Below, one piece after another: positions 1 through 64,000 of a stretch of DNA of 64,000 bases (positions within the stretch are counted from its first letter, which is position 1; every line of letters begins with the position of its first letter). Origin of the DNA: Caldicellulosiruptor naganoensis. GTDB lineage: Bacteria > Bacillota > Thermoanaerobacteria > Caldicellulosiruptorales > Caldicellulosiruptoraceae. Under the pieces are notes generated by a model that was given only the letters and a program-made list of their open reading frames with translations, searched no databases and was not told where the DNA came from. Made by a program: the position numbers and the translations under genes. The stretch covers positions 1,767,001-1,831,000 of the forward strand of contig NZ_CP113864.1 of the NCBI RefSeq assembly GCF_026914285.1, in the 5' to 3' direction.

Positions 1-469
1 ATGCTGTATCCATCCATTTTAACATTTTCTCAATTGCAAGTTTTGTCTCACCGTAAGGGTTTGTCGGCTCAGTTTTGTCTGTCTCAAGTATAGGAATGTT
101 TTCTGGCTCTCCATATACTGCTGCTGTTGATGAGAATACAAGTTTTTTAACGTTGTGCTTTATCATTGTATCTACCAGATTGAGTGTGCCATAGACATTG
201 TTATAGTAATACTTTATTGGATTTTGTACACTTTCACCAACCAAGGAGGATGCTGCAAAATGAATGACTGCTGAGATCTCATTTTCTGAAAAGACTTTAT
301 CTAAAAACTCCTTGTCTTTCAAATCACCCTTGCAGAACTTTCCACCAAGTACCGCTTTCGAATGACCCTTTTCGAGATTGTCAATTACAACAACGTCATA
401 CCCTCTTTCAAGCAAAAGCCAAACCATATGGCTTCCTATATATCCTGCTCCACCTGTAACAAGAATCAT
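1..469 (-). CDS. galE: UDP-glucose 4-epimerase, N-terminal part (runs off left edge)
   Basis: Interconverts UDP-galactose and UDP-glucose in the Leloir pathway, using tightly bound NAD. About 156 N-terminal residues are visible and the reading frame is open to position 1. The protein begins MILVTGGAGYIGSH, the Rossmann GxxGxxG signature of extended short-chain dehydrogenases. An acidic residue at the end of beta-2 (VVVIDNLEKG) and the segment FSSTAAVYGEP, which carries the catalytic-site Ser/Thr region, follow. The catalytic YxxxK is the segment NPYGETKLAIEK near the visible end. It is the third gene of a galT-galK-galE operon and starts 27 bases after the galK stop. The C-terminal substrate-binding half is outside the window. 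Confidence 0.93.
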   Translation of the reverse strand, partial: MILVTGGAGYIGSHMVWLLLERGYDVVVIDNLEKGHSKAVLGGKFCKGDLKDKEFLDKVFSENEISAVIHFAASSLVGESVQNPIKYYYNNVYGTLNLVDTMIKHNVKKLVFSSTAAVYGEPENIPILETDKTEPTNPYGETKLAIEKMLKWMDTA

Positions 470-496
470 CTTAGTCCCAACCTTTCCTTTATTATT

Positions 497-1666
497 TTAA
501 ATTTCTATCTCTCTTGCTCCATCGTCAATGTCAAAGATATAAAAGTCAGGCTTTAAAGAAGTTTTTTGATAATAATTTTCTCCAACCTTTTTTATAAACT
601 CATCAATAGCATCCTTGTGAACAATTGAAACTGTACAGCCGCCAAAGCCAGCACCTGTCATGCGACTGCCAATTACCCCGTTTATCTTGAGAGCTTCTTC
701 AAAAAGTGTGTCAAGCTCAAATCCGGTCACTTCATAGTCATCACGCAAAGATATATGAGAGTCTATCATGAGCTTTCCAAAACTGACAAGGTCGCCTTTT
801 TCTAACACCTCAATCGACTTTAATACCCTGTCATTTTCATAAATAACATGTCTTACCCTTTTCAAGATGGTTTCATCTTCAATTAAGTCTTTATACTTTT
901 CAAATGTGTCTCTATCCAGCTCGCCAAGGCAGGAAATTGTAAGCTTTTTTTGCAACATTTTAAGCCCTTTTTCACACTCTTCTCTTCTTTCATTGTATTT
1001 TGAGCTGGCAAGACTTCTTTTTTTATTTGTATTACTAACAACAATCTTGTAATCACCAAGCTTTAAAGGTACATACTTGTACTCCATAGTCCTTGTGTTT
1101 AAGAAAATTGCATAGTCTTTTTTACCAAGGCTTGATGCAAACTGGTCCATAATTCCACAGTTTACACCAACAAATCTATTTTCAGCTCGTTGGCAAATAA
1201 AACTTAAAGCTACCTTATCAATGGGTTTTTCATTAAAAATCGAATAGATTGCAATACCAGTTGCACACTCAATTGCTGCAGAAGAAGAAAGCCCAGCACC
1301 GTGGGGAACTGTGTCATGAAAGAGCATATCAGCACCACCAACATTATAGCCTGAGTTCATAAGCTCTTTTATAACACCAAGTTGATAATTCCCCCACTTG
1401 ATAGACTTGTAGCTATCTATATTCTCAATATCAGCTTCAACAAGCTCTTTTAAATCTGTTGCATAAAGTCTTATTTTGCTGTCTTGTCTTTTTCTAATCA
1501 AAACGGTTGTGCCCACATTGAGCGCTGCAGGGAAAACATACCCGCCATTGTAGTCTGTGTGCTCGCCGATCAGGTTTACTCTTCCGCTTGAAAAAAAGCA
1601 CCTTATCTTTTCATCTGTTTTACCATAAACCTCTTCGAACACCTTCAAAAGATCTTTGATTTCCAT
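497..1666 (-). CDS. galK: Galactokinase
   Basis: Phosphorylates alpha-D-galactose with ATP to galactose 1-phosphate, the cytoplasmic entry step of the Leloir pathway. The 389 residues match the usual length. The galactokinase signature GRVNLIGEHTDYNGG lies at about residues 29-43, the GHMP ATP-binding loop GAGLSSSAAIE at about 123-133, and the third GHMP motif SRMTGAGFGGC near residue 340. The ATG is preceded by a purine-rich stretch (AAGGAGGC) just inside the end of galT, and only two bases separate the genes, so translation is probably coupled. Confidence 0.97.
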   Translation of the reverse strand: MEIKDLLKVFEEVYGKTDEKIRCFFSSGRVNLIGEHTDYNGGYVFPAALNVGTTVLIRKRQDSKIRLYATDLKELVEADIENIDSYKSIKWGNYQLGVIKELMNSGYNVGGADMLFHDTVPHGAGLSSSAAIECATGIAIYSIFNEKPIDKVALSFICQRAENRFVGVNCGIMDQFASSLGKKDYAIFLNTRTMEYKYVPLKLGDYKIVVSNTNKKRSLASSKYNERREECEKGLKMLQKKLTISCLGELDRDTFEKYKDLIEDETILKRVRHVIYENDRVLKSIEVLEKGDLVSFGKLMIDSHISLRDDYEVTGFELDTLFEEALKINGVIGSRMTGAGFGGCTVSIVHKDAIDEFIKKVGENYYQKTSLKPDFYIFDIDDGAREIEI

Positions 1667-1668
1667 TT

Positions 1669-2655
1669 TTATTTGCCTCCTTGCAACTTGTCCAAAAATC
1701 TCTTATACGCCTGTCTTAACTCTTCTGCCTTTTCTTCGGGAGATGTTGTATTGCACGGCGCCCATGCACCTGTCTCGCTTGATGCATTGAACTTTTGTTT
1801 GTCTTTTGAACGCATCGGCGGATAAAATTCAACGTGAAAATGATAGAAGCTTGAATAGTCCTTGTCGACATTTACAGGTAGCTGATGAAAACACATCATA
1901 TACGGAAATTGATAGTCAAACAAGCTGTCAAGTGTGCCTGTAGTTTCTTTCAAAATCTTTGCAAAACTGTTCTTTTCATCATCTGTAAATTCTGATATTG
2001 TTCCAACATGGCGTTTTGGTGAGATAAACACACCATATGGATACTCTGTAAAGAAAGGAAGATATGTCACAAAGTGTTCATTTTCGATTATTATTCTTTT
2101 TTTAAATTTCATCTCTTCTTTGTCAATTCTACAAATTAGACACTCGTTGTAAGAATTATAGTGCATCTCAGCACTTTCAAGTTCACGTAAAATCTTTAGT
2201 GGAATCCATGAATAACCATATATTTGTCCATGTGGATGTGGCATTGTAACACCCACAATCTCGCCTCTGTTTTCAAAGATGAATATAAACTTTATATTTG
2301 GATCTTTTCTCAAGGCTTCAAACCTTTCTACCCACAGGTCTACAAGCTTTCGAATATGCTGAACGTTCAGCTCAGGTAATGTTATTGTATGATTTGGTGA
2401 GTACAAAATGACCTCACACTTTCCATAAGCAGGAGCCACTTTATAAAAACTGGTTGCCACAGGATCAGGTTCTGGTGGATTTTGCATAAGTGCCGGAAAA
2501 TCATTGTCATACTCTAAAACGTCGTAAGTTTCTGGTACTCTGCCAGAACCAGGGCAAAAAGGACACCAGTCTTTCGGCATTTGAGGTCTTTCTTGCCTGT
2601 GTGATGCAATCATTACCCAGTCGCGTAAAAGTGGGTTCCACCTTAGTTCTGCCAT
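1669..2655 (-). CDS. galT: Galactose-1-phosphate uridylyltransferase
   Basis: Transfers UMP from UDP-glucose to galactose 1-phosphate. The 328 residues fit GalT type 1. The active-site segment is MPHPHGQIYGYSWIP (His-Pro-His, with the second His as nucleophile). A Cys-x2-Cys pair (WCPFCPG) near residue 31 with a later His is the usual zinc site, and CLICR lies near residue 165. The start ATG follows GGGGGAG at good spacing. It is the first gene of the galT-galK-galE operon. The AraC-type regulator gene upstream is separated from it by a terminator hairpin, so galT should have its own promoter in the roughly 60 bases before the start. I see no strong -35/-10 pair there. Confidence 0.96.
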   Translation of the reverse strand: MAELRWNPLLRDWVMIASHRQERPQMPKDWCPFCPGSGRVPETYDVLEYDNDFPALMQNPPEPDPVATSFYKVAPAYGKCEVILYSPNHTITLPELNVQHIRKLVDLWVERFEALRKDPNIKFIFIFENRGEIVGVTMPHPHGQIYGYSWIPLKILRELESAEMHYNSYNECLICRIDKEEMKFKKRIIIENEHFVTYLPFFTEYPYGVFISPKRHVGTISEFTDDEKNSFAKILKETTGTLDSLFDYQFPYMMCFHQLPVNVDKDYSSFYHFHVEFYPPMRSKDKQKFNASSETGAWAPCNTTSPEEKAEELRQAYKRFLDKLQGGK

Positions 2656-2713
2656 TTTTTCTCCCCCATGTTTTTAAATTATTTTTTAGCTTTTTCCTAA
2701 TTTTCATTCTGAT

Positions 2714-2748
2714 AAAAAAGAAGTGCAATTTAAATGCACTTCTTTTTT
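2714..2748 (-). terminator. Intrinsic terminator after the AraC-type regulator
   Basis: The arms 2714-2727 and 2735-2748 are an almost perfect inverted repeat (core GAAGTGCA / TGCACTTC) with A/T tracts on both sides. On the minus strand a T run follows the stem. It overlaps the stop codon region of the regulator gene and separates that gene from galT. The symmetry means it could act in both directions. Confidence 0.8.
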
Positions 2749-3622
2749 ATGTATTAGCATTTTTTTTAGATATATCGTAAATATATTTATCCTTTTTGTA
2801 ATTCAACGGCGACACTCCAAATTTTCTTTTAAAAAGTCTGCTAAAGTAATTCTGGTCTTCTATCCCCACCATTTTTGAAATCTCTCCGATTGACAGGTCT
2901 GTGGTTTCAATAAGCTCTTTTGACTTTTTCAGTCTTATATTTATAAGATATTCTTTAAAGGTTATTCCAAGTTGTTTTTTGAAAAGATAGCTCAAGTATG
3001 TTGGCGACAGATAAACCATCTTTGCCAAATCTTCTAAGGTTATATCTTCCATATAATGATTTTTAATGTACTCTATTATCTTTTCAATTGATGAAAGAGA
3101 AGATATCCTAATCATCTCTGAATCTATGATGTACTTTGCAACAATGTGCATCATGTCAAGCACACTCTGGAGTTTTTCATGGTCTATATGAGTAAGGTTA
3201 AAAAAGCCCCTCCTTGCTGCTTCAATGTCAAGTGGCTGGTCTTTTATCTTTTCAAAAACTTCCTGCCACATTTTTTCAGTTGGGGGCTCTAACAAAATCT
3301 GTCCTATAAAAAGTGCTCCAATGTAGCTATTGTTGAAAAAAAGAGGTATTACAGCTTCAACAAGTCCCATGTGGCATCTGTAAACATGTACACCTTTTTT
3401 CTTTTGAGCAGTTTGTGCACCGGCCAGATCAGAATTTCGGCATGCTTCACCATTCTGGTAATACTTCTTCATTAACATACAAAACTCACATGTGCCCTTT
3501 TTTTTGTTCTCAACCCATTGATTGTCAGCTGTTAAGAAATTTGCTGAAATTCCAGTAATGTAAGAAAAGTTGTCCAAAACCGAAATCAAATTGTCGTATT
3601 TGATAATCTCTTTAAAATCCAT
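2747..3622 (-). CDS. AraC-family regulator with N-terminal PocR sensory domain
   Basis: The 291-residue transcription factor has a PocR-type ligand-binding domain (about residues 10-165) and two AraC helix-turn-helix units (about 185-285). The PocR part contains Cys-rich elements (GTCEFCMLMKKYYQNGEACR and a later YRCHMGL), as in PocR proteins that bind small ligands or a metal. The C-terminal part has the AraC signature with LSIGEISKMVGIEDQNYFSR and LFKRKFGVSPLNYKK. It sits upstream of galT in the same direction, separated by a terminator. Control of the gal operon is therefore possible but only inferred from position. It could instead belong with the DUF523 gene, 24 bases upstream. Confidence 0.9.
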   Translation of the reverse strand: MDFKEIIKYDNLISVLDNFSYITGISANFLTADNQWVENKKKGTCEFCMLMKKYYQNGEACRNSDLAGAQTAQKKKGVHVYRCHMGLVEAVIPLFFNNSYIGALFIGQILLEPPTEKMWQEVFEKIKDQPLDIEAARRGFFNLTHIDHEKLQSVLDMMHIVAKYIIDSEMIRISSLSSIEKIIEYIKNHYMEDITLEDLAKMVYLSPTYLSYLFKKQLGITFKEYLINIRLKKSKELIETTDLSIGEISKMVGIEDQNYFSRLFKRKFGVSPLNYKKDKYIYDISKKNANT

Positions 3623-3646
3623 ATCAATTTAACACCCTTTATTATT

Positions 3647-4063
3647 TTAGTCAATACAAACAATCTCAATACCATTCTCTCCTAAAATTTTTGCAGTAAT
3701 TCCTATACCATCTACAAGCTTTTTTGAAAAACTACCATCATAAACCTTGCCAAAGCCACAGGAAGGACTTTTGGACTTTAAAAATGCAATGTCTGCACCA
3801 AAAAACCTTGCTACTTTTAATGTTTCTATAGCACCTCTATAAAAATTATCGGTAAGGTCTCGGCCTTGTATATCAAATACTCTACCATCTTTAATTTCAC
3901 AAGGGTTTCTGGGGGTTGGAAGACCACCAAGCTGCTCCGGGCAGACAGGTATCAAAATATACTCTTTTTTGAGTCTCTCTACTATCTCACTTCTCAAGTT
4001 ATTTGTTCCATCATATTTCGTATTAAGCCCTATAAGACAGCTACTTATAAGTGCAAATTTCAT
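3647..4063 (-). CDS. DUF523 family protein
   Basis: A 138-residue member of the DUF523 family, function unknown. Conserved Cys residues are visible in the N-terminal SSCLIG, in VCPEQLGGLPTPR near residue 40, and in KSKSPSCGFGKVYDG near residue 100, the pattern expected for a metal or Fe-S site. The length is typical. Its start overlaps the engB stop by four bases, so the genes are translationally coupled. No link to EngB function is known to me. Confidence 0.9.
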   Translation of the reverse strand: MKFALISSCLIGLNTKYDGTNNLRSEIVERLKKEYILIPVCPEQLGGLPTPRNPCEIKDGRVFDIQGRDLTDNFYRGAIETLKVARFFGADIAFLKSKSPSCGFGKVYDGSFSKKLVDGIGITAKILGENGIEIVCID

Positions 4064-4674
4064 TTTTTCCCCTTCTCTTTTAAAATTGCCTCTTCCATAA
4101 ATTTTACAATACTGTATTGAATCTGCTTTGCACCCATGCCTGTTTTTGCAGAAAATTGATAGAATAGATCCTTTTCGATTCCAAGTTCTTTCGAAATAAG
4201 TTCTGTATTCTTTGTAAGTTCATTATTAGAAAGTTTATCGCATTTTGTCAAGACAATCATAATAGGAATCTCTTTCTTGTCAAAAAAGCTAAGCATAATT
4301 TTGTCATCTTCTGTTGGAAGATGTCTTGAATCAAGCAGCAAAACCGCAAGTTTTAGCTCTTCTCTTTCTAAAAGATACTCTTCTATCATATCCTTCCATC
4401 TTTTCTTTTCTTCTTTTGAAACTTGAGCATAACCATATCCGGGAAGGTCAACAACTCTGAACTTGTTATCAATGTTGAAAAAGTTTATTGTACAAGTCTT
4501 GCCCGGTGTTGAGCCAACCCTTGCTAATTTGTCCTTGAAGATTGTGTTAATAAATGAAGACTTTCCAACATTTGATCTTCCACATATACACATTTCGGGC
4601 ATCTTTATAGGTGGATAGTCATCCTTTTTGACAGCAATTTTCTCAAGCCGTGCATTTGATAGGTTTATTTTCAA
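4060..4674 (-). CDS. engB: Ribosome biogenesis GTPase EngB/YsxC
   Basis: TrmE-Era-EngA-EngB-Septin family GTPase needed for maturation of the large ribosomal subunit. The 204 residues contain P-loop GRSNVGKSSFINTI (about 33-46), G2 threonine in GKTCTINFF, G3 DLPGYGYA, G4 LTKCDKL and G5 SAKTGMG. It follows lon by 18 bases in the same direction, and the lon-engB order is common in Firmicutes. Confidence 0.96.
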   Translation of the reverse strand: MKINLSNARLEKIAVKKDDYPPIKMPEMCICGRSNVGKSSFINTIFKDKLARVGSTPGKTCTINFFNIDNKFRVVDLPGYGYAQVSKEEKKRWKDMIEEYLLEREELKLAVLLLDSRHLPTEDDKIMLSFFDKKEIPIMIVLTKCDKLSNNELTKNTELISKELGIEKDLFYQFSAKTGMGAKQIQYSIVKFMEEAILKEKGKK

Positions 4675-4692
4675 ATCCTCTTTTAACCCCCT

Positions 4693-7014
4693 TTACTTCT
4701 TTATTGCAATTTTAAACACCTCATCAATTGTCTTGACAAAAATAAAGTTCATATCTTTTTTAACATAATCCTCCAGTTCATCTACATCCTTTTTGTTCTC
4801 ATAAGGTAAAACCACATTTTTTATTCCGACTCTTTTTGCAGCCAGTACTTTCTCTTTCACACCGCCAATTGGCAAAATCCTCCCACTTAAAGTAATCTCT
4901 CCTGTCATCGCGATGTCATGCCTTACAGGTTTTTTAGAAAGAGCTGAGACCATTGCGGTTGCCATAGTAACTCCAGCAGATGGTCCATCTTTCGGTATAG
5001 CACCTTCTGGTACATGAATATGAATATCACACTCTTTATAGAAATTCTCATCTATTTCAAGATCTTTAGCTCGTGCACGGATGATACTAACTGCTGCCTT
5101 TGCCGACTCTTTCATGACATCACCAAGCTGACCGGTAAGCTCAAGTTTACCGTTTCCTGGCATAACGAGTGCCTCAACAGAGAGTGTCTCCCCGCCAAAA
5201 GGTGTCCATGCAAGGCCTGTTACAATTCCTATTCTGTCTTCTTCAATTAGTTCATCTCTTCTATATTTCCTCACACCCAGATATTTCTCCAAGTTCTTTG
5301 GGGTAACCCTAACCATTTTTTTGTTCTCTTCCAAAATCTCTTTTGCAACACGCCTGCAAAGCCTTGCAATCTCTCTTTCTAAGTTTCTAACACCTGACTC
5401 TCTTGTATAGAATGATATTATATCACGAATTACAGCTTCATCATATCTAATTTGAGACTTCTTAAGTCCATTTTGCTCTATCTGCTTAGGGAACAAATAT
5501 CTTTTTGCAATCTCCACCTTCTCCTCTTCAGTATAACCTGTAATTTCAATGACTTCAAGCCTGTCAAGAAGAGGCCTTGGGATTGTCTCAAGTGTGTTTG
5601 CTGTTGCAATAAACATCACTTCTGACAAATCAAACGGAATTTCAATATAATGGTCACGGAATGCATAGTTTTGCTCACTGTCAAGCACCTCCAAAAGGGC
5701 AGATGCAGGGTCACCTCTAAAATCGTGTGACATCTTGTCAATTTCATCTAAAAGTATAAGCGGATTTTTTGTCTTTGCCTGCCGAAGAGCATAGATAATT
5801 CTCCCTGGCATAGCCCCAACATATGTCTTTCTGTGTCCACGAATTTCTGCCTCATCCCTAAGACCACCAAGAGAGATTCGCACATAATTTCTATTTAAGG
5901 CTCTTGCAATTGATTTTGCAATAGATGTCTTACCTACACCGGGTGGCCCAACTAAGCACAAAATAGGACCTTTTAAGTTGTTTTTTAATTTCCTCACCGC
6001 GATATATTCAAGAATCCTTTCTTTTACCTTTATTAAACCATAGTGATCCTCATCTAAAACCTTTTTTACCACGTTTATATCAATCTTTTCTTCACTTTTT
6101 ACATTCCACGGAAGGTCAATAATCCATTCTAAATATGTTCGAATCACACCAACCTCAGGTGAATTTGGAGGAAGTTTTTCAAGTCTATCTATTTCCTTTA
6201 AAACTTTTTGCAAACCTTCATTAGTAAGACCCAATTTTTTTACCTGCTCTCTGTACTCTTGAGCTTCTGAAAAAAGGCTGTCCTTTTCACCAAGTTCGCT
6301 CTGGATTGCTTTGAGCTGCTCTCTCAAGTAATATTCTTTTTGCATCTTGTCAATCTGTTTTTTAACCTTGAGGGTAATTTTTCTCTCTATTTCAATTATT
6401 TCTTTTTCTTTTAACATGAGCTCATATAGCTTTGTGAGCCTTTCTTTTAGGTCTACTTGTTCTAAAAGTAGCTGCTTGTCTTCAAGCTTGACAATAACAT
6501 TTGCTGCAATAACATCAGCAAGCTGTCCAGGATTTTGAATTGTGGTAACAGATAAAATAGCATCAGGTGGAATTCTACTTGTTAGCCTTGCATACTCTTC
6601 AAATGCAGAAACTACGTTTCTTATAAGTGCTTCTAATTCAGGGTCGTCTAAATTACCATCGTTTTCTTTGTATTCTTCAACCTCTACCAAAAAGTATGGA
6701 TCAACAGAAACGTAATCTATTACCTTTGCCCTGCTAAGCCCTTCTACCAAAATTCTTGAAGTTTCGCTCGGAAGCCTCAGCATCTGTCTGATCTTTGCAA
6801 CCGTTCCAAACTGATATAAATCATCAGGTGTTGGTTCTTCCTGTTTTGGATCTTTTTGGGCCAAAAGCAAAACTTGCTGGTCGCTGTTCATAGCTTCTTC
6901 TAATGCTTTTAGTGAGATCTGCCTTCCTACATCAAAGTGAAGCATCATGTATGGAAATACCACAAGTCCCCGCAATGGTATAACCGGTATAGTTTTTTTG
7001 CTTATTGTTTCCAT
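4693..7014 (-). CDS. lon: ATP-dependent protease Lon
   Basis: Cytoplasmic AAA+ serine protease degrading misfolded and regulatory proteins. The 773 residues run in order: LonA N-terminal substrate domain (about 1-200), coiled coil (200-270), AAA+ module with Walker [14 protein letters not shown] near 355 and Walker B ILLDEIDK near 418, then the protease domain. The catalytic dyad is Ser679 in [11 protein letters not shown] and Lys722 in [12 protein letters not shown] (numbering counted back from the C-terminus). The start ATG is preceded by GGAGGCAGAG. It is divergent from glpP, with an 83-base shared intergenic region. Confidence 0.97.
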
Positions 7015-7097
7015 CGAAGTCTCTCTGCCTCCGTTTTTAATTTTTGATTATGAAGTGTATAATTATATTAAAAACTCTAATCAGGAGTTAAATTACA

Positions 7098-7661
7098 ATG
7101 GAAAATCTATTAGATGAACTCATTCAAAATCCTATTATACCAGCTGTAAGAGATAAAGCAATACTTGAATCTGCCTTAAATTCTGAGTGTAGGGTTATTT
7201 TTCTTCTTCACTCTACTATTTTAACCATTAGGGATGAAATTAGTATGATAAAACAAAAAAATAAACTTGTGTTTGTCCATATTGATCTTATAGAAGGGGT
7301 GGGAAAAGACGAAAAAGGGATTGAATTTCTCAAAAGCATTGGTGCTGATGGTATTATATCAACAAGGCAAAACCTAATCAACCATGCCTTTTCACTTTCT
7401 CTGCCTTGTGTACAGAGAATATTTCTTATAGACTCACAATCAATATCTTCAGGACTTAAAATGATAGAAAACTCAAAACCAACGTTTGTTGAAGTGCTAC
7501 CAGGTGTTATACCAAAAGCCATTTATAAACTTTCCCAAAATACTCAAATTCCAATTATTGCGGGTGGAATGATTGAATCAAAAGAAGAAGTAATAGAGGC
7601 ATTGGGTGCCGGAGCTGTTGCAATATCAACAAGCAACAGTAATCTTTTTTCTCTTCTTTAA
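7098..7661 (+). CDS. glpP: Glycerol-3-phosphate-responsive antiterminator GlpP
   Basis: GlpP-family RNA-binding regulator. With glycerol 3-phosphate bound, GlpP proteins allow read-through of terminators in glp mRNA leaders. The 187 residues match the family: N-terminal NPIIPAVRDKAILESAL, the central phosphate-binding elements VHIDLIEGVGKDEKG and GADGIISTRQNLI, and a C-terminal VEVLPGVIPKAI / IIAGGMI segment typical of the TIM-barrel-like fold. The stop codon overlaps by four bases with the end of the convergent DUF1667 gene. A leader terminator stands before the neighbouring GlpA-like gene (10785-10836) and is the obvious candidate target. Confidence 0.93.
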   Translation: MENLLDELIQNPIIPAVRDKAILESALNSECRVIFLLHSTILTIRDEISMIKQKNKLVFVHIDLIEGVGKDEKGIEFLKSIGADGIISTRQNLINHAFSLSLPCVQRIFLIDSQSISSGLKMIENSKPTFVEVLPGVIPKAIYKLSQNTQIPIIAGGMIESKEEVIEALGAGAVAISTSNSNLFSLL

Positions 7662-8023
7662 AAAAAACTTTTTTTTCTCACTTTTCTTGTTGCTATTACA
7701 TCAGCGCCAGTATCTAAAATATTCTTTACAACAACACTACCAACCTCAACTGGTGCTGTAACTTCTACTTTTCTTAGAATTGCCATAGCGTCAAAAAGAA
7801 GTTTCTTTGGTATTGGCTTATTTGTTCTAACAGGCAAAAACTCTAACTCTCCATCTTTCACATGGATGGTTGTTGTGAGAATTCTTTTGGGCTGGGTAAA
7901 CTCATCTTTTGCATACTCAAGCCCACGGGTACATCCATAACCGATATATTTTATTTCATTCCCTTCTTCTTTTTTCTCAATACTGCAGCCTTTTGGGCAC
8001 AAAATACACGTAATTTTCTCCAT
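7658..8023 (-). CDS. DUF1667 domain protein of the glycerol-3-phosphate dehydrogenase cluster
   Basis: This 121-residue protein has four N-terminal cysteines (CILCPKGC and YGCTRG) that probably hold an Fe-S cluster. The family conserved TQPKRILTTTI and PVRTNKPIPKKL segments follow. DUF1667 proteins regularly accompany a GlpA-like dehydrogenase and an NAD(P)/FAD oxidoreductase in anaerobic Firmicutes. That is the arrangement here, where it is the third gene. A role as small electron-transfer subunit is inferred from the cysteines and context. Confidence 0.9.
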   Translation of the reverse strand: MEKITCILCPKGCSIEKKEEGNEIKYIGYGCTRGLEYAKDEFTQPKRILTTTIHVKDGELEFLPVRTNKPIPKKLLFDAMAILRKVEVTAPVEVGSVVVKNILDTGADVIATRKVRKKSFF

Positions 8024-8049
8024 CTACCCTCACATCTCCCTTTTTTTAA

Positions 8050-9315
8050 CTATTTATCATCTTCAAGCTTCAAGATTATATCCTCAGAAAAATCCATCTG
8101 AGATAATATTTTTTCGGACAAGGCGATGCTTTCCATCTCACCAGGTGAAAGGTACTGCTTTTTTATTTTCAAAAGCTTTTTGCCTGAATTTATAAGTAGA
8201 ATTACTTTGTCGTGGTAAACATTGTTAACTCTAAATCTTAAAATTGTAGGTTCCAAAAAGTTCCTGTTCAAGTGCTGTGGTACAACATATCTGATACCAT
8301 CTGATGCTATAATATTTGTTAGTTTTCCTTTTTGAAAAAGTTCTGGATTTTGGCAATAAAGTGCCGCGTACTTACCAGCAGTCTCAGCCTCTAAAGTTAC
8401 ATTATCAACAAGGTCATGGATATGAAGGACATTCCCGCATGCAAATATGCCATTGGCAGTAGTAGAAAATGTGTTATCTACAAATGGTCCACCTGTTCTT
8501 TCATCTATCACTACCCCTGCTTTTTTGCTAAGCTCGTTTTCAGGAATCAGTCCGACAGAAAAAAGTACTGTGTCGCATTCAATAAACCTTTGAGTACCTG
8601 GAATTTCTTTAAAATCGCTGTCAACAACCGATATTGTAACACCTTCAACTCTTTCATTGCCGTGGATTTTTACTACTTTGTGAGAAAGAAGAAGTGGAAT
8701 ACCAAAGTCCTCTAAACACTGGACAATGTTTCTTCTGAGCCCTGTTGAGTATGGCATTATCTCAACAACTGCTTTTACCTCAATTCCCTCTAACGTGAGC
8801 CTTCTTGCCATAATAAGGCCAATGTCCCCTGAGCCAACTATTACTGCCTTTTTGCCAATTTTATACCCTTCGATGTTTATAAACCTCTGAGCTTGTCCTG
8901 CAGTAAAGATCCCTGCCGGGCGTGTACCTGGTATCTGGACTGCACCTCTTGTTCTTTCTCTTGCTCCCATTGCAAGCACAATTGCCTTTGCTTTGAGCTT
9001 TTTAAGACCATGTTTGTTGACAATTGTAACTTCTTTCTCAGGAGTTATATCCATTACATGTGTGTCTGTCAAGTACTCAATGCCATTTTTCTCAACCAAT
9101 TCAATAAACCTTTGAGCATATTCAGGTCCTGTTAGTTCTTCTTTGAAATAATGAAGACCAAAACCGGGGTGAATACACTGATTCAAAATTCCACCTAAAA
9201 AACTATCTCTTTCTATTATCAAAATCCTTTTATCATCTAAGTTTTCAAAACTCTTTAAGGCTGCTGCAAGCCCTGCAGGCCCACCACCTATGACTATTAC
9301 ACTATACTCATGCAT
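8050..9315 (-). CDS. NAD(P)/FAD-dependent oxidoreductase, glycerol-3-phosphate dehydrogenase partner
   Basis: Two-dinucleotide-binding-domain flavoprotein: FAD loop VIVIGGGPAGLAAAL at the N-terminus and an NAD(P) loop AVIVGSGDIGLIMAR near residue 158. A CxxxxG-type segment (GGILNQCIHPGFG) lies near residue 45. The frame stays open to a TTG at 9339, but I choose the ATG at 9315, just after the stop of the upstream gene (9317). AGGTGGGG lies at reasonable distance, giving 421 residues starting MHEYSVIV. It lies between the GlpA-like and DUF1667 genes and probably accepts electrons from glycerol 3-phosphate oxidation. The true acceptor cannot be read from sequence. Confidence 0.9.
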   Translation of the reverse strand: MHEYSVIVIGGGPAGLAAALKSFENLDDKRILIIERDSFLGGILNQCIHPGFGLHYFKEELTGPEYAQRFIELVEKNGIEYLTDTHVMDITPEKEVTIVNKHGLKKLKAKAIVLAMGARERTRGAVQIPGTRPAGIFTAGQAQRFINIEGYKIGKKAVIVGSGDIGLIMARRLTLEGIEVKAVVEIMPYSTGLRRNIVQCLEDFGIPLLLSHKVVKIHGNERVEGVTISVVDSDFKEIPGTQRFIECDTVLFSVGLIPENELSKKAGVVIDERTGGPFVDNTFSTTANGIFACGNVLHIHDLVDNVTLEAETAGKYAALYCQNPELFQKGKLTNIIASDGIRYVVPQHLNRNFLEPTILRFRVNNVYHDKVILLINSGKKLLKIKKQYLSPGEMESIALSEKILSQMDFSEDIILKLEDDK

Positions 9316-9316
9316 A

Positions 9317-10756
9317 TTACTTTCCCCACCTTTTCTCAATCAAAATATATGAATTTTTCCCAAATTTAGTTATCTGGGTTTTATCAACGTTAAGTTCTCT
9401 TGATAGAATATCAATTATGCGCGGTGTGCAAAATCCGCCCTGGCACCTTCCCATACCTGCTCTTGTTCTTCTTTTGATGCCATCTATGGTCCTTGCACCT
9501 CTTTTTATTGCCTCAACTATCTCATATTCTGATACAAGCTCACACCTGCAAACAATATTCCCAAAACTCGGAAATTTTTTAATCATTTCATTTCTTTCTT
9601 CATCAGTAAGTTCTGAAAATCTTTTTATATCCTCTCTATAGGGATTAAAATTGGATTTTTGTTTTGCATTTAATTTTTCTGCTATCATGCCGGCAACATA
9701 TTTTCCTATTGCAACTGATGATGTCAGGCCAGGAGATTCAATCCCCGCAACATTTATGAAGTTTTTAACTCTTTCATCCTCCTCGATTATAAAATCATGA
9801 GTATCAGGTGTTGCCCTGATACCTGAAAAGATTGTGATTACATCCTTTTTAGTTAAAGTCAGGACAACTCTTTTTGCCTTTTCAAAAACCTCATCAAGTC
9901 CTTCTTGAGTTGTTGATGTGTCGTCTTTGCACTCTATATACTCTGAATTTGGACCAAGAAGGATATTTCCATCTACAGTTGGTGTGACTAATACACCTTT
10001 GCCCTTTTCTGTTGGCACTTGGAATATAACTCTTTTGACAATTTCCTTCTCAGGCTTATCTAATATAAAGTACTGGCCTCGACGCGGGTAAATTGTAAAC
10101 TTTCTTGCACCTGCCATCTTGCTTATTTCATCTGCACGTACACCTGCACAGTTTACAAGAATCCGAGTCTTTAGCAGCCTCTTGTCTTGGGAATAGATAA
10201 TAAAATATCCATTTTGTGTTTCTACTTTGCACACCTTAAAGCCAAAATAGACCTTGGCACCGTTTTGGATGGCGTTTTCATAAAGTGCAATTGTGAGCTT
10301 ATATGGATTTGTAATTCCCGAATATGGCGCAAAAAGGGCAGCTCTAATTTCTCTGTTCAAATTTGTCTCATTTTCTAAAACCCATGATTTTCCTTTTATT
10401 TCAAGTCCTTTCACACCATTTCGTTTGCCTCTTTGCAAAAGCTCTTCTAAGATATTTATCTCTTTTTCATCAAATGCAACAACCAATGCCCCAATCATCT
10501 TATACTCAACATCAAGCTGCCTGCAGAGCTCTTCAAACATTCTATTTCCTTCAACATTAAACTTTGCCTTGTTTGTACCTTCAATAGGGTCATATCCGGC
10601 ATGCACAATCCCAGAGTTTGCTTTTGATGCACCTTCTGCAACATCTTCCATTGCTTCAACTGCTGCAATCTTCAAATCGTAAGAAGAAAGCTCTCTTAAA
10701 ATTGACATGCCAACAACTCCAGCTCCAATGACAATAACATCGTAGATTTTATCCAT
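9317..10756 (-). CDS. GlpA-like FAD-dependent glycerol-3-phosphate dehydrogenase with BFD-type [2Fe-2S] domain
   Basis: A 479-residue protein with a DAO-type FAD domain starting VIVIGAGVVGMSILREL and the family segment SKANSGIVHAGYDP. The C-terminal BFD-like domain has CRCELVSEYEIVEAI (about 400) and GRCQGGFCTPRI (about 440), four cysteines for a [2Fe-2S] cluster. This arrangement is that of GlpA-like dehydrogenases in anaerobes, which oxidise glycerol 3-phosphate to dihydroxyacetone phosphate. It is the first gene of a three-gene operon. GlpP is encoded at the far end, and a leader hairpin-terminator precedes it. Specificity for glycerol 3-phosphate rests on family and GlpP context; related proteins include 2-hydroxyglutarate oxidase-like enzymes. 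Confidence 0.85.
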   Translation of the reverse strand: MDKIYDVIVIGAGVVGMSILRELSSYDLKIAAVEAMEDVAEGASKANSGIVHAGYDPIEGTNKAKFNVEGNRMFEELCRQLDVEYKMIGALVVAFDEKEINILEELLQRGKRNGVKGLEIKGKSWVLENETNLNREIRAALFAPYSGITNPYKLTIALYENAIQNGAKVYFGFKVCKVETQNGYFIIYSQDKRLLKTRILVNCAGVRADEISKMAGARKFTIYPRRGQYFILDKPEKEIVKRVIFQVPTEKGKGVLVTPTVDGNILLGPNSEYIECKDDTSTTQEGLDEVFEKAKRVVLTLTKKDVITIFSGIRATPDTHDFIIEEDERVKNFINVAGIESPGLTSSVAIGKYVAGMIAEKLNAKQKSNFNPYREDIKRFSELTDEERNEMIKKFPSFGNIVCRCELVSEYEIVEAIKRGARTIDGIKRRTRAGMGRCQGGFCTPRIIDILSRELNVDKTQITKFGKNSYILIEKRWGK

Positions 10757-10784
10757 TTTCAGCCACCCTTTTTAAAATTTAGTA

Positions 10785-10836
10785 AATAAAAAGCCTGCAA
10801 ACAGCCCCTTTCTCAAAAGAAGCTGTTCACAGGCTT
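10785..10836 (-). terminator. Leader hairpin-terminator before the GlpA-like gene (candidate GlpP target)
   Basis: The arms 10791-10805 and 10822-10836 pair over 15 positions with one 2-base mismatch (AAGCCTG..AAACAGC against GCTGTT..CAGGCTT). On the minus strand the stem is followed by TTTTTATTT, the form of an intrinsic terminator. It ends about 30 bases before the GlpA-like start codon, so uncontrolled read-through would stop before the operon. It could simply terminate the small gene at 10918-11088. The position and the nearby glpP make attenuation plausible. Confidence 0.75.
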
Positions 10837-10917
10837 CTCCACATCTCTTGCCAAGGTTTATTTTAAGATAGTTCAATTAAAAAATCAACAGAAATTTTCA
10901 AAAATCCATTACAAACT

Positions 10918-11088
10918 CTATGTCTGGTCCATGCTTGTCAGGACATTATCAAAATAATTTATACTACACTTTTTCCCGTCCCAATGAATGCAAACATCAC
11001 AGCTCACATCACCTTTGTGAGAGTAACCACCATCGTTAAACTCCGGACACAATTTTGCAACTGCTCTTTGTCGTTCCTTGCTTGACAT
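10918..11088 (-). CDS. Small cysteine-containing protein (56 residues), unknown function
   Basis: A short open frame starting MSSKERQRAVAKLC, with a strong ribosome-binding site (GAGGTG) nine bases before the ATG. It encodes 56 residues with four cysteines, including CDVCIHWDGKKC, a compact pattern like a small zinc or Fe-S knuckle. It is read in the same direction as, and upstream of, the glp operon, with the leader hairpin between. I do not recognise the family. The good start site and non-random Cys pattern favour a real gene. Confidence 0.6.
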   Translation of the reverse strand: MSSKERQRAVAKLCPEFNDGGYSHKGDVSCDVCIHWDGKKCSINYFDNVLTSMDQT

Positions 11089-11239
11089 ATCTTAATCACC
11101 TCTTGTTGCATTACAAATAGTTTCTTCTATAATTAACTTCCTTGCAAAGATGAGTTTTTATACATCTTCCGTAGAAATTATGTGCTATAATTTATTCTAA
11201 GTAGTACAATCAATAACTTTATCAAGGAGGCTTCAAAGA

Positions 11240-12334
11240 ATGAGCAAATTTTTCTTGCCAACAAAGGTAATATTTGAAAAAGATGGGATTTTGAAAAACA
11301 AAGACCTTTTCAGGCTTGGCAAGAAAGCTTTCATTGTTACATCTCCGTCCTCTCTGATGAACGGCTCATTAGAAGATGTAACAACTGTATTAAAGGAACT
11401 TTCAATTGAATATTCAATATACAGCAAAATTGCTCAGAATCCAAGCGTGGAACAGATAGATGAAGTTTCAAAATTGGCAAGAGAGTTTTCCCCGGACTTT
11501 ATAATTGGAATTGGTGGAGGTTCTCCTCTTGACTCATCAAAGGCAGTGGCAGTGCTGTGTGCTGAAAAAAATCTAAAAGCTCAGGACCTTTTTGACTCAA
11601 AATTTGAAAAGTGCTTACCTATAGTTGCAATTCCAACAACATGTGGTACAGGAAGCGAGGTTACTCCATATTCTATTTTGACTTTGAAAACAATTGAAAA
11701 TAAAAAGAGTTTTGCATCAGAATTAATATTCCCTAAAATCGCTATAGTCGACTATAAATATCTCACCACTCTCCCTCACAACGTTATTGTAAACACCCTC
11801 TTTGATGCTCTTTCCCATGTGATAGAAGGCTACCTTTCAAAATCCTCAGACCATATAATTGAAGCTTACGCTAAAAAAGCCTTGAGCCTGTTTGCAAGCT
11901 CAAAAGGTAATCTAAAAGAGAACACTCTAAAAGAAACTGACCTTGAAAAGTTTGCATGGATATCATTGATTGGGGGAATAATTATTGCACAAACAGGTAC
12001 TTTAATTGTTCATCCTTTAGGGTACAACCTCACTTATTACCATGACATCCCACATGGAAGAGCCAATGCAATCTTACTTTCAAGCTTTTTGAGGCTTGAG
12101 AGCAAATATTTAAAAGAAGAAGTAAGCTTTGTTTTAAACAACATGGGCTTTGAAAGCATAGACGAATTTTCTGAGTTTGTAAGATTTTTTGTTAAAGAGT
12201 CTATTCCAAAATTACCAGGTGACAGGATAGAATATTATGCAAAAAGAGCACTTGAGTCTAAAAATGTAGCAAACTTAAGACATGCAATCTCGCTTGATGA
12301 AATGATAGATGTTTTGAAATCTTCGGTTGAGTAG
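11240..12334 (+). CDS. Iron-containing alcohol dehydrogenase family protein
   Basis: A 364-residue group III (iron-type) NAD(P)-dependent alcohol dehydrogenase. It has the nucleotide-binding GIGGGSPLDSSKAVAVL near residue 93, the family signature IPTTCGTGSEVTPYS near 132, and metal-ligand candidates in FDALSHVIEGYLS (Asp, His) and further His residues in HPLGYNLTYYHDIPHGRAN. AAGGAGG precedes the ATG at ideal spacing. The upstream region has a TATAAT -10 at about 11190 with a weak -35. The alcohol or aldehyde substrate cannot be predicted from sequence alone. Confidence 0.92.
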   Translation: MSKFFLPTKVIFEKDGILKNKDLFRLGKKAFIVTSPSSLMNGSLEDVTTVLKELSIEYSIYSKIAQNPSVEQIDEVSKLAREFSPDFIIGIGGGSPLDSSKAVAVLCAEKNLKAQDLFDSKFEKCLPIVAIPTTCGTGSEVTPYSILTLKTIENKKSFASELIFPKIAIVDYKYLTTLPHNVIVNTLFDALSHVIEGYLSKSSDHIIEAYAKKALSLFASSKGNLKENTLKETDLEKFAWISLIGGIIIAQTGTLIVHPLGYNLTYYHDIPHGRANAILLSSFLRLESKYLKEEVSFVLNNMGFESIDEFSEFVRFFVKESIPKLPGDRIEYYAKRALESKNVANLRHAISLDEMIDVLKSSVE

Positions 12335-12352
12335 TCAAAAATAAATTCATAG

Positions 12353-12380
12353 TTATACAATCGACTTACAGGGGTATAAT
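12353..12380 (+). promoter_or_regulatory. Candidate promoter of the azoreductase gene
   Basis: A perfect TATAAT (12375-12380) lies 38 bases before the proposed ATA start. A weak -35 TTATAC (12353-12358) gives a 16-base spacer. It is short of consensus at -35 but well placed between the alcohol dehydrogenase stop and the gene. Confidence 0.5.
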
Positions 12381-12418
12381 ATAATCAAGGTAATTATTCT
12401 TGTAAAGGAGATGTTCGA

Positions 12419-13024
12419 ATAGCAAAGCTACTGTATATAAAGGCTAATCCAAAGAGCGACCAAAGTTTAAGAACATTTATAATCTCAGAACATTTTATAA
12501 AGGTATACAAAGAATTTCATCCAAATGACCAGATTATCACTTTAGACCTTTACAAAGAAGGAATTCATTTTCTTTCTCAAGAGGACATCAACGATATCTT
12601 CGCTCCAAAAACTGAGGCATCAAAGCATCATCCTATTTTGAAATATGCCTATCAGTTTCTTGAGGCTGACAAGTATGTGTTTGCTGCACCTATGTGGAAT
12701 TTGGGCATTCCCGCAATCCTCAAGGCATGTATAGACTATATCACAGTCTCTGGAATAACCTTTAAATACACAGAACAAGGGGCTGTGGGTCTTCTTCGTG
12801 GCAAAAAAGCAGTTCATATCATGGCAACAGGCGGAGAGTACAAAACACCACCATTTTCGGACTTTGAGATGGCAAACAGGTACCTGAAAACAATTTTGGG
12901 TTTTATGGGAGTTGAAGATTTTCAGACGATAACAGCTCAGCGGCTTGACATCGTAGGTGAGGATGTAGAAAAGATTATGTTCACTGCGTTGAAAGAGGCT
13001 GAGGAGATAGCAAAAAGGTTTTAA
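12419..13024 (+). CDS. azoR: FMN-dependent NADH-azoreductase/NADH:quinone oxidoreductase, apparent ATA start
   Basis: AzoR/AcpD-family flavodoxin-fold enzyme; two-electron reduction of quinones and azo compounds with NADH. The first in-frame ATG is at 12638, but coding continues upstream: KLLYIKANPKSDQSLRTF is the family N-terminal beta-1 and FMN phosphate loop. The frame has no ATG, GTG or TTG start there. Instead ATA-GCA-AAG at 12419 stands eight bases after an ideal AAGGAG, giving 201 residues, the family's usual length. Later elements are APMWNLGIPAILKACIDYI and MATGGEY. Either ATA is used as a rare initiation codon or the ATG has mutated. Confidence 0.85.
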   Translation: MAKLLYIKANPKSDQSLRTFIISEHFIKVYKEFHPNDQIITLDLYKEGIHFLSQEDINDIFAPKTEASKHHPILKYAYQFLEADKYVFAAPMWNLGIPAILKACIDYITVSGITFKYTEQGAVGLLRGKKAVHIMATGGEYKTPPFSDFEMANRYLKTILGFMGVEDFQTITAQRLDIVGEDVEKIMFTALKEAEEIAKRF

Positions 13025-13053
13025 AAAGAAAATTTTGGGGACAGATTAAAACA

Positions 13054-13085
13054 GGGGCTGTCAAAAAAATAATTTTGATAGCCCC
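13054..13085 (+). terminator. Intrinsic terminator after azoR
   Basis: The stem arms 13054-13066 and 13073-13085 (GGGGCTGTCAAAA against TTTTGATAGCCCC, one G-T wobble) are followed by TTTCTT on the plus strand. It lies 29 bases after the azoR stop and before the convergent gene cluster. Confidence 0.85.
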
Positions 13086-13151
13086 TTTCTTGCAATACAA
13101 AGTGTTTGTTTATTTAATACTTTGATACAGTAATTAAATTTAACACTATTT

Positions 13152-14234
13152 TTATTTCCCATATGAAACTGTCATCCTTGTTATAAAAGTATTCTTTTTT
13201 TCAAATATTTTTCGCAACTTTTTCTCTCTTAAATCATATTCAAAAACAGCACTTGGATAAGCTTCGATTCCTTCGCCAAACATCATTCTCTTTGCATCTT
13301 TAGGAATACCGATAAACCAGAGTTTTTTCCCATCATTACTTAAATAACCTGCTATTGGAGAGGAAAACTCCTCAACAGGTGTATCTTTTATTTTTTTTAG
13401 CATACTTTCAGTTAGTATTGGTACTATTACTTTTGACTTTTGATCTAACTTGTATATGCCCGTTTCTCCCTTTTTTCTGGTAGAGTTTAGATAAATATTG
13501 GTTGCACTAAAAGTAATAATATTACTCTTTGGTACAAAACCTAAAGCTCCAATTGATCCTGCTTTGAATTCAGTAATTTTCGTATATTTTTGATTTTTTA
13601 AATCAATGATGTAAAAAGTATGTTTTATTGAATCAACAGAGGAATTATCCTCATACATCTTTTTCTCATCCTTATATGAATAAGCAACAGTCAAAATGTG
13701 ATTACTATCAATCACCTCAATTTCGTCAAATACCATATCAGAATTTATAGGTTTTACCATTTGAGCTTTTTTCTTTTCAACATCAAAAATCCATATTCTT
13801 GGTATTGGAGAACTCAATCCAACTCTTGATACACATATTTTCAAAGGTTTTTCACTGAGAATTTCAATATCTATTTCTCCAGCTTGATCATTATTAGTAA
13901 CTTGAAATACTTTTCGATTTTGTAAATTCTTCACAAACAACTCCCAAGGCCCAGTTCCAATTGCATCATCATACGCAAGCCATTCCTCATTTGTAGAAAT
14001 ATCTCCAAAGATCATAACTTCCCTGTTTTTAAGAATTAGTTATTCCTTTCTCTTTTTAGGTATAATCTTCCACATACGAGTCTTTCCATCTTTATCATAT
14101 ACTGAGATAAGTAACTTTTCCACTACTTCTTCTTTGCTGGCTATCCCTGTATTGTAAATTCCTAAAGATAAGGATAGTAGCAATAAAATTGCTACTATCC
14201 TTATTACTTCTATTTTTAACTTTGAATAGGCCAT
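13152..14234 (-). pseudogene. Exported propeller-like protein split by one in-frame TAA
   Basis: Two segments in the same frame are separated by a single TAA at 14042-14040. The first (14234-14040, 64 residues) starts MAYSKLKIEVIRIVAILLLL, a signal anchor. The second resumes eight codons after the stop and could restart at the ATG at 14015. It encodes about 287 residues with repeated W/Y-aromatic beta elements (EEWLAYDDAIG, PRIWIFDVEKK, KKLWFIGIPKD) reminiscent of TolB/WD-like propellers. With no frame change and no strong ribosome-binding site at 14015, a nonsense mutation in one ancestral gene of about 360 codons is the simplest reading. The start overlaps the end of the RlpA-like gene by 19 bases, so they form one operon. 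Confidence 0.75.
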
Positions 14235-15006
14235 TCTATTTTCCCCCTAAAAATTCCTTTACTTGAATTATGAATTCTTGAAAATGCTGTTTTTACCATA
14301 TCCAATATTCTACCTTGCACATATGGACCTCTATCTAATATTTTTACTATTGTGCTTTTGCCATTTTCAAGACTGGTTACTTTTACCCTTGTCCAAAATT
14401 CAATTGTCTTATGTGCAGCACTTTCGCTATCCAATATCACTCCTGCTGCTCCTTTTTTCCTTCACCATTATACCATGAAATATAACCTGTTTCTGTATTC
14501 AACTTTGTAGCACCCTGTTGCAAAATATTATTACTATTTTCATCATTGTTTGCTTTATTTTCTATTTTTTCTGATTTACTATCATTAATTTTGATTTCAT
14601 CTAATTTCACTTCTTTTAAATCAATTTTCAAAGGTTCTTCTTGCCCCTGATGAATAACAACTGGTGCACCTAATGCGTCATATACAACTATCATTCCAGG
14701 CTCTACTTCAGGTAAATCCTCCTCAGGTAGCGGTTTACAATTTTCTGCTATTTTTTTGTCTTCTTTTGATAAAGAAACTAGATTATCACTGCCTTCAGAC
14801 AAAACAATTAATTTTCCATTTTCATCAAATGTAATAATCGTGCCTGGTTTCATATAAGATGGTATTTTATTATGGCTTTTATCTATTTCGTTACCATTCA
14901 AAGCCGTTGCAGCTAAAGAATTCCAACTACTTAACACTAAAAGCAAAACTGAACAAAAAGCAATGATTTTGTTAAAGTTCATTCTAAACATTTTTTTGGT
15001 AAACAT
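14216..15006 (-). pseudogene. RlpA-like exported protein, double-psi beta-barrel domain joined by a -1 frameshift
   Basis: The first frame (15006-14437) encodes a signal peptide (MFTKKMFRMNFNKIIAFCSV...), a charged linker and the start of the barrel, GYISWYNGEG, then hits TGA. The second frame (to 14216) continues the domain with VTSLENGKSTIVKILDRGP and GRILDMVKTAFSRI, typical of RlpA septal wall proteins and related barrels. A single -1 shift at 14452-14458 joins the two without losing a residue of the motif. The protein would be about 260 residues. It is the first gene after leader copy 1 and is followed by the propeller-like gene. Whether it is dead, or expressed through frameshifting or polymerase slippage, cannot be decided from sequence. 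Confidence 0.8.
14452..14458 (-). other. A-AAA-AAG heptamer at the RlpA-like frame junction
   Basis: In the zero frame the codons are GGA AAA AAG GAG, so the heptamer A AAA AAG is in exactly the phase used for -1 slippage in dnaX genes. A -1 slip places the next codons as GGA GCA GCA GGA GTG ATA, which is the barrel frame. The zero frame ends at TGA five codons on. The six A residues also make it an indel-prone tract. Confidence 0.7.
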
Positions 15007-15032
15007 CTACCATCCACCTCCCATTTTATTTT

Positions 15033-15067
15033 ACATCCCTTCATGGGCGCCCATGAGAGGTTAATGC
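15033..15067 (-). promoter_or_regulatory. Leader hairpin, copy 1 (core CATGGGCGCCCATG)
   Basis: A perfect 14-base dyad at 15042-15055, flanked by further pairing segments (CCTC with GGG, and GCAT with ATGT), lies 36 bases before the RlpA-like ATG. The same element stands at the same place in copies 2 and 3, with compensatory arm changes in copy 3. It could be an RNA stem near the ribosome-binding site or a protein operator. Confidence 0.7.
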
Positions 15068-15214
15068 CATTGTAACATGAAATCTTTTTAAGTACAGGTT
15101 GCAACATTTTTTATATTCTTTTGTATATCATTTTATTTTCATGTAAACTTTATTAAAACAGGCAATATGCAAATTGCTATATTTACTAATATTCTCCTTA
15201 GCACTTTCACCTCA

Positions 15215-15244
15215 ATTTTACTTTATTAATTTTCATCCTGTCAA
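15215..15244 (-). promoter_or_regulatory. Promoter of the RlpA-like operon (copy 1)
   Basis: On the minus strand TTGACA (15244-15239), an 18-base spacer and TAAAAT (15220-15215). The same pair with the same spacing occurs in copies 2 and 3. It implies a 5' leader of about 200 bases. Confidence 0.75.
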
Positions 15245-15349
15245 ACTCGTTTTTTTTTTTAGTTAATTTTATTTTAAGCAATTTTTGGATATCAGCTTTC
15301 TCTACCTTCAAATATCTCTAAATTTCTCAAATTTTCTCATGTTTTTTCG

Positions 15350-15386
15350 CAAACAAAAAGCTGCCCCACCCCTTGGAAGCAGCTTT
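15350..15386 (-). terminator. Intrinsic terminator in repeat copy 1
   Basis: The stem arms 15357-15364 and 15379-15386 (AAAGCTGC / GCAGCTTT) are followed on the minus strand by TTTTTG. It would end transcription from the gene remnant and propeller gene upstream. Confidence 0.75.
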
Positions 15387-15431
15387 CTAATCCTCTTTAA
15401 AAAATTTTTAAGACTCTATCCTTTTCTATTC

Positions 15432-15734
15432 TCATTTATACTCTCTTATCCCACTGTCACTTTTAAACTGAATGGAATTACCAGAAAACTTAATATCGCC
15501 AGTTCCTTTGTCCCATTTCACTCTTTTCTTTATTACAATCTTTTCATTTTTAACTTTGCCTATATTAAGCTTCACTTCATCTTCAGCATTTATATCTTTC
15601 GTGTAGAATGCAATCTCATTATTTTAAGAAATATAAGGACCTTTTAGGATACTTTCATTATCAGACGTTTCAAAAATGACTTGGTCATTTTTATAAATCT
15701 TTTTTCTGCCTTTCAGAAAAGTTTCACTTTGAAA
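15432..15734 (-). pseudogene. C-terminal remnant of an unidentified gene with an in-frame stop
   Basis: One reading frame of 101 codons shows protein-like composition: KGRKKIYKNDQVIFETSDN, then a TAA at 15626-15624, then FYTKDINAEDEVKLNIGK and KWDKGTGDIKFSGNSIQF. The frame is closed on the upstream side by a TGA inside the preceding gene and has no start codon with a ribosome-binding site. It therefore looks like the tail of a beta-rich protein whose N-terminal part was lost when its neighbour was joined to it. It overlaps the last 11 bases of the 399-residue propeller gene. I do not recognise the family. Confidence 0.6.
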
Positions 15735-16923
15735 TCACATCATAACTTACAATACCGCCCTTTACATTAAATAATAGTTTAATCTTTTTGTTTTTTAGTC
15801 TATAAATATTGGTATCAAAAATTTTATTAGGTACAAATGACTGATAGTTTCTGTCAATAAAATAAATTGCTTTATCATTTCCATATATTGGCCAATAGGC
15901 ATTAATGTCTTTGGGCACATCGTTAACAATCTCCAACTTTCCAGTATTAAGGTCAAGAATAACCGGTTTTGATCTAAACGGGTCAATAATAGAAGAATAA
16001 TCCCCAAATTCTTGATATTCTGGTTCTCCCTGCGCAAACATGTATTTATCACTTGAAATAAAACATCCTGGTGAGTTGCACAATCCTGTATTTGTACTAA
16101 ATTCCTTTACAATTCCGCTTTCCAAATTTATTGCTGATACCCATACATATGGTGGATCTGCTGGTGATCTGGTGCTTATTACAATCCATTTGTTATCACT
16201 GCTTATAGAAGTAGAGTATATTATTCTATAAACAACTTTTACTGAAAAATTACCAAATTTCTCAGACAGAAATTTTTTCTTTGTATTATTTGATAAATCA
16301 AATAATACAAGTGATGTGGCTGAAGGATTTTCTTTACTGTTATTTTCTCCACACACTATGTATCTGCTATCACGCGAAATAGACGGCCAGCAAAATTTAC
16401 CTTCTGCTATACGTTCTAATAAAAATTGCTTACTTTCTCCATTTCTATGCTCTTTCTGATATCTCAAAAGATACAATGCTTTGCTGGTTGCTATTACAAA
16501 CTCTTCTTTTTCTTTATTTACGTTGATATATTCTATCCCTTCTTTTAATTGTTGTCGATATACCTCTTTTCTGGTTTTATAATCAACCACAATTATTTCT
16601 TTAAGATTACTGGTGTAAGCTACATGATTTTTTCCCCATGCAAAAAATCGACGTGGGAAAAGTGTAAAATTCTTGTTAATCTCAGCATCGGTTGTTTTGA
16701 ATTTGAATAGCAAATTGTCATTTCCACGGCTGTCAACAAGTCTTCCCTCTAATGTCATTCCAAACAATATCTTGGGATTTTTCTTTTCTAAAACTCTTAC
16801 ATATCCAATTTTTGTAACATTTTGTTGATTATAAATTATTAAAAACCCAATTAAAAGCATTCCCACAAAGGCAACTATCTCAGCTAGTAACCTTGTTGTA
16901 GGCATTTTGTTTTTTGACTTCAT
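15724..16923 (-). CDS. Membrane-anchored beta-propeller-like protein
   Basis: 399 residues. One N-terminal membrane segment (about residues 10-30, LLAEIVAFVGMLLIGFLIIY) follows a basic start MKSKNKMPTTR. The rest is predicted extracytoplasmic and beta-rich, with repeated strands of the kind seen in TolB/WD40-like blades (CWPSISRDSRYIVCGEN, YSTSISSDNKWIVIS, CFISSDKYMFAQGE, AYWPIYGNDKAIYFI). No catalytic motif is visible. It lies between two broken exported-protein genes and looks intact itself. It may belong to the same family as the split propeller at 13152-14234. A binding or sensor role is only a guess. Confidence 0.75.
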   Translation of the reverse strand: MKSKNKMPTTRLLAEIVAFVGMLLIGFLIIYNQQNVTKIGYVRVLEKKNPKILFGMTLEGRLVDSRGNDNLLFKFKTTDAEINKNFTLFPRRFFAWGKNHVAYTSNLKEIIVVDYKTRKEVYRQQLKEGIEYINVNKEKEEFVIATSKALYLLRYQKEHRNGESKQFLLERIAEGKFCWPSISRDSRYIVCGENNSKENPSATSLVLFDLSNNTKKKFLSEKFGNFSVKVVYRIIYSTSISSDNKWIVISTRSPADPPYVWVSAINLESGIVKEFSTNTGLCNSPGCFISSDKYMFAQGEPEYQEFGDYSSIIDPFRSKPVILDLNTGKLEIVNDVPKDINAYWPIYGNDKAIYFIDRNYQSFVPNKIFDTNIYRLKNKKIKLLFNVKGGIVSYDVISK

Positions 16924-17181
16924 TCTTTTTCACACCCTTTCACTTTTTTTTATAAAAACCAATATGATATGAACTTTTATAACTGTTTTTATTTACAACT
17001 GTTTGATTGATTATTGAACTAATATTTCCTTATTCATTGATTTGAGCAATTTGCTGTTCACATACTCATTCTTCAAAAATAAATAAAAGCCCTCCTTGTG
17101 GCTAATTGTGAATATAGCCACAAGGAGTTTTTTTGATTTGACATAACCCACATATTAACTAACAACAACTTCTTTGGTACT

Positions 17182-18811
17182 TTAATTCACAAATGGGCAT
17201 TTATACGCACCGTAGTTGCTTTCTACATACGACTTACTTCGTGCTTGGTGAATAACCCGATCGTAACCTCCTGTTGTGCTTTCATATACTATATAATTTC
17301 CATTCTGATCTCTTTTATAGAAAATCATTACATGGCTGCTGTTACACAATATATCGCCCTGCTGTAAAGAGGAAAAACTAATTTTAGTAGATATATTCAT
17401 TAATCCAGTTGTGTTATATTTTTGAGACAAACCCCAGCACCTGCTTACAAATCCAGAACAGTCAACTCCAGCTGTTCCCCCTACATATCCAGGAGCATTT
17501 GTGCAAACATTTCCAGCTGCATATCCATCTTTAATTTTGGTATCAAAACCAGAAAAAGAATCCCATCCGCCCCAGCAATACGGAACTTGATAGTAATACG
17601 TATTGTATGATGTTATGAAAGATGGTCTTTTCCATAAACTGGGATTTGCAACCTTTGAACCATCATAATTTTGTTTTGAACAATACCATTTATAATTATT
17701 ATAATTGTTGAGCAGTTAGAATTATTTGGCCTCTGGTTATACTGGAAGCTATCGCAGCGGGTAAGGTTTTTTCTGCAGACTGCTCTGTTTCAATTTTGCT
17801 ACTAATTGCATTTTCTCCACTTCCTAAAGATTTTGTGTATTCTATATATTGTTCGCTTGTCATCCATGAGTCAACCATTAATACATATACCCTCTTCTCA
17901 CATGGCAACAATACAAAGACGTTCCCATTATCAAGTACTACATCTTTTTGCGGCCAAGAATATTTAACATCCGGAATTTTCACGAGCCCTTCTATATTCT
18001 GTGTTTTTGAATCTAACTTAACTATCCATTCGCCATAATCATTGGTTATCTTCCAAAATTGAACAAAACCATTTTTCCCAATATAATAATAGGCACTGTA
18101 TTCGTCGACAAGCCATCTCGGAAATTCGCTAACCTCAAGTGTATTGATGTAAGCCTTTCGATTAGAAACATTTGCTTTCCATATACATCCATCAGACGAC
18201 ATGTTTCCTTCTTTTTCTTCTGTTACGTATAAGTTATTCTCTCTATACTCACCATTTTGTCTTTTACCCAAAAAACAAGTTTTCATTTTGTCTCCAGCAA
18301 GTACTACAAAAGGCCCCTTTTCGCTTACTCCAAAGTAAGCAAATGGTTCTAACCGTATCTCTTTATTTAAAGAGGCAATTTCAATTGTGCCATTGTTTAT
18401 TGTAATTAAAGTATTCAGACCAGCATTAAATAAATATATCTTGCCGTTTTTATCAACTGCCATACCATGAATCCATTGCCCTTCTGGTATATTAATTTTT
18501 TCAATTAAATCACCTTTGCTCTTACTGTATACAAGTACTCTATGATGAACATTATCAAGAATGTAGATTTTATCTCCTTTCACATCAAAAGCATTAGGTC
18601 CTTCGTGAGAACCATAACCTACTATTCCTGTATATTCAATACCTTCTTCAGATACAGGAATCTTCAATACAGTCTTAAAATTTGGAAAATCATTGCTTTT
18701 GCTGACTGAAGGTATAGTAGCTGTGGTTTTTTGAGATAAAACAGAAAAAGTACTTACAACTATTAAAATGCATATTATTAAAAGTGCTACAGTCTTTTTG
18801 TTGTTTTTCAT
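17182..18811 (-). pseudogene. Exported NHL-type propeller plus NlpC/P60-like domain, split by a frameshift
   Basis: The first frame (18811-17699, 370 residues) has a signal sequence (MKNNKKTVALLIICILIVV), NHL-like blades (GPNAFDVKGDKIYILDN, WIHGMAVDKNGKIYLFN) and ends at TAA soon after SSITRGQIILTAQ. A one-base shift near 17705-17712 opens the next frame to 17182. It reads NYNNYKWYCSKQNYDG, YCWGGWDSFSGFD, the nucleophile motif GVDCSGFVSRCWG and NSSHVMIFY with the His. That is an NlpC/P60-like Cys-His hydrolase domain of about 170 residues. The ancestral protein of about 540 residues probably cut peptidoglycan peptides. It follows leader copy 2. The frame break probably inactivates the enzyme. 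Confidence 0.8.
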
Positions 18812-18840
18812 ACTCTATTCCCCCCTTAATTTTGTTTTAT

Positions 18841-18872
18841 ATCTCTTCATGGGCGCCCATAAAAAGTTGATG
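18841..18872 (-). promoter_or_regulatory. Leader hairpin, copy 2 (core ATGGGCGCCCAT)
   Basis: A 12-base dyad at 18849-18860 lies 38 bases before the start of the NHL/P60 gene, with flanking pairing as in copies 1 and 3, although the outer stem is weaker here. Confidence 0.65.
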
Positions 18873-19028
18873 CCAACCCAAGTTGAAATTTCTCGAAATT
18901 AAAATAAATATTTTCTTTTTTATATTCCCTGGTATACCATCCTATTTGCATATAAACTATCTTATCTACGAAAGGCAATATGCAAATTTGCTATATTTAT
19001 TAATATTCTCCTTGGAATTTTCACCTCA

Positions 19029-19058
19029 ATTTTACTTTATTAATCTTTATCCAGTCAA
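19029..19058 (-). promoter_or_regulatory. Promoter of the NHL/P60 gene (copy 2)
   Basis: TTGACT (19058-19053), 18-base spacer, TAAAAT (19034-19029) on the minus strand, identical to copy 3 and one base from copy 1. The leader to the start codon is about 215 bases. Confidence 0.75.
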
Positions 19059-19154
19059 ACTCGTTTTTTTTTTTAGTTAATTTTATGCAATTTTTAGCTA
19101 TCAGTTCTCTCTTTCTTTAAATATCTCTAAATTTCTTAAATTTTTTCATGTTTT

Positions 19155-19195
19155 TTTGCAAACAAAAAGCTGCCTCCTTTCTTGGAAGCAGCTAT
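19155..19195 (-). terminator. Intrinsic terminator after the truncated MMPL copy
   Basis: The arms AGCTGC (19168-19173) and GCAGCT (19188-19193), with extra A/T pairing, are followed on the minus strand by TTTTTG. It is the same terminator as at 25405-25445. Confidence 0.7.
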
Positions 19196-19221
19196 ACTTA
19201 AATTGTTTTTAAAAAGCATTT

Positions 19222-19660
19222 TTAAACTATATCCCTTTTTACCCTCATCAAACTATTGAACAAAAACGGCAGCAGGAAAAATGCAAGCAGAACAAGGCCT
19301 ATCACAACGCAGATTGAAACCTGCATAAGCGTTAAAATCCCAGATGGTAGCATTGCTGCAAATGTGCCTGCTAAAATTAACCGCTGATGTTACAACATGA
19401 CCAATGTTTGCCGAGGTAAGCTTTAGTGCTTCTGAAAGCTCTAAATTTCTATATTCGTAAAACCTTATCAGTAAAAATACGCTGTAGTCTATACCCAAAG
19501 CTGAGAACACAACAAATGTGAAAAATGGTACTGCCCAGTTGAGTGCTTTGTACTTGAATATTCCTTTGAAAATCATCTCTGCTATTGAAAGATAAACATA
19601 ATACTTAGCAAAAACTATTACCAGAAATACTTCAATAACGAAAATTAATTTTGAAAATAT
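19222..19660 (-). pseudogene. 3' remnant of a second MMPL/RND transporter gene
   Basis: Aligns with the last 115 or so codons of the intact transporter at 25472-28552. The frame NWAVPFFTFVVF and LGIDYSVFLLIRFYEYRN is kept until a 2-base deletion near 19379 relative to the intact copy (ATTAACCG against ATTATCACCG), after which the frame is lost. The sequence still matches down to the old stop at 19224-19222. Upstream of about 19580 similarity decays quickly. No start or N-terminal domain remains. Confidence 0.85.
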
Positions 19661-19673
19661 TTAATTATTTTCT

Positions 19674-20471
19674 TCATTTAGATGAAAACCTTTCACTTTT
19701 GATAAATAAAAATTGAACAGTAAACATAAAGATTAAATAACTCAAAAGTATAAAAAATGATCCTAACAGCGAATTATATGCTTGATTCTCAGGAACTACT
19801 ATTATGCTTCCATATTTTAAATTTTTAAAAAATCCATTTAAGAAACCGTATATATTAAATATAACCAAAAATTTTATACAAAAGACATTGATGGAAAATT
19901 TATGAATTGCTGGTTCAAAAAATATCAGAAATAAGGGTATACTTAACGAATAAACAAAATTCTTAGTTAACAGATGTAACGTATATGATAAATTTCCCAC
20001 CAAATATAAACAAAAAACAACACTAATTAATTGTATAATTAGTTTGTACCATGGTAAAGTAATAGCAATTATAATTGCATCAAAAACCACACCCAAAAGT
20101 ATAGAAATCAAACTGAAAAGTAAAGAATACCAAAATATTGTAAATTGCTTAAGTAAAAAAAAGTATTTTCTTTTCAGAATTGTAGAATAAATAAAGAGTA
20201 AATTTGCTTGGTATTCTCTATCACATATTAGAGCAGAAATAATTGTTATCGCTATACCGCCAATTAAATTACAATATAACAACAAACCTGATGCATAAGG
20301 AGAAAAAATACTATTTGAAGTTATGTTTCTATTTGTGTTTCTATATATCATAATCATTAGTATTACATAGAAAAAATATATTAAAAGAATAAGTTTAGAT
20401 TTAAACAGTTTTTTTATCTCAGATTCTAATGTTTTGAAGCTAATCACTATATCACCTACCACTCGTATCAT
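19674..20471 (-). CDS. ABC-2-type permease-like membrane protein
   Basis: 265 residues with about six hydrophobic segments, beginning MIRVVGDIVISFKTLESEIK, then a first membrane helix near residue 28. Strong features are CNLIGGIAITIISALICDREYQANLLFIY and a C-terminal PENQAYNSLLGSFFILLSYL. The pattern (first helix, extracellular loop, CDRE-type intracellular turn) resembles ABC-2 exporter permeases such as the one at 22835-23647. The degenerate IS110 element separates it from the rest of the ABC operon, so it probably belonged to that transporter as second permease. Confidence 0.75.
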   Translation of the reverse strand: MIRVVGDIVISFKTLESEIKKLFKSKLILLIYFFYVILMIMIYRNTNRNITSNSIFSPYASGLLLYCNLIGGIAITIISALICDREYQANLLFIYSTILKRKYFFLLKQFTIFWYSLLFSLISILLGVVFDAIIIAITLPWYKLIIQLISVVFCLYLVGNLSYTLHLLTKNFVYSLSIPLFLIFFEPAIHKFSINVFCIKFLVIFNIYGFLNGFFKNLKYGSIIVVPENQAYNSLLGSFFILLSYLIFMFTVQFLFIKSERFSSK

Positions 20472-20503
20472 ATAATCATCAAATCAATTAAAACTTCATA
20501 TCT

Positions 20504-20535
20504 CAATTGGTATATTTAATTATCAGTACCAATTG
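20504..20535. promoter_or_regulatory. Inverted repeat CAATTGGTA / TACCAATTG
   Basis: Perfect 9-base arms at 20504-20512 and 20527-20535, 14 bases apart, 33 bases upstream of the permease start. It could be an operator or part of the neighbouring IS end. Nothing else marks its role. Confidence 0.4.
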
Positions 20536-20762
20536 ATTACTGGAAATTCATTTTGATAATGCACCTTTCTTAAAACACTCACTTCTCAAAAATTGAATAT
20601 TAAAATTGACTGCTACAGTTTAAATTTGCCCTTTATCTTTGGTAAACTAAAATCAGAAAAAGTTTAAGCCTGATTTAGTTTACTTGGATATTTTTGATCA
20701 CCTCCTGCTGGACGTGCTTTGATATCTGCACGCCACAGCTTGAGAAAGACTTCAGCCCCAAA

Positions 20763-20901
20763 GGATTACATAAGTAATGTTTACTCGAAGGCTTAAGCAC
20801 TGGCAGTTTTCCACATCTGATTTGAGCATGTCAGATGTGTGCTACAGCATAAACTGCTCCGTAGCTCTAATATCGGCGAGGCTGCTATTGTTATGTAATC
20901 C
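20763..20901 (+). ncRNA. Candidate IS110 bridge-RNA region
   Basis: Nested pairing in the noncoding end just upstream of the transposase: outer stem GGATTACATAA (20763-20773) with TTATGTAATCC (20891-20901), inner stem GCAGTTT (20803-20809) with AAACTGC (20851-20857), apical stem CACATCTGA (20812-20820) with TCAGATGTG (20831-20839). All three are perfect. IS110-group elements are known to encode a structured bridge RNA at this position with two guide loops. I infer the identity from position and fold. The guide bases were not assigned. Confidence 0.55.
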
Positions 20902-20961
20902 CCAGGGATAAAGGGCTTAATACTTTTTCTTACCACTACTTGCAAAAAGGAGGTCTTCAAA

Positions 20962-22166
20962 TTGCCAAATACTTTAATCGTGGGCATTGATATCAGTAGT
21001 CAGTCAAATTCTATCTTCTTCCTCGATGATGCCGGTAATCACTTGATTAAAAACCTTTTTCCTTGCCTAACGATCAAGAAGGCGCTAACGAATTAATCAA
21101 AAGAGTTATTGATTGCCTCAGCCAGTATAATCTATCCTGTATTAAGTTTGGCATGGAAGCAACTTCACACTACGCTTGGCATCTGCATTTGTACCTTGCT
21201 TCTTCATCTGAACTGCTGCCATATCAACCAACTTTTTATGTTTTCAACCCAAGCATAGTCAAAGGCTTTAAAAAAATCTACACTTTCTTGCCTAAAACAG
21301 ATAGCATCGATGCAATTATCATCGCTTCAATAGCGTTAGGTTCAGTAAGTTAAATCCAACACCTTTGCCTGATTTTAAATATGCTGCTATTTAAGCGCCT
21401 TATCAGAATGCGCTATCATCTTGTTCACAATCTAACTCGCGAAAAAAACAGAGCTTCTTGCTCTCATATACCTTAAATTCTCTACTTATTCTCAAGACTG
21501 TCCATTTTCAGATATCTTCGGTAAAGCTTCTTGCGCTATCATCGAAAACTTTACACCTGACGATATCGCTTCTATGCCACAAGAAAGACTTAATTAAATT
21601 CGTATCCGATAACGGCAACAACAGACTCTCAGATGTTAATAAAATCGCTGAAATACTTAAAACTGCTGCTAATCGCTCCTTTAGATTACATCCTCTGTTG
21701 ACTGAGGCAAATGATTTAGCTTTGTCTATGACACTTGAAAACATTAGATTTCTGCAAGAACAACTCAAAAAACTTGATAAAGAAATCTCAAAACTTCTTA
21801 AAGCTTTCTCTCCACCATTAACAACCGTCCCTGGCATAGGTGACGTTCTTGCAGCTGCTATCTACGCTGAAATTGGTGATATTAAACGCTTCAAAAATGA
21901 AGCTGCTTTGGCAAAGTATTCTGGCGTGATTTGGACTCAGTACCAATCAGGCAACTTCAATGCCCAGGAAACTTCATTGGCTAAGTGTGGTAACCAATAT
22001 CTGAGATATTATCTTGTTGAGGCCGCTAACTGTGAACTGTAGCACACAGTCCGTTATAAAGCTTTTCACAACAAGAAGTTCTCAGAGGTGGACCTGTCAT
22101 CAGCATAAACGTGCCCTCGTCCTCACCGCAAGACCCTTAATTCCTCTGATCTTTGCAATGCTCTAG
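20962..22166 (+). pseudogene. IS110-family transposase, multiply frameshifted
   Basis: Starts at TTG 20962 after AAGGAGG. N-terminal DEDD/RuvC-like part: VGIDISSQSNSIFFLDDAG, then after a frameshift near 21060 FGMEATSHYAWHLHLYL and KTDSIDAIIIASIAL (acidic residues D, E, D, D retained). Further frame changes or stops occur near 21340, 21400-21560 and 21590. The C-terminal Tnp_20 region is readable: TTVPGIGDVLAAAIYAEIGD, KYSGVIW and, after more shifts, HQHKRALVLTARPLIPLIF ending at TAG 22164. It cannot produce an active transposase. Confidence 0.9.
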
Positions 22167-22225
22167 CCTTGGTCAAATATATCAAGAAAGAGGTGATGTT
22201 TACAATACTTAGTTAGTTCCAATTT

Positions 22226-22378
22226 TTTAATTTAATAATCTTCCTCAGATAAGCTGCCAGTTAAATTTTTCCATGCTGAGTGGCTCGGTATTTTATTGCC
22301 TTTTTCACTCTAATTATCTAAAAAAATTTTTTAAAAACCCCCTTGACATTATACCGTTTGTCTTAGTAATACAATACA
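22226..22378. other. Noncoding stretch between IS110 remnant and ABC operon
   Basis: About 150 bases without a supported gene. It holds a plus-strand promoter-like pair, TTGACA then 18 bases then TAATAC (near 22343-22372), and on the minus strand a TATAAT in the same place. Either may be left over from the region before the element inserted. Confidence 0.3.
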
Positions 22379-22825
22379 TTACTCTATTTTTATATACCCT
22401 TCTCCTACACCTTTATGAAAAGCAAGAATAACCTCATACTCTCCATTTTTCAAGTTACTGATCTCTAACTTTTCATCTTTTTCATCCCCAATGTCTTTTT
22501 TGTAAATTAACCTGCCTCTTCTGTCTTTTATTTTAATTGTTACCTTATTAGTACATTTTATGTGTTGACAATTAAGCACCAATGAATCCTTGTTTACATA
22601 AATCAAAAAAAATTTTTCTTGTCCATATGTAACATTGTAGCTAAATTTTATTTCTGTTGTATATTCTTTTGTGCCAATTCTATTAATAGAAGTATTATAA
22701 CTTATTTTATCATTACTTAACTGCCGAAAATTTACTAAATTAAAAAACAACAACACACCTAAAAATAGAAAACAAACCAAAATAACTTTTAGTAAAAATT
22801 TGGCTCTCATTTGCTCAACCACCAC
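22379..22825 (-). CDS. Small membrane-anchored protein of the ABC operon
   Basis: 148 residues with one N-terminal membrane segment (LLKVILVCFLFLGVLLFFNL) followed by an extracytoplasmic beta-rich domain (YGQEKFFLIYVNKDSLVLNC, then VTIKIKDRRGRLIYKKDIG and LKNGEYEVILAFHKG). The C-terminal part looks like a small Ig-like or carbohydrate-module-like sandwich. It starts nine bases after the permease gene stop and is third after the ATPase. A GTG/ATG choice is possible; the internal MRAKF (residue 6) also has a purine-rich site. Function unknown; an accessory or immunity-like role for the transporter is a guess. Confidence 0.65.
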   Translation of the reverse strand: MVVEQMRAKFLLKVILVCFLFLGVLLFFNLVNFRQLSNDKISYNTSINRIGTKEYTTEIKFSYNVTYGQEKFFLIYVNKDSLVLNCQHIKCTNKVTIKIKDRRGRLIYKKDIGDEKDEKLEISNLKNGEYEVILAFHKGVGEGYIKIE

Positions 22826-22834
22826 CTGTACACA

Positions 22835-23647
22835 CTAATTATCTGAAACAAAAAAGCCAATTAGTAATATAATTACCAAAAACACTATAAGATAACTAAT
22901 AGAAACTAATAACAATAGATTGAAACTATTTAAAATGCTCTTATCAACTAATTTTATTGTTACATAATTTTCCGAAGAAGCTATATTAGAGAAAACTTGA
23001 GATATTAACATAGAATTAATTGTAGTAAACCAATATTTATTTAAATATTTAAATACATTAGAGATGTTACATAAAATATTTATCAAAAACGGTAACAATA
23101 CTGCAACAGAAATCGCAACATATATTTTTCTTATAACGATTGCTAATATATATGAAAAAAGACTTAATTCAAATGAAATCAGTAGGATAACTAACGATTG
23201 TCTGATTAATCTTTTAAAATTAAATCTAAATTCAATATCAGAAATTCGAAAAAAACAGAATACGTTTGTGATTATAAATGTAATTAACAAAATTCCAACC
23301 AATAAAATAAATAGTGTAAATATTTTGAGAACATGTTGTTTTATTCTACCTTCAAATATATGAGAAAAACAAAAAGTGTTACTATGAAACTCATATCCTC
23401 CAACGTACCCTCCAAGTACAGCTCCTAAAAACAGAACATGCATAATATAAAAGAAAATCAATGAGAATGAATTTAGCTTTTCTAATTCAATCTTATATAA
23501 ATAAACTCCTGAAGTTTTATTAAAAAACCTATTAACTAAAGCTATCACAAAAATTAAAATGTAAATAATCATTGAGATTAAAAATAATTTGGATTTTAAA
23601 ACTTTCTTTAATTCGCCTGCAAGAATATTATAAATCATTTTCAACAC
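22835..23647 (-). CDS. ABC-2-type transporter permease
   Basis: 270 residues, about six membrane helices: first near 20-40 after MLKMIYNILAGELKKVLKSK, then a conserved GAVLGGYVGGYEFHSNTFCF turn of the ABC-2 family, further helices to the C-terminal LLVSISYLIVFLVIILLIG. It begins directly after the ATPase stop (one base apart), so the two are translated together and should form one exporter. Its substrate is unknown; lantibiotic-immunity-type exporters have a similar size and layout. Confidence 0.85.
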   Translation of the reverse strand: MLKMIYNILAGELKKVLKSKLFLISMIIYILIFVIALVNRFFNKTSGVYLYKIELEKLNSFSLIFFYIMHVLFLGAVLGGYVGGYEFHSNTFCFSHIFEGRIKQHVLKIFTLFILLVGILLITFIITNVFCFFRISDIEFRFNFKRLIRQSLVILLISFELSLFSYILAIVIRKIYVAISVAVLLPFLINILCNISNVFKYLNKYWFTTINSMLISQVFSNIASSENYVTIKLVDKSILNSFNLLLLVSISYLIVFLVIILLIGFFVSDN

Positions 23648-24547
23648 CTACTCCTTTGTCACTGCCTTAAATACACTTTTTATTGTTTCCCTATATGTTT
23701 CAAACCTCTGTAACTCAATACCATTTTTTACTACTTGTTCGAGAAAATTTATTTTTTCATTTTCTTCAACTATAAATTCAGTATTAGCAACTCTCGTGTA
23801 ATTCAACTTTAATAAATCTACAAGTTTAGTAAATTTTTCTGTATCTTTATTGCTAACTTTTACAAATTTTTTATTTTTAATTTCTAAATCACAAACATTG
23901 CTTTTTTTCTTTATTTCTCCTTTGTGAATTATGATAAACTCATCTATTACATTTTCAAGCTCCTCGAAAGCGTGCGTTGAAATAATTATAGTCTTATCTT
24001 TTTTTTCTTTCATTTCTTTAATCTTTTCTTTAAACCAAAACACACCTTCAATATCAAGTCCATTAGTTGGTTCGTCTAAAATAAACAATTTTTTATCACC
24101 AATGCAAAATGCAAAAGCAAGTTGAAGTCTCCTCTTCATGCCAAGCGAAAAATCTTTAACTTTTTTCGATGCTACTTCTTTCAAGTTAACAGACTCAAGA
24201 ATTTTAAAAATTTCTTCCTTTCGTAATTTTATTCCCTGCATTTTAGCTATTATGTCAATATTATCATACGCATTTAAGTCAAAATATCCTGCTAAATTTT
24301 CGGAAAGATAACTAACTTCTTTTAAGCCACCATCTCGTGGATTTTTACCAAAAACAGAAACACTTCCTTGTGTAGGAAGCAAAAGTCCCAATATAATTTT
24401 TAACAATGTGGATTTTCCTGCACCATTTTTGCCAAACAAACCATAGACTTTACCTTCTTCAAACACAATATTTATTCCTTTTAAAACTTCCTTGTTGCCA
24501 AAGCACTTGAAGATATTATTAACACATACTGTTGTCAATTTTTTCAC
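23648..24547 (-). CDS. ABC transporter ATP-binding protein
   Basis: 299 residues. Walker A GLFGKNGAGKSTLLKII near residue 36, Q-loop region SYLSENLAGYFDL, signature FSLGMKRRLQLAFAF near 135, Walker B KLFILDEPTNGLD near 155, and H-loop IIISTHAFEELE. The extra C-terminal stretch of about 80 residues is typical of ABC-2 exporter ATPases of the NatA/BcrA type. It is preceded by the small exported-protein gene at 24628-25054, 80 bases upstream, and shares its promoter if no terminator intervenes. A T-rich hairpin at about 24580-24625 (GGGGCAATTTCTTAACGAAATTGCCCC) could attenuate the ATPase. Confidence 0.93.
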   Translation of the reverse strand: MKKLTTVCVNNIFKCFGNKEVLKGINIVFEEGKVYGLFGKNGAGKSTLLKIILGLLLPTQGSVSVFGKNPRDGGLKEVSYLSENLAGYFDLNAYDNIDIIAKMQGIKLRKEEIFKILESVNLKEVASKKVKDFSLGMKRRLQLAFAFCIGDKKLFILDEPTNGLDIEGVFWFKEKIKEMKEKKDKTIIISTHAFEELENVIDEFIIIHKGEIKKKSNVCDLEIKNKKFVKVSNKDTEKFTKLVDLLKLNYTRVANTEFIVEENEKINFLEQVVKNGIELQRFETYRETIKSVFKAVTKE

Positions 24548-24585
24548 TCCTTTAAACGCTTAATGTTCCATAAAGTGTTATCAAT

Positions 24586-24613
24586 GGGGCAATTTCTTAA
24601 CGAAATTGCCCCG
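24586..24613 (-). terminator. Strong hairpin between small exported-protein gene and ABC ATPase
   Basis: GGGGCAATTTC and GAAATTGCCCC form a perfect 11-base stem with a short loop just after the small gene's stop. On the minus strand it is followed by A/T-rich sequence without a clean T run (TTGATAACACTTT), so it may be a partial terminator or an mRNA-stability stem that lowers expression of the ABC genes relative to the first gene. Confidence 0.55.
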
Positions 24614-24627
24614 TACTTCTTAAATAC

Positions 24628-25054
24628 TTAAGGCAATGCTGTAGCCTGAACAAACACATCTCGTGTTTGTATTGGTAAACCCAAAAATAAATATTGTGTT
24701 TGAACACCAACACCTAAGGTAAATCTAGCATATGCCTGACAAATACCTTTAGTGGAGGTTTGATAAATCCATGACGAGCTAGCATTACTATATTGCCAAA
24801 GCGATAAAGTGTTTATCCATGGGAGACTATAAGTAGTAGAATAATTCACAATTTTAGAACCATTTGAAGAATAATGTCCCTTTACACCCAGTCCAAATAC
24901 AGGAACACCACACCACGAATAATATTGTACCAAATTTTGCGCTGTTTTTAAAGTTGTTCTACCCAACGTAGCGGTAATATTATGTTAATATAAAAAAGAT
25001 AAAAACAAATATAAAAACCGCAATAAATTTTAGTAACTTTTGCTTTTTGAACAT
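24628..25054 (-). pseudogene. Small exported protein, signal peptide and body in different frames
   Basis: An ATG at 25054 with GGGAGGGTAAG upstream opens MFKKQKLLKFIAVFIFVF, a signal peptide, and stops at TAA 24982. The body is in the next frame from about 24978 to 24628 (about 115 residues): TLKTAQNLVQYYSWCGVPVF, GVKGHYSSNGSKIVNYSTTY, IYQTSTKGICQAYARFTLG and a C-terminal VFVQATALP. It is beta-rich, with two Cys and many Ser/Thr/Tyr, as in secreted bacteriocin-size proteins, but I do not recognise the family. A one-base indel near 24980 explains the break. It is the first gene of the ABC operon and directly follows leader copy 3. Confidence 0.65.
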
Positions 25055-25086
25055 CTTACTTCTTACCCTCCCTACTTTTTATTTTT

Positions 25087-25122
25087 GCATCCCTTCATGA
25101 GCGCTCATGAAAAGGTAGATGC
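25087..25122 (-). promoter_or_regulatory. Leader hairpin, copy 3 (core TCATGAGCGCTCATGA)
   Basis: A 16-base dyad at 25095-25110 plus outer stem GCATC / GATGC (25118-25122 with 25087-25091). Relative to copies 1 and 2 the arms change from GGGC/GCCC to GAGC/GCTC on both sides, keeping the pairing. It ends about 30 bases before the signal-peptide ATG. Confidence 0.7.
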
Positions 25123-25279
25123 CTCTGTAAATCAAAATTTTTTATGCAATGTAAGCAAGTTCCAATATCTTTTGTATTCCCTGGTATACCAACCTATTTG
25201 CATATAAATTATCTCATTCACAAGAGACAATATGCAAATTGCTATATTTATTAATATTCTCCTTGGAATTTTCACCTCA

Positions 25280-25309
25280 ATTTTACTTTATTAATCTTTA
25301 TCCAGTCAA
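25280..25309 (-). promoter_or_regulatory. Promoter of the small exported-protein/ABC operon (copy 3)
   Basis: TTGACT (25309-25304), 18-base spacer, TAAAAT (25285-25280) on the minus strand, the same as copy 2. Confidence 0.75.
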
Positions 25310-25404
25310 ACTCGTTTTTTTTTTAGTTAATTTTATGCAATTTTTAGCTATCAGTTCTCTCTTTCTTTAAATATCTCTAAATTTCTTAAATTTTTTCTTG
25401 TTTT

Positions 25405-25445
25405 TTTGCAAACAAAAAGCTGCCCCCTTTCTTGGAAGCAGCTAT
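25405..25445 (-). terminator. Intrinsic terminator after the MMPL transporter gene
   Basis: The stem AGCTGC (25418-25423) with GCAGCT (25438-25443), C/G-rich loop and TTTTTG on the minus strand. It lies about 30 bases after the transporter stop. Confidence 0.75.
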
Positions 25446-25471
25446 ACTTAAATTGTTTTTAAAAAGCATTT

Positions 25472-28400
25472 TTAAACTATATCCCTTTTTACCCTCATCA
25501 AACTATTGAACAAAAACGGCAGCAGGAAAAATGCAAGCAGAACAAGGCCTATCACAACGCAGATTGAAACCTGCATAAGCGTTAAAATCCCAGATGGCAG
25601 CATTGCCGCAAATGTGCCGGCTAAAATTATCACCGCTGATGTTACAACATGACCAATATTTGCTGAGGTAAGCTTTAATGCCTCTGAAAGCTCTAAATTC
25701 TTATATTCGTAAAACCTTATCAGCAAAAATACGCTGTAGTCTATACCCAAAGCTAAGAACACAACAAAGGTGAAAAATGGCACTGCCCAGTTGAGTGCTT
25801 CGTACTTGAATATTCCTTTGAAAATCATCTCTGTTATAGAGAGTGCAAGGTAGTAGTCGACAAAAACTATCACTACCATTATTGCAGCATTAAAGATTGA
25901 CCTAGAAATTAGGAACATGAGAATAAAGATGCTTATTATCATTATTAGTCTCAAAGTCTTAAAATCTTTAAAATAAATGCTCTTCAAATCATGGTTTGAA
26001 GATGATATCCCACCAACTCCTACCGACACAAACTTTGTGTTTATAAACTCTAAAGAGTTATTTAAAACCTTTTCCACATTATCAACAATATCAATTGCCT
26101 TGTTTGTATACGGATTTGTGTCAAGAATCAAGATTATCTTTGTTATTGTTCTATCTTTGTTCATATATGAATCTAAAGCCTTTTTGAAGCTACTGCTTTT
26201 TATAGCCTCTGGTGGGACGTAAAAGATGTTTGTTGTTTTGTATCCTTCAAAATAACCCTTCATACTCTGCATAGAATTAGCCATCTTGTTAAGTGCATCA
26301 GAAATCTGCAAAAGCGCTGATTTTAAGCTTGTAAACCCTGTCTGAAGTTCATCAACTTTTTTTAGAATCTGTTCTTTTTGTTTGTCAAATTCCTGAATTT
26401 TTGAATACATAAGGTTTACACCTGAGATTATTTGCTTTTGACCTTTGTCAATTTGATAGTAGCCACTTAGAACCTTCCCTTGAGCATCTGCAAGCTGTTT
26501 TGAAGCTGAAGCTATGCTATTCATAGAATTTGAAATAAGCTTCAGAGCTTTGTCAGCTTCATTTATCTGGGCTGAAATCTTTTCATATTCAGAAGAAAAC
26601 TCTTTTAACTTTGGAGCAAACTTATTTGCTTCAGTTTCAATTTTTGATAAAATCTCAGATGCCATAATATAATTGATATCCCTTGAGATTTCCGGATACT
26701 TATTTGAAAGTGCTTTTAAATTGTTATTTGCAGTATCAATACCCGTCAATAAAAGTTCAATTTGATTTACATCAAATCCCTGTAATTCAATTTTTATCTT
26801 ATTTATTGATCTTGTATACTCAGAATAAAACTCTTTAAATCCTTCAGACAGCTTACTGCTCCCAATTGAAAGCTTATTAAGACCATCATTTATCTTCTTA
26901 GAACCATTTAACCCCTGTTCAAATCCACTATTTAGTTTTTCCAAAGAAATTTTCAATTCATATACACCATTCTCAAGCTGTGAAATACCAGTTACAAGTT
27001 TTTGAACATCAAATTCTTTTGTTGACATACTTAAATTTTTGTTTATATTCTCAATTGCATTGTTAACTTTCAAAAGACCATCTCTCAAACTATCAATACC
27101 TTTTATAACAGTATCTGCTTGGTTTGACAAAGTAAATTGTTTTATAATCTCCCCTTGTGGTCTTGTGACTGAATACACATCTTTTATACCATTTTGCTTA
27201 CTCAATATTTCAGTTATTTTTTCAATGTCAGATAATGCGTCAGAAGTTGCTAAACTTTTATTAGATTTCAAATATATGGTAACAGGAAATGTCTTTCCGC
27301 TGCTGAAGTTTTTTGAAATTAAGTTAAATCCTTTTACAGATTTGTATTTTTCAGAAAGTTCGTTTAATGTGTTGAATGACAAATCGCCTCTGACTGATAA
27401 GAGAAAAGGTATTAAGATTAATATCATTGTTGTCAACACCACATAAGGATATTTAGTCGAAAGTCTTGCAGCAGTTTCCCAGAGTCTGCTATGGGTGTGC
27501 TGTATTTCTTTATTAAATGGCCAGAAAAGATTTTTACCAAAAATTTTGAGTACAGTAGGAACCAGTGTCAAAAGCACAAGTAAAAGCACAAGCACACTTA
27601 CTGCAATTGCTGACATTGCCTTGAAAAAGTTAAAAGACGCTGCTGCAAAAGCCGCAAAACCTGTAAAAACCGCAAGACAGCTAAATACCACTGTTTTTCC
27701 TGCTGTTTTAAACGTTGTTATTATTGCATCATCAACATCTTTCCCATTTGCAAGCTCTTCTCTGAACCTTGAAATAATCAATAGATTATAATCCGTCCCA
27801 ATTCCAAATAGGGATACAACTATAAATGTTCTTGTAAAAGTATTGATTGGAAAATTAAACTTATCTGCCAAATGTCCAACTATGCTAAGCGAAATTAAAA
27901 ACGAAACACCAACTGTTAAAAGTGAAACAATTGGTGTGATAGGTGAGCGGAAAACAAGAACTAACACAACAATTATAAATACAATAGTGATGATATCTGT
28001 TTTTTTAACTCCATCTTCTGAAGCTTTTACAAAGTCTTGGGTAATTAAATCTCCACCTGTTAGATACACTTCTAAACTCTTTGGTTTTTGAACAGAATCT
28101 ATAAACTTATAAATATCATTTCTTATTTCAATAATTTCTCTTCTTGACTTGTCTACTTGAATGCTTGCAAGGACAACCTTGTTGTTGCTTGATACGTAGT
28201 AGTTCTTTAACTCTGGATTCATAAAATGAGATGAAATATTTTCAATGTTGTATCTTTCTTTGCTATTGCCAAGTCCATAAATTATTTTCTTGATTGCTTC
28301 AATATCTTTATTCGAAAGACCATTTTTGTCATAAAATACAATTGCTATTGTTGAAAGCTTTTTATCCTTTGGCACTCCCTGATACTCTTTTTCTAATACT

Positions 28401-28552
28401 GCTGCAACTTGAGATGGGTATTCATGACCAATTTTAGGTTCACCTTTGAGTCGAACTATTTTATTTATATCTGGCATAGTAACTACAAATATAACTGTTA
28501 AAATTACCCATATAATAGTGCTTAGCCACGGACGTTTTAAAATTACTCTCAC
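25472..28552 (-). CDS. MMPL/RND-superfamily transporter with long coiled-coil extracellular domain
   Basis: About 1026 residues, twelve predicted membrane helices in two halves. Each half has an MMPL block: FGIGTDYNLLIISRFREEL near 255 and LGIDYSVFLLIRFYEYKN near 930, with the Asp-Tyr pair that carries proton translocation in the family. Between residues about 380 and 770 is a long extracytoplasmic segment with heptad-like helices and small-G spacing (GLNGSKKINDGLNKL, DKGQKQIISGVNLMYSKI), as in YhgE/YdgH-type proteins of Firmicutes. The GTG at 28552 fits GAGGTG better than the one at 28561. The promoter carries a tandem dyad suggesting TetR-type control. The cargo is unknown; lipids or exported peptides are usual guesses. 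Confidence 0.9.
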   Translation of the reverse strand: MRVILKRPWLSTIIWVILTVIFVVTMPDINKIVRLKGEPKIGHEYPSQVAAVLEKEYQGVPKDKKLSTIAIVFYDKNGLSNKDIEAIKKIIYGLGNSKERYNIENISSHFMNPELKNYYVSSNNKVVLASIQVDKSRREIIEIRNDIYKFIDSVQKPKSLEVYLTGGDLITQDFVKASEDGVKKTDIITIVFIIVVLVLVFRSPITPIVSLLTVGVSFLISLSIVGHLADKFNFPINTFTRTFIVVSLFGIGTDYNLLIISRFREELANGKDVDDAIITTFKTAGKTVVFSCLAVFTGFAAFAAASFNFFKAMSAIAVSVLVLLLVLLTLVPTVLKIFGKNLFWPFNKEIQHTHSRLWETAARLSTKYPYVVLTTMILILIPFLLSVRGDLSFNTLNELSEKYKSVKGFNLISKNFSSGKTFPVTIYLKSNKSLATSDALSDIEKITEILSKQNGIKDVYSVTRPQGEIIKQFTLSNQADTVIKGIDSLRDGLLKVNNAIENINKNLSMSTKEFDVQKLVTGISQLENGVYELKISLEKLNSGFEQGLNGSKKINDGLNKLSIGSSKLSEGFKEFYSEYTRSINKIKIELQGFDVNQIELLLTGIDTANNNLKALSNKYPEISRDINYIMASEILSKIETEANKFAPKLKEFSSEYEKISAQINEADKALKLISNSMNSIASASKQLADAQGKVLSGYYQIDKGQKQIISGVNLMYSKIQEFDKQKEQILKKVDELQTGFTSLKSALLQISDALNKMANSMQSMKGYFEGYKTTNIFYVPPEAIKSSSFKKALDSYMNKDRTITKIILILDTNPYTNKAIDIVDNVEKVLNNSLEFINTKFVSVGVGGISSSNHDLKSIYFKDFKTLRLIMIISIFILMFLISRSIFNAAIMVVIVFVDYYLALSITEMIFKGIFKYEALNWAVPFFTFVVFLALGIDYSVFLLIRFYEYKNLELSEALKLTSANIGHVVTSAVIILAGTFAAMLPSGILTLMQVSICVVIGLVLLAFFLLPFLFNSLMRVKRDIV

Positions 28553-28586
28553 ACACCTCACCTCTTTTTAAAATATTACACAGCCT

Positions 28587-28629
28587 ATTTTAACATATGC
28601 ACTGACCAAACGTCAATGACTAAAAGTCA
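28587..28629 (-). promoter_or_regulatory. MMPL promoter overlapped by a tandem TGAC-N5-GTCA operator
   Basis: On the minus strand TTGACG (28616-28611), 18-base spacer, TAAAAT (28592-28587). Two dyads TGACCAAACGTCA (28603-28615) and TGACTAAAAGTCA (28617-28629) sit 14 bases apart, covering the -35 and upstream. This is the layout of a repressor operator, probably TetR-like, since MMPL genes are often so controlled. No regulator gene of that kind is in the window. Confidence 0.7.
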
Positions 28630-28645
28630 ATTTAAAAATTAAATA

Positions 28646-28686
28646 AAAAGCTTTTGTGAAGGTCTTTGCCTTCACAAAAGCTTTAT
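28646..28686 (-). terminator. Intrinsic terminator downstream of the lipoprotein gene, copied from tyrS
   Basis: The stem 28646-28662 with 28669-28686 (AAAAGCTTTTGTGAAGG / CCTTCACAAAAGCTTT) followed by T-rich sequence on the minus strand. It closely resembles the tyrS terminator at 30163-30199. Confidence 0.8.
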
Positions 28687-28732
28687 CTTTACAAACTTGA
28701 GTTTACCAACCTGCAAAAAATTACATCGCCAA
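28672..28732 (-). pseudogene. Duplicated 3' end of tyrS
   Basis: On the minus strand the sequence reads GGCGATGT, an irregular A/T stretch, then codons for QVGKLKFVKIKLL and a stop (TGA), the same C-terminus as tyrS at 30187. Wobble positions differ, so it is an old copy. It begins at the stop codon of the lipoprotein gene. The copy includes the terminator. Confidence 0.8.
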
Positions 28733-29488
28733 TCAATACTCTATTCCAGCTTCTTCAGCAAAACTTTTCAAAGACTCCTCAGTCTCTTTCCTCGACTTCT
28801 CCAGCATTATCTCATAATCCTTCTTCCACTGCTCAACATCTCCCCTGTCTATATCATTCCTTTTCGCATGTATCTTCCCCTCTTCAGTGTTAAAAAACCA
28901 TTTCTCTTTTATCTTCCAGTCATATTGCACATTCAATAACTTCGGTCTAATGTCGAGTGTAAACTCTTTATATCTTTTCCATACTTCTCTCCAATTTTGT
29001 GGATTTTCCCTCAGTTCCTTCAACAAGCCCTCATACACCTTTATCGCTTCCATTGCAAGCTCTTCTCTACTCTTCCATTCAAGAATATACAACTCACTAT
29101 ATTTTTCTGGATGTTCTGCTATATCTTTAGAGGTTCTCTTCCAAGAATCAGAATAATAAAAATCAGCTAAAGCAGAACTTGAAGCCAATATAATACCATA
29201 CAGTTCTTTTATACGCTTATCAGTAAATCTGTCTGTAGGGTCACTGTATACTGCAGTATCAACATCTTCTTTTTGCTGATTCTCAGTTAAATTCTGGTTA
29301 TCTTGATTGACATCTGTTATATTCCCCTCTCTCTCCGCCTGTTCTGATGCCAATACCACCTTCTGAGCTCCTGCATCAACACCTTTGCCTGTACCTGCCT
29401 TCCCTCTATATATCGCACAACCTATACCTGCACAACCAGCAAATATAAATGTGCATACCAACACCAATATAATCACTTTTCGCCTCAT
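28733..29488 (-). CDS. Putative lipoprotein, unknown function
   Basis: 251 residues starting MRRKVIILVLVCTFIFAGC, a signal peptide ending in a lipobox-like FAGC, so Cys19 may be lipid-modified. A low-complexity linker (about 30-75, Gln/Asn/Asp-rich) is followed by an alpha-helical domain rich in Lys, Glu, Trp and Tyr (YYSDSWKRTSKDIAEHPEKY, NPQNWREVWKRYKEF, EQWKKDYEIMLEKSRKE). No known motif was recognised. It starts after AGGGGAGATATAA. It lies between two tyrS tails and beside an amidase remnant. Confidence 0.7.
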   Translation of the reverse strand: MRRKVIILVLVCTFIFAGCAGIGCAIYRGKAGTGKGVDAGAQKVVLASEQAEREGNITDVNQDNQNLTENQQKEDVDTAVYSDPTDRFTDKRIKELYGIILASSSALADFYYSDSWKRTSKDIAEHPEKYSELYILEWKSREELAMEAIKVYEGLLKELRENPQNWREVWKRYKEFTLDIRPKLLNVQYDWKIKEKWFFNTEEGKIHAKRNDIDRGDVEQWKKDYEIMLEKSRKETEESLKSFAEEAGIEY

Positions 29489-29525
29489 TTATATCTCCCC
29501 TCTTTTCTTCTTTTAACCTCTCTTG

Positions 29526-29988
29526 CTAATTTGAACTTATCCTATATAAGATTACCCAGTTCATGGGTAATGTGTCTTTATTTAAGTACTCGCGGAAACA
29601 CCTACCAGAATAGAAATACTCTGGTGTAGTGGAATGTTGTGCGCACAAAAGATCTGTTGCTGTCTTACTAACTATTACCTGTGAATGATAAGCTTCGCAG
29701 TTATCATATCGTACATGTTGAACAATATCCCCCTCTTTTAAAAACCCTAATACTACACTGCTATATCTCTCCAATGCATACCATACAGGATATATTCTCA
29801 TCTGATACGCTCTGTTTCTTCCGGCACCATTTAAATTGCCCCAGTGCTGCCTAAAATAATTCGCACCCGTCCACGTTGTAGTTCGGTTTGTTGATGTCCG
29901 GTAAAACCAGTAGTTAACATTACCTTCTATCCCCGAAGATTAGGTTACAAAGGGCAAAAATAATAATTTTAATTACCACAGACAACAC
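29526..29988 (-). pseudogene. Remnant of an exported Amidase_6-type protein
   Basis: The readable frame from about 29945 to 29526 has NVNYWFYRTSTN, TTTWTGANYFRQHWGN, then GDIVQHVRYDNCEAYHSQVIV and LLCAQHSTTPEYF, matching the second half of the Amidase_6 (putative amidase) domain with its His. The N-terminal half, where the catalytic Cys motif (DCTNFVSQ-like) should be, is missing. A GTG at 29988 opens a hydrophobic stretch (VVIKIIIFALCNLIFG) in another frame, perhaps the old signal peptide. An internal deletion is the likely cause. Confidence 0.65.
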
Positions 29989-30162
29989 TTTTTCTTTAGT
30001 TCAAATTAAAACTTTTTATAACAATGTTACTCTTTTAACTATTTATTTACTTTTACTATATAACAACAACAATAACAATAACAATATGCAAACTGCCTAA
30101 ATTTTTATTTAGAAGCTTATAACATTGTAACAAAATACAACCATTGTTTTATGCAAAATAAA

Positions 30163-30199
30163 AAAGCTTTTGCAAAGGAAAAACCTTTACAAAAGCTTT
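30163..30199 (-). terminator. Intrinsic terminator of the tyrS transcript
   Basis: The stem 30163-30178 with 30184-30199 (AAAGCTTTTGCAAAGG / CCTTTACAAAAGCTTT) then a T run on the minus strand. The tyrS stop codon lies inside the stem. Confidence 0.85.
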
Positions 30200-31386
30200 A
30201 TCTTCACAAATTTTAACTTGCCTACCTGCAAAACATCGCCGTTTTGAAGTTCAATGTCAAGTTCATTTACCTTCTCACCGTTGAGTTTAACAGCACCGCT
30301 TTTTATAAGCCTCATTCCCTCGCTTGTAGAGGAGCAAAGTTTATTTTCTACCATAAACCTTGGCAGGTAAACCTTGGGACTCTCAAGTTCAACCTCTGGA
30401 ATGTTATCTGGTATGTCTTTTTTCTGGAACACTCTTATAAATTCTTCTTCAGCCTTTTTTGCTGCCTCTTCGCCATGGTATAGCTTTACTATTTCTCTTG
30501 CAAGTCTCATTTTTGCATCTCTTGGATGCAAAGTCCCTTCTTCAAGCTTTCTCTTTATCTCCTCAATCTCTTCTGGCTCAACATCAGTTGTGAGCTCATA
30601 GTATGAAATCATAACCTCATCAGGGATTGACATCACTTTTCCATACATTACATTTGGTGGCTCGTTTATACCAATGTAATTGCCAAGGCTTTTGCTCATT
30701 TTGTTGACTCCATCTGTACCAACCAAGATTGGCATCAAAAGTGCAACCTGGATTGTTTTGCATCCATACTCCTTTTGCAGTGTCCTTCCCATAAGTATAT
30801 TAAACTTTTGCTCAGTTGCGCCAAGCTCAACGTCAGCTTCAATCACAACAGAGTCATAACCTTGCATAAGCGGGTAGAAGAACTCATGTATAGAAAGTGG
30901 CAAGTTCTTCTCCATTCGCTGGCGAAAAGTCTCTCGCTCTAACATTCTTGCAACTGTGTATTTTGATGCAAGGTTTATAACATCCAAGAAGTTCATGGGT
31001 TCAAGCCATTCACTGTTATATCTTATTGTGGTCTTTTGCGGGTCAAGAATCTTTAAAACCTGCTGTTTGAAAGGCTCTGCATTTTTTTGAACCTCTTCTT
31101 TTGTAAGCTGTTTTCTTGTCTCTGTTTTACCAGTTGGGTCACCAATCATTGCAGTAAAATCGCCAATTATCAAAATTATGTTGTGCCCCAAATCCTGAAG
31201 CTGTTTGAGTTTTCTCAAAACAACAGCGTGCCCAAGATGAACATCTGGAACATTCGGGTCAAGGCCAAGTTTTATGTTTAATGGTCTGTCTTGCTTTAGC
31301 TTTTCAATGAGCTCTTCTTCAGTAATTATCTCAGCTGCGCCTTTTTTGAAAACTTTGAGCTGGTGTTCTATGTCCATCTGCCACAT
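30187..31386 (-). CDS. tyrS: Tyrosyl-tRNA synthetase
   Basis: Class I aminoacyl-tRNA synthetase charging tRNA-Tyr. 399 residues: Rossmann fold with the HIGH-type motif as HLGHAVVLRKL near residue 52, KMSKSLGNYIG near 235, and a C-terminal S4 RNA-binding domain (about 335-399, SSTSEGMRLIKSGAVKLNGE). This is the TyrRS-II (TyrZ-like) form judging by DPNVPDVHLGH. The ATG follows AAAGGGGAAG; a second ATG three codons in is possible. It lies 18 bases downstream of murJ in the same direction, and no T-box leader is present. Confidence 0.96.
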   Translation of the reverse strand: MWQMDIEHQLKVFKKGAAEIITEEELIEKLKQDRPLNIKLGLDPNVPDVHLGHAVVLRKLKQLQDLGHNIILIIGDFTAMIGDPTGKTETRKQLTKEEVQKNAEPFKQQVLKILDPQKTTIRYNSEWLEPMNFLDVINLASKYTVARMLERETFRQRMEKNLPLSIHEFFYPLMQGYDSVVIEADVELGATEQKFNILMGRTLQKEYGCKTIQVALLMPILVGTDGVNKMSKSLGNYIGINEPPNVMYGKVMSIPDEVMISYYELTTDVEPEEIEEIKRKLEEGTLHPRDAKMRLAREIVKLYHGEEAAKKAEEEFIRVFQKKDIPDNIPEVELESPKVYLPRFMVENKLCSSTSEGMRLIKSGAVKLNGEKVNELDIELQNGDVLQVGKLKFVKIKLL

Positions 31387-31404
31387 CTTCCCCTTTCTAT
31401 ATTT

Positions 31405-32961
31405 TTATATTCCAAGTCTTTCTTTTACCATCTTTACAAGCCAGTTTGCCTCTTCAACTTTAAAAAGATAAATCAATCCTGCATAAATTGCCATACCAAG
31501 TACAATAGCTATTAAAGTGTAAAGAGAAAAAGGAGCAAAGTGCATATTTAAGTTTATAAACCTTTGCTTAAAAAGATATACAAAAATGCCCATTATTAAA
31601 CTTGCAATGAGCGATTTTAAAAGCACACTCGCAATTCTCTTCCAACCAATTGCCCCAAGCTTTTTGCGAAGAGAGATAAACAAAAGCACCGTTGCAATAT
31701 AGTTTGCAGAGGCAAAGGCCATTGCCGCACCTGTGTGTTTAAACTTGTGAATAAAGATTATATCAAGCACAATATTACAAGCTATTGCAATGACACCATT
31801 TTTCACAGCTGTTTTTGAATCCTTTAGCACATAAAGCGTTCTGTTCAAAATGTCTCTCAAACCTAAACCCACAAATCCTAAACAGTAAAACATGAGTGGT
31901 GATGCCGTAAGCATTGTAGAATAGGCTGTAAAATTTCCTCTCTGGTAAATTAGCCTTGTTATCTCTTTTGAGAGTATCATGCCACCTACTGCAAATGGCA
32001 TCATAAGAAGAATAATTGAGTTTACTGAAGACACAAAAAATTTTCTGAAATTTTCTTTATCGCCCTTTGCTTGAAGGTTTGAAAGTGTTGAAAATGCTAA
32101 AACCGAGATAGATGAAGAAAAAACACCAACTACCATGTCATTGAGCTTCCCAGCATATGCAACCGCAGCAACAGCACCACTGCTCGTCCCTGTCAAAAGA
32201 TACCTATCAATAAACGTGTAAACCTGTGCCATGCTGCTGCTTATAAAAACAGGAAAAGAGAATTTTATCATGTTTATAATGTTTCTATCCTTCAATCCAA
32301 CTACAGGATAGAATTTAAATCCGTATTTTTTGGCATTGTATAGCTGATAGACAAGGCTCAAAAAATACCCAAAGACAAAACCAAATGCAACAATGTATAT
32401 ATCTATCTTCTTAAAATTTCCAAAATATGATAAAAATATAGCAACAAAGATTGCAAGATTAAACGGAATGCTTGACAAAACTGGTTTTATAAAATTGCCA
32501 TTTGCCTGAAGAAATCCTTGTAAAATGTTTGCAGAACTTGTAAATAGTATCATAAATATGGTTATTTTAAGTAACCTTGATGCATAAAATATCTGTTCGC
32601 TTTTACTTGCATGTACTTGAAGTAAAATGAGCTGTTTTGAAAAGATAAAACCTAAAATTGCTATAATGCTCGATGCAAGAAGTAATGTATTTATAACACT
32701 ATTTGTAAATCTTACTCCCTCATCTTCACCTTTTTTCTCTCTAATCTCAGTATAAAATGGAATAAATGAAGTTGAAAATGCAGCAAACACAGAAGCAAAA
32801 AGTATATTTGGAAGCTGCAGGGCCAAAGGGAAAGCATCTGCTTTTATACTGGTGCCAAACCTTGCACCAAACGCTACCTCTCTAATAAAACCTATTAGTT
32901 TTGTTAAAACTGTTACAGCAAAAAGTTGCAATGCTATCTTTGTTGCCTTCTTGAACTGCAA
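31405..32961 (-). CDS. murJ: Lipid II flippase MurJ
   Basis: MOP-superfamily flippase moving undecaprenyl-linked peptidoglycan precursor across the membrane. 518 residues with about 14 membrane helices, starting FKKATKIALQLFAVTVLTKL, and the family FGARFGTSIKADAFPLALQLP with the central-cavity Arg and Asp residues near 35. Length and motif order are typical of MviN/MurJ. It lies between mtaD and tyrS. Confidence 0.93.
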   Translation of the reverse strand: MQFKKATKIALQLFAVTVLTKLIGFIREVAFGARFGTSIKADAFPLALQLPNILFASVFAAFSTSFIPFYTEIREKKGEDEGVRFTNSVINTLLLASSIIAILGFIFSKQLILLQVHASKSEQIFYASRLLKITIFMILFTSSANILQGFLQANGNFIKPVLSSIPFNLAIFVAIFLSYFGNFKKIDIYIVAFGFVFGYFLSLVYQLYNAKKYGFKFYPVVGLKDRNIINMIKFSFPVFISSSMAQVYTFIDRYLLTGTSSGAVAAVAYAGKLNDMVVGVFSSSISVLAFSTLSNLQAKGDKENFRKFFVSSVNSIILLMMPFAVGGMILSKEITRLIYQRGNFTAYSTMLTASPLMFYCLGFVGLGLRDILNRTLYVLKDSKTAVKNGVIAIACNIVLDIIFIHKFKHTGAAMAFASANYIATVLLFISLRKKLGAIGWKRIASVLLKSLIASLIMGIFVYLFKQRFINLNMHFAPFSLYTLIAIVLGMAIYAGLIYLFKVEEANWLVKMVKERLGI

Positions 32962-33009
32962 TTCATGTTCCTTCCTTTCATTTTCAAAAAGGTTTCAAAA
33001 AAGGTTTTA

Positions 33010-34296
33010 TCATATGCTTTCTTTTAAAACCTTCTCAATACTCTTAATCTCTTTAACTAATGACTCTTCATCAATTGTTAAAAGCTTTCCATCCATGTAT
33101 AAAATCTTACCGTCAACAATTGTAGCAAAAACATTTGAAGGATTGCTGCTATAAACGATGTTTGAAATAGGATTGTAGCAAGGAAGCATATTTAAATCAT
33201 CTGCTTTAATGAGTACAATATCGGCTGAATAACCTTCCTGTAGCCTACCTGTGTTGTGAATACCTGCTGAGGCTGCAGCATTTACAGTTGCCATTTTCAA
33301 AACCTCTTGTGCTTTCAATATTTCAGGAAGCTTGTACATTCCTTTTTCCAAAAGTGCTGCAATGTGAATCTCTTCTAATATATTGAGGTTGTTATTGCTT
33401 GCTGCAGAATCTGTGCCAATTGCAACATTAACACCCGATTTAATCAAATTAAAAACTGGAGCAAATCCATTGCCAAGCTTTAGATTGCTTGTTGGATTGT
33501 AAACAGCTGTGACACCATTTTCAGCTAAAATCTCAATGTCCTCGTCATCAACATATACACAGTGGGCTGCAACACATGGTCTTGTAAAAAGCCCTGCTTT
33601 TTGGCACAGTTTTACAGGCGACATATCGTATTTTTCATAACACTGGTTTACCTCATCTTCAGATTCGCTTAGGTGTATCATTATCCCTGTGTTAAATTCT
33701 TCTGATAGCTCAACAACTTTTTCAAGCAGCTCATATGAGCAGGTATACACAGAATGAGGTCCAAAGAAAACCTTTATCTTGTCGCTTGAATAATTATAAA
33801 TCAATTCTTTTGTCTCATCAAGTCGCTGCTGCTGTCTTTCATCTGTTTGAAGTCCCCTTGACAAAACAGCCTTGATTCCAGTTTCAAGAACTGCTTTTGC
33901 TGTCATATCTTCATGAAAGTACATGTCAAAAAACATTGTTGTTCCACATTTTAGCATCTCAGCAATACCAAGCAAAGAGGAATAGTAAACTATCTCTTTT
34001 GTAAGCCTGCCCTCAGCAGGAAAAATCTTTTCAAAAAGCCACTCATATAAAGGTAGGTCGTCTGCATAAGAGCGCAGAATAGTCTGTCCACAGTGTGTGT
34101 GGGCATTTATAAACCCCGGCAGAGCAATGAGATTTTCTGCATCTATCACTTTGGTGGAAGGTATTTTTTCTTTAGGTAGTTCTATCCCTTCAGATATTCT
34201 TGATATTTTGCCATTTTCAATCAAAATATCTCCTTTTAAAATTTCATTTTCACTGTTAAGAGTTATAATAGTTGCACTTTTTATTAACAAATCCAT
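33010..34296 (-). CDS. mtaD: 5'-methylthioadenosine/S-adenosylhomocysteine deaminase
   Basis: Amidohydrolase of the TrzN/SsnA/MtaD group, deaminating SAH, MTA or adenosine to the inosine compound. 428 residues: metal-binding HTHCGQTILRSYADDLPL near 66, HLSES near 213, HCVYVDDED near 248, catalytic GTDSAASNNNLNILEE near 298. It is adjacent to ahcY (start three bases after its stop), which fits SAH recycling. Specificity between SAH, MTA and adenosine cannot be fixed from sequence. Confidence 0.9.
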   Translation of the reverse strand: MDLLIKSATIITLNSENEILKGDILIENGKISRISEGIELPKEKIPSTKVIDAENLIALPGFINAHTHCGQTILRSYADDLPLYEWLFEKIFPAEGRLTKEIVYYSSLLGIAEMLKCGTTMFFDMYFHEDMTAKAVLETGIKAVLSRGLQTDERQQQRLDETKELIYNYSSDKIKVFFGPHSVYTCSYELLEKVVELSEEFNTGIMIHLSESEDEVNQCYEKYDMSPVKLCQKAGLFTRPCVAAHCVYVDDEDIEILAENGVTAVYNPTSNLKLGNGFAPVFNLIKSGVNVAIGTDSAASNNNLNILEEIHIAALLEKGMYKLPEILKAQEVLKMATVNAAASAGIHNTGRLQEGYSADIVLIKADDLNMLPCYNPISNIVYSSNPSNVFATIVDGKILYMDGKLLTIDEESLVKEIKSIEKVLKESI

Positions 34297-34299
34297 TTT

Positions 34300-35553
34300 C
34301 TACACTTCCCAACTATTAAGATATTTTACTTGCTCGCTTGTGAGCTTATCTATCTCAATCCCAAGTGACTTTAATTTAGTCATCGCAACAAAGGAATCAA
34401 TTTCGCTTGGCACTTGATAAACTTTTTTCTCCAAATTTTTGTAATTTTGCGCAACATAAATGGCACAAAGTGCCTGAATAGCAAATGACATATCCATAAT
34501 CTCTATAGGATGGCCATCTGCTGCTGCAAGGTTGACGAGTCTACCCTCTGCTAACACAAATACCTCTTTGCCATTTTCAAGCATGTAACCCGTGATATTC
34601 TTCCTTGCCTCATAAACCTTCGTAGCTTTCTTCTCAAGCGTCTCAATGTCAATCTCAACGTTAAAGTGTCCGCTATTACACAAAATTGCTCCATCTTTCA
34701 TATTCAAAATGTGTTCATATCTTATAACATCCTTGCATCCTGTTGCAGTGACAAATATATCACCTATCTTTGCAGCGTCTTCCATCTTCATTACCTCAAA
34801 CCCGTCCATATACGCCTCTAAAGCCTTTATAGGATCAACCTCTGTCACTATTACCTTCGCGCCAAGACCTTGAGCTCTTTTTGCAACGCCCTTGCCACAA
34901 AAACCATAGCCTGCAACAACAACATGCTTCCCTGCAACTGTGATGTTAGTTGTCCTCATTATCCCATCCCATGTTGACTGACCTGTACCGTACCTGTTGT
35001 CAAAAAGGTGTTTGCAGTACGCATTGTTGACTGCAATCATAGGGAATTTAAGTTTTCCATCCTTTTCCAATGCTTTTAGTCTTATTATCCCTGTTGTTGT
35101 CTCCTCACATCCACCCATTATTTTATCAGCTAAGTTTTCAAGTTTTGTGTGAAGAAGGTATGTCAAATCACCACCGTCGTCTATTATCAGCCGAATATCA
35201 TTTTCAAGTGTCTTTTCAAGATGGTAAAAGTACTCTTCTTCATTTGCCCCTTTTATTGCAAAGACTTCTATACCTTCATGCACAAGTGCTGCGGCAACAT
35301 CGTCTTGTGTTGACAAAGGATTTGAACCTGTCACATATACATTTGCTCCAAGGTCTTTCAAAAGCAGTGCCAAATTTGCTGTCTTTGCCTCAAGATGAAC
35401 TGAGATTGCCACATTTATACCGTTTAAAGGTTTTTTATCAATATAATCTTTTCTTATCTGTTCAAGTATAGGCATAAACCTCTTTGCCCACAAGATTTTC
35501 CTTAGTCCTTCTTCCCATAAAGAATGGTCTTTTATGATTGCCAAAAACACCAC
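34300..35553 (-). CDS. ahcY: Adenosylhomocysteinase
   Basis: NAD-dependent hydrolysis of S-adenosylhomocysteine to adenosine and homocysteine. 417 residues. NNAYCKHLFDNRYGTGQST near residue 175 carries the substrate-site Lys/Asp/Asn set. The NAD loop is VVAGYGFCGKGVAKRAQGLG near 213, and the C-terminal NLAAADGHPIEIMDMSFAIQ contains the conserved His. The shorter length (no 40-residue insert) is the archaeal/thermophile type. It is in an operon with mtaD. Confidence 0.95.
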   Translation of the reverse strand: MVFLAIIKDHSLWEEGLRKILWAKRFMPILEQIRKDYIDKKPLNGINVAISVHLEAKTANLALLLKDLGANVYVTGSNPLSTQDDVAAALVHEGIEVFAIKGANEEEYFYHLEKTLENDIRLIIDDGGDLTYLLHTKLENLADKIMGGCEETTTGIIRLKALEKDGKLKFPMIAVNNAYCKHLFDNRYGTGQSTWDGIMRTTNITVAGKHVVVAGYGFCGKGVAKRAQGLGAKVIVTEVDPIKALEAYMDGFEVMKMEDAAKIGDIFVTATGCKDVIRYEHILNMKDGAILCNSGHFNVEIDIETLEKKATKVYEARKNITGYMLENGKEVFVLAEGRLVNLAAADGHPIEIMDMSFAIQALCAIYVAQNYKNLEKKVYQVPSEIDSFVAMTKLKSLGIEIDKLTSEQVKYLNSWEV

Positions 35554-35570
35554 ATCCCTTCTCAGGTTAT

Positions 35571-36923
35571 TTATACTCTATTTTTCTCTAAGTCCATGAA
35601 CTTTGTATGCTTGTCCAAGAACAAAAGTTCAATTGTTCCGGTTGGACCATTTCGGTGTTTTGCAATTATAAGCTCTGCTATGTGTTTTTTGTCTGTATCA
35701 GGATTGTAATATTCGTCCCTGTACAAAAACGCAACAATGTCGGCATCTTGCTCAATTGCACCACTTTCACGAAGGTCAGAGAGTATCGGCCTGTGGTCAG
35801 CTCTTGTCTCAGGTGCGCGTGAGAGCTGAGAAAGCGCCAAAACTGGCACATTTAGCTCTCTTGCCAAAGCTTTGAGTGACCTTGATATCTCAGCAATCTC
35901 CTGCTGTTTGTTCTCAAATCTGCCACGGGCAGTCATCAGCTGCAAGTAGTCTACCATAACAAGCCCAAGACCTTTTTCTTTAAGTTTTAGCCTCCTGCAC
36001 TTTGCTCTCATCTCAGTAACGGTTATTGCAGGTGTATCGTCAATATAAATCGGAGCGTTTGATAAAAGTGCTAAAGCCTTTGCAAACTTCTTCCACTCTT
36101 CATCTTCTAAATTGCCAGTGCGAAGTTTGTGGCTGTCTATCATTGCCTCTGAACAAATCATCCTTGTGACAAGCTGTTCTTTTGACATCTCAAGCGAAAA
36201 TATAGCAACAGGCACACCAGCACGCAGTGCTGCATGCTGGACAATGTTCAGTGCAAAGCTTGTTTTTCCCATTGCAGGCCTTGCAGCAATCAAAATCAGG
36301 TCTGATGGCTGAAGCCCTGCTGTCATTCTGTCAAATTCAGCAAATCCTGTTGGCACACCTATGATATGTGATTTTTTGAGGTACAGTTCTTCTATCTTAT
36401 TGTATGTTTCAATTAATATTTCTTTTAAATGAGAAAAATCTCTTGAACTTTTGTGAGAAATCACATTGAAGATAGTCTTTTCAGCAAAATCAACTATATC
36501 TTCAACTCTTTCTGTTTGACTTTTACACTTTTCTATTATCTTCATTGATGAGTTTATCAGCTTTCTGAGTAGCGACTTTTCCTCAACAATCTTTGCATAA
36601 TATGTAGCATTTGCAGTTGTAGGTGTGTTTATAACAAGATTTGTCAAATATTCACTCCCACCAACCGCCTCAAAACTTCCCCTTTCTTTTAGCCTCTCTG
36701 AAACTGTTATAACATCTATGGGCTTGCCCTCTTCAAAAAGGTCCATGATAGCCGCAAAAACTTCTTTTAGCTGTGGGGTTGCAAAATCCTCTTCTGTCAA
36801 AATCTCTGTAACCTCAGATATTACCTCTTTGTCAAGAAGCATTGCCCCAACAACAGCCTCTTCTGCCTCGCGGCTTTCTGGCATTTCACTTTGGCTTTGG
36901 AGAATATCAGGTTCCATGGTCAA
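35571..36923 (-). CDS. dnaB: Replicative DNA helicase DnaB
   Basis: Hexameric helicase of the replication fork (DnaC in Bacillus naming). 450 residues: N-terminal collar domain (about 15-115, SREAEEAVVGAMLLDKEV), linker, RecA-like motor with Walker A ARPAMGKTSFALN near 213, Walker B LVMVDYLQLM near 320, and LSQLSRAPETRADHRPILSD arginine-finger region. It follows rplI by 12 bases. The order gdpP-rplI-dnaB is conserved in Firmicutes. Confidence 0.97.
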   Translation of the reverse strand: MTMEPDILQSQSEMPESREAEEAVVGAMLLDKEVISEVTEILTEEDFATPQLKEVFAAIMDLFEEGKPIDVITVSERLKERGSFEAVGGSEYLTNLVINTPTTANATYYAKIVEEKSLLRKLINSSMKIIEKCKSQTERVEDIVDFAEKTIFNVISHKSSRDFSHLKEILIETYNKIEELYLKKSHIIGVPTGFAEFDRMTAGLQPSDLILIAARPAMGKTSFALNIVQHAALRAGVPVAIFSLEMSKEQLVTRMICSEAMIDSHKLRTGNLEDEEWKKFAKALALLSNAPIYIDDTPAITVTEMRAKCRRLKLKEKGLGLVMVDYLQLMTARGRFENKQQEIAEISRSLKALARELNVPVLALSQLSRAPETRADHRPILSDLRESGAIEQDADIVAFLYRDEYYNPDTDKKHIAELIIAKHRNGPTGTIELLFLDKHTKFMDLEKNRV

Positions 36924-36935
36924 ATCACTTCCTCT

Positions 36936-37382
36936 TTAGCTTGAGGTCACATGGATTTTCAGCTTTGCCAAAACACCTTGATAAAGTCTGATTGAAACCT
37001 CATAACTTCCAATCTGTTTTATCGGATCTTCAAGCTCAATCTTTTTCTTGTCAATGTCAATCCCAAGCTGTTTTTTTATCTCATCAGCTATTTCTTTGTT
37101 TGTAATAGACCCAAAAAGTTTTCCGTTTTCACCTGCTTTTGCTTTTATAATTACGAAACTTTTCTCAAGCTTGTCTGCAAGCTCTTTGGCAAGCATAAGC
37201 TCTTTTTCTTTTTTCTTCTGCTCAGCCTCTTTCTTTTCTTTTATGTGCTTTTCTAACCCCTCTGTTAAAGGCACTGCAAGCTTTCTTGGAATTAAGTAAT
37301 TTCTTGCGTACCCATCATTTACCTCAACAATTGAGTCTTTCTTACCCAAGCCCTTGACATCCTGAAGAAGCACAACTTTCAT
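36936..37382 (-). CDS. rplI: 50S ribosomal protein L9
   Basis: 148 residues, the normal length. N-terminal KGLGKKDSIVEVNDGYARNY is the L9 signature, followed by the long connecting helix rich in Lys/Glu (40-75) and the C-terminal RNA-binding domain. It lies between gdpP and dnaB. Confidence 0.98.
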   Translation of the reverse strand: MKVVLLQDVKGLGKKDSIVEVNDGYARNYLIPRKLAVPLTEGLEKHIKEKKEAEQKKKEKELMLAKELADKLEKSFVIIKAKAGENGKLFGSITNKEIADEIKKQLGIDIDKKKIELEDPIKQIGSYEVSIRLYQGVLAKLKIHVTSS

Positions 37383-37409
37383 AGTAAAACCTACTCCCCT
37401 TTTTTACTT

Positions 37410-39413
37410 TTAAGTTTTTTGATTTTCCACAATGTATTCATCTATTGCTTTAAAAAGCATATTTTTTGCATCATCCAAACTGACATTTTCAAGTTTGCAC
37501 CCCGCTGTCTCCAGATGCCCACCGCCACCTATCTTTTCTAAAATTAGCTGCACATTTATCTTGCCGTTCGACCGGCCGCTAATTAATAGCGTGTTTTCTA
37601 TTTTGCAGACCACAAAAGATGCATCAATCCCTTTAATATTCAAAAGTTCATCTGCTACCTTTGCTATTATAACATTATTCTTGCAGGCTTGTGAATAATC
37701 AATGACAACAGCAATATTTCCATAAAGTACCTGTGCATTTGATATAAGCTGGTGCTTTAAAATGTAGTCTTCCAAGTCCTCTTTTAGATATTCCTTTATA
37801 TTCTCAGGCATTGCCTCGTTTTCTCGCAGGTATGTCGCAACCTCAAATGTCCTAACACCTACATTTTTGGTAAACCCTCGCGTGTCAATCATAATACCAG
37901 CAAGCATAATTTCTGCCTCAACTTTTTTGAGCTTTATTCCTTCATAACTCAAAAGCTCAGCAACGAGCTCTGATACAGACGATGCATATGTCTCTGAATA
38001 GCAAATGAGAGCTTGTTCAATCCAGTCAGCTGCTCTTCTGTGATGATCAATTACAATTATCTTCTCAAAACTCAAAATCATATTTGGCATATCAACATAA
38101 CTTATCCTCTGCGTATCAACAACAAACAAAAGTGAATTTTTTGTCTTTAGCTTGAGCGCCTTTTGCTCGTCAATTATCATGTTTTCATATTGAGAATCTG
38201 ATTTTAGCATTTCAACGAAATCCTTTATAGTTGGGTTAAAAGAATTTATAACAATATATGTCTCCTTGTTTAAATTTAAGCAAAGTTTCGCAAGACCAAC
38301 TGATGCACCCAAGCAGTCCAAGTCAAAATACTGATGGCCCATGATAAAAACCTTGTCAGAGTGCTTTATAATCTCCTTTATGGTTTGTGCCATCACACGT
38401 GAACGCACTTTAGAGCGCTTCTCATGCTCTTTTGTCTTCCCGCCATAAAATTCAAACTTTCCATTGTGGAAAATCACAAGCTGGTCGCCGCCACGTGAAA
38501 GTGCCATGTCCAGCGCCGTTTTCGCATCCTTTTGAGCTTGGAATATAGAGTCATCTCTTATACCAATACCACAGCTGATTGTAGGAATTATTCTATTATA
38601 CAAGTTTACCTCTTTTATCTGATCAAGTATACTAAATCTTCTTTCTTGCATCTTGTAAAACGCTTCTGTATTACAGATGAAAAGGTACTTGTCTCTTTCA
38701 TATTTCATCAAAAACACATCAGACCTTATCTGGTTGTAAAACCAGTCCATGACCCGCCTTTCAATCTCAGATGCAATGTTTGACTTTGAAACTTCAGGTG
38801 CAGAATTCAGAACATCATCATAGTTGTCAATCATCAAATATCCAAAAACCACATTTTGAAGTTCAAAAGTCTTCTGAAGTTTAACATGCTCAGTTATGTC
38901 TATAAAGTAGAAGAGGTTCAAATATCTTTTTTCATTTTTACTTCCCTCTACTTCAACAAGGGTAATAAAGACATTAAAAAAAGAACTCTGATATTCAAAC
39001 TTCTCAACCTTTGTTTTGTTCTCTAAAATTGCTCGATAAAGCTCAGGAAACTCATCTTTAAGGTTCTTGCCAATTAGCCTCTTGTTTTTTGATGTTTCCA
39101 AAAACTTCTGATTGTACCATATAATATCTCCATTGTACTCTGTAATTAGTATAGGCAAAGGAAATTTTAAAAGGGTGTCTTTTGATGCAGTGTCGATATT
39201 TAGAGTAAGCGTTTCTATAAACTCCAAAAGCTGTCTGTTTTTCTTTATGTTTATTCTTATATTATAAGCAGCAAGTAAGATAAATAGTGAAAAGCAAATG
39301 ATGCCAATTTGAAGGTTATAGTATAAAATTACTAAATTGAAAATGAAAGAAAGTACAAATCCTGCTTGAGATACAGAAAAATCAAATTTAAAATGTACCT
39401 TTTTATCTTTCAC
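37410..39413 (-). CDS. gdpP: Cyclic-di-AMP phosphodiesterase GdpP
   Basis: Membrane-bound c-di-AMP hydrolase. 667 residues: two membrane helices near 15-55, a degenerate PAS domain (about 70-170), a degenerate GGDEF domain (about 175-310) and DHH/DHHA1 domains (about 345-660). Catalytic elements: GHQYFDLDCLGASVG near 357, VVDTQR, IVIDHHRRAADWIEQA near 435, and IGGGGHLETAGCKL near 628. The start overlaps the DUF2232 gene stop by four bases. Confidence 0.95.
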   Translation of the reverse strand: MKDKKVHFKFDFSVSQAGFVLSFIFNLVILYYNLQIGIICFSLFILLAAYNIRINIKKNRQLLEFIETLTLNIDTASKDTLLKFPLPILITEYNGDIIWYNQKFLETSKNKRLIGKNLKDEFPELYRAILENKTKVEKFEYQSSFFNVFITLVEVEGSKNEKRYLNLFYFIDITEHVKLQKTFELQNVVFGYLMIDNYDDVLNSAPEVSKSNIASEIERRVMDWFYNQIRSDVFLMKYERDKYLFICNTEAFYKMQERRFSILDQIKEVNLYNRIIPTISCGIGIRDDSIFQAQKDAKTALDMALSRGGDQLVIFHNGKFEFYGGKTKEHEKRSKVRSRVMAQTIKEIIKHSDKVFIMGHQYFDLDCLGASVGLAKLCLNLNKETYIVINSFNPTIKDFVEMLKSDSQYENMIIDEQKALKLKTKNSLLFVVDTQRISYVDMPNMILSFEKIIVIDHHRRAADWIEQALICYSETYASSVSELVAELLSYEGIKLKKVEAEIMLAGIMIDTRGFTKNVGVRTFEVATYLRENEAMPENIKEYLKEDLEDYILKHQLISNAQVLYGNIAVVIDYSQACKNNVIIAKVADELLNIKGIDASFVVCKIENTLLISGRSNGKINVQLILEKIGGGGHLETAGCKLENVSLDDAKNMLFKAIDEYIVENQKT

Positions 39414-40336
39414 AATTTCACCTTCTTTGGTCCTCTTTTCTTAAAATCAAACACTAAATCTAAAAATCCGATTAAAAACATTATCGGTAAAAATTGAAGA
39501 CTAAAAATAACAATAACAATCATAATCCAGCTTCTTAAAAATGGTAAAGAAATCTTCTCAAAAACAATTGCATATATTAAAGAAAGGGACTGGAAAAAAA
39601 GAAGCCATGAAAGAATTATTATCATGTTGCTTACAACAATTGATAATAGACTTACCTGTGTCAGGAAAAAGGAAAGTATATAAAATATAATAACACCCAT
39701 TGTAACTTCTTTTGGCATAAATAGATTTTCAAAGCTTAAGAAATCCTTTTCAATTTTTAACCTCTTTGCAGTCCATTTTACAATATAGTAGGCAATAAAA
39801 CCAAGTGTAATTGCTACTACTATGACAAAACTTGGTACCATGAGTTTTAAAAATTCAGCAAACTTATCAAGCAAAACATCTTCATTTAAAGCTTGAAAAT
39901 ATCCCTCAAGCATTTTCTTTAATAACAAAATCATTTCATTTATAACGTCAATCCTATACAAACTTTTGATTGCTTTTATTGTAAAAACCAGATATATCAA
40001 GAACCCAACTGCAAGAGTTAAAATATCCAATATATAGCTCCTAACGTATTTCAAAACAATATAAACTGTAACCGGTACAATGTAGATAATCAAAAGATAC
40101 ATAAACGTTATTGGAGCTTTACTTATCAACATAAGTCCAATACTTGCAATGATATATGAGATTATAACCCTTGGGATAAAATTTTCTCTGGAAAATAAAG
40201 TATATAAAGGAACAAATAAAAGTAGCAGCAGAGGATTAAACTGTGATAAAAATAATACAAATTGAAGCAGAGCAAAAATACTAATAAATAAAAACTCTTT
40301 TGCCAATTTTTTTATACTCCTCTCATCCATCCTCAT
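39410..40336 (-). CDS. DUF2232/YybS-family membrane protein
   Basis: 308 residues with about eight membrane helices and little else. Its position directly before gdpP-rplI-dnaB matches yybS of Bacillus. Function unknown; four bases overlap the gdpP start. Confidence 0.85.
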   Translation of the reverse strand: MRMDERSIKKLAKEFLFISIFALLQFVLFLSQFNPLLLLLFVPLYTLFSRENFIPRVIISYIIASIGLMLISKAPITFMYLLIIYIVPVTVYIVLKYVRSYILDILTLAVGFLIYLVFTIKAIKSLYRIDVINEMILLLKKMLEGYFQALNEDVLLDKFAEFLKLMVPSFVIVVAITLGFIAYYIVKWTAKRLKIEKDFLSFENLFMPKEVTMGVIIFYILSFFLTQVSLLSIVVSNMIIILSWLLFFQSLSLIYAIVFEKISLPFLRSWIMIVIVIFSLQFLPIMFLIGFLDLVFDFKKRGPKKVKL

Positions 40337-40344
40337 TTTTTATT

Positions 40345-41157
40345 TCACTCTCTAATTACCGAATAAGACCCAAGAAGCTTATAAAATGCAGACTTTCGCT
40401 GCACAACTTTCAAAGCATCGCTCACATCCTCTTCATCTATAAACCCATCAATGTCAACAAAAAAAACATACTCGCCAAGACTTGTCTTTGCCGGTCTTGA
40501 CTCTATTTTGGTCAAATTTAAATCATACAAATTAAATATAGCCAATATCTTGTATAAACTTCCCGGTCTATCATACGTTGAGAATATTATTGATGTTTTG
40601 TTCTTTTCTCCTCTCTCAAAATTAGGTTGCTTGTTTAGCACAAAAAATCTTGTATAGTTGTTATCGTGATTTATTGGTCCATCTATAATCTGCAGGTTAT
40701 TTTGCATTGCTGCAAAAGTAGAGCAAATAGCAGCATCGACTTTGCCTTCTGCACACATCTTTGCTGCATAGGATGTACTGTTTACTTGTATCAGCTCTGC
40801 TCCTTTGTAGTACTTGCGAAGATAGTCATGACATTGTGAAAATGCCTGCGGATGCGAGGCAATCGAGTTTATTTTTTTTGGAGTTTCTTTGCAACAAAGG
40901 TAATGTTCAACTTTTAAAACTATTTCTTTTATGATATAAACATCTGCCTTCAAAAGATTGTCAAGGGTGGTTGATACACTTCCTTCAATGGAATTTTCAA
41001 CAGGGACAACTCCGTACACTTTTTCATCCTCAGTGACAATCTCAAATACATCATCTATTGTATCACACGGTATAAGATTAATATTTCCATTTTTTATGAA
41101 TCCTTTTGCAGCTTCATAAGAATATGAGCCAACTGGTCCTAAGTAAGCAACTTTCAC
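40345..41157 (-). CDS. pheA: Prephenate dehydratase
   Basis: Converts prephenate to phenylpyruvate in phenylalanine synthesis. 270 residues: catalytic periplasmic-binding-like domain with VAYLGPVGSYSYEAAKGF at the start, GVVPVENSIEGSVSTTLD near 55 and NYTRFFVLNKQ with the conserved Thr-Arg-Phe near 170. The C-terminal ACT domain (about 190-270, PGSLYKILAIFNLYDLNLTK and ESRP) gives feedback control by Phe. It is a monofunctional form without chorismate mutase. Confidence 0.95.
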   Translation of the reverse strand: MKVAYLGPVGSYSYEAAKGFIKNGNINLIPCDTIDDVFEIVTEDEKVYGVVPVENSIEGSVSTTLDNLLKADVYIIKEIVLKVEHYLCCKETPKKINSIASHPQAFSQCHDYLRKYYKGAELIQVNSTSYAAKMCAEGKVDAAICSTFAAMQNNLQIIDGPINHDNNYTRFFVLNKQPNFERGEKNKTSIIFSTYDRPGSLYKILAIFNLYDLNLTKIESRPAKTSLGEYVFFVDIDGFIDEEDVSDALKVVQRKSAFYKLLGSYSVIRE

Positions 41158-41238
41158 CTTTTCACCTCAAATCATGCTTTTTATATATTTTAACATTGAT
41201 TTGTGAAGTATTAAAGGCTCAAAATAAAGTTAACAAAA

Positions 41239-41277
41239 AAGGTTCTTTGACCAGTTAATTCCCAGCCAAAGAACCTT
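41239..41277 (-). terminator. Intrinsic terminator of the por operon
   Basis: Stem AAGGTTCTTTG (41239-41249) with CAAAGAACCTT (41267-41277) and TTTTTTG on the minus strand, about 30 bases after the porB stop. Confidence 0.85.
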
Positions 41278-41304
41278 CTTTGAAAATATTTTTCTATATC
41301 AACT

Positions 41305-42243
41305 TTACTTCTCACCACAAAGCTCTAAAAGTCTTTCCCATCTTCTATCAACTTCCTGCTGAATCTGCTCAATTAGATGCTCATTTCCTTTCTTGAACAG
41401 ATGTCTGAATCTTCCCTGTGTCTTTAAGAACTCAACAACAGGAAGCTTTTCTTTTGGCTTGTATGTGAGTCTGTACTGACCGTTTACAACCTCATAAAGT
41501 GGCCAGAAACATGTATCAACTGCTAACTTTGAAATCTCAATTAATTTTGATGTCTCATATCTCCAACCTCTTGGACACGGAGCCAAAACATTTAAAAATG
41601 CTGGCCCATCTGTGTAAAGTGCCTTTTCAGCCTTTTCAATTAAGTCTTTGAGGTTTGGTGTGATGAAAGCTGTCTGTGCAACATATGGTATACCATGCGC
41701 AACCATAACCTCTGTAAGGTCTTTTCTTGGCTGCATCTTACCTGGTAAAACCTTGCCTTGTGGTGATGTTGTTGTATCAGCATAAAGTGGTGTTGCAGAT
41801 GATCTTTGAATACCTGTGTTCATATATGCACCGTTGTCATAGCAGACATATACCATGTTATGTCCTCTTTCCATTGCACCAGAAAGTGCCTGCAAGCCAA
41901 TATCGTATGTTCCACCGTCTCCTCCAAAAGCAATGAATTTGAATTCCCCTTGAACTTTCCCTTTTTTCTTCAAAACCCTGTATGCTGCCTCAGCCCCGGC
42001 AATTGTTGCCGCAGCGTTTTCAAATGCACTGTGGATAAATGAATCCTTCCATGCTGTGTATGGATAAATACAGCTTGAAACCTCCAAACAACCTGTTGCA
42101 ACACTAATAACTGCTCTATCCTCTGGCTTTAAAGCTCTTAAAATTGCTCTTACAGCAACAGGTGCACCACATCCTGCACACATCCTGTGCCCGCCTGTAA
42201 ACCTTTCAGGTCTTGCAGCAAGCTCTTTGATATTGTATGCCAT
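41305..42243 (-). CDS. porB: Pyruvate:ferredoxin oxidoreductase, beta subunit
   Basis: Thiamine-pyrophosphate-binding subunit. 312 residues: MCAGCGAPVAVRAIL near 21 and CLEVSSCIYPY near 52 supply Fe-S cysteines. The TPP motif is FGGDGGTYDIGLQALSGAMERGHN near 107, with YDNGAYMNTG following. It is the last gene of porGDAB. It works with porA to cleave pyruvate to acetyl-CoA and CO2, reducing ferredoxin. Confidence 0.95.
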   Translation of the reverse strand: MAYNIKELAARPERFTGGHRMCAGCGAPVAVRAILRALKPEDRAVISVATGCLEVSSCIYPYTAWKDSFIHSAFENAAATIAGAEAAYRVLKKKGKVQGEFKFIAFGGDGGTYDIGLQALSGAMERGHNMVYVCYDNGAYMNTGIQRSSATPLYADTTTSPQGKVLPGKMQPRKDLTEVMVAHGIPYVAQTAFITPNLKDLIEKAEKALYTDGPAFLNVLAPCPRGWRYETSKLIEISKLAVDTCFWPLYEVVNGQYRLTYKPKEKLPVVEFLKTQGRFRHLFKKGNEHLIEQIQQEVDRRWERLLELCGEK

Positions 42244-42260
42244 TTTAAAAGCACACCTCC

Positions 42261-43442
42261 TTATTCTCTTACACCAATGTAGTTGTAAACTTCCCCGACA
42301 TTGCCTGTCTTGACAATGTCAAGAAGTCTATTATATATCTTAGCAATATCGTCAGTTCTAACATCTCTTCCGCCAAGACCATAGATATAGTTGATAGCTT
42401 TGATACCGTCAGCCCTTCCATAAAGGGCACTTGTGATCTCAGTAAACAGTGGTCCGCCCGCAGCATTAAAGCCATCTGCTTTGTCCATGACTGCTATTGC
42501 CTTGAGGTGCTTTAAAGCATCAACAATTTCAACCACTGGGAATGGTCTGAAAAGTCTTGGCTTAAGCAAGCCTACTTTGTATCCTTTGCTTCTGTACTCG
42601 TCAACAACAGCTTTAGCAGTCCCTGCTGTTGAGTTCATAACAACAATTGCAACCTCTGCATCATCAAGCTTATATGCCTCGAAAAGTCCATACTTTCTTC
42701 CACTTATCTTTGCAAACTCTTCAGCTACCTCTAAAACAACCTTTTTTGCATTTCTCATAGCTTCTGCTTGCTGTCTTTTGTGTTCAAAGTAGTATGGGGG
42801 CAAGTCCAACGGACCCATTGAAATTGGATTTTTCTCATTCAAAAGATAATACTCAGGGTTGTACTCACCAATGAAGTTTCTTACAACCTCATCTTCTAAA
42901 AGTTCTATATTCTCAACTGCATGGCTTGTGATAAACCCATCGTAACATACCATAACAGGAAGTCTAACATCTTTGTGCTCTGCAATTCTTATTGCTTGAA
43001 TTAAAGAGTCATATGCCTCTTGATTGTTTTCGCAATAAATTTGAATCCATCCACTGTCTCTTGCACCCATTGAGTCTGAATGGTCATTGTGAATATTGAT
43101 AGGACCAGAAAGTGCTCTATTTATAACTGCCATTACTATCGGAAGTCTCATTGAAGCTGCAATATAAAGCATCTCCCACATAAGAGCTAAGCCTTGTGAT
43201 GATGTTGCTGTCATTGTTCGAGCCCCAGCTGCCGCTGCACCAATGCAAGCACTCATTGCACTGTGCTCAGATTCAACAGCAACAAACTCTGTGTCAACCT
43301 CACCATTTGCAACAAACTGAGAAAAATACTGTGGTACCTCAGTTGAAGGTGTAATTGGAAACGCGGCAACAACATCAGGATTTATTTGTCTCATAGCATA
43401 CGCTACAGCTTCGTTACCAGAAAGTCTATCACGGATAGCCAT
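42261..43442 (-). CDS. porA: Pyruvate:ferredoxin oxidoreductase, alpha subunit
   Basis: 393 residues: domain I with AYAMRQINPDVVAAFPITPSTE and the ES/HSAMSACIGAAAAG region near 57-72, then the domain II C-terminal part (KVGLLKPRLFRPFP). It binds substrate and completes the TPP site with porB. It is one operon with porG and porD upstream and porB 17 bases downstream. Confidence 0.95.
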   Translation of the reverse strand: MAIRDRLSGNEAVAYAMRQINPDVVAAFPITPSTEVPQYFSQFVANGEVDTEFVAVESEHSAMSACIGAAAAGARTMTATSSQGLALMWEMLYIAASMRLPIVMAVINRALSGPINIHNDHSDSMGARDSGWIQIYCENNQEAYDSLIQAIRIAEHKDVRLPVMVCYDGFITSHAVENIELLEDEVVRNFIGEYNPEYYLLNEKNPISMGPLDLPPYYFEHKRQQAEAMRNAKKVVLEVAEEFAKISGRKYGLFEAYKLDDAEVAIVVMNSTAGTAKAVVDEYRSKGYKVGLLKPRLFRPFPVVEIVDALKHLKAIAVMDKADGFNAAGGPLFTEITSALYGRADGIKAINYIYGLGGRDVRTDDIAKIYNRLLDIVKTGNVGEVYNYIGVRE

Positions 43443-43473
43443 CTGTAGTTTCCCCTCCTCAAATTCAAAATTC

Positions 43474-43773
43474 TTATTTCTGTTCTTCTACAAAATCAAA
43501 AGCTTTAAATGGGCAAACTTCTGTACAAACACCACATCCTTTGCAGTGATCATAATCAACGCCAACCATCTTGCCATTTTCAACCTTTATGGATGAATCG
43601 GGACAAACATAGAAGCAAAATAGGCACTGTTTGCATTTGTCTTCATGCCAAACAGGTCTCATTGTTCTCCAGTCGCCTGTTTTGAAGTCTTCTGCGTTGC
43701 CTGGGTCAATAATCACACCACCTGGTGTTATTTCCTTCCATGTAACCTCTTCTGTTATATTCATCTTTCTCAT
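43474..43773 (-). CDS. porD: Pyruvate:ferredoxin oxidoreductase, delta (ferredoxin-like) subunit
   Basis: 99 residues with two [4Fe-4S] motifs: CKQCLFCFYVCPDSS and CKGCGVCTEVCPFKAF. The N-terminal WKEITPGGVI is typical of PorD. It carries electrons from the TPP site to external ferredoxin. Its start overlaps the porG stop by one base. Confidence 0.95.
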   Translation of the reverse strand: MRKMNITEEVTWKEITPGGVIIDPGNAEDFKTGDWRTMRPVWHEDKCKQCLFCFYVCPDSSIKVENGKMVGVDYDHCKGCGVCTEVCPFKAFDFVEEQK

Positions 43774-44348
43774 TATCCTTGCACCTCCTGCATTCCTCTT
43801 ACAAACGCCTTCATGTTACCTTCAATCACATCTGGCTTTGTTGCAAACTTGTGCTTGAGTGACTCTTCCATGTCTTTAATAGCCTCATTTTCAGGAATAA
43901 TACCTGTCACCTTAATAACAGCACCAAGTACTGGGATATTTGGAAAGTATTTACCTAAACACTCCATAGAAATCTTTCTTGCGTCAATTGTGTAAACCTT
44001 TCCATCAAAATTCCCAAGTAGTTTCTTTACTTCTTCAGGAGACTTTGAAGTGTTTACAATGATTGCTCCGTCTTTTTTGAGTCCTTTTGTTACATCAACA
44101 CTGCCAATGAGAGTCTCGTCAACAACTACAACATAGTCTGGTTCATAGATGTTGCTATGGATTGTAATTCTCTCATCGCTTATTCTGTTGTAAGCTGTAA
44201 TTGGAGCACCCATTCGCTCAGGACCATACTCAGGAAATCCTTGAACATACTTTCCTGTGTTGAAAGCTGCCTCTGCTAAAAGCAAAGACGCTGTCTTGGC
44301 ACCCTGTCCACCTCTTCCGTGCCATCTTATCTCAATCATCTTGCCCAT
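43773..44348 (-). CDS. porG: Pyruvate:ferredoxin oxidoreductase, gamma subunit
   Basis: First gene of the four-subunit operon. The frame is open to 44408, but the ATG at 44348 (MGKMIEIRWHGRGGQGAKTA) has GGGAGGT at the right distance and gives the family length, 191 residues. GRGGQGAKTAS near 10 and the TPP-dependent oxidoreductase gamma fold (YVQGFPEYGPERMGAPI) identify it. Confidence 0.95.
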   Translation of the reverse strand: MGKMIEIRWHGRGGQGAKTASLLLAEAAFNTGKYVQGFPEYGPERMGAPITAYNRISDERITIHSNIYEPDYVVVVDETLIGSVDVTKGLKKDGAIIVNTSKSPEEVKKLLGNFDGKVYTIDARKISMECLGKYFPNIPVLGAVIKVTGIIPENEAIKDMEESLKHKFATKPDVIEGNMKAFVRGMQEVQG

Positions 44349-44427
44349 GTTCGTACCTCCCTTTTTTAAAACGTTACAGTCTTTTATTTGAATTATCAAG
44401 AGAGTCAATAATCGATACTACCCTTCT

Positions 44428-44456
44428 ATTATATATTTTGAATGTTAAAAAATCAA
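44428..44456 (-). promoter_or_regulatory. Promoter of the por operon
   Basis: TTGATT (44456-44451), 17-base spacer and TATAAT (44433-44428) on the minus strand, about 80 bases before porG. Confidence 0.75.
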
Positions 44457-44500
44457 CATATTTTTGAATACACCATAATTGTAATTATTTGTTATATAGC

Positions 44501-44529
44501 TTGATTTGTTTTTGCATTTAGGTTATAGT
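44501..44529 (+). promoter_or_regulatory. Promoter of the DedA/TVP38-family gene
   Basis: TTGATT (44501-44506), 17-base spacer, TATAGT (44524-44529), 45 bases before the GTG start. It is divergent from the por promoter. Confidence 0.65.
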
Positions 44530-44574
44530 TATTGTTGACTGAAAACTTAACAAGAAAGCTTTTGGAGGGAAAAA

Positions 44575-45273
44575 GTGAAGAGCAAAAATATCAAAATTGT
44601 GCTGAACGCCATTGCAATATTGCTTTTCACAACTATAATTGTTTTTGTAGCAGCAAAGTATTCAAAACAAATAATAGCACTCACATCAAGCCCAAGCAAA
44701 TTCAGAGATTGGGTACTTTCTTATGGAAAGTGGGGCGTACTGGTTTTTATACTTTTCCAGGTTCTGCAAGTTGTAGTGTCGGTTATTCCAGGTGAAGCTA
44801 TTCAGGTCTCTGGTGGATATATCTACGGAACTTTTGCGGGCACTTTTTACTCACTCACTGGGATAATGATCGGTTCAGTAATAGTTTTTTATCTTTCCCG
44901 ACTTTTAGGATATAACTTAATCAAAAAAGTCGTATCAGAGAAAAGTTTGGAAAAATTTTACTTTGTAATAAACTCGCCAAAAATTGAGTCAGTAATATTT
45001 CTTCTATTTTTAATTCCCGGAATACCAAAAGATATACTGGTGTACATTGCTGGACTTTCTCCAATTAAACCTATTAATTTCTTCATAATAACAGCCATTG
45101 CAAGATTCCCTGGAATTTTCTTTTCATCTTATTTTGGCAGCAATTTAGAAAAGAAAAATTATGAAGTTGCAATTGCAGTTGCAGTTGTGGCAATTGTTCT
45201 TTTCATAATCGGTCTTGTTTACCATGAAAAAATTATAAAAAAGATATCTTCTCTTGTTCATAAAAAAAGGTAG
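44575..45273 (+). CDS. TVP38/TMEM64 (DedA-like) membrane protein
   Basis: 232 residues with about five membrane segments. The family core VVSVIPGEAIQVSGGYIYG and TFYSLTGIMIGSVIVFYLSR near residues 65-105, then FLLFLIPGIPKDILVYIAGL near 140 (re-entrant loop with conserved Pro), identify the SNARE-associated/VTT domain. These proteins are thought to move or scramble lipids; the function here is inferred. It starts at GTG, supported by TTTGGAGGG nine bases upstream. It is convergent with serS across a shared terminator. Confidence 0.9.
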   Translation: MKSKNIKIVLNAIAILLFTTIIVFVAAKYSKQIIALTSSPSKFRDWVLSYGKWGVLVFILFQVLQVVVSVIPGEAIQVSGGYIYGTFAGTFYSLTGIMIGSVIVFYLSRLLGYNLIKKVVSEKSLEKFYFVINSPKIESVIFLLFLIPGIPKDILVYIAGLSPIKPINFFIITAIARFPGIFFSSYFGSNLEKKNYEVAIAVAVVAIVLFIIGLVYHEKIIKKISSLVHKKR

Positions 45274-45300
45274 CAGCCTTTTTAAAAAGCTGCTACCTTT
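45267..45300. terminator. Bidirectional terminator between the TVP38-family gene and serS
   Basis: Perfect stem AAAGGTAGCAGC (45267-45278) with GCTGCTACCTTT (45289-45300), A/T runs on both sides, between convergent genes. Confidence 0.9.
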
Positions 45301-45309
45301 TTTGTTTTT

Positions 45310-46667
<1,358 letters not shown>

Positions 46668-46715
46668 TATCTTTGTGCCTCTTTCCAAGCTACCTTGATT
46701 TTTGTCTCAAGGATC

Positions 46716-46744
46716 TTTACAATAGCCTTAAAATGTTGTATTAT
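46716..46744 (+). promoter_or_regulatory. Promoter of tRNA-Arg
   Basis: TTTACA (46716-46721), 17-base spacer, TATTAT (46739-46744), 20 bases before the tRNA. Confidence 0.7.
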
Positions 46745-46764
46745 ATTGTTTGCAAAAATGTTGT

Positions 46765-46841
46765 GCGCCCGTAGCTCAGTAGGATAGAGCAATGGTTTCC
46801 TAAACCATGTGCCGGAGGTTCGAGTCCTCTCGGGCGCACCA
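46765..46841 (+). tRNA. tRNA-Arg (anticodon CCT)
   Basis: 77 bases including an encoded CCA. The acceptor stem GCGCCCG pairs with CGGGCGC. The anticodon stem ATGGT/ACCAT encloses the loop TTCCTAA, anticodon CCT. The T arm GAGG-TTCGAGT-CCTC is complete. It stands at the left edge of the defence island that fills the rest of the window. Confidence 0.97.
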
Positions 46842-46970
46842 AAAAATTAACTCTTCTGTATTTCAAATCTAACACATACCAAATCAACTATGAATTTTTT
46901 TAATTAAATTTGAAAAAGAAGTGTTTGAATCTTGAATTTCCTTCCCAACAAAAAATAGATAATTAAAAAC

Positions 46971-47360
46971 TTATTGGCAGGTTCGACGAACTTCAAAAAT
47001 GAAACCAGCTTCATATGTATTGTTCAAAAATACTTCCATTTCATAAGGCCCATAATCTGGCAATAGCAGATTATCAAGACCTATAACATGTATTGCCTCA
47101 CCCTCAGGGCTTAAAACAAAACCAGGATGCTGTAAATTTAAGAGCGGTTCTCTGCTATCAGGTCGCATTAGTCTTAATTCAATTTTTACATTTTCATTAG
47201 GTTCGCCCAGTACCTGGAATACAAAGGCACACCTTGTGTGTTGAACAGGTACATGTTGAGCTAAAATATATTTAAAAATTCCTATCAGACAGACTTTACC
47301 TCCTTGATCGAAGAAAGCATAATCGCAAAAATGTCCCCAACCAACTTTTGCCATATTCAA
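46971..47360 (-). CDS. DUF6941-like protein, unknown function
   Basis: 129 residues, no membrane segment or signal. A small beta-rich protein with KVGWGHFCDYAFFDQGGKVC at the start and LRLMRPDSREPL in the middle, resembling the DUF6941 family. The ATG with GGAGGGAT upstream is likely (MNMAKVGW); a start at the second Met is possible. It is the last gene in direction of the restriction operon, 30 bases after the metallopeptidase gene. Any link to defence is by position only. Confidence 0.6.
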   Translation of the reverse strand: MNMAKVGWGHFCDYAFFDQGGKVCLIGIFKYILAQHVPVQHTRCAFVFQVLGEPNENVKIELRLMRPDSREPLLNLQHPGFVLSPEGEAIHVIGLDNLLLPDYGPYEMEVFLNNTYEAGFIFEVRRTCQ

Positions 47361-47393
47361 AATCCCTCCAATCCATATGCAATTTGAAAACTT

Positions 47394-48068
47394 TTAAAGA
47401 TTTAACAAATACCCATTCTTCTTCAGCCAGTCTTCATGTTTCTTGTAATCAGGCATGAGCAGTTTTACCTTTGTCCAAAAATTTTTTCCATGATTTTTCT
47501 CTTCAAGATGGACAAGCTCATGAACAACCACATAGTCTATTACAGACAGTGGTGCCATAATAAGCCGCCAAGAAAAGTTCAAGTTACCCTTTGCAAAACA
47601 AGAACCCCATCTTCTCTGTGCATTTGTTATATTTACTTTGTTGTATTTAAAACCTCTTTTTTGAGCCCACCAGTTTACTCTCTCAAGAATCTTCTCATAG
47701 GCAGCTTTTTTATACCAATCTATGAATACATTCTTTGCTTCTGGCAAAGCACTTCTTGAGAGATAAAACCCATTTTCGAATTTGAGCGGGACATCTTGGT
47801 TTTCAACTATGTGCAGTTTATAATACCTGCCAAGGTATAAAAATCCCTCTCCGCTGACAAATTCTTTTGGCAAGGTTTTGGGATCTCTTGCTTCTATCTC
47901 TTTCTTTCTCTTGTCAATCCACTTTCTATGTTTTTGAATAACATCCCATATTGTTTTTTCATCCACATTGATCGGAGCTTTGACTATGAGTGTGCTATTT
48001 TCTGTCATTTGCAAAGCTATGGTTTTTCTATTTGAGCGTATGATTTTTTCAATTTTAATGTCTAGCAT
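47394..48068 (-). CDS. YgjP/DUF45-type zinc metallopeptidase
   Basis: 224 residues from the ATG at 48068, which has AGGGAGTGAT upstream; the frame extends to 48098 inside hsdR. The zinc motif HELVHLEEKNHGKNF (HExxH with third His) lies near residue 178, together with WGSCFAKGNLNFSWRL, characteristic of the SprT-like/YgjP M48-related family. It starts five bases after the hsdR stop. Such genes often follow hsdR in type I restriction loci; their role there is not established. Confidence 0.9.
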   Translation of the reverse strand: MLDIKIEKIIRSNRKTIALQMTENSTLIVKAPINVDEKTIWDVIQKHRKWIDKRKKEIEARDPKTLPKEFVSGEGFLYLGRYYKLHIVENQDVPLKFENGFYLSRSALPEAKNVFIDWYKKAAYEKILERVNWWAQKRGFKYNKVNITNAQRRWGSCFAKGNLNFSWRLIMAPLSVIDYVVVHELVHLEEKNHGKNFWTKVKLLMPDYKKHEDWLKKNGYLLNL

Positions 48069-48072
48069 AATA

Positions 48073-51000
48073 TCACTCCCTAAAATGATGATAAGCAAGT
48101 TCTAAAAGTCTTTGAGCAATTTCATTTCTCTTGTTGAATATATTTTGACCGGAAGAATTAGAGATATAAACTGCAGTTTCTGTTTTAACTCCATCATGGT
48201 TGTTTTCATACATAGCAGGTGATATTTTTTCAAGCAAGTGCGAAATTATAAAGAATTTCAACTTTCTTTGTTTTGTTGCACTTTCCCAAAAATCAACCGC
48301 TTGAACCTCTCTGCTTATTAATTCTACCAAATCTCTTGTTGTGCTAACAAGAAAATCTATTTCGCTCTCAGAAAGTTCACTTACAGGTTTTTTCCCAAAT
48401 ATTTGGTCTTTTAATAACCCAAAAAATGGCATTTCTTTCTTAGGGTCAAGCCCATAAGTCTGTTCTGCTTCTCTTCCTTTTTTCAACTCTTCTCTTAATT
48501 TTTCTAATTCAATACATTGAGCGTCCCAATTTTCTTTGTATTCTTGAAGTAACCTCTTTAGTCTATCTGAAAACCTCTCATAAAGTTCTGAGTCTTCTTC
48601 CCAATGCTCATCAATATACTCAATTATCGCATGCTGTAGCTCTTGAGCTTTTGCCTTGCTTGATTTTTTGTGAAGTTTTTCAAGGAATTTGTCTTCAAAA
48701 AGTGGAGTAGGTGGTACTTTGGGATCTATTCCCTGAGAAATCAGGTATTCTTCCACAATTTCTCTTATTTTATTGCTTGCATCTTTTATACTCAGCTTGT
48801 CATCTCTGTATCTATTTCGCGCGGATTCTTTTATGAAGGCAAGAATTTTCAAGTCAGTAAGGTATCTTAGTGCTGCAGGGTCAGGAAGAACCTCGTCCAT
48901 ACAACGGTTAAACCATCTCACAAGAGCTATAAATTCATCTCTGACCTGCTCATCAACAAGAATGTCAATACATTCATCTACATTCTGGCGCCAGTTTCTA
49001 ATGCCATATTTTTCAAAAAATTCTTCAATAAGATTGTGAACATACTTTAGCTCATCAATGCTTTTTGCTTTGTTCTTTACAACCTCTGAAATTTCCTCAA
49101 TATCTTCATCTGCGTAAATAGCCAGGGCCTCTTTTAAATGTTTCAAAACACCTACATAATCTACAACAAAACCACAAGACTTATTTTTATAAACTCTGTT
49201 TACTCTTGCAATAGCTTGCAGCAAGTTATGTCCTTTTATCACATTATCAAGATACATAACCTGCTCAACAGGTGCATCAAAACCAGTTATTAGCATATTT
49301 TGAACAACCAAAATGCCAACATTGCCACTGATACCATTTTCATCCACTTTGTCAAATGGAAGTTTAAAACTTTTGATTATCCTTTCGTGCTCATTGGGGT
49401 CAGTATAAGGACGATACTCAGGTGGGTCATTCTGAGCTCCTGAAATAACCACACCAACCTCTAACTTTTTCAATGTTTCTAAATCTATTTTTGAGTTATT
49501 TTCTTTTTCTAATTCAGAAATTTTTTCTTTGAGAGCCTCTTCAAGTGCTTTATATCTTATTGCAGCAAGACGTGACACTGTAACAACTTGAGCTTTAAAT
49601 CCATTTGGGAATATATGAGTTATATAGTGCTCTATCATATCTCTGGCTTTGTCGCGGATTACCTCTTCAGCTTCAAGATATGCTCTCCATGTGAATCTTC
49701 CCATTATCATTCTTTTTGTATCTTTATCAGCGTCTTTGAAAACATCTTCAAACTTTGCATTTGCTGCCTCTTCATCGGTAAGCTCTGCGCTATGGACTCT
49801 TCCTTCATATACAATCTCAACAGTCACACCATCTTCAACTGCCTGCTTTATGCTGTACTTGTCTATGTAATCGCCAAATGTCATCTCGGTCTTTTCTATA
49901 GGTGTACCTGTAAATGCTATTTTTGTTGCATTTGGAAGAGCTTTTCTTAAATTTGCACCCAGCAGTTTGTATTGTGTTCTGTGTGCTTCATCTATCATTA
50001 TCAGAATATTAGGTGATGTATTAAGGACAGGAAATTCTCCTTTTAATTCCCTCTCTTGAAATTTATGAACCATAGCCATGACAAGTTCGGGTGTGTCAGT
50101 TTTTAAAAGTTCTTTAAGTTCCTGAATGCTTCTTGCTAACTTAACAGTAAATCCAACACTTCTTGATGTTTCATTTAACTGCTTTTCAAGATCTCTTCTA
50201 TCTGTGACAAAAACAACTTTGTAGTTTCCAAACTCAGGATTGTGATAAAGCTCTCGAACCATAAACATCATTGTCAAAGATTTACCGGAGCCTTGTGTAT
50301 GCCAAACAATTCCTCCTCTTGCGTCTGGTGTTTTGCCTTCTTTTAGCCTTTTTATCATCTTCTTTACTGCTCTAAATTGCTGATATCTTGCAACAACCTT
50401 TATCATTTTGCTCTTTGGATCTTCTTTAAAGATGGTGAATGTGTGAAGCAGATCAAGAAGGTTTTCTTTTGAAAGCATGCCATGAATCAAAACCTGCTGG
50501 CTTGTTACATTTCCATGTGGATTTACGCTTGACAGCGAAAAAGGATAAGGGTCTTTCCACTCAACAAAGTGCTCATACTCTGAGGTTATTGTGCCATACT
50601 TTGCAACCTGATTCGAGGTAGCAACCATAAAGAGGTTATACCAGAAAAGCTTTTCATTTCCCTCAATTGTGCCACGTCTGTTACAATAGCGCATAAGCTG
50701 AGTAATTGCTTCAGAAATTGGGTCAGCAACTGCTGGAGATTTGCATTCAACCACCACAAGAGGCAAACCATTTACAAAAAGAACTATATCGGGAATAATA
50801 TGTTTTTCAGTCCCCGTTATATTCACTTTAAACTGTGATATAGCAATGAATGAATTATTGTCCGGATTTTTAAAATCAATAAACTTAACAGTTGGGCTTT
50901 TTTCTCCTGTTTTTCTATTTTCAGAAACTGAGGTGTTCTCTAAAAGCAAGTCGTGGATTTCTTTATTTGCCTCTAAAAGAGAGTTTGACTGTGGTGTTGT

Positions 51001-51279
51001 AATTCTTCGAACAACTTCACTTATTTGGTCATCTTCTATCCATGGGTTTATTCTCTTTAAAGACTCCCTTAAAACTCCCTCAAGGATTACTTCTTTAAAG
51101 CTTTCTCTAAATTTTTGGCTTTCACCATATTCAGCTTCTAATGAAGAAGTGAACGATATTATTTCTTTTATATCCTCAGGGTTATCTTTGTTCTGCTTAT
51201 AAATCTTCCATCCAAGCCTTTGAAGCTGAAAGAGGAATAGATTTTCAACATAATGTTCTTCGTCAAGTTTGTAAAACAT
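48073..51279 (-). CDS. hsdR: Type I restriction enzyme, HsdR subunit
   Basis: 1068 residues: N-terminal nuclease domain with IPDIVLFVNGLPLVVVECKS near residue 163 (PD-(D/E)xK site), and an SF2 motor with Walker A HTQGSGKSLTMMFM near 329 and DEAHRTQYK near 427. SFKLPFDK and the QAIARVNR motif VI region lie near 690, followed by a C-terminal helical domain. It looks intact. Restriction would need HsdM, whose gene here is a remnant. It is in one operon with hsdS, mntA and hepT upstream. Confidence 0.95.
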   Translation of the reverse strand: MFYKLDEEHYVENLFLFQLQRLGWKIYKQNKDNPEDIKEIISFTSSLEAEYGESQKFRESFKEVILEGVLRESLKRINPWIEDDQISEVVRRITTPQSNSLLEANKEIHDLLLENTSVSENRKTGEKSPTVKFIDFKNPDNNSFIAISQFKVNITGTEKHIIPDIVLFVNGLPLVVVECKSPAVADPISEAITQLMRYCNRRGTIEGNEKLFWYNLFMVATSNQVAKYGTITSEYEHFVEWKDPYPFSLSSVNPHGNVTSQQVLIHGMLSKENLLDLLHTFTIFKEDPKSKMIKVVARYQQFRAVKKMIKRLKEGKTPDARGGIVWHTQGSGKSLTMMFMVRELYHNPEFGNYKVVFVTDRRDLEKQLNETSRSVGFTVKLARSIQELKELLKTDTPELVMAMVHKFQERELKGEFPVLNTSPNILIMIDEAHRTQYKLLGANLRKALPNATKIAFTGTPIEKTEMTFGDYIDKYSIKQAVEDGVTVEIVYEGRVHSAELTDEEAANAKFEDVFKDADKDTKRMIMGRFTWRAYLEAEEVIRDKARDMIEHYITHIFPNGFKAQVVTVSRLAAIRYKALEEALKEKISELEKENNSKIDLETLKKLEVGVVISGAQNDPPEYRPYTDPNEHERIIKSFKLPFDKVDENGISGNVGILVVQNMLITGFDAPVEQVMYLDNVIKGHNLLQAIARVNRVYKNKSCGFVVDYVGVLKHLKEALAIYADEDIEEISEVVKNKAKSIDELKYVHNLIEEFFEKYGIRNWRQNVDECIDILVDEQVRDEFIALVRWFNRCMDEVLPDPAALRYLTDLKILAFIKESARNRYRDDKLSIKDASNKIREIVEEYLISQGIDPKVPPTPLFEDKFLEKLHKKSSKAKAQELQHAIIEYIDEHWEEDSELYERFSDRLKRLLQEYKENWDAQCIELEKLREELKKGREAEQTYGLDPKKEMPFFGLLKDQIFGKKPVSELSESEIDFLVSTTRDLVELISREVQAVDFWESATKQRKLKFFIISHLLEKISPAMYENNHDGVKTETAVYISNSSGQNIFNKRNEIAQRLLELAYHHFRE

Positions 51280-51281
51280 TT

Positions 51282-51629
51282 TTAACTCTCCTTTTCAAGA
51301 AGGAATTTTACTGCCTTTTCTAGTTCCGGCAGCTTCTTTTTGATAACCTCCCAGATTATTTCAGCATCTATTCCGAAATACTCATGAATAAGAATATCTC
51401 TTAAACCAGCGATTTTCTTCCATTCTATTGGATAAAGTTCTCTTTTATCATCCGGAATCTGCTTAACAGCTTCACCAATATTTTCAAGAGCTTTTAAAAC
51501 TGCATAAAAAACCAGTTCATTTTCAACAAAATTGTTGTATTTTTCAATCCCTTGTGTAAACTTTTTAATGCGGTCAATCTCTTCAATGATGTCTTCAAGA
51601 ATTACTTTTAGTATACGCTTTTTAGACAT
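51282..51629 (-). CDS. hepT: HepT-like HEPN toxin (DUF86)
   Basis: 115 residues, all-helical HEPN fold with the RNase motif R-x4-H-x-Y as [11 protein letters not shown] near residue 80. Partner of the MntA-like protein encoded just upstream, with which it overlaps by eight bases. HepT toxins are tRNA-directed RNases; MntA silences HepT by adding AMP to the Tyr of this motif in studied pairs. It ends two bases before the hsdR start codon. Confidence 0.92.
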
Positions 51630-51912
51630 ATACTGCTTCCTCCATTATGAAAGGTTTTAGACGTGGATTTATAGCTGATTTAATCACAAGGTCAACCTTT
51701 TTACCAAAAAGTTCTTCAAGGTAGAATTTCAAATTCATATAATTATCGAATGTTTTGTAACCCTCTTTAAAATCAACAATGATATCTACATCACTATCTT
51801 TTCTTTGTTCGCCTCTTGCATAGGAGCCAAAGATAGCAATTTCAATTACTCCGAACTTTTCCACTAAATAATTTTTACGTTCTTGTAGAATTACTTGTAT
51901 ATCACTGTTCAT
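51622..51912 (-). CDS. mntA: MntA-like nucleotidyltransferase antitoxin
   Basis: 96 residues, minimal nucleotidyltransferase. The motif GS-x10-DxD is exact: [15 protein letters not shown] near residue 29, followed by the third acidic residue region DLVIKSAI. It overlaps the hsdS end by four bases and hepT by eight. It probably AMPylates and neutralises the HEPN partner. Confidence 0.92.
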
Positions 51913-53279
51913 TTTTCTTCCTCCTCAATAAGGTGGTTTACCCTGACTTTGCCTGTTAGCAAATCTTCCATTAAGCCTTTTTTGATTCTTTCAAGTTTTT
52001 CCTTATAGGCTTGCTCTTTTTCTATGGCTTCATCTATTTGAGATAAAATTGAAGCTATGCGTTGCTGTTCGGAGAGGTGGGGAAGGGAAATTATAAATTC
52101 TCTTATTTCTTCTAAATGTAAATTAGTCACTGATAACTGTTTAGCCCTTAATATTATTTGTTTTTTAACCCAATCTGAATCAAGAAAATATTTAAGAAAT
52201 ATATTAAACACTTTTTCGTGTTTAGGTTTAATAAGACACAAACTTACAAATATGCTAAATCCCCATTTCCAGTCTACCAATTTAGATATTCCAATTGTAC
52301 CATTCTTAGAATACAAAATATCTCCATACTCAGGCAAACATCTTTTCGCAAGAAATTTATCCTCTTCATATTTAATTTTCATAACGCTATCTAAATCTAT
52401 ATTTTGCTGTTGGATATCAATAACTCTAAGAAACGGGACCCCGTCCTCAGTATACGTAGGTGTATAATGTGTACCATCTATTATTTTATTACTTACATCT
52501 AAAAGCTTTACCACTTCCCACTCCTCTGGAATCCTCCCAAGCGGTGAATCCTTGAATTTATCAATATTCTCATCTCTCAACCTCCACCTCTCACTTTCAC
52601 CCTCACCCTCATTTACCACTCCTTTAGTAAGCAAATCTTGCATCAAACCTTGCTTTATGCGTTTGTATTTTTCTATAATGGCGTCAGTCTTCTCAATTGC
52701 ACTGTCAATTGTCTCAAGTATTTCAGCGATTTTGCGTTGTTCGGGGAGAGGAGTCCTTGGTACTAAAAAATTTTTAATAAAAGTTGACGATAAACCGGGT
52801 TGAGCAGATCCTGTTATTCTATCTGTTATTTGTTTTTGACCAAAACGTGAAAAAAGCCAGTAAAATAAATATTGTTGAACGAATAATTTTTTGCTCCTGA
52901 GAATAAAAAGGTGTTCATTAATAGCTATATCCTTATAAAACTTCTTTTTTAACATTGCAACTTTTCCAGTGTTGGCACCATCCTTATTTATAAGTATATC
53001 ATTTTCCTCTGTTTTTCCCTTTGTCATAATTTTAAAAAATTTCTCAGGGATATATTTGGCATTTACATCTGAAAAATTTATCCTACCATCTAAAGTTATA
53101 TGTTCTCCCCCTAAACTTGGTATTCCTTCATCTGAAGCACCACCTTTTGGCCTTAGACCCGATATTAAAACACAATCTCTTTCAAGAGACACTATTGTCC
53201 ATTCTTTTGGAAACTCTGCATTATTAGCCACTTTCACATTACCTCCATTTGACCCCTTTATGACCCCATCGTGAGCCAT
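51909..53279 (-). CDS. hsdS: Type I restriction-modification specificity subunit HsdS
   Basis: 456 residues with two target-recognition domains and two coiled-coil spacers: PLPEQRKIAEILETIDSAIEK near 180 ends the first, HLSEQQRIASILSQIDEAIEK near 415 the second. It sets the split DNA target of the methylase and nuclease. The first codons (MAHDGVIKGSNGGN) come from a short direct repeat. A GTG at about 53234 (VANNAEFPKEW) with GGAGGT upstream may be the true start. Confidence 0.93.
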   Translation of the reverse strand: MAHDGVIKGSNGGNVKVANNAEFPKEWTIVSLERDCVLISGLRPKGGASDEGIPSLGGEHITLDGRINFSDVNAKYIPEKFFKIMTKGKTEENDILINKDGANTGKVAMLKKKFYKDIAINEHLFILRSKKLFVQQYLFYWLFSRFGQKQITDRITGSAQPGLSSTFIKNFLVPRTPLPEQRKIAEILETIDSAIEKTDAIIEKYKRIKQGLMQDLLTKGVVNEGEGESERWRLRDENIDKFKDSPLGRIPEEWEVVKLLDVSNKIIDGTHYTPTYTEDGVPFLRVIDIQQQNIDLDSVMKIKYEEDKFLAKRCLPEYGDILYSKNGTIGISKLVDWKWGFSIFVSLCLIKPKHEKVFNIFLKYFLDSDWVKKQIILRAKQLSVTNLHLEEIREFIISLPHLSEQQRIASILSQIDEAIEKEQAYKEKLERIKKGLMEDLLTGKVRVNHLIEEEEK

Positions 53280-53291
53280 TTGACCCCTTTA
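53245..53291. repeat. Short direct repeat at the start of hsdS
   Basis: The 16-mer CCATTTGACCCCTTTA occurs at 53245-53260 and 53276-53291, unit 31 bases, just where hsdS begins. It may come from local duplication, and it obscures the hsdS start. Confidence 0.75.
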
Positions 53292-54251
53292 GAGATCTTT
53301 TAATGAATAGTAAGTTCCCTTTCCTGTTATTCCTACTTTTTTAAGTACATCTTTTTTAACAAGTTCTTCAAAATCTCTACTTGCAGTCTTTTTTGAAACT
53401 TTGTTGATCTCTTGATATTCCTTATTCGTGATTCTTCCTTTCTCCCTTACATACATAACTGCCTTTATCTGCCTTTCATTTAACCCAAGCTTGGCTAAAT
53501 ACTCTTCTGTGTATATGTCTTTATAAAATTCGACCACAAAACCGCCTTCTTCTTTAAACTCAGGTTCTGGCAGTCCTGCTTCCCTGCAAAGTTCAACCAT
53601 TCTTTTTGTACCACTTCCCCATTTTTCAATCAATCCTGCGAGGAAAAATACATAAGCAATATGCCTGTTGCGTGGTATTGATCCATGATCTTGTTTTAGC
53701 ATCTCAATTGTTATTTATTCTGGAAGCTTACCCGGATTGAAAAACCAAATTTTATTATCATAAATCTTTATTTGAATGTCCGCAAGGCTTAAATAATCCC
53801 TATGAATTAATGCATTTATTACTGCCTCTCTTATAGCTTCAAGAGGATAATCCCATATATCTTCTCTTTCTATCCCTTTTATTTCAAATCGAACATTCAA
53901 ATGTTTTTTAATAGCTTCCATTAATCCATCAAGCTGTTTGAAAAGATTTCCACTAACATCAATGGTATCAAGTATGATGGTTGGAGTTTTAAATCTTCCA
54001 ACACGGGCACCTGCACCGTGGATATACTTTTGAGGTTTTTTACCAAAAAGCAACAATCCTGCATTTGTAAGTTTATCCTCTTTTACAAGTTCAAGGTTTT
54101 TGAGAATCTTTTCGATGGAATCTTCTTCGGATATTTCGGGCAATCTTTTCTTTGCCATCCTTTTAAACCTTTCTATTGTTTCGATGTCTACTTCGTCAAC
54201 GCCTGCCTCAGAAGGTAATGACTCCCACGAAATTTGTTTAGACTCTCTCAT
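53289..54251 (-). pseudogene. AlbA_2/ATP-binding-type transcriptional regulator, truncated and split
   Basis: A 54251-53715 segment (ESLPSEAGVDEVDIETIERF, DKLTNAGLLLFGKKPQKY, EAIREAVINALIHRDY with the HATPase-type Asn/His) ends at TAA 53717-53715. The same frame then continues, restarting at ATG 53702, with the rest of the protein (IPRNRHIAYVFFLAGLIEKW and a winged-helix end QIKAVMYVREKGRITNKEYQ). The N-terminal AlbA_2 domain normally preceding RESKQISWESLPSEAG is absent. These regulators often sit in type I restriction loci. The stop and the missing domain suggest it is dead. Confidence 0.8.
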
Positions 54252-54605
54252 AATATCCGAGTTCCTCCAAAAATTTGCTTAACTTATTGACAGTTTCTTC
54301 TCACTCTTTTAAATGTTCATTTAATGAAACACGATACTTGTCCCATAGTTTTTCAAAAATTTTTACAAGTTCTTTCTTTTCTGCATTTAGATAATTATTC
54401 ATTTAATTGCCAATAAATTCAAAGAACTTTTCAAGTAATAGCTCCTTTGTTTCCTACTCGGTCAATGATTCAATCTTTTCTTCTATTTTATTTTCAAGTT
54501 CTCTTCGCTTTTTAGTTATTTTACTTCCCATCTTTTTAATTTCCTTTTCTTCTTGAGAAATCTTATCAAGCAACTCTTCCCATTTTTTGTTTCTATTCTT
54601 GCCTC
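54238..54605 (-). pseudogene. C-terminal remnant of hsdM with three in-frame stops
   Basis: One frame reads LLDKISQEEKEIKKMGSKIT, then KRRELENKIEEKIESLTE, TAG, ETKELLLEKFFEFIGN, TAA, NNYLNAEKKELVKIFEKLWD, KYRVSLNEHLKE, TGA, EETVNKLSKFLEELGYY. The LWDKYRVSL and FLEELGY ending is characteristic of type I HsdM C-termini. The catalytic NPPF and AdoMet-binding parts are gone. The three stop codons are TAG, TAA and TGA, one of each, with no frameshift. Confidence 0.8.
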
Positions 54606-54817
54606 GTCACTGTCCTTTGAATTTAAATCTTTCACCTACTCATTCATAAAAGGCTGCTAAAATAAAATTGTTTCTAGTGTATTTATTAAAAGCTGAAGTG
54701 GTTTACTGCAATAGAAAAATACACCATTCTTTTAAACACCAAAGAATATGGTAATCCAACAAATTTGAATATGTACTGCTCTTAAGATAGTTCCTTTGAA
54801 GCAAGTATTTAGAACAT

Positions 54818-55345
54818 TTGATAAATTCCATTATGCTATCAGAACAAAGAATTTACATTGATAAAAATCAAAATGATAAATGTAATGGATTTTATGAGCG
54901 TTTGCTTACTACCCAAGTACGTAGTCTTGAACTTTCAATTCCTCATACAAAAGTTAGCAAATTCTGTCATCATGCCCTAATACAGCCTTATAAAAGAGAT
55001 GACTCATCTTAAACCGACTTGCTTATGTCCTTAGTTGCTAATGTTCACTGTGAAAGTTTGCTACTCCAATCTTCTTCAACATTTCAAATTGCCTTACTCT
55101 GACGGTGAAATTAACAACAAAAAAACGAACCTCAACTCTTCACACACTGTGATTTGCCCCAAAAGCCTTTGTACTGATAAATAGATAGCTCCTATTGTGA
55201 AATCAAGGATAATTCTAAGGCCCAACAAACTATTTGGTACGTTGTTGTCAATATCGATTTGGAAGGCAAAAAATCTTCGCATTTAGACCTTCTTTGCCAA
55301 AGCAAACAAACATAATTCGATGAAAGCTTTTGAAGATTTAATTAA
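54818..55345 (+). pseudogene. IS256 (mutator)-family transposase remnant
   Basis: Plus-strand fragments: DKCNGFYERLLTTQVRSLEL, then FCHHALIQPYKRDDSS, match the N-terminal half of IS256 transposases (NGxYER, PxxR, PYKR). After several stops TIWYVVVNIDLEGKK corresponds to the conserved YVAIGIDLEGKK-like strand with the catalytic Asp. The downstream part is missing. Stretches before it (54606-54817) hold nothing I can identify. Confidence 0.75.
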
Positions 55346-56879
55346 CTGCTAATCAAGTAATCTTTAAACTCTTTTTGCAATTGTGGAGGTAACACATTTT
55401 TGAGGCAACCCTGAATCTTTCGTTGTTTATCTTCATCAAATGTAAATATTCTATCAATATATAACACTTTCTCCGCGAATAACTTTAATATCGAAAATTC
55501 ACAATCTGAGATATTATTGTAAACAACCTTGTTTTTATTGAAAACTGCAATAGGATCTTTCCCTCTTTCGAATATCGTTACCTTTAATGGTTTTTCATCT
55601 ATTAATATATCTTCTGGTTTTACCCCTGCTTTTTCTGCTAACTTTCTTTTGTTTTCTTCATTTCTAAAATATGATACTATAGAATTATTAAATTTTTCTT
55701 CAAATTCTTCCTTATTATTGCATAGTTCTTCCACAACATATACTATTTTCAAAGGTTTTCTTTCATTGATAAGTTTTGCATACATATTTACTGTATAATC
55801 AGGCAAATTACAATCAAGAACGTTTTCGACAATTTTAAAGAAAAAGTGGTCAGTAAAATTCAAAAATTTGACAGGTTCAGTTTTTAACAAATTTTTTAAC
55901 TCTTCAAAACTATATATTTCTATCGTCTTCGGTAACTCACCATTAATTTTCATTTCAAGAAGACGATAATAAAAATCTGACGCCATAAATTCCCATGCAT
56001 GAACTTTTCTATTAAAAACCACTTGAGAGTAAGCTGCATATCTTGAAAGAAAAAATTGTTCAACTACCCTGATGCCTGGTATATTTACCCCATATTTTCC
56101 TTCCTCATTATATCTAATTTCTTCTAACAATTTATCAAGATCAAATATTCCCGAGCAAACGCCAGAAAAAACAGCATCTCTTAACAAATAATCAATTCTA
56201 TCTGCATCTAACTGAGAATGTATTAAATTTCTCGTCAATGTCGAGATTTGATCTTTTGGTTCTACATCACCTATTCCACTCGTTTCACCTTTAATTCCCC
56301 CAACAATTCGAGCTATATCCAAGCCTAATTTTTTAAGTTCTTCCCCTATGGAAGTAAAGAAAATTACATACTCTGCCATTTCTTCATGTAATTTAGTGTC
56401 ACTCTGGAACGTCTTAATTTTATCCCTATTCTTCAAATGATTAATATTGTCTTTTACAGATGTGGTAACTATCTCTTTTTCTATATTTTCATCTTTTTTT
56501 AATTCGAATTTTTCATAAAATTTTTTCAAAGCAGTTTCCAGTGTATGAGAAAGCGGAAAATGACCAATATCATGCAGCAAGGCACTCATTTCAATATAGA
56601 GCTTATCTTTTTCATCAAGGTTATATACACCAGAATAATTTTTTCTTGGGAATTAATTATTTTCTTTACTATGTTGTATACACCTATTGAATGAGAAAAC
56701 CTTGTATGAAGAGCGTCAGGAAAAACATAACTTGTCAACCCCATCTGTCGTATACTGTGGAGTCGCAAAAAATATGGATTATTTATTATATTTTCATAGA
56801 TCTCTTTTTCAAATTTTATATAGCCATACAAGTTGTCATATATGCTTATTACGTTTTCTTTAAATTTTTCCATTTTCAT
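55342..56879 (-). pseudogene. HD-domain phosphohydrolase (YwfO/COG1078 type), frameshifted at an A6 tract
   Basis: The first frame (56879-56586) has LRQ..YVFPDALHTRFSHSIG, the first His of the HD site. It runs into a wrong C-terminus after NSQEK. A -1 shift at the six-A tract (56639-56644) gives NYSGVYNLDEKDKLYIEMSA and then continues with LLHDIGHFPLSHTLE, the HD pair, to the natural end at 55342. The joined protein would be about 510 residues, the length of COG1078 dGTPase-like proteins. The start overlaps the YwgA-like gene by 20 bases. It may be a mutation, a phase-variable tract or slippage-corrected; the sequence cannot decide. Confidence 0.85.
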
Positions 56880-57393
56880 CGATCCCCTGAACTCTTTTGT
56901 AAAATTCTTCTATGGAAAAACATATTTGCTCTTCATTAAATCTTTTCTTATTTACTTTTATCGCTCTTTTTAAATCTTCCTTGCTGTCTATTTGACCTCT
57001 CTTATATAAATAATACATCGATGCTAAAAGCTCATACCAGTCAGCCTTAGTCAAATTTAAGTGTTCGAGCTGATCACCTTCCATTTCAAAAAATTCCTTA
57101 ACTTTTTTAATAAACTTTTCCCCTTTTTCTGTAAATCGGACATTTTCTGCTTCCTTTTTAACTTCCTCTAAATTCGTTAAAATCTCGTTAAAAACTTGTC
57201 GGGACAATAACGGTGAATAGGGTCCCGCAAGATACCAGCTAAAGTTGTATAATTCTTTACCAATAAGCTCTTGTAACAAATAGATTGCTTTTTGAATTAA
57301 CAATCTTGAATTGTAATCCATTTCATATTTTTCCAACACCTCAGGCCCTAATAACGACACAATTATTTTATATAAAGTAGGTGTGCTAAACAT
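56860..57393 (-). CDS. YwgA/Panacea-like protein
   Basis: 177 residues. IQKAIYLLQELIGKELYNFSW followed by YLAGPYSPLLSRQVFNEI is the pattern of YwgA and SocA/Panacea-type proteins (hydrophobic helix, aromatic-rich turn, GPYS). In Bacillus, ywgA is beside the HD-protein gene ywfO, as here. Panacea domains act as antitoxins or chaperone adaptors elsewhere. Start ATG with GGAGGTGATATA upstream. It lies 167 bases downstream of brxA. Confidence 0.7.
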   Translation of the reverse strand: MFSTPTLYKIIVSLLGPEVLEKYEMDYNSRLLIQKAIYLLQELIGKELYNFSWYLAGPYSPLLSRQVFNEILTNLEEVKKEAENVRFTEKGEKFIKKVKEFFEMEGDQLEHLNLTKADWYELLASMYYLYKRGQIDSKEDLKRAIKVNKKRFNEEQICFSIEEFYKRVQGIDENGKI

Positions 57394-57560
57394 TATATCA
57401 CCTCCATTTTATATTTTGTAATTATGATAACAAACATTTGAATTTTATTCATATAATACACAGCATCGTTCATACTTATCATTTTTGGTTTAGTTAACTT
57501 AAACTTGTATGCTAGATATTTCTGCGCATATAATCCACTACATTTATATAATATATCTTC

Positions 57561-58274
57561 TTACAACTTATTTACAGCAACTGTTATTACAGAATCAATT
57601 TTATTTACATTCAAACTATCTACATTCATCAGTTCATTTAAGTTAACGCTTATGTTGAACGGAAAAAAAGAATATAAATTTTCAATTTCATCGATGTCAA
57701 TATAACTTCTCCCATTTGCCTTTAAATAACAAGCAATCAAAAATGCTTTTATATCTTTATTAGTAATTGTCACTTTTGTACCTGGTTCATATACACCAGA
57801 ATTTTTACTAACAATCAGTTCCCAATCCTTGAGAGTTTTTATTATTTTATCAATTGAAAATCTTAGAGTTTCTCTTTCGCCCCACTTTTCAAATATTCTC
57901 TTCTTTAGATATTCCAGCTTAAATCTATTTTCGAGATAAAAAGCTTTTCCAATAATAAAGACAACATCATTGAATATTGGATAAGTAACCATCAGCATAC
58001 CAAAATGCAACGCAATTTTTTCGTCTGGGTTCGCTATTTTAAATAAATCAACTCCCCTATCTCTTAAACACATATTTTTTTCTGGGGCATTTACCCATGT
58101 GCTCATTAATATTGCTAATATTTTTCTTATTGTATCCTCACTTTTATAATAGTTCGACACAATTCTCTTTAATACATCCCTGATTTCATTCTTCTCTTTT
58201 CCTTTGATAAGTTCTTCAACAGTTATGTTCAACCATTCAACTCGAACCGGTTTTAAAAAGCCTATTGCCTTCAC
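57561..58274 (-). CDS. brxA: BrxA-like (DUF1819) protein of a BREX type 3 operon
   Basis: 237 residues, GTG start after AGAAAGGATG. It has the DUF1819-like pattern ILAILMSTWVNAPEKN, PDEKIALHFGMLMVTYPIFN and RIFEKWGERETLRFSIDKI. BrxA is a small DNA-binding helical protein needed for BREX. As last gene after pglZ its place matches the type 3 order pglX-brxHII-pglZ-brxA. Family assignment rests on motif resemblance and position. Confidence 0.7.
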   Translation of the reverse strand: MKAIGFLKPVRVEWLNITVEELIKGKEKNEIRDVLKRIVSNYYKSEDTIRKILAILMSTWVNAPEKNMCLRDRGVDLFKIANPDEKIALHFGMLMVTYPIFNDVVFIIGKAFYLENRFKLEYLKKRIFEKWGERETLRFSIDKIIKTLKDWELIVSKNSGVYEPGTKVTITNKDIKAFLIACYLKANGRSYIDIDEIENLYSFFPFNISVNLNELMNVDSLNVNKIDSVITVAVNKL

Positions 58275-58296
58275 AAAATTTCATCCTTTCTGCTAC

Positions 58297-60186
58297 TTAT
58301 AATGACGGCATTATCCTAACAAAAGGTACAATCACTTCTTCTATTGATATTCCCCCATGAGTCAAAATTGTCTTTCCCTTATCATGAAATGATAGATTAT
58401 CATCAGATACAACATAATTATACTCATCAGGCAGCCCAATTCCGCCCCATTTGATGATTTTAATTCCTGGCGGATATTCTATTGGAATATCCTTAGGATA
58501 TATTTTTACCCTATTAGAAAGAGTGTCAATATACACTCCTTCTCTAACATTACCTTGTCCAACTGTTAATACATTGCCGTGATCCGAAGCTATAAATACT
58601 TCATAATTTTTTTTGAAAAGTTCCTCTAAAAATTTTTGTAAATACCCTTCAGACATATAAAAGTTTATCTGATTTTGTAATCCCTTGTAATTAAAAATTT
58701 GCCCATGGACAAACTCATCTATCGCATCTACTACAACGCAAAGCACTTTGTAATCTTCTTCTAAAGCACGCCTTAAGTTCTCCTCTTCAAATGTTTTTAT
58801 ACTCCTAATAAAAGCTATTTCTTTCTCATTGTAACCACTATTCACAAAAAATCTTTTAAAATGTTTCTCATCATAGTTTGTTGAAAACATAGTAGTTTTA
58901 AATCTCAAAGGAGGCTCTGCTGAAAATATAGATTGTCTTGAAATAGAAGTTATCGTGGGTATCCAGGCAAAACAAGATTTCTTTTCAATTCTTAAATCCA
59001 TTTTTTCTAAATATTCTTTAATTATTGTCCAATTAAATTCAGACATACCATCAACTAAAATAAAAGCCATTTTATTTTTATTTTCCTTTTTCAAAAGAGT
59101 AATTATATATGGCTGGATATGATGCACCATAATAGGTCCATTTGAATATGATAAATAGGAAAGTTTACCATAATTTTCAAACAGCCAGTCTTTAAACTTT
59201 ACATTGATTTCTTGACTCAATGTCTCGTATTCATCATTATTCGAAATACAGCACAAATTTATTATGCCGCCAAATATTTCTGCTACTTCAAACCAGTCTT
59301 TATAACTTTTAATTTCACATAACAATTTCTTAAGTCTACTTCTTAAATTTTCGTATTCCTCTCCTTGAGATTTTAGTTTAAACACCAAACCTAATTGTTT
59401 TATTGGTAGGCTACTATTTAATTCAGTTGGCTTAGTCAGTTTTATAATGTTGTCCCTAATTAAATCGTCTAAATAGACGCTAATTTCGGGGTCCAAAAAG
59501 TCAATATAAGTTTCTTTATCCATTTTATCATATTTATCTTTAACTACAAATTTATCAAACTCTGTCTGGAAAAATTTAAAAAACTTACTCTTCGAGTCTA
59601 AAATACAACTAATCTCAGTGGGTAGAAATACTAACTTATTCTTTATGAAATCTGAGAAAATTTGAGGAAGTTCAGTTCCTTTAAAGTAAAGCCTCAGCAA
59701 CTGTTTTATTAAGTCTTGAAGATTGTTTATAACCGATATATCAATATTATAAACATACCTCAAAATAAAATTACATGTTTCCTCATAGTTCAAAACTCTG
59801 TTTAAACTTTTCATCTTCTGGTATATAACGTCGAAATATTCAACATCAATCTGCTTTATAACATCAACATCAAGGTTAAAAAATAAATCTTTTAATCTTA
59901 TCCAAACCTCATGATAATCTTGCTTAACATCCCAGGGAAGATAAACTTTCTCAGTTACAATTAAAACAACCTTTTTATTCATATCTCTTATTTTTGTTTC
60001 ATAAAAAATCCTATACTCCTCAATGTCCTTGTAAATGAATACTTCATAACCTTCATCGAAAATTTTAGATATCATATTAAAATTAAATAAAAGTTTGTCA
60101 AAATCATAAACCAGCAAGAAATCATACAAACTTGAATTTATTTTTTCCCATATTACATCCTCTATCATGCTTATATCACTCCACAT
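58297..60186 (-). CDS. pglZ: PglZ-domain protein (BREX phosphatase-like core)
   Basis: 629 residues. The alkaline-phosphatase-superfamily part is C-terminal: MAFILVDGMSEFNWTIIKEY (first metal Asp) near 375, PTITSISRQSIFSAEPPL near 410, FIASDHGNVLTVGQG (Asp-His) near 535 and LTHGGISIEEVIVPF near 605. The N-terminal part of about 350 residues is helical. The ORF start at 60186 overlaps the helicase gene by 11 bases. The ATG at 60168 (MIEDVIWEK) with GTGGAG is also likely. Confidence 0.9.
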   Translation of the reverse strand: MWSDISMIEDVIWEKINSSLYDFLLVYDFDKLLFNFNMISKIFDEGYEVFIYKDIEEYRIFYETKIRDMNKKVVLIVTEKVYLPWDVKQDYHEVWIRLKDLFFNLDVDVIKQIDVEYFDVIYQKMKSLNRVLNYEETCNFILRYVYNIDISVINNLQDLIKQLLRLYFKGTELPQIFSDFIKNKLVFLPTEISCILDSKSKFFKFFQTEFDKFVVKDKYDKMDKETYIDFLDPEISVYLDDLIRDNIIKLTKPTELNSSLPIKQLGLVFKLKSQGEEYENLRSRLKKLLCEIKSYKDWFEVAEIFGGIINLCCISNNDEYETLSQEINVKFKDWLFENYGKLSYLSYSNGPIMVHHIQPYIITLLKKENKNKMAFILVDGMSEFNWTIIKEYLEKMDLRIEKKSCFAWIPTITSISRQSIFSAEPPLRFKTTMFSTNYDEKHFKRFFVNSGYNEKEIAFIRSIKTFEEENLRRALEEDYKVLCVVVDAIDEFVHGQIFNYKGLQNQINFYMSEGYLQKFLEELFKKNYEVFIASDHGNVLTVGQGNVREGVYIDTLSNRVKIYPKDIPIEYPPGIKIIKWGGIGLPDEYNYVVSDDNLSFHDKGKTILTHGGISIEEVIVPFVRIMPSL

Positions 60187-62839
60187 ACGCCATATACAGT
60201 AATTTTAAGTAAGGTATTATCTCCTGAAGTGCGGATAATCTCTCAAATACAGCGGTTTCTTCCTTCTCAATCTGTTGTAATCTATGCCTTTTTATATTTT
60301 CAATGCCTAAACTCAGTGCAGCTTCTTTTTTCAAAGAAAATGCTATCTTAAATTTTTCCATTTCTTTGTTTATCTGCTTTATATATTCTTTTCTCATTTC
60401 ACTAAAATGGTTATATGCTAATTCAATAGCTGTAATTTTTGTCTTTTTCAATAAAGTTTCATCTATATCAATATCTTGAGAAAACTCAAAAGATTCTTTT
60501 AATAAAATATCCCATACCGTTTTAGATGTGCCAGGTCTATAGTCACCTTCTAAGTTAATAAATACTGGAAATACTTTGCAATATCGTTGAGTGTTTTTTA
60601 TGCCAACTTCCCATAATGACCAATAACCTTTTTCATAAATTGTGTTATTTTCCAGTTTAATAACTGGTATTCTTTTTGAAATAGGATATTCCGGAATATT
60701 TAATAATTCCTTTATTTTATCATTTTCTAAACTAAGAGTTTCCCCGGAAATATTTAAAATATCTGCTTGATTACCTAATGAGATTTCTTTATATAGGTAC
60801 ATCTTTCGTATATACTCGTCAACTTTGTCTGAAGGCAACTCTGCAAGCAGATTCACACTTAGAACTTTTTCATCCTTAAGAATATCTTTCATTTTATGTA
60901 AAATTTCTGTTTTTTCTCTTATCTTATTCTCAATGGAATAAACATATCTTTCCAAATTAGAAGGATTTGATATGGACTTAATATATACTTCTGTAAAATC
61001 TATGCCCGCCTCAAAACTATCAAGTATATCACCCATTTTGTCAACTCCAAATTCCTCAAATATTACCTTTAATTTTTCTTCTAAAATTTGTCTCACTCTA
61101 TTCTCAACAGTGTCTTCAAGGACAAAATTAAACACAAACACATCTTTTTGTTGTCCAATTCTATCAACACGTCCTATTCTTTGTTCTATCTTCATAGGAT
61201 TCCACGGCATATCATAATTTATGACTATATTACAAAACTGGAGATTTATCCCCTCTCCCCCTGCATCAGTTGAAATTAAAATATCTGCATTTTCTCTAAA
61301 TTTTGACAATATTTCTTTTCTTTCTTCTATATTCATAGAGCCATTTAATATAACAACATTATACTCCTGACTTGTTAAAATATCATACAAATATTCTTGA
61401 GTTTCAATAAACTCAGTAAATATCAAAAACTTTGAATCCTTTTGCTTCATCCTGATTTTAAAGATTAAATCCAACAATGTTTCCGCTTTTGCATCTATAA
61501 ATTGTGCCTCTGCTTGGTTTGCAACTGAGAGTATATCTTTTAGTTGCGTAATCTCTTTTTTGACATTAAAACTTACAGTTTGAAGTAAGGTCTGTTGCGC
61601 ATATTCCATAGCAGCATCATAAATTTCCTCAAAATCAATATCTTTATTCAGGAACTCTTGATTTTCTAAAATTTTAATTCGCCTTTCAATATAATCTTTT
61701 ATTGCTCTTGTGCTACTGGTTACAAGCCTTTGCATCAAAACAAGCAAAAATCCAATGCAATTTTTTTTCTCTTTGATTGCCTGATTATAACCCCTTGCAA
61801 CATATTCAGTTACTTTTTCATATAACAATTTTTGTAAACTATGTTTCTCTTGCCATTTAATGCTTACAAGTTTTGTATATCTATTTTTAAAAAGCTTATT
61901 TCCATTAAAGTCAATAGCTTCTCTTTTTTCAGTTCTTATGATAAAAGGTGCGACTTGTTCCTTAGTTATAGCTTTTTCTGTTGGAAAAGCATCTTGGTCT
62001 ATGAATCTCATTAATCTTAAAAAAGAATCACTTTTTCCTTGATGAGGTGTAGCTGTTAACAACAAGAGATAGGGACTTGCCACAGCCAATGCCTTACCGA
62101 GCTTATATCTTGCCACATTAGAAGTTGCTCCAGCAAGTCTGTGGGCCTCGTCAATCATAATCAAATCCCAATTGGCATTAATCAGATTTAAAAATTTCTG
62201 AGTATTAACTTCTTCTATTTTCTCAGCTGTCCAACCAACTCTGCCTTCAATTGGCTTTACTGAATCATGTGAGGATATAACTTGATCAAAAATGGTCCAG
62301 ATATTTTCTTTATCGTATACTCTCTTTAAAACATCCAAATCTTGGGGTAGGATTATTTTGAAGTCCTCAGAAAATTTTTCTTTCATCTCCTCCTGCCACT
62401 GCAATATAAGCCCTTTTGGAGCTAAGATAAGAATTCTTTTTATCAATCCTCTTAGTTTCAATTCCTTCATTATTAGTCCTGCTTCAATAGTTTTACCAAG
62501 ACCTACCTCATCAGCTAAAACAAATCTCACTTTATCGCTGGATAAAGCTCTTTTCAAAGCATAAATTTGGTGAGGTAATGGCAGAATACTGCCACTTAAG
62601 GGTGACAGTATTCCGCCAGAGATTATATTTTTCAACTTAGCAGCATTCAAAATATACTTGAATTCATACACATTAAAATTTACGCTCTCTTCTATGTCTT
62701 TATCTGTTACTTCGTAAACCACATTAGAAGATGTATCTAAAACCACATATATTTTATAACCCCATAATTCTTTTATATCCAAAAGTTTTGCATACTTTTT
62801 TAAGCTTTTTACATAAACAAAATGAACTTTCTCAATCAT
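60176..62839 (-). CDS. BrxHII-type SNF2-like helicase
   Basis: 887 residues: motif I VLADEVGLGKTIEAGLIM near 109, Ia PKGLILQWQEEM, motif II MIDEAHRLAG near 228, motif III LLLTATPHQGKSDSFLRLM near 258, motif IV-VI DILISTDAGGEGINLQF near 530 and QRIGRVDRIGQQKDVFVF near 560. The QxxxRTEKREAIDFNG-like segment (FIIRTEKREAIDFNG) near 303 is typical of the DrmD/BrxHII group. It lies between the methylase and pglZ with only three bases to the first, so it is cotranslated. Confidence 0.9.
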   Translation of the reverse strand: MIEKVHFVYVKSLKKYAKLLDIKELWGYKIYVVLDTSSNVVYEVTDKDIEESVNFNVYEFKYILNAAKLKNIISGGILSPLSGSILPLPHQIYALKRALSSDKVRFVLADEVGLGKTIEAGLIMKELKLRGLIKRILILAPKGLILQWQEEMKEKFSEDFKIILPQDLDVLKRVYDKENIWTIFDQVISSHDSVKPIEGRVGWTAEKIEEVNTQKFLNLINANWDLIMIDEAHRLAGATSNVARYKLGKALAVASPYLLLLTATPHQGKSDSFLRLMRFIDQDAFPTEKAITKEQVAPFIIRTEKREAIDFNGNKLFKNRYTKLVSIKWQEKHSLQKLLYEKVTEYVARGYNQAIKEKKNCIGFLLVLMQRLVTSSTRAIKDYIERRIKILENQEFLNKDIDFEEIYDAAMEYAQQTLLQTVSFNVKKEITQLKDILSVANQAEAQFIDAKAETLLDLIFKIRMKQKDSKFLIFTEFIETQEYLYDILTSQEYNVVILNGSMNIEERKEILSKFRENADILISTDAGGEGINLQFCNIVINYDMPWNPMKIEQRIGRVDRIGQQKDVFVFNFVLEDTVENRVRQILEEKLKVIFEEFGVDKMGDILDSFEAGIDFTEVYIKSISNPSNLERYVYSIENKIREKTEILHKMKDILKDEKVLSVNLLAELPSDKVDEYIRKMYLYKEISLGNQADILNISGETLSLENDKIKELLNIPEYPISKRIPVIKLENNTIYEKGYWSLWEVGIKNTQRYCKVFPVFINLEGDYRPGTSKTVWDILLKESFEFSQDIDIDETLLKKTKITAIELAYNHFSEMRKEYIKQINKEMEKFKIAFSLKKEAALSLGIENIKRHRLQQIEKEETAVFERLSALQEIIPYLKLLYMAYVE

Positions 62840-62842
62840 TTC

Positions 62843-64000
62843 TTATTCACCTAATCTTGTCAGAGCATTGTCATAATACATCAAAAGAACTGAATCTTCT
62901 TGTAAAACTGACTCTGGAAGTTTTTCAGCCATCTTTACAATTGTTTTATAATCCTTTTTCTGCCATAAATCCTTAAATCCAGCTCTTATTGCTTCTGTTC
63001 TGAAAACTTTCAACTTGCCTTTGACATTTAAGTATCCTTCAAATTCTCTCAAAAGATTTTTAGTTCTCAGCTTTTCAAGGTCTGATTGCTTATTAACATC
63101 AGGCACATACCATTTACCATTTTCATCTTGTAAGAAGTTTTCTTCAAGTAGTTGTAAAAGCTCTGGTAACTTTTCATGCTTAAACTCGTGCTTAGCTTTC
63201 AAAAACTTAGGCTGTAGCTCTTGATAAGTCTGTGGCTGCTTTTCAAGCTCATTTCTTATCCATTGAATTGCACTCTTCTCATCAACAATAACAAATGAAA
63301 CCTGTTCTTTTAACTCGAGCCTGTATCTTTTTTCTTCATATTTCGGTATTTGGCTTGGAAGAAAGTACATTCCATCCCTTTCTATAAATCTTTCTTCTAA
63401 GCCCTTATAAAACTCGGCTGCTCCCATTGGAATGCTCAGACCTCTTTGAACATGATAAGCAACCATTGCATCGTATAACAAATAAGCTTGCCTTTCCGGG
63501 ATATATTCTAAAACTCCATTATTTTCAACCACAACAGGAAGCTTCTCAAGATGCTGTCTTACAAATTCCCAAACACCTTCTTCTGTTCCCACTTCTAAAT
63601 AGAACTTCTTTTCAAAGCTTTCTTTTGGTTTATACGCAGAGATTATTAAATCCTGTTTTGTGGCTGTAGTTGTCGTGACTTGTTTAAAACTGCCTTGTTT
63701 TTTATCGAGTGCTCTTACATTAGCAATAACAAATCCTGCTCTTAACATTGCTTCTTGAATAGCATTCCATACAGCATTTTTTGTATTGTGAAACTCAACT
63801 GTTATCCATCTACCAGGTTTAAGTATTCTATACATTTCTTTAAAGCACTGTTCCATTAATTCTTGGTACTCAGAAAGACCTTTTCCCTGCACTTTGTTTA
63901 TTATTGCCTCTGTCTTATTGTTGGTAAATACTCTCAGCCATGCCTCCCAAATAAAGTTAAGTTCTGAATATATGAGATTATCTCCATAGGGAGGATCGGT
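62843..64000 (-). CDS. PglX-like adenine-specific DNA methylase (DUF1156 type), C-terminal part
   Basis: Reading frame open to the right edge; about 385 C-terminal residues are visible. The catalytic motif TDPPYGDN begins at the last bases of the window, followed by IYSELNFIWEAWLRVF. RILKPGRWITVEFHNTKN is the next conserved strand. A long C-terminal specificity region follows. In BREX type 3 this is PglXI, and brxF and brxC would precede it outside the window. It ends three bases before the helicase start. Confidence 0.85.
   Translation of the reverse strand, partial: TDPPYGDNLIYSELNFIWEAWLRVFTNNKTEAIINKVQGKGLSEYQELMEQCFKEMYRILKPGRWITVEFHNTKNAVWNAIQEAMLRAGFVIANVRALDKKQGSFKQVTTTTATKQDLIISAYKPKESFEKKFYLEVGTEEGVWEFVRQHLEKLPVVVENNGVLEYIPERQAYLLYDAMVAYHVQRGLSIPMGAAEFYKGLEERFIERDGMYFLPSQIPKYEEKRYRLELKEQVSFVIVDEKSAIQWIRNELEKQPQTYQELQPKFLKAKHEFKHEKLPELLQLLEENFLQDENGKWYVPDVNKQSDLEKLRTKNLLREFEGYLNVKGKLKVFRTEAIRAGFKDLWQKKDYKTIVKMAEKLPESVLQEDSVLLMYYDNALTRLGE

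What the first reader, a model, noticed from the sequence alone, without database searches (positions are those of the whole stretch)
20640..22250. Dead IS110 transposase with a still-foldable bridge-RNA-like end
The transposase has many frameshifts, yet three nested stems in the upstream noncoding end (20763-20901) are all perfect. Either decay is recent, or the RNA is kept because it can be used in trans by intact copies elsewhere.
Basis: partly seen in the sequence, partly recalled or inferred. Interest (0 to 1): 0.55.

Follow-up and report, generated by a model that had tools for sequence, protein, structure and literature searches.

The report
Dead IS110 that targets ribosome-binding sites
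This is a broken copy of a jumping gene that uses a small guide RNA to insert itself next to the start signals of other genes; the broken copy's RNA still folds but has lost part of its guide, so it is a fossil rather than a kept helper.

Summary
The boundaries are wrong. Comparison of 40 copies in the genus puts the element at 20464-22363 between CT cores, not 20640-22250. The RNA has IS621-type anatomy: a target loop (left guide UCACCUCCU, right guide GAGAAAG) and a donor loop. Two guides are backed by covariation: right target guide with target (5/5 against 3/33, p=1e-4) and left donor guide with donor end (three donor types). The target guide is the complement of the Shine-Dalgarno sequence: sites read ACCTCCT, and 20 of 30 have an ORF starting at Shine-Dalgarno distance on the other strand (control 0 of 37). 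The same target class recurs in relatives outside the genus. The element family is a new member of a known kind with an unusual target. Unexplained: recurrent complex replacement blocks shared among dead copies, and a relative with 12 near-identical copies that all carry a split transposase frame.

The parts
20464..22363 (+). complete IS110-family element (dead copy), from CGTATC... to ...GTTTGTCT
   Evidence: multi-copy comparison of 40 copies; coordinates; empty sites in two other genomes
20455..20463 (+). left target with left CT core (CCTACCACT); complement of a weak Shine-Dalgarno in front of the permease gene on the - strand
   Evidence: only 2 of 7 non-core positions match the copy's own left target guide
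20464..20961 (+). left end: non-coding region with the -10 half of a circle-junction promoter and the bridge RNA
20698..20706 (+). left target guide UCACCUCCU (complement of the Shine-Dalgarno sequence)
   Evidence: position as in IS621; target consensus; variants and their targets
20707..20739 (+). target-loop stem-loop
   Evidence: paired columns with changes on both sides in the alignment
20742..20748 (+). right target guide GAGAAAG (pairs CT core plus right target)
   Evidence: covariation with the first right-target base, Fisher p=1.1e-4
20786..20794 (+). slot of the left donor guide, here replaced and no longer matching the right end
20872..20880 (+). right donor guide AUCGGCGAG, fits CTCGTAT of the left end with the split pairing described for IS621
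   Evidence: sequence against the pairing scheme in PMC11208158
20946..20954 (+). transposase ribosome-binding site
20962..22212 (+). transposase pseudogene (start TTG), broken by a 1-base loss and several replacement blocks
21324..22174 (+). eight replacement blocks in the reading frame (21324-21336, 21386-21399, 21451-21465, 21574-21588, 21851-21871, 22028-22048, 22084-22104, 22158-22174)
22213..22363 (+). right end, with TTGACA (22343-22348) and the right CT core (22362-22363)

Best explanation
20464-22363 is an inactivated copy of an IS110-type (IS621-like) element. In intact copies elsewhere, excision would join right and left end, the joined ends would form a TTGACA-N17-TATAAT promoter, and the transcript would contain a bridge RNA whose donor loop pairs with the joined ends and whose target loop pairs with ACCTC-CT-TT, the complement of the Shine-Dalgarno sequence. 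The element therefore inserts, in a fixed orientation, at the upstream edge of ribosome-binding sites and leaves the Shine-Dalgarno and the gene intact (shown by the sites; the pairing is inferred from covariation and analogy). The window copy went into a weak such site in front of an ABC-transporter permease gene. It is now inert: its transposase is broken in many places and its RNA has lost the left donor guide. The stems persist because they are inherited and have diverged no more than neutral DNA.
For: Boundaries from 40 copies. Natural empty sites: the joined host flanks align without a break over 1008 bp in G001 and G007. Target: of 38 distinct sites, core C 36, core T 37, first right base T 30 or C 8. 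Guide match 4.1 of 7 against 1.64 at shifted positions (28 sites). Right guide covaries (5/5 against 3/33, p=1.1e-4; permutation p=0.004, 38 copies). Shine-Dalgarno context: 20 of 30 sites have an ORF of 60 or more codons starting 8-19 nt inside; controls 0 of 37 right flanks, 190 of 1100 random positions. Same target class outside the genus. Left donor guide covaries with the right end: CGTTTG, CGCTTG and CGTATG types; the RNA of L098 was seen and its CGTATG end was read only afterwards. Window left donor guide lost, one of 7 of 39 copies, all 7 with a broken transposase, while all 14 full-length copies keep it. Structure with pair changes on both sides. Match to solved IS621 and ISCro4 recombinases. 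No intact recombinase in the genome. RNA core 3.0% against flanks 2.0-2.4%.
Against: The permutation test for the left target guide alone is borderline (p=0.054), and the window's own site matches its guide at only 2 of 7. The window-specific compensatory pair (1 A-U against 26 G-C) hints at upkeep of the stem. The same-site comparison is imperfect because the G008 copy resembles another copy in its genome (31 differences) and may have been converted. 10 of 30 sites lack a clear gene start. No RNA or transposition data. Exact CACCTCCTTT occurs only 9 times in the genome (reversed control 3), so the element uses partial matches. The G005 result shows that broken frames need not stop amplification.
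Confidence: 0.82

Rival explanations
1. One reading: the RNA of this dead copy is maintained because intact copies use it in trans.
For: Stems intact, target guides and right donor guide intact, compensatory pair in the outer stem. IS110 guide RNAs work in trans in published assays (passages of PMC11208160, and PMC11187229).
Against: Left donor guide lost; no intact recombinase in the genome; no lower divergence than flanks; the junction promoter is not formed in the inserted copy.
Confidence: 0.06
2. Shine-Dalgarno preference comes from the recombinase or from open DNA at gene starts, not from the RNA guide.
For: Left-guide permutation is only borderline.
Against: Right-guide covariation p=1.1e-4; copies with C-rich left guides sit at C-rich targets (L051; L073, L074, L075; but not L014, L053 or L072). 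Guides are in the IS621 positions.
Confidence: 0.07
3. The folded left end is only a 5' leader that controls transposase translation (its CACCTCC can pair with the transposase ribosome-binding site), not a guide RNA.
For: The minimum-energy fold of 20640-20965 pairs these two stretches; sRNA control of an IS110 transposase is known for ISPpu9 (passages of PMC8450116).
Against: Covariation of two loops with donor and target DNA. Both roles could coexist.
Confidence: 0.05

Closest known systems
IS621 (IS110 group) and its bridge RNA
   Same: DEDD recombinase with C-terminal Ser domain, CT core, long upstream non-coding end, short right end, junction promoter with 17-nt spacer, target loop before donor loop, split right donor guide with G opposite T
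   Different: Targets Shine-Dalgarno complements instead of REP sequences; left end about 500 nt with some 220 nt before the target loop (IS621 left end 191 bp)
ISEc21 / seekRNA elements (IS110 family)
   Same: Upstream non-coding region, circle with junction promoter, RNA works in cis or in trans (passages)
   Different: Other target; much shorter RNA suffices there
IS4321/IS5075 and attC-targeting IS1111 elements
   Same: RNA-family transposases that choose repeated functional sites; the neighbouring 'IS-B' behaves like them by sitting at the left junction of this element
   Different: IS1111 group has the non-coding region downstream; this element has it upstream

Membership tests
IS110 family, IS110 group | DEDD (RuvC-like) and Transposase_20 domains | tested here: met
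   Pfam on window fragments; IS621 and ISCro4 hits with the family profile
IS110 family, IS110 group | long non-coding left end upstream of the gene, short right end | tested here: met
   498 nt left, 151 nt right
IS110 family, IS110 group | dinucleotide core at both ends, no longer target duplication | tested here: met
   CT cores in nearly all of 39 copies with both ends; empty sites
IS110 family, IS110 group | sigma70-type promoter formed only at the circle junction | tested here: met
   TTGACA-N17-TATAAT in the intact type; in the window copy TATCAT at 17 nt, TATAAT at 22 nt; not tested for activity
IS110 family, IS110 group | bridge RNA with target and donor guides | tested here: met
   right target and left donor guides by covariation, left target and right donor by fit for the family
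functional bridge RNA (window copy) | left donor guide matches right end | tested here: not met
IS1111 group | non-coding region downstream of the gene with subterminal inverted repeats | tested here: not met
   non-coding region is upstream
autonomous element (window copy) | open transposase frame | tested here: not met
IS110 family, IS110 group | RNA expressed and transposition RNA-guided | not testable with these tools
   no expression or activity data

The most novel reading that the evidence does not exclude
A lineage of IS110 elements carries in its bridge RNA a mimic of the 16S rRNA 3' tail and so treats ribosome-binding sites as a genome-wide address, sparing the genes it joins. Copies with a broken transposase frame can still spread (by a helper in trans, by joining two half-proteins or by recoding), as the 12 near-identical split-frame copies in G005 suggest, so that in this genus the RNA end and not the transposase can be the unit that spreads.
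Probability: 0.3. Interest if true: 0.7.

Novelty: new member of a known kind. Interest (0 to 1): 0.45.

Why it matters
Natural bridge RNAs are known to address repeated sites such as REP sequences. A clade that addresses the Shine-Dalgarno sequence shows a general way to gain many safe targets, gives a natural reprogramming series (guide variants with their targets), and offers a direct test of how IS110 elements affect expression of the genes behind them. For the window finding itself the lesson is sober: intact stems in a dead IS110 do not mean a kept RNA; the guide slots must be read.

Tried and rejected
Rfam: no bridge-RNA family matched; the only hit (S15 leader, 20.7 bits, gathering 39.5, E 0.14, other strand) is chance.

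16S rRNA 3' end: I wanted to compare it with the guide, but no 16S was found in the genome (RF00177 0 matches; exact 15-mer 0 of 12 genomes), so rRNA seems withheld or absent there; the likeness of the guide to the 16S tail is recalled knowledge, not a result.

Blocks aimed at conserved residues: 20 of 30 residues hit are invariant, p=0.067, not significant. Blocks as hairpin-templated changes: total arm length exceeds shuffles (60 against 47.3, p=0.0015), but two blocks carry it and the test was chosen after seeing them, so it stays a lead. I also thought of simple local inversions; only some blocks fit by eye. Outgroup dead copies carry plain 1-2 base indels instead.

Counts dropped: for the left-target test 8 copies whose left flank is another IS, 2 same-site copies, L003 (no pattern match) and L011 (no right end) were left out, 28 of 40 remain; for the right-target test 38 of 40; for the gene-start test 30 of 40. 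The right-target count still holds the two same-site copies. A first fuzzy search timed out. One genome-contig scan leaves out records near the window's genome.

Literature: no paper on an IS110 element aimed at Shine-Dalgarno sites turned up (open-access library only); 'Shine-Dalgarno' occurs 0 times in PMC11208160, and the one 'ribosome binding site' in PMC11187229 is about a cargo gene. (listing only) gave no description of this element. Supplementary data were not read, so the target may be tabulated there.

Full report
What was checked. The window lies in a 2.49-Mb single-contig genome. The 1611 bases of the finding match themselves, and one deleted remnant near 440 kb in the same genome. 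In 40 relatives plus the own genome, 26 of 41 have a match; in the genus 10 of 12 genomes match the non-coding end, with many copies in G005 and G007.

Boundaries. I aligned the flanks of 40 genus copies (two of them in the own genome). In the window this is 20464-22363, between CT cores at 20462-20463 and 22362-22363. In G001 and G007 the host DNA is uninterrupted: the joined flanks align over 1008 bp at 78.8% and 78.6%. G008 has a copy at the same site (L032).

Anatomy. The gene starts at 20962 behind a ribosome-binding site at 20946-20954. In full-length copies the protein has 431-435 codons between stops, and the family profile matches the solved IS621 and ISCro4 recombinases. The right end has TTGACA, the left end TATAAT; joined in a circle they form a promoter with a 17-base spacer in the intact type; the window type has TATCAT at 17 and TATAAT at 22. 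The non-coding region folds better than shuffles, and 27 distinct RNAs from the genus and from relatives share two loops with pairs that change on both sides.

Guides. Using the IS621 scheme (passages of PMC11208160 and PMC11208158), the first loop has UCACCUCCU on its 5' side and GAGAAAG on its 3' side; the second loop has, in intact copies, CGUUUG on its 5' side and AUCGGCGAG on its 3' side. CGUUUG equals the right end. In relatives with right end CGCTTG the slot reads CGCUUG; with L098 the slot reads CGUAUG, and its right end, read afterwards, is CGTATG; L080 has the same end with one mismatch in the slot. AUCGGCGAG fits CTCGTAT of the left end with two unpaired bases and a G opposite T, as described for IS621. 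The right target guide covaries with the first target base: guides with G there have C in 5 of 5, guides with A have C in 3 of 33 (Fisher p=1.1e-4); shuffling targets among 38 copies gives p=0.004. For the left guide the mean match is 4.1 of 7 against 1.64 at shifted positions; shuffling among 28 copies gives p=0.054, because most guides are alike.

Target. Over 38 distinct sites the consensus is (A)CCTC-CT-T: core C 36, core T 37, next base T 30 or C 8. That is the complement of the Shine-Dalgarno sequence. Reading away from the element on the other strand, 20 of 30 sites have an ORF of at least 60 codons that starts 8-19 bases inside, mostly 13-16; right flanks give 0 of 37 and random positions 190 of 1100. 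Relatives in other genera, among them Thermoanaerobacter wiegelii (named), sit at sites of the same kind. The insertion leaves the Shine-Dalgarno next to its gene and puts the element in front of it. At the window site the gene is the ABC permease read from the - strand; the site CCTACCA-CT is a weak match (2 of 7).

Is the RNA kept? The slot of the left donor guide is replaced in the window copy, so the RNA cannot pair with the element's right end there. The same replacement is in 7 of 39 copies with both ends; all 7 have a broken transposase, and all 14 copies with a full-length frame have the slot intact. The own genome has no intact recombinase: PF01548 1 match, the window copy; PF02371 3 matches, the window copy, the remnant and a 24.6-bit fragment. 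Against the G008 copy at the same site, the RNA core differs at 7 of 230 (3.0%), left end 8 of 216, flanks 19 of 799 and 16 of 796, and the reading frame at 110 of 1248 (8.8%). So the RNA is not better kept than host DNA. It is the reading frame that is too different for one common insertion, which points to exchange between copies; the G008 copy is close to another copy in its genome (31 differences), and this also limits the comparison.

Blocks. The lesions are mostly not point changes but about 15 short replacements, usually one or two bases longer than what they replace, shared in changing combinations by dead copies in different species: 13 in L007 and L032, 11 in the window, 10 in L014, 0 in 13 full-length G007 copies. 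Copies at one and the same site carry different sets. Exchange among copies can spread them; what made them is open. Dead copies in other genera show plain small indels. They do not hit invariant residues more than chance (p=0.067).

G005. Twelve copies at twelve sites, ten identical and two with two differences, all have the frame split into 267 and 205 codons by one block; no full-length copy is present. They must have spread with a split frame, or been made alike afterwards.

Verdict. An ordinary dead IS110 copy, in a family with an unusual and well-supported target. The mechanism is that of IS621; the pairing is inferred, not shown by experiment.

Noticed in passing
G005 loci L034, L050, L052, L054, L056, L058, L060, L062, L064, L066-L068: 12 near-identical copies at 12 sites, all with the transposase frame split 267 + 205 codons and no full-length copy in that genome.
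   Followed up: partly
window 20746-20891 and 21324-22174; L007, L032, L013, L014 and others: About 15 recurrent complex replacement blocks, mostly net +1 or +2 bases, shared mosaically among dead copies of different species; some make perfect small hairpins.
   Followed up: partly
L099-L104 (G005), L105 (G009): A second IS110/IS1111-type element (444-447 codons, non-coding region behind its gene) sits exactly at the left junction of this element; in 4 of 6 fetched G005 cases its far side shows the Shine-Dalgarno complement, so it seems to have inserted into the junction.
   Followed up: partly
window 20698-20706 and 20946-20954: The target guide can pair with the transposase's own ribosome-binding site in the predicted fold, a possible self-control of translation.
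   Followed up: no
window 19253-19576: A fragment of a transporter gene that resembles part of the large gene at 25472-28561, apparently a degraded duplicate.
   Followed up: no
L078 (JAOAJI010000023.1): A contig filed under a Micrarchaeota MAG carries a copy with 99% protein identity, most likely a contaminant contig.
   Followed up: no

Follow-up and report, generated by a model that had tools for sequence, protein, structure and literature searches.

The closest described systems to the operon analyzed here are the BREX anti-phage systems. Type 1 comprises BrxA, BrxB, BrxC, PglX, PglZ, and BrxL; in it BrxB sits on the ATP site of BrxC and PglZ is a nuclease (PMC13326643, PMC12205998), and in the crystal structure of the BrxC-BrxB-PglZ complex an arginine of BrxB closes the BrxC ATP site, thereby shutting out another BrxC (PMC13326643). 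Type 3, as defined in PMC12839542, is less explored than the other BREX types. According to the same source, its TRD lies in an insert of ∼250 residues that sits between core strands 2 and 3 and bears a four-cysteine motif, BrxB lacks Walker motifs, and BrxF, the counterpart of BrxB, is labelled an inactive STAND protein. Our search of the literature on BREX in Caldicellulosiruptor found nothing of use.

The window (the whole stretch of 64,000 bases that was analyzed, bases 1767001-1831000 of a single-contig Caldicellulosiruptor genome of 2,494,610 bases) ends inside a minus-strand operon, and we took 20 kb around that edge (L002; L002 position + 55999 gives the window scale) from the same contig. 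On the basis of gene content, order, and profile matches, we consider the following six genes almost certain to form an intact anti-phage operon of BREX type 3:

57561-58274, minus strand: brxA, 237 aa, GTG start (open reading frame; PADLOC BrxA, E = 7e-101)
58297-60186, minus strand: pglZ of type 3, 629 aa (PADLOC PglZ, E = 3e-281; NF033449; PF08665)
60176-62839, minus strand: brxHII, a Swi2/Snf2-type helicase, 887 aa (PADLOC BrxHI/BrxHII, E = 0; PF00176 and PF00271)
62843-65431 (L002:6844-9432), minus strand: pglXI methyltransferase, 862 aa, TTG start (PADLOC PglXI, E = 0); the 3' part, 385 aa from 62843 to 64000, lies inside the window, its frame open at the edge
65428-69120 (L002:9429-13121), minus strand, outside the window: brxC, 1230 aa (PADLOC BrxC, E = 0)
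69127-69588 (L002:13128-13589), minus strand, outside the window: brxF, from a proposed AUU start

The system itself is ordinary and belongs to a known kind. It has the six genes of BREX type 3 in the type 3 order (brxF-brxC-pglXI-brxHII-pglZ-brxA) on one strand, and its BrxF and PglZ match type-3-specific profiles: PglZ, the single PglZ-domain match in the whole genome, scores 727 bits against NCBIfam NF033449 BREX_PglZ_3 (cut-off 250), and BrxF scores 134 bits against NF033453 "BREX_3_BrxF" (cut-off 50). BrxC is a DUF6079/BrxC-PglY ATPase whose sole Pfam match is PF19557 (1385 bits). BrxHII, whose closest solved relative is RapA, reaches 1087 bits against PADLOC BrxHI/BrxHII and carries the Pfam domains SNF2-rel_dom and Helicase_C; its top PADLOC model is labelled "BrxHI," and the Snf2 domains agree with BrxHII. 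BrxA gave no Pfam match at 1e-3 and was identified by PADLOC. Taken together, PADLOC, Pfam, and NCBIfam assign all six genes to BREX. The genes are tightly packed, with overlaps of 4 bases between brxC and pglXI and 11 bases between brxHII and pglZ and a gap of 6 bases from the end of brxF to brxC. The order brxF-brxC-pglXI-brxHII-pglZ(-brxA) recurs in unrelated genomes; among relatives, some place brxHII after brxA and others carry extra genes between brxC and pglXI.

The original prediction had described a partial DPPY methylase, an SNF2-like helicase, PglZ, and a DUF1819-like protein in one tightly packed minus-strand operon matching the second half of the type 3 order, and had proposed a complete system if brxF and brxC lay beyond position 64000. 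Open reading frames and profiles bear out the four genes: the partial methylase is the 3' end of pglXI, which starts at 65431, the helicase is brxHII, and the DUF1819-like protein is BrxA. Extending the contig past 64000 completed the order, with the ATPase and BrxF directly upstream of pglXI, and the two outcomes named as contrary to the proposal, a missing ATPase upstream and a better fit to another system, were not seen.

Relative to BREX type 1, the operon has BrxA, BrxC, a PglX-type methylase, and PglZ in common, as well as a BrxB-like fold in the model of a BrxF relative, but it lacks BrxL and has the BrxHII helicase instead, and its methylase is of the XI form, with a TRD that is central rather than C-terminal (PMC12839542). 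There is no defining difference from type 3; what does differ is a brxF without a standard start codon and without an intact Walker A loop.

A comparison with the BREX operon of a sister species (G004) gave dN/dS values of 0.09 to 0.22 across the six genes, i.e., purifying selection on all of them; brxA is 93.7% identical between the two, with a dN/dS of 0.13. In G004 the C terminus of brxHII (L034:11975-14500) is 46 codons shorter than that of the gene in the window and is possibly truncated, with a gap of 126 bases between this gene and pglZ.

In frame 0 of brxF, the first codon of the ATG, GTG, or TTG type is an internal TTG that lies 32 codons past an ATT and falls behind the P-loop region. 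Both species conserve the arrangement AGGAGG, 8 bases, ATT (69586-69602; L002:13587-13603), and BrxF read from the ATT agrees in length with the family profile. An AUU behind a perfect Shine-Dalgarno sequence is the best reading and the likely start of brxF. Nonstandard brxF starts do not extend to the whole nearest clade, as had been considered: Caloramator australicus has a UUG behind a Shine-Dalgarno sequence, and most other relatives have a standard start. Upstream of brxF, TTTACT-N18-TATAAT (69668-69697) is a likely promoter, and an overlapping inverted repeat, ATCAAC-N18-GTTGAT, is a possible repressor site; together they lie at 69658-69697, and both are conserved between the two species.

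The operon could be complete in sequence and still be silent or partly disabled, with brxF untranslated for want of a start codon and the system methylating at most, without restriction. The missing ATG, GTG, or TTG ahead of the conserved BrxF N terminus in both species and the shorter brxHII in the other one would fit such a state, which we nevertheless judge unlikely given the perfect AGGAGG 8 nt ahead of the ATT in both species, a dN/dS of 0.18 for brxF, and the selection acting on all six genes. Without a standard start codon and with an eroded Walker A in brxF, full activity or expression is not assured. The operon would even less plausibly be BREX-related (BR, DUF499-centred) or DISARM-like: a methylase and a helicase by themselves would suit several systems, the helicase also matches DISARM DrmD (E = 1e-95 to 1e-107) and DpdE, and PglXI matches generic type II methylases and DUF1156_MTase, but the DrmD score of 360 bits falls well under the curated cut-off of 610, BrxA is present, and the matches of BrxF and PglZ_3 above the cut-offs of BREX-3-specific models, together with an ATPase that is DUF6079 and not DUF499, refute this assignment.

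Within BREX type 3, the relatives of BrxF qualify its published description. Used alone as a query, BrxF found no relatives, and a BrxF alignment was too divergent to serve as one; we gathered 78 relatives (L050-L129) through the BrxC N terminus. The Walker A motif [GA]x4GK[ST] is intact in the BrxF of 30 of them; scored on the tree, 30 are intact and 46 are not (n = 76, with the two sister-genome copies included and two rows unscored). A Walker B aspartate is present in 28/28 loop-intact BrxF proteins versus 15/44 loop-less ones, among rows that are related, so that we attach no probability to the difference. On the BrxC tree the loop trait needs at least 5 changes; for the loop-less group, branches with strong support require 3. 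The tree itself cannot separate gain from loss, and we favor loss because an eight-residue motif and its Walker B partner are unlikely to arise repeatedly; loss on several occasions is probable, one of them in this lineage, where the loop is eroded to GNPNQTSK (ENPSQTSK in the sister species). NCBIfam already names the BrxF family "P-loop-containing," so that this finding qualifies the recent "inactive STAND" label rather than being wholly new.

The structure predicted for a loop-intact relative of this genome's BrxF (pLDDT 91.5) aligned best, among 998 chains, with a 190-residue chain of 9zll, a BrxC-BrxB-PglZ complex (Z of 11.1, 3.3 Å over 144 residues; next row, Z of 9.8), with the caveat that AAA+-like proteins resemble one another broadly. 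This chain is most likely BrxB, because the other partners in the complex are BrxC 1-551 and PglZ 1-98 (PMC13326643). By analogy with BrxB, BrxF would be expected to cap BrxC and to carry PglZ, and an intact loop would allow BrxF itself to bind nucleotide.

PglXI contains a hypervariable segment, nearly all of it beyond position 64000. The protein has the insert TRD, whose 4-Cys motif (CPSC at residue 237 and CPFC at 264) falls between motif I (residue 113) and DPPY (residue 479). Compared with the sister species it is 97% identical outside residues ∼336-475 and 37% identical inside, and the corresponding DNA (about 64027-64293; L002:8028-8293) gives no blastn alignment with G004 even as both flanks align. 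In 6/6 close, mutually distinct pairs, a low-identity run spans about residues 379-465 or more and stops just ahead of DPPY. Because this genome and G004 share a conserved cysteine region (237-267), the variation falls in the later portion of the insert. This hypervariable segment is probably the target-recognition segment, swapped between strains, and we favor exchange over very fast divergence because the edges of the segment are sharp, the two not being formally separated. The predicted PglXI model is poor (pLDDT 70, pTM 0.38), with Foldseek matches that confirm the methylase core only, and for this reason we left the segment unmapped on the fold.

Joining these two lines, we propose with about even confidence that BrxF, rather than being simply an inactive STAND protein, began as a nucleotide-binding AAA+ subunit whose ATP site was lost several times, giving type 3 systems with either an ATP-switch or an ATP-blind BrxF, and that specificity resides in an exchangeable PglXI cassette (∼340-475, core 373-466) that would rewrite the methylation motif with the rest of the operon almost constant.

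The operon occurs in 2 of the 13 genomes of the order, this one and G004, at the same place, a slot bounded by a nicotinate phosphoribosyltransferase gene and a YgjP-like peptidase gene. These two markers are 21.7 kb apart in this genome and 13.8 kb apart in G004, and in G001, an empty site, the two genes nearly abut (L158, about 1140-1175), the matched stretches being separated by about 14 bases, which identifies the slot as a defence-island integration spot. At this slot G003 and G009 carry a type I restriction-modification (R-M) system with a long open hsdM, a RecG/AlbA-like gene, hsdS, and hsdR (the phosphoribosyltransferase gene beside it is gone in G009), and G002, G005, G006, G007, and G011 carry type I R-M in pieces or split versions. 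The type I R-M of sister species is, like BREX, a methylation-based self/non-self defence, whereas here hsdM is lost, leaving hsdR and hsdS as orphans. The decayed system, a neighbor of the BREX operon and not part of it, occupies 47394-54650 on the minus strand:

47394-48098, minus strand: YgjP-like peptidase gene
48073-51279, minus strand: hsdR, seemingly intact
51282-51629, minus strand: HepT
51909-53279, minus strand: hsdS, seemingly intact
53289-54251, minus strand: RecG/AlbA-like fragments of a truncated gene
about 54241-54624, minus strand: C-terminal remnant of hsdM (residues 687-814), interrupted by four stops

The DNA of hsdR, hsdS, and HepT is about 98 to 99% identical to that of G003 along most of each gene, and the genome holds no other copy of hsdM. 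The marker genes are also closer to those of R-M-bearing G003 than to those of BREX-bearing G004 (97 versus 93% and 97 versus 85%), a kinship consistent with the BREX operon having moved horizontally among members of the genus. BREX may have replaced hsdM, or hsdM may already have been decaying beforehand.

Next to brxA, a gene for a 177-aa winged-helix-like protein (56860-57393, minus strand) with weak similarity to the C terminus of DarG is followed by one for an HD-domain phosphohydrolase, frameshifted near 56620-56650 (pair, 55342-57393, minus strand). Homologues of the two genes occur together in the other genomes found via the 177-aa protein, a conserved two-gene module that is possibly a defence or toxin-antitoxin pair. 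We considered and rejected the pair as a part of BREX, as it is absent from the BREX island of the sister species and occurs elsewhere alone. The island is flanked by cobalt/nickel transport genes, and past these lies a transposase-like gene (459 aa, L002:17775-19154).

For the mode of action, our analysis itself provides the gene content and order, the open frames, the purifying selection, and the BrxB-like fold of the BrxF relative, and every biochemical step that follows is drawn from homology and the literature. PglXI would methylate adenine at a short motif picked by its central target-recognition segment and so mark the host genome. Unmarked phage DNA would be engaged by a complex of the AAA+ ATPase BrxC, BrxF, and PglZ, in which BrxF may take the role of type 1 BrxB, docked on the AAA+ domain of BrxC and carrying PglZ. 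BrxHII would unwind or remodel the DNA, PglZ, a predicted metal-dependent nuclease, would act on the unmarked phage DNA, and BrxA would bind DNA.

The specificity cassette, the loss of the BrxF P-loop, the slot in common with type I R-M, and the likely AUU start are modest by-products of this analysis. They document one slot occupied by type I R-M and by BREX in sister species, confine the part of PglXI that probably sets specificity to about 100 to 140 residues, and show an ATP-binding loop retained in many BrxF proteins, against a general label of inactive NTPase. The locus offers an apparently intact type 3 operon from a probably thermophilic host.
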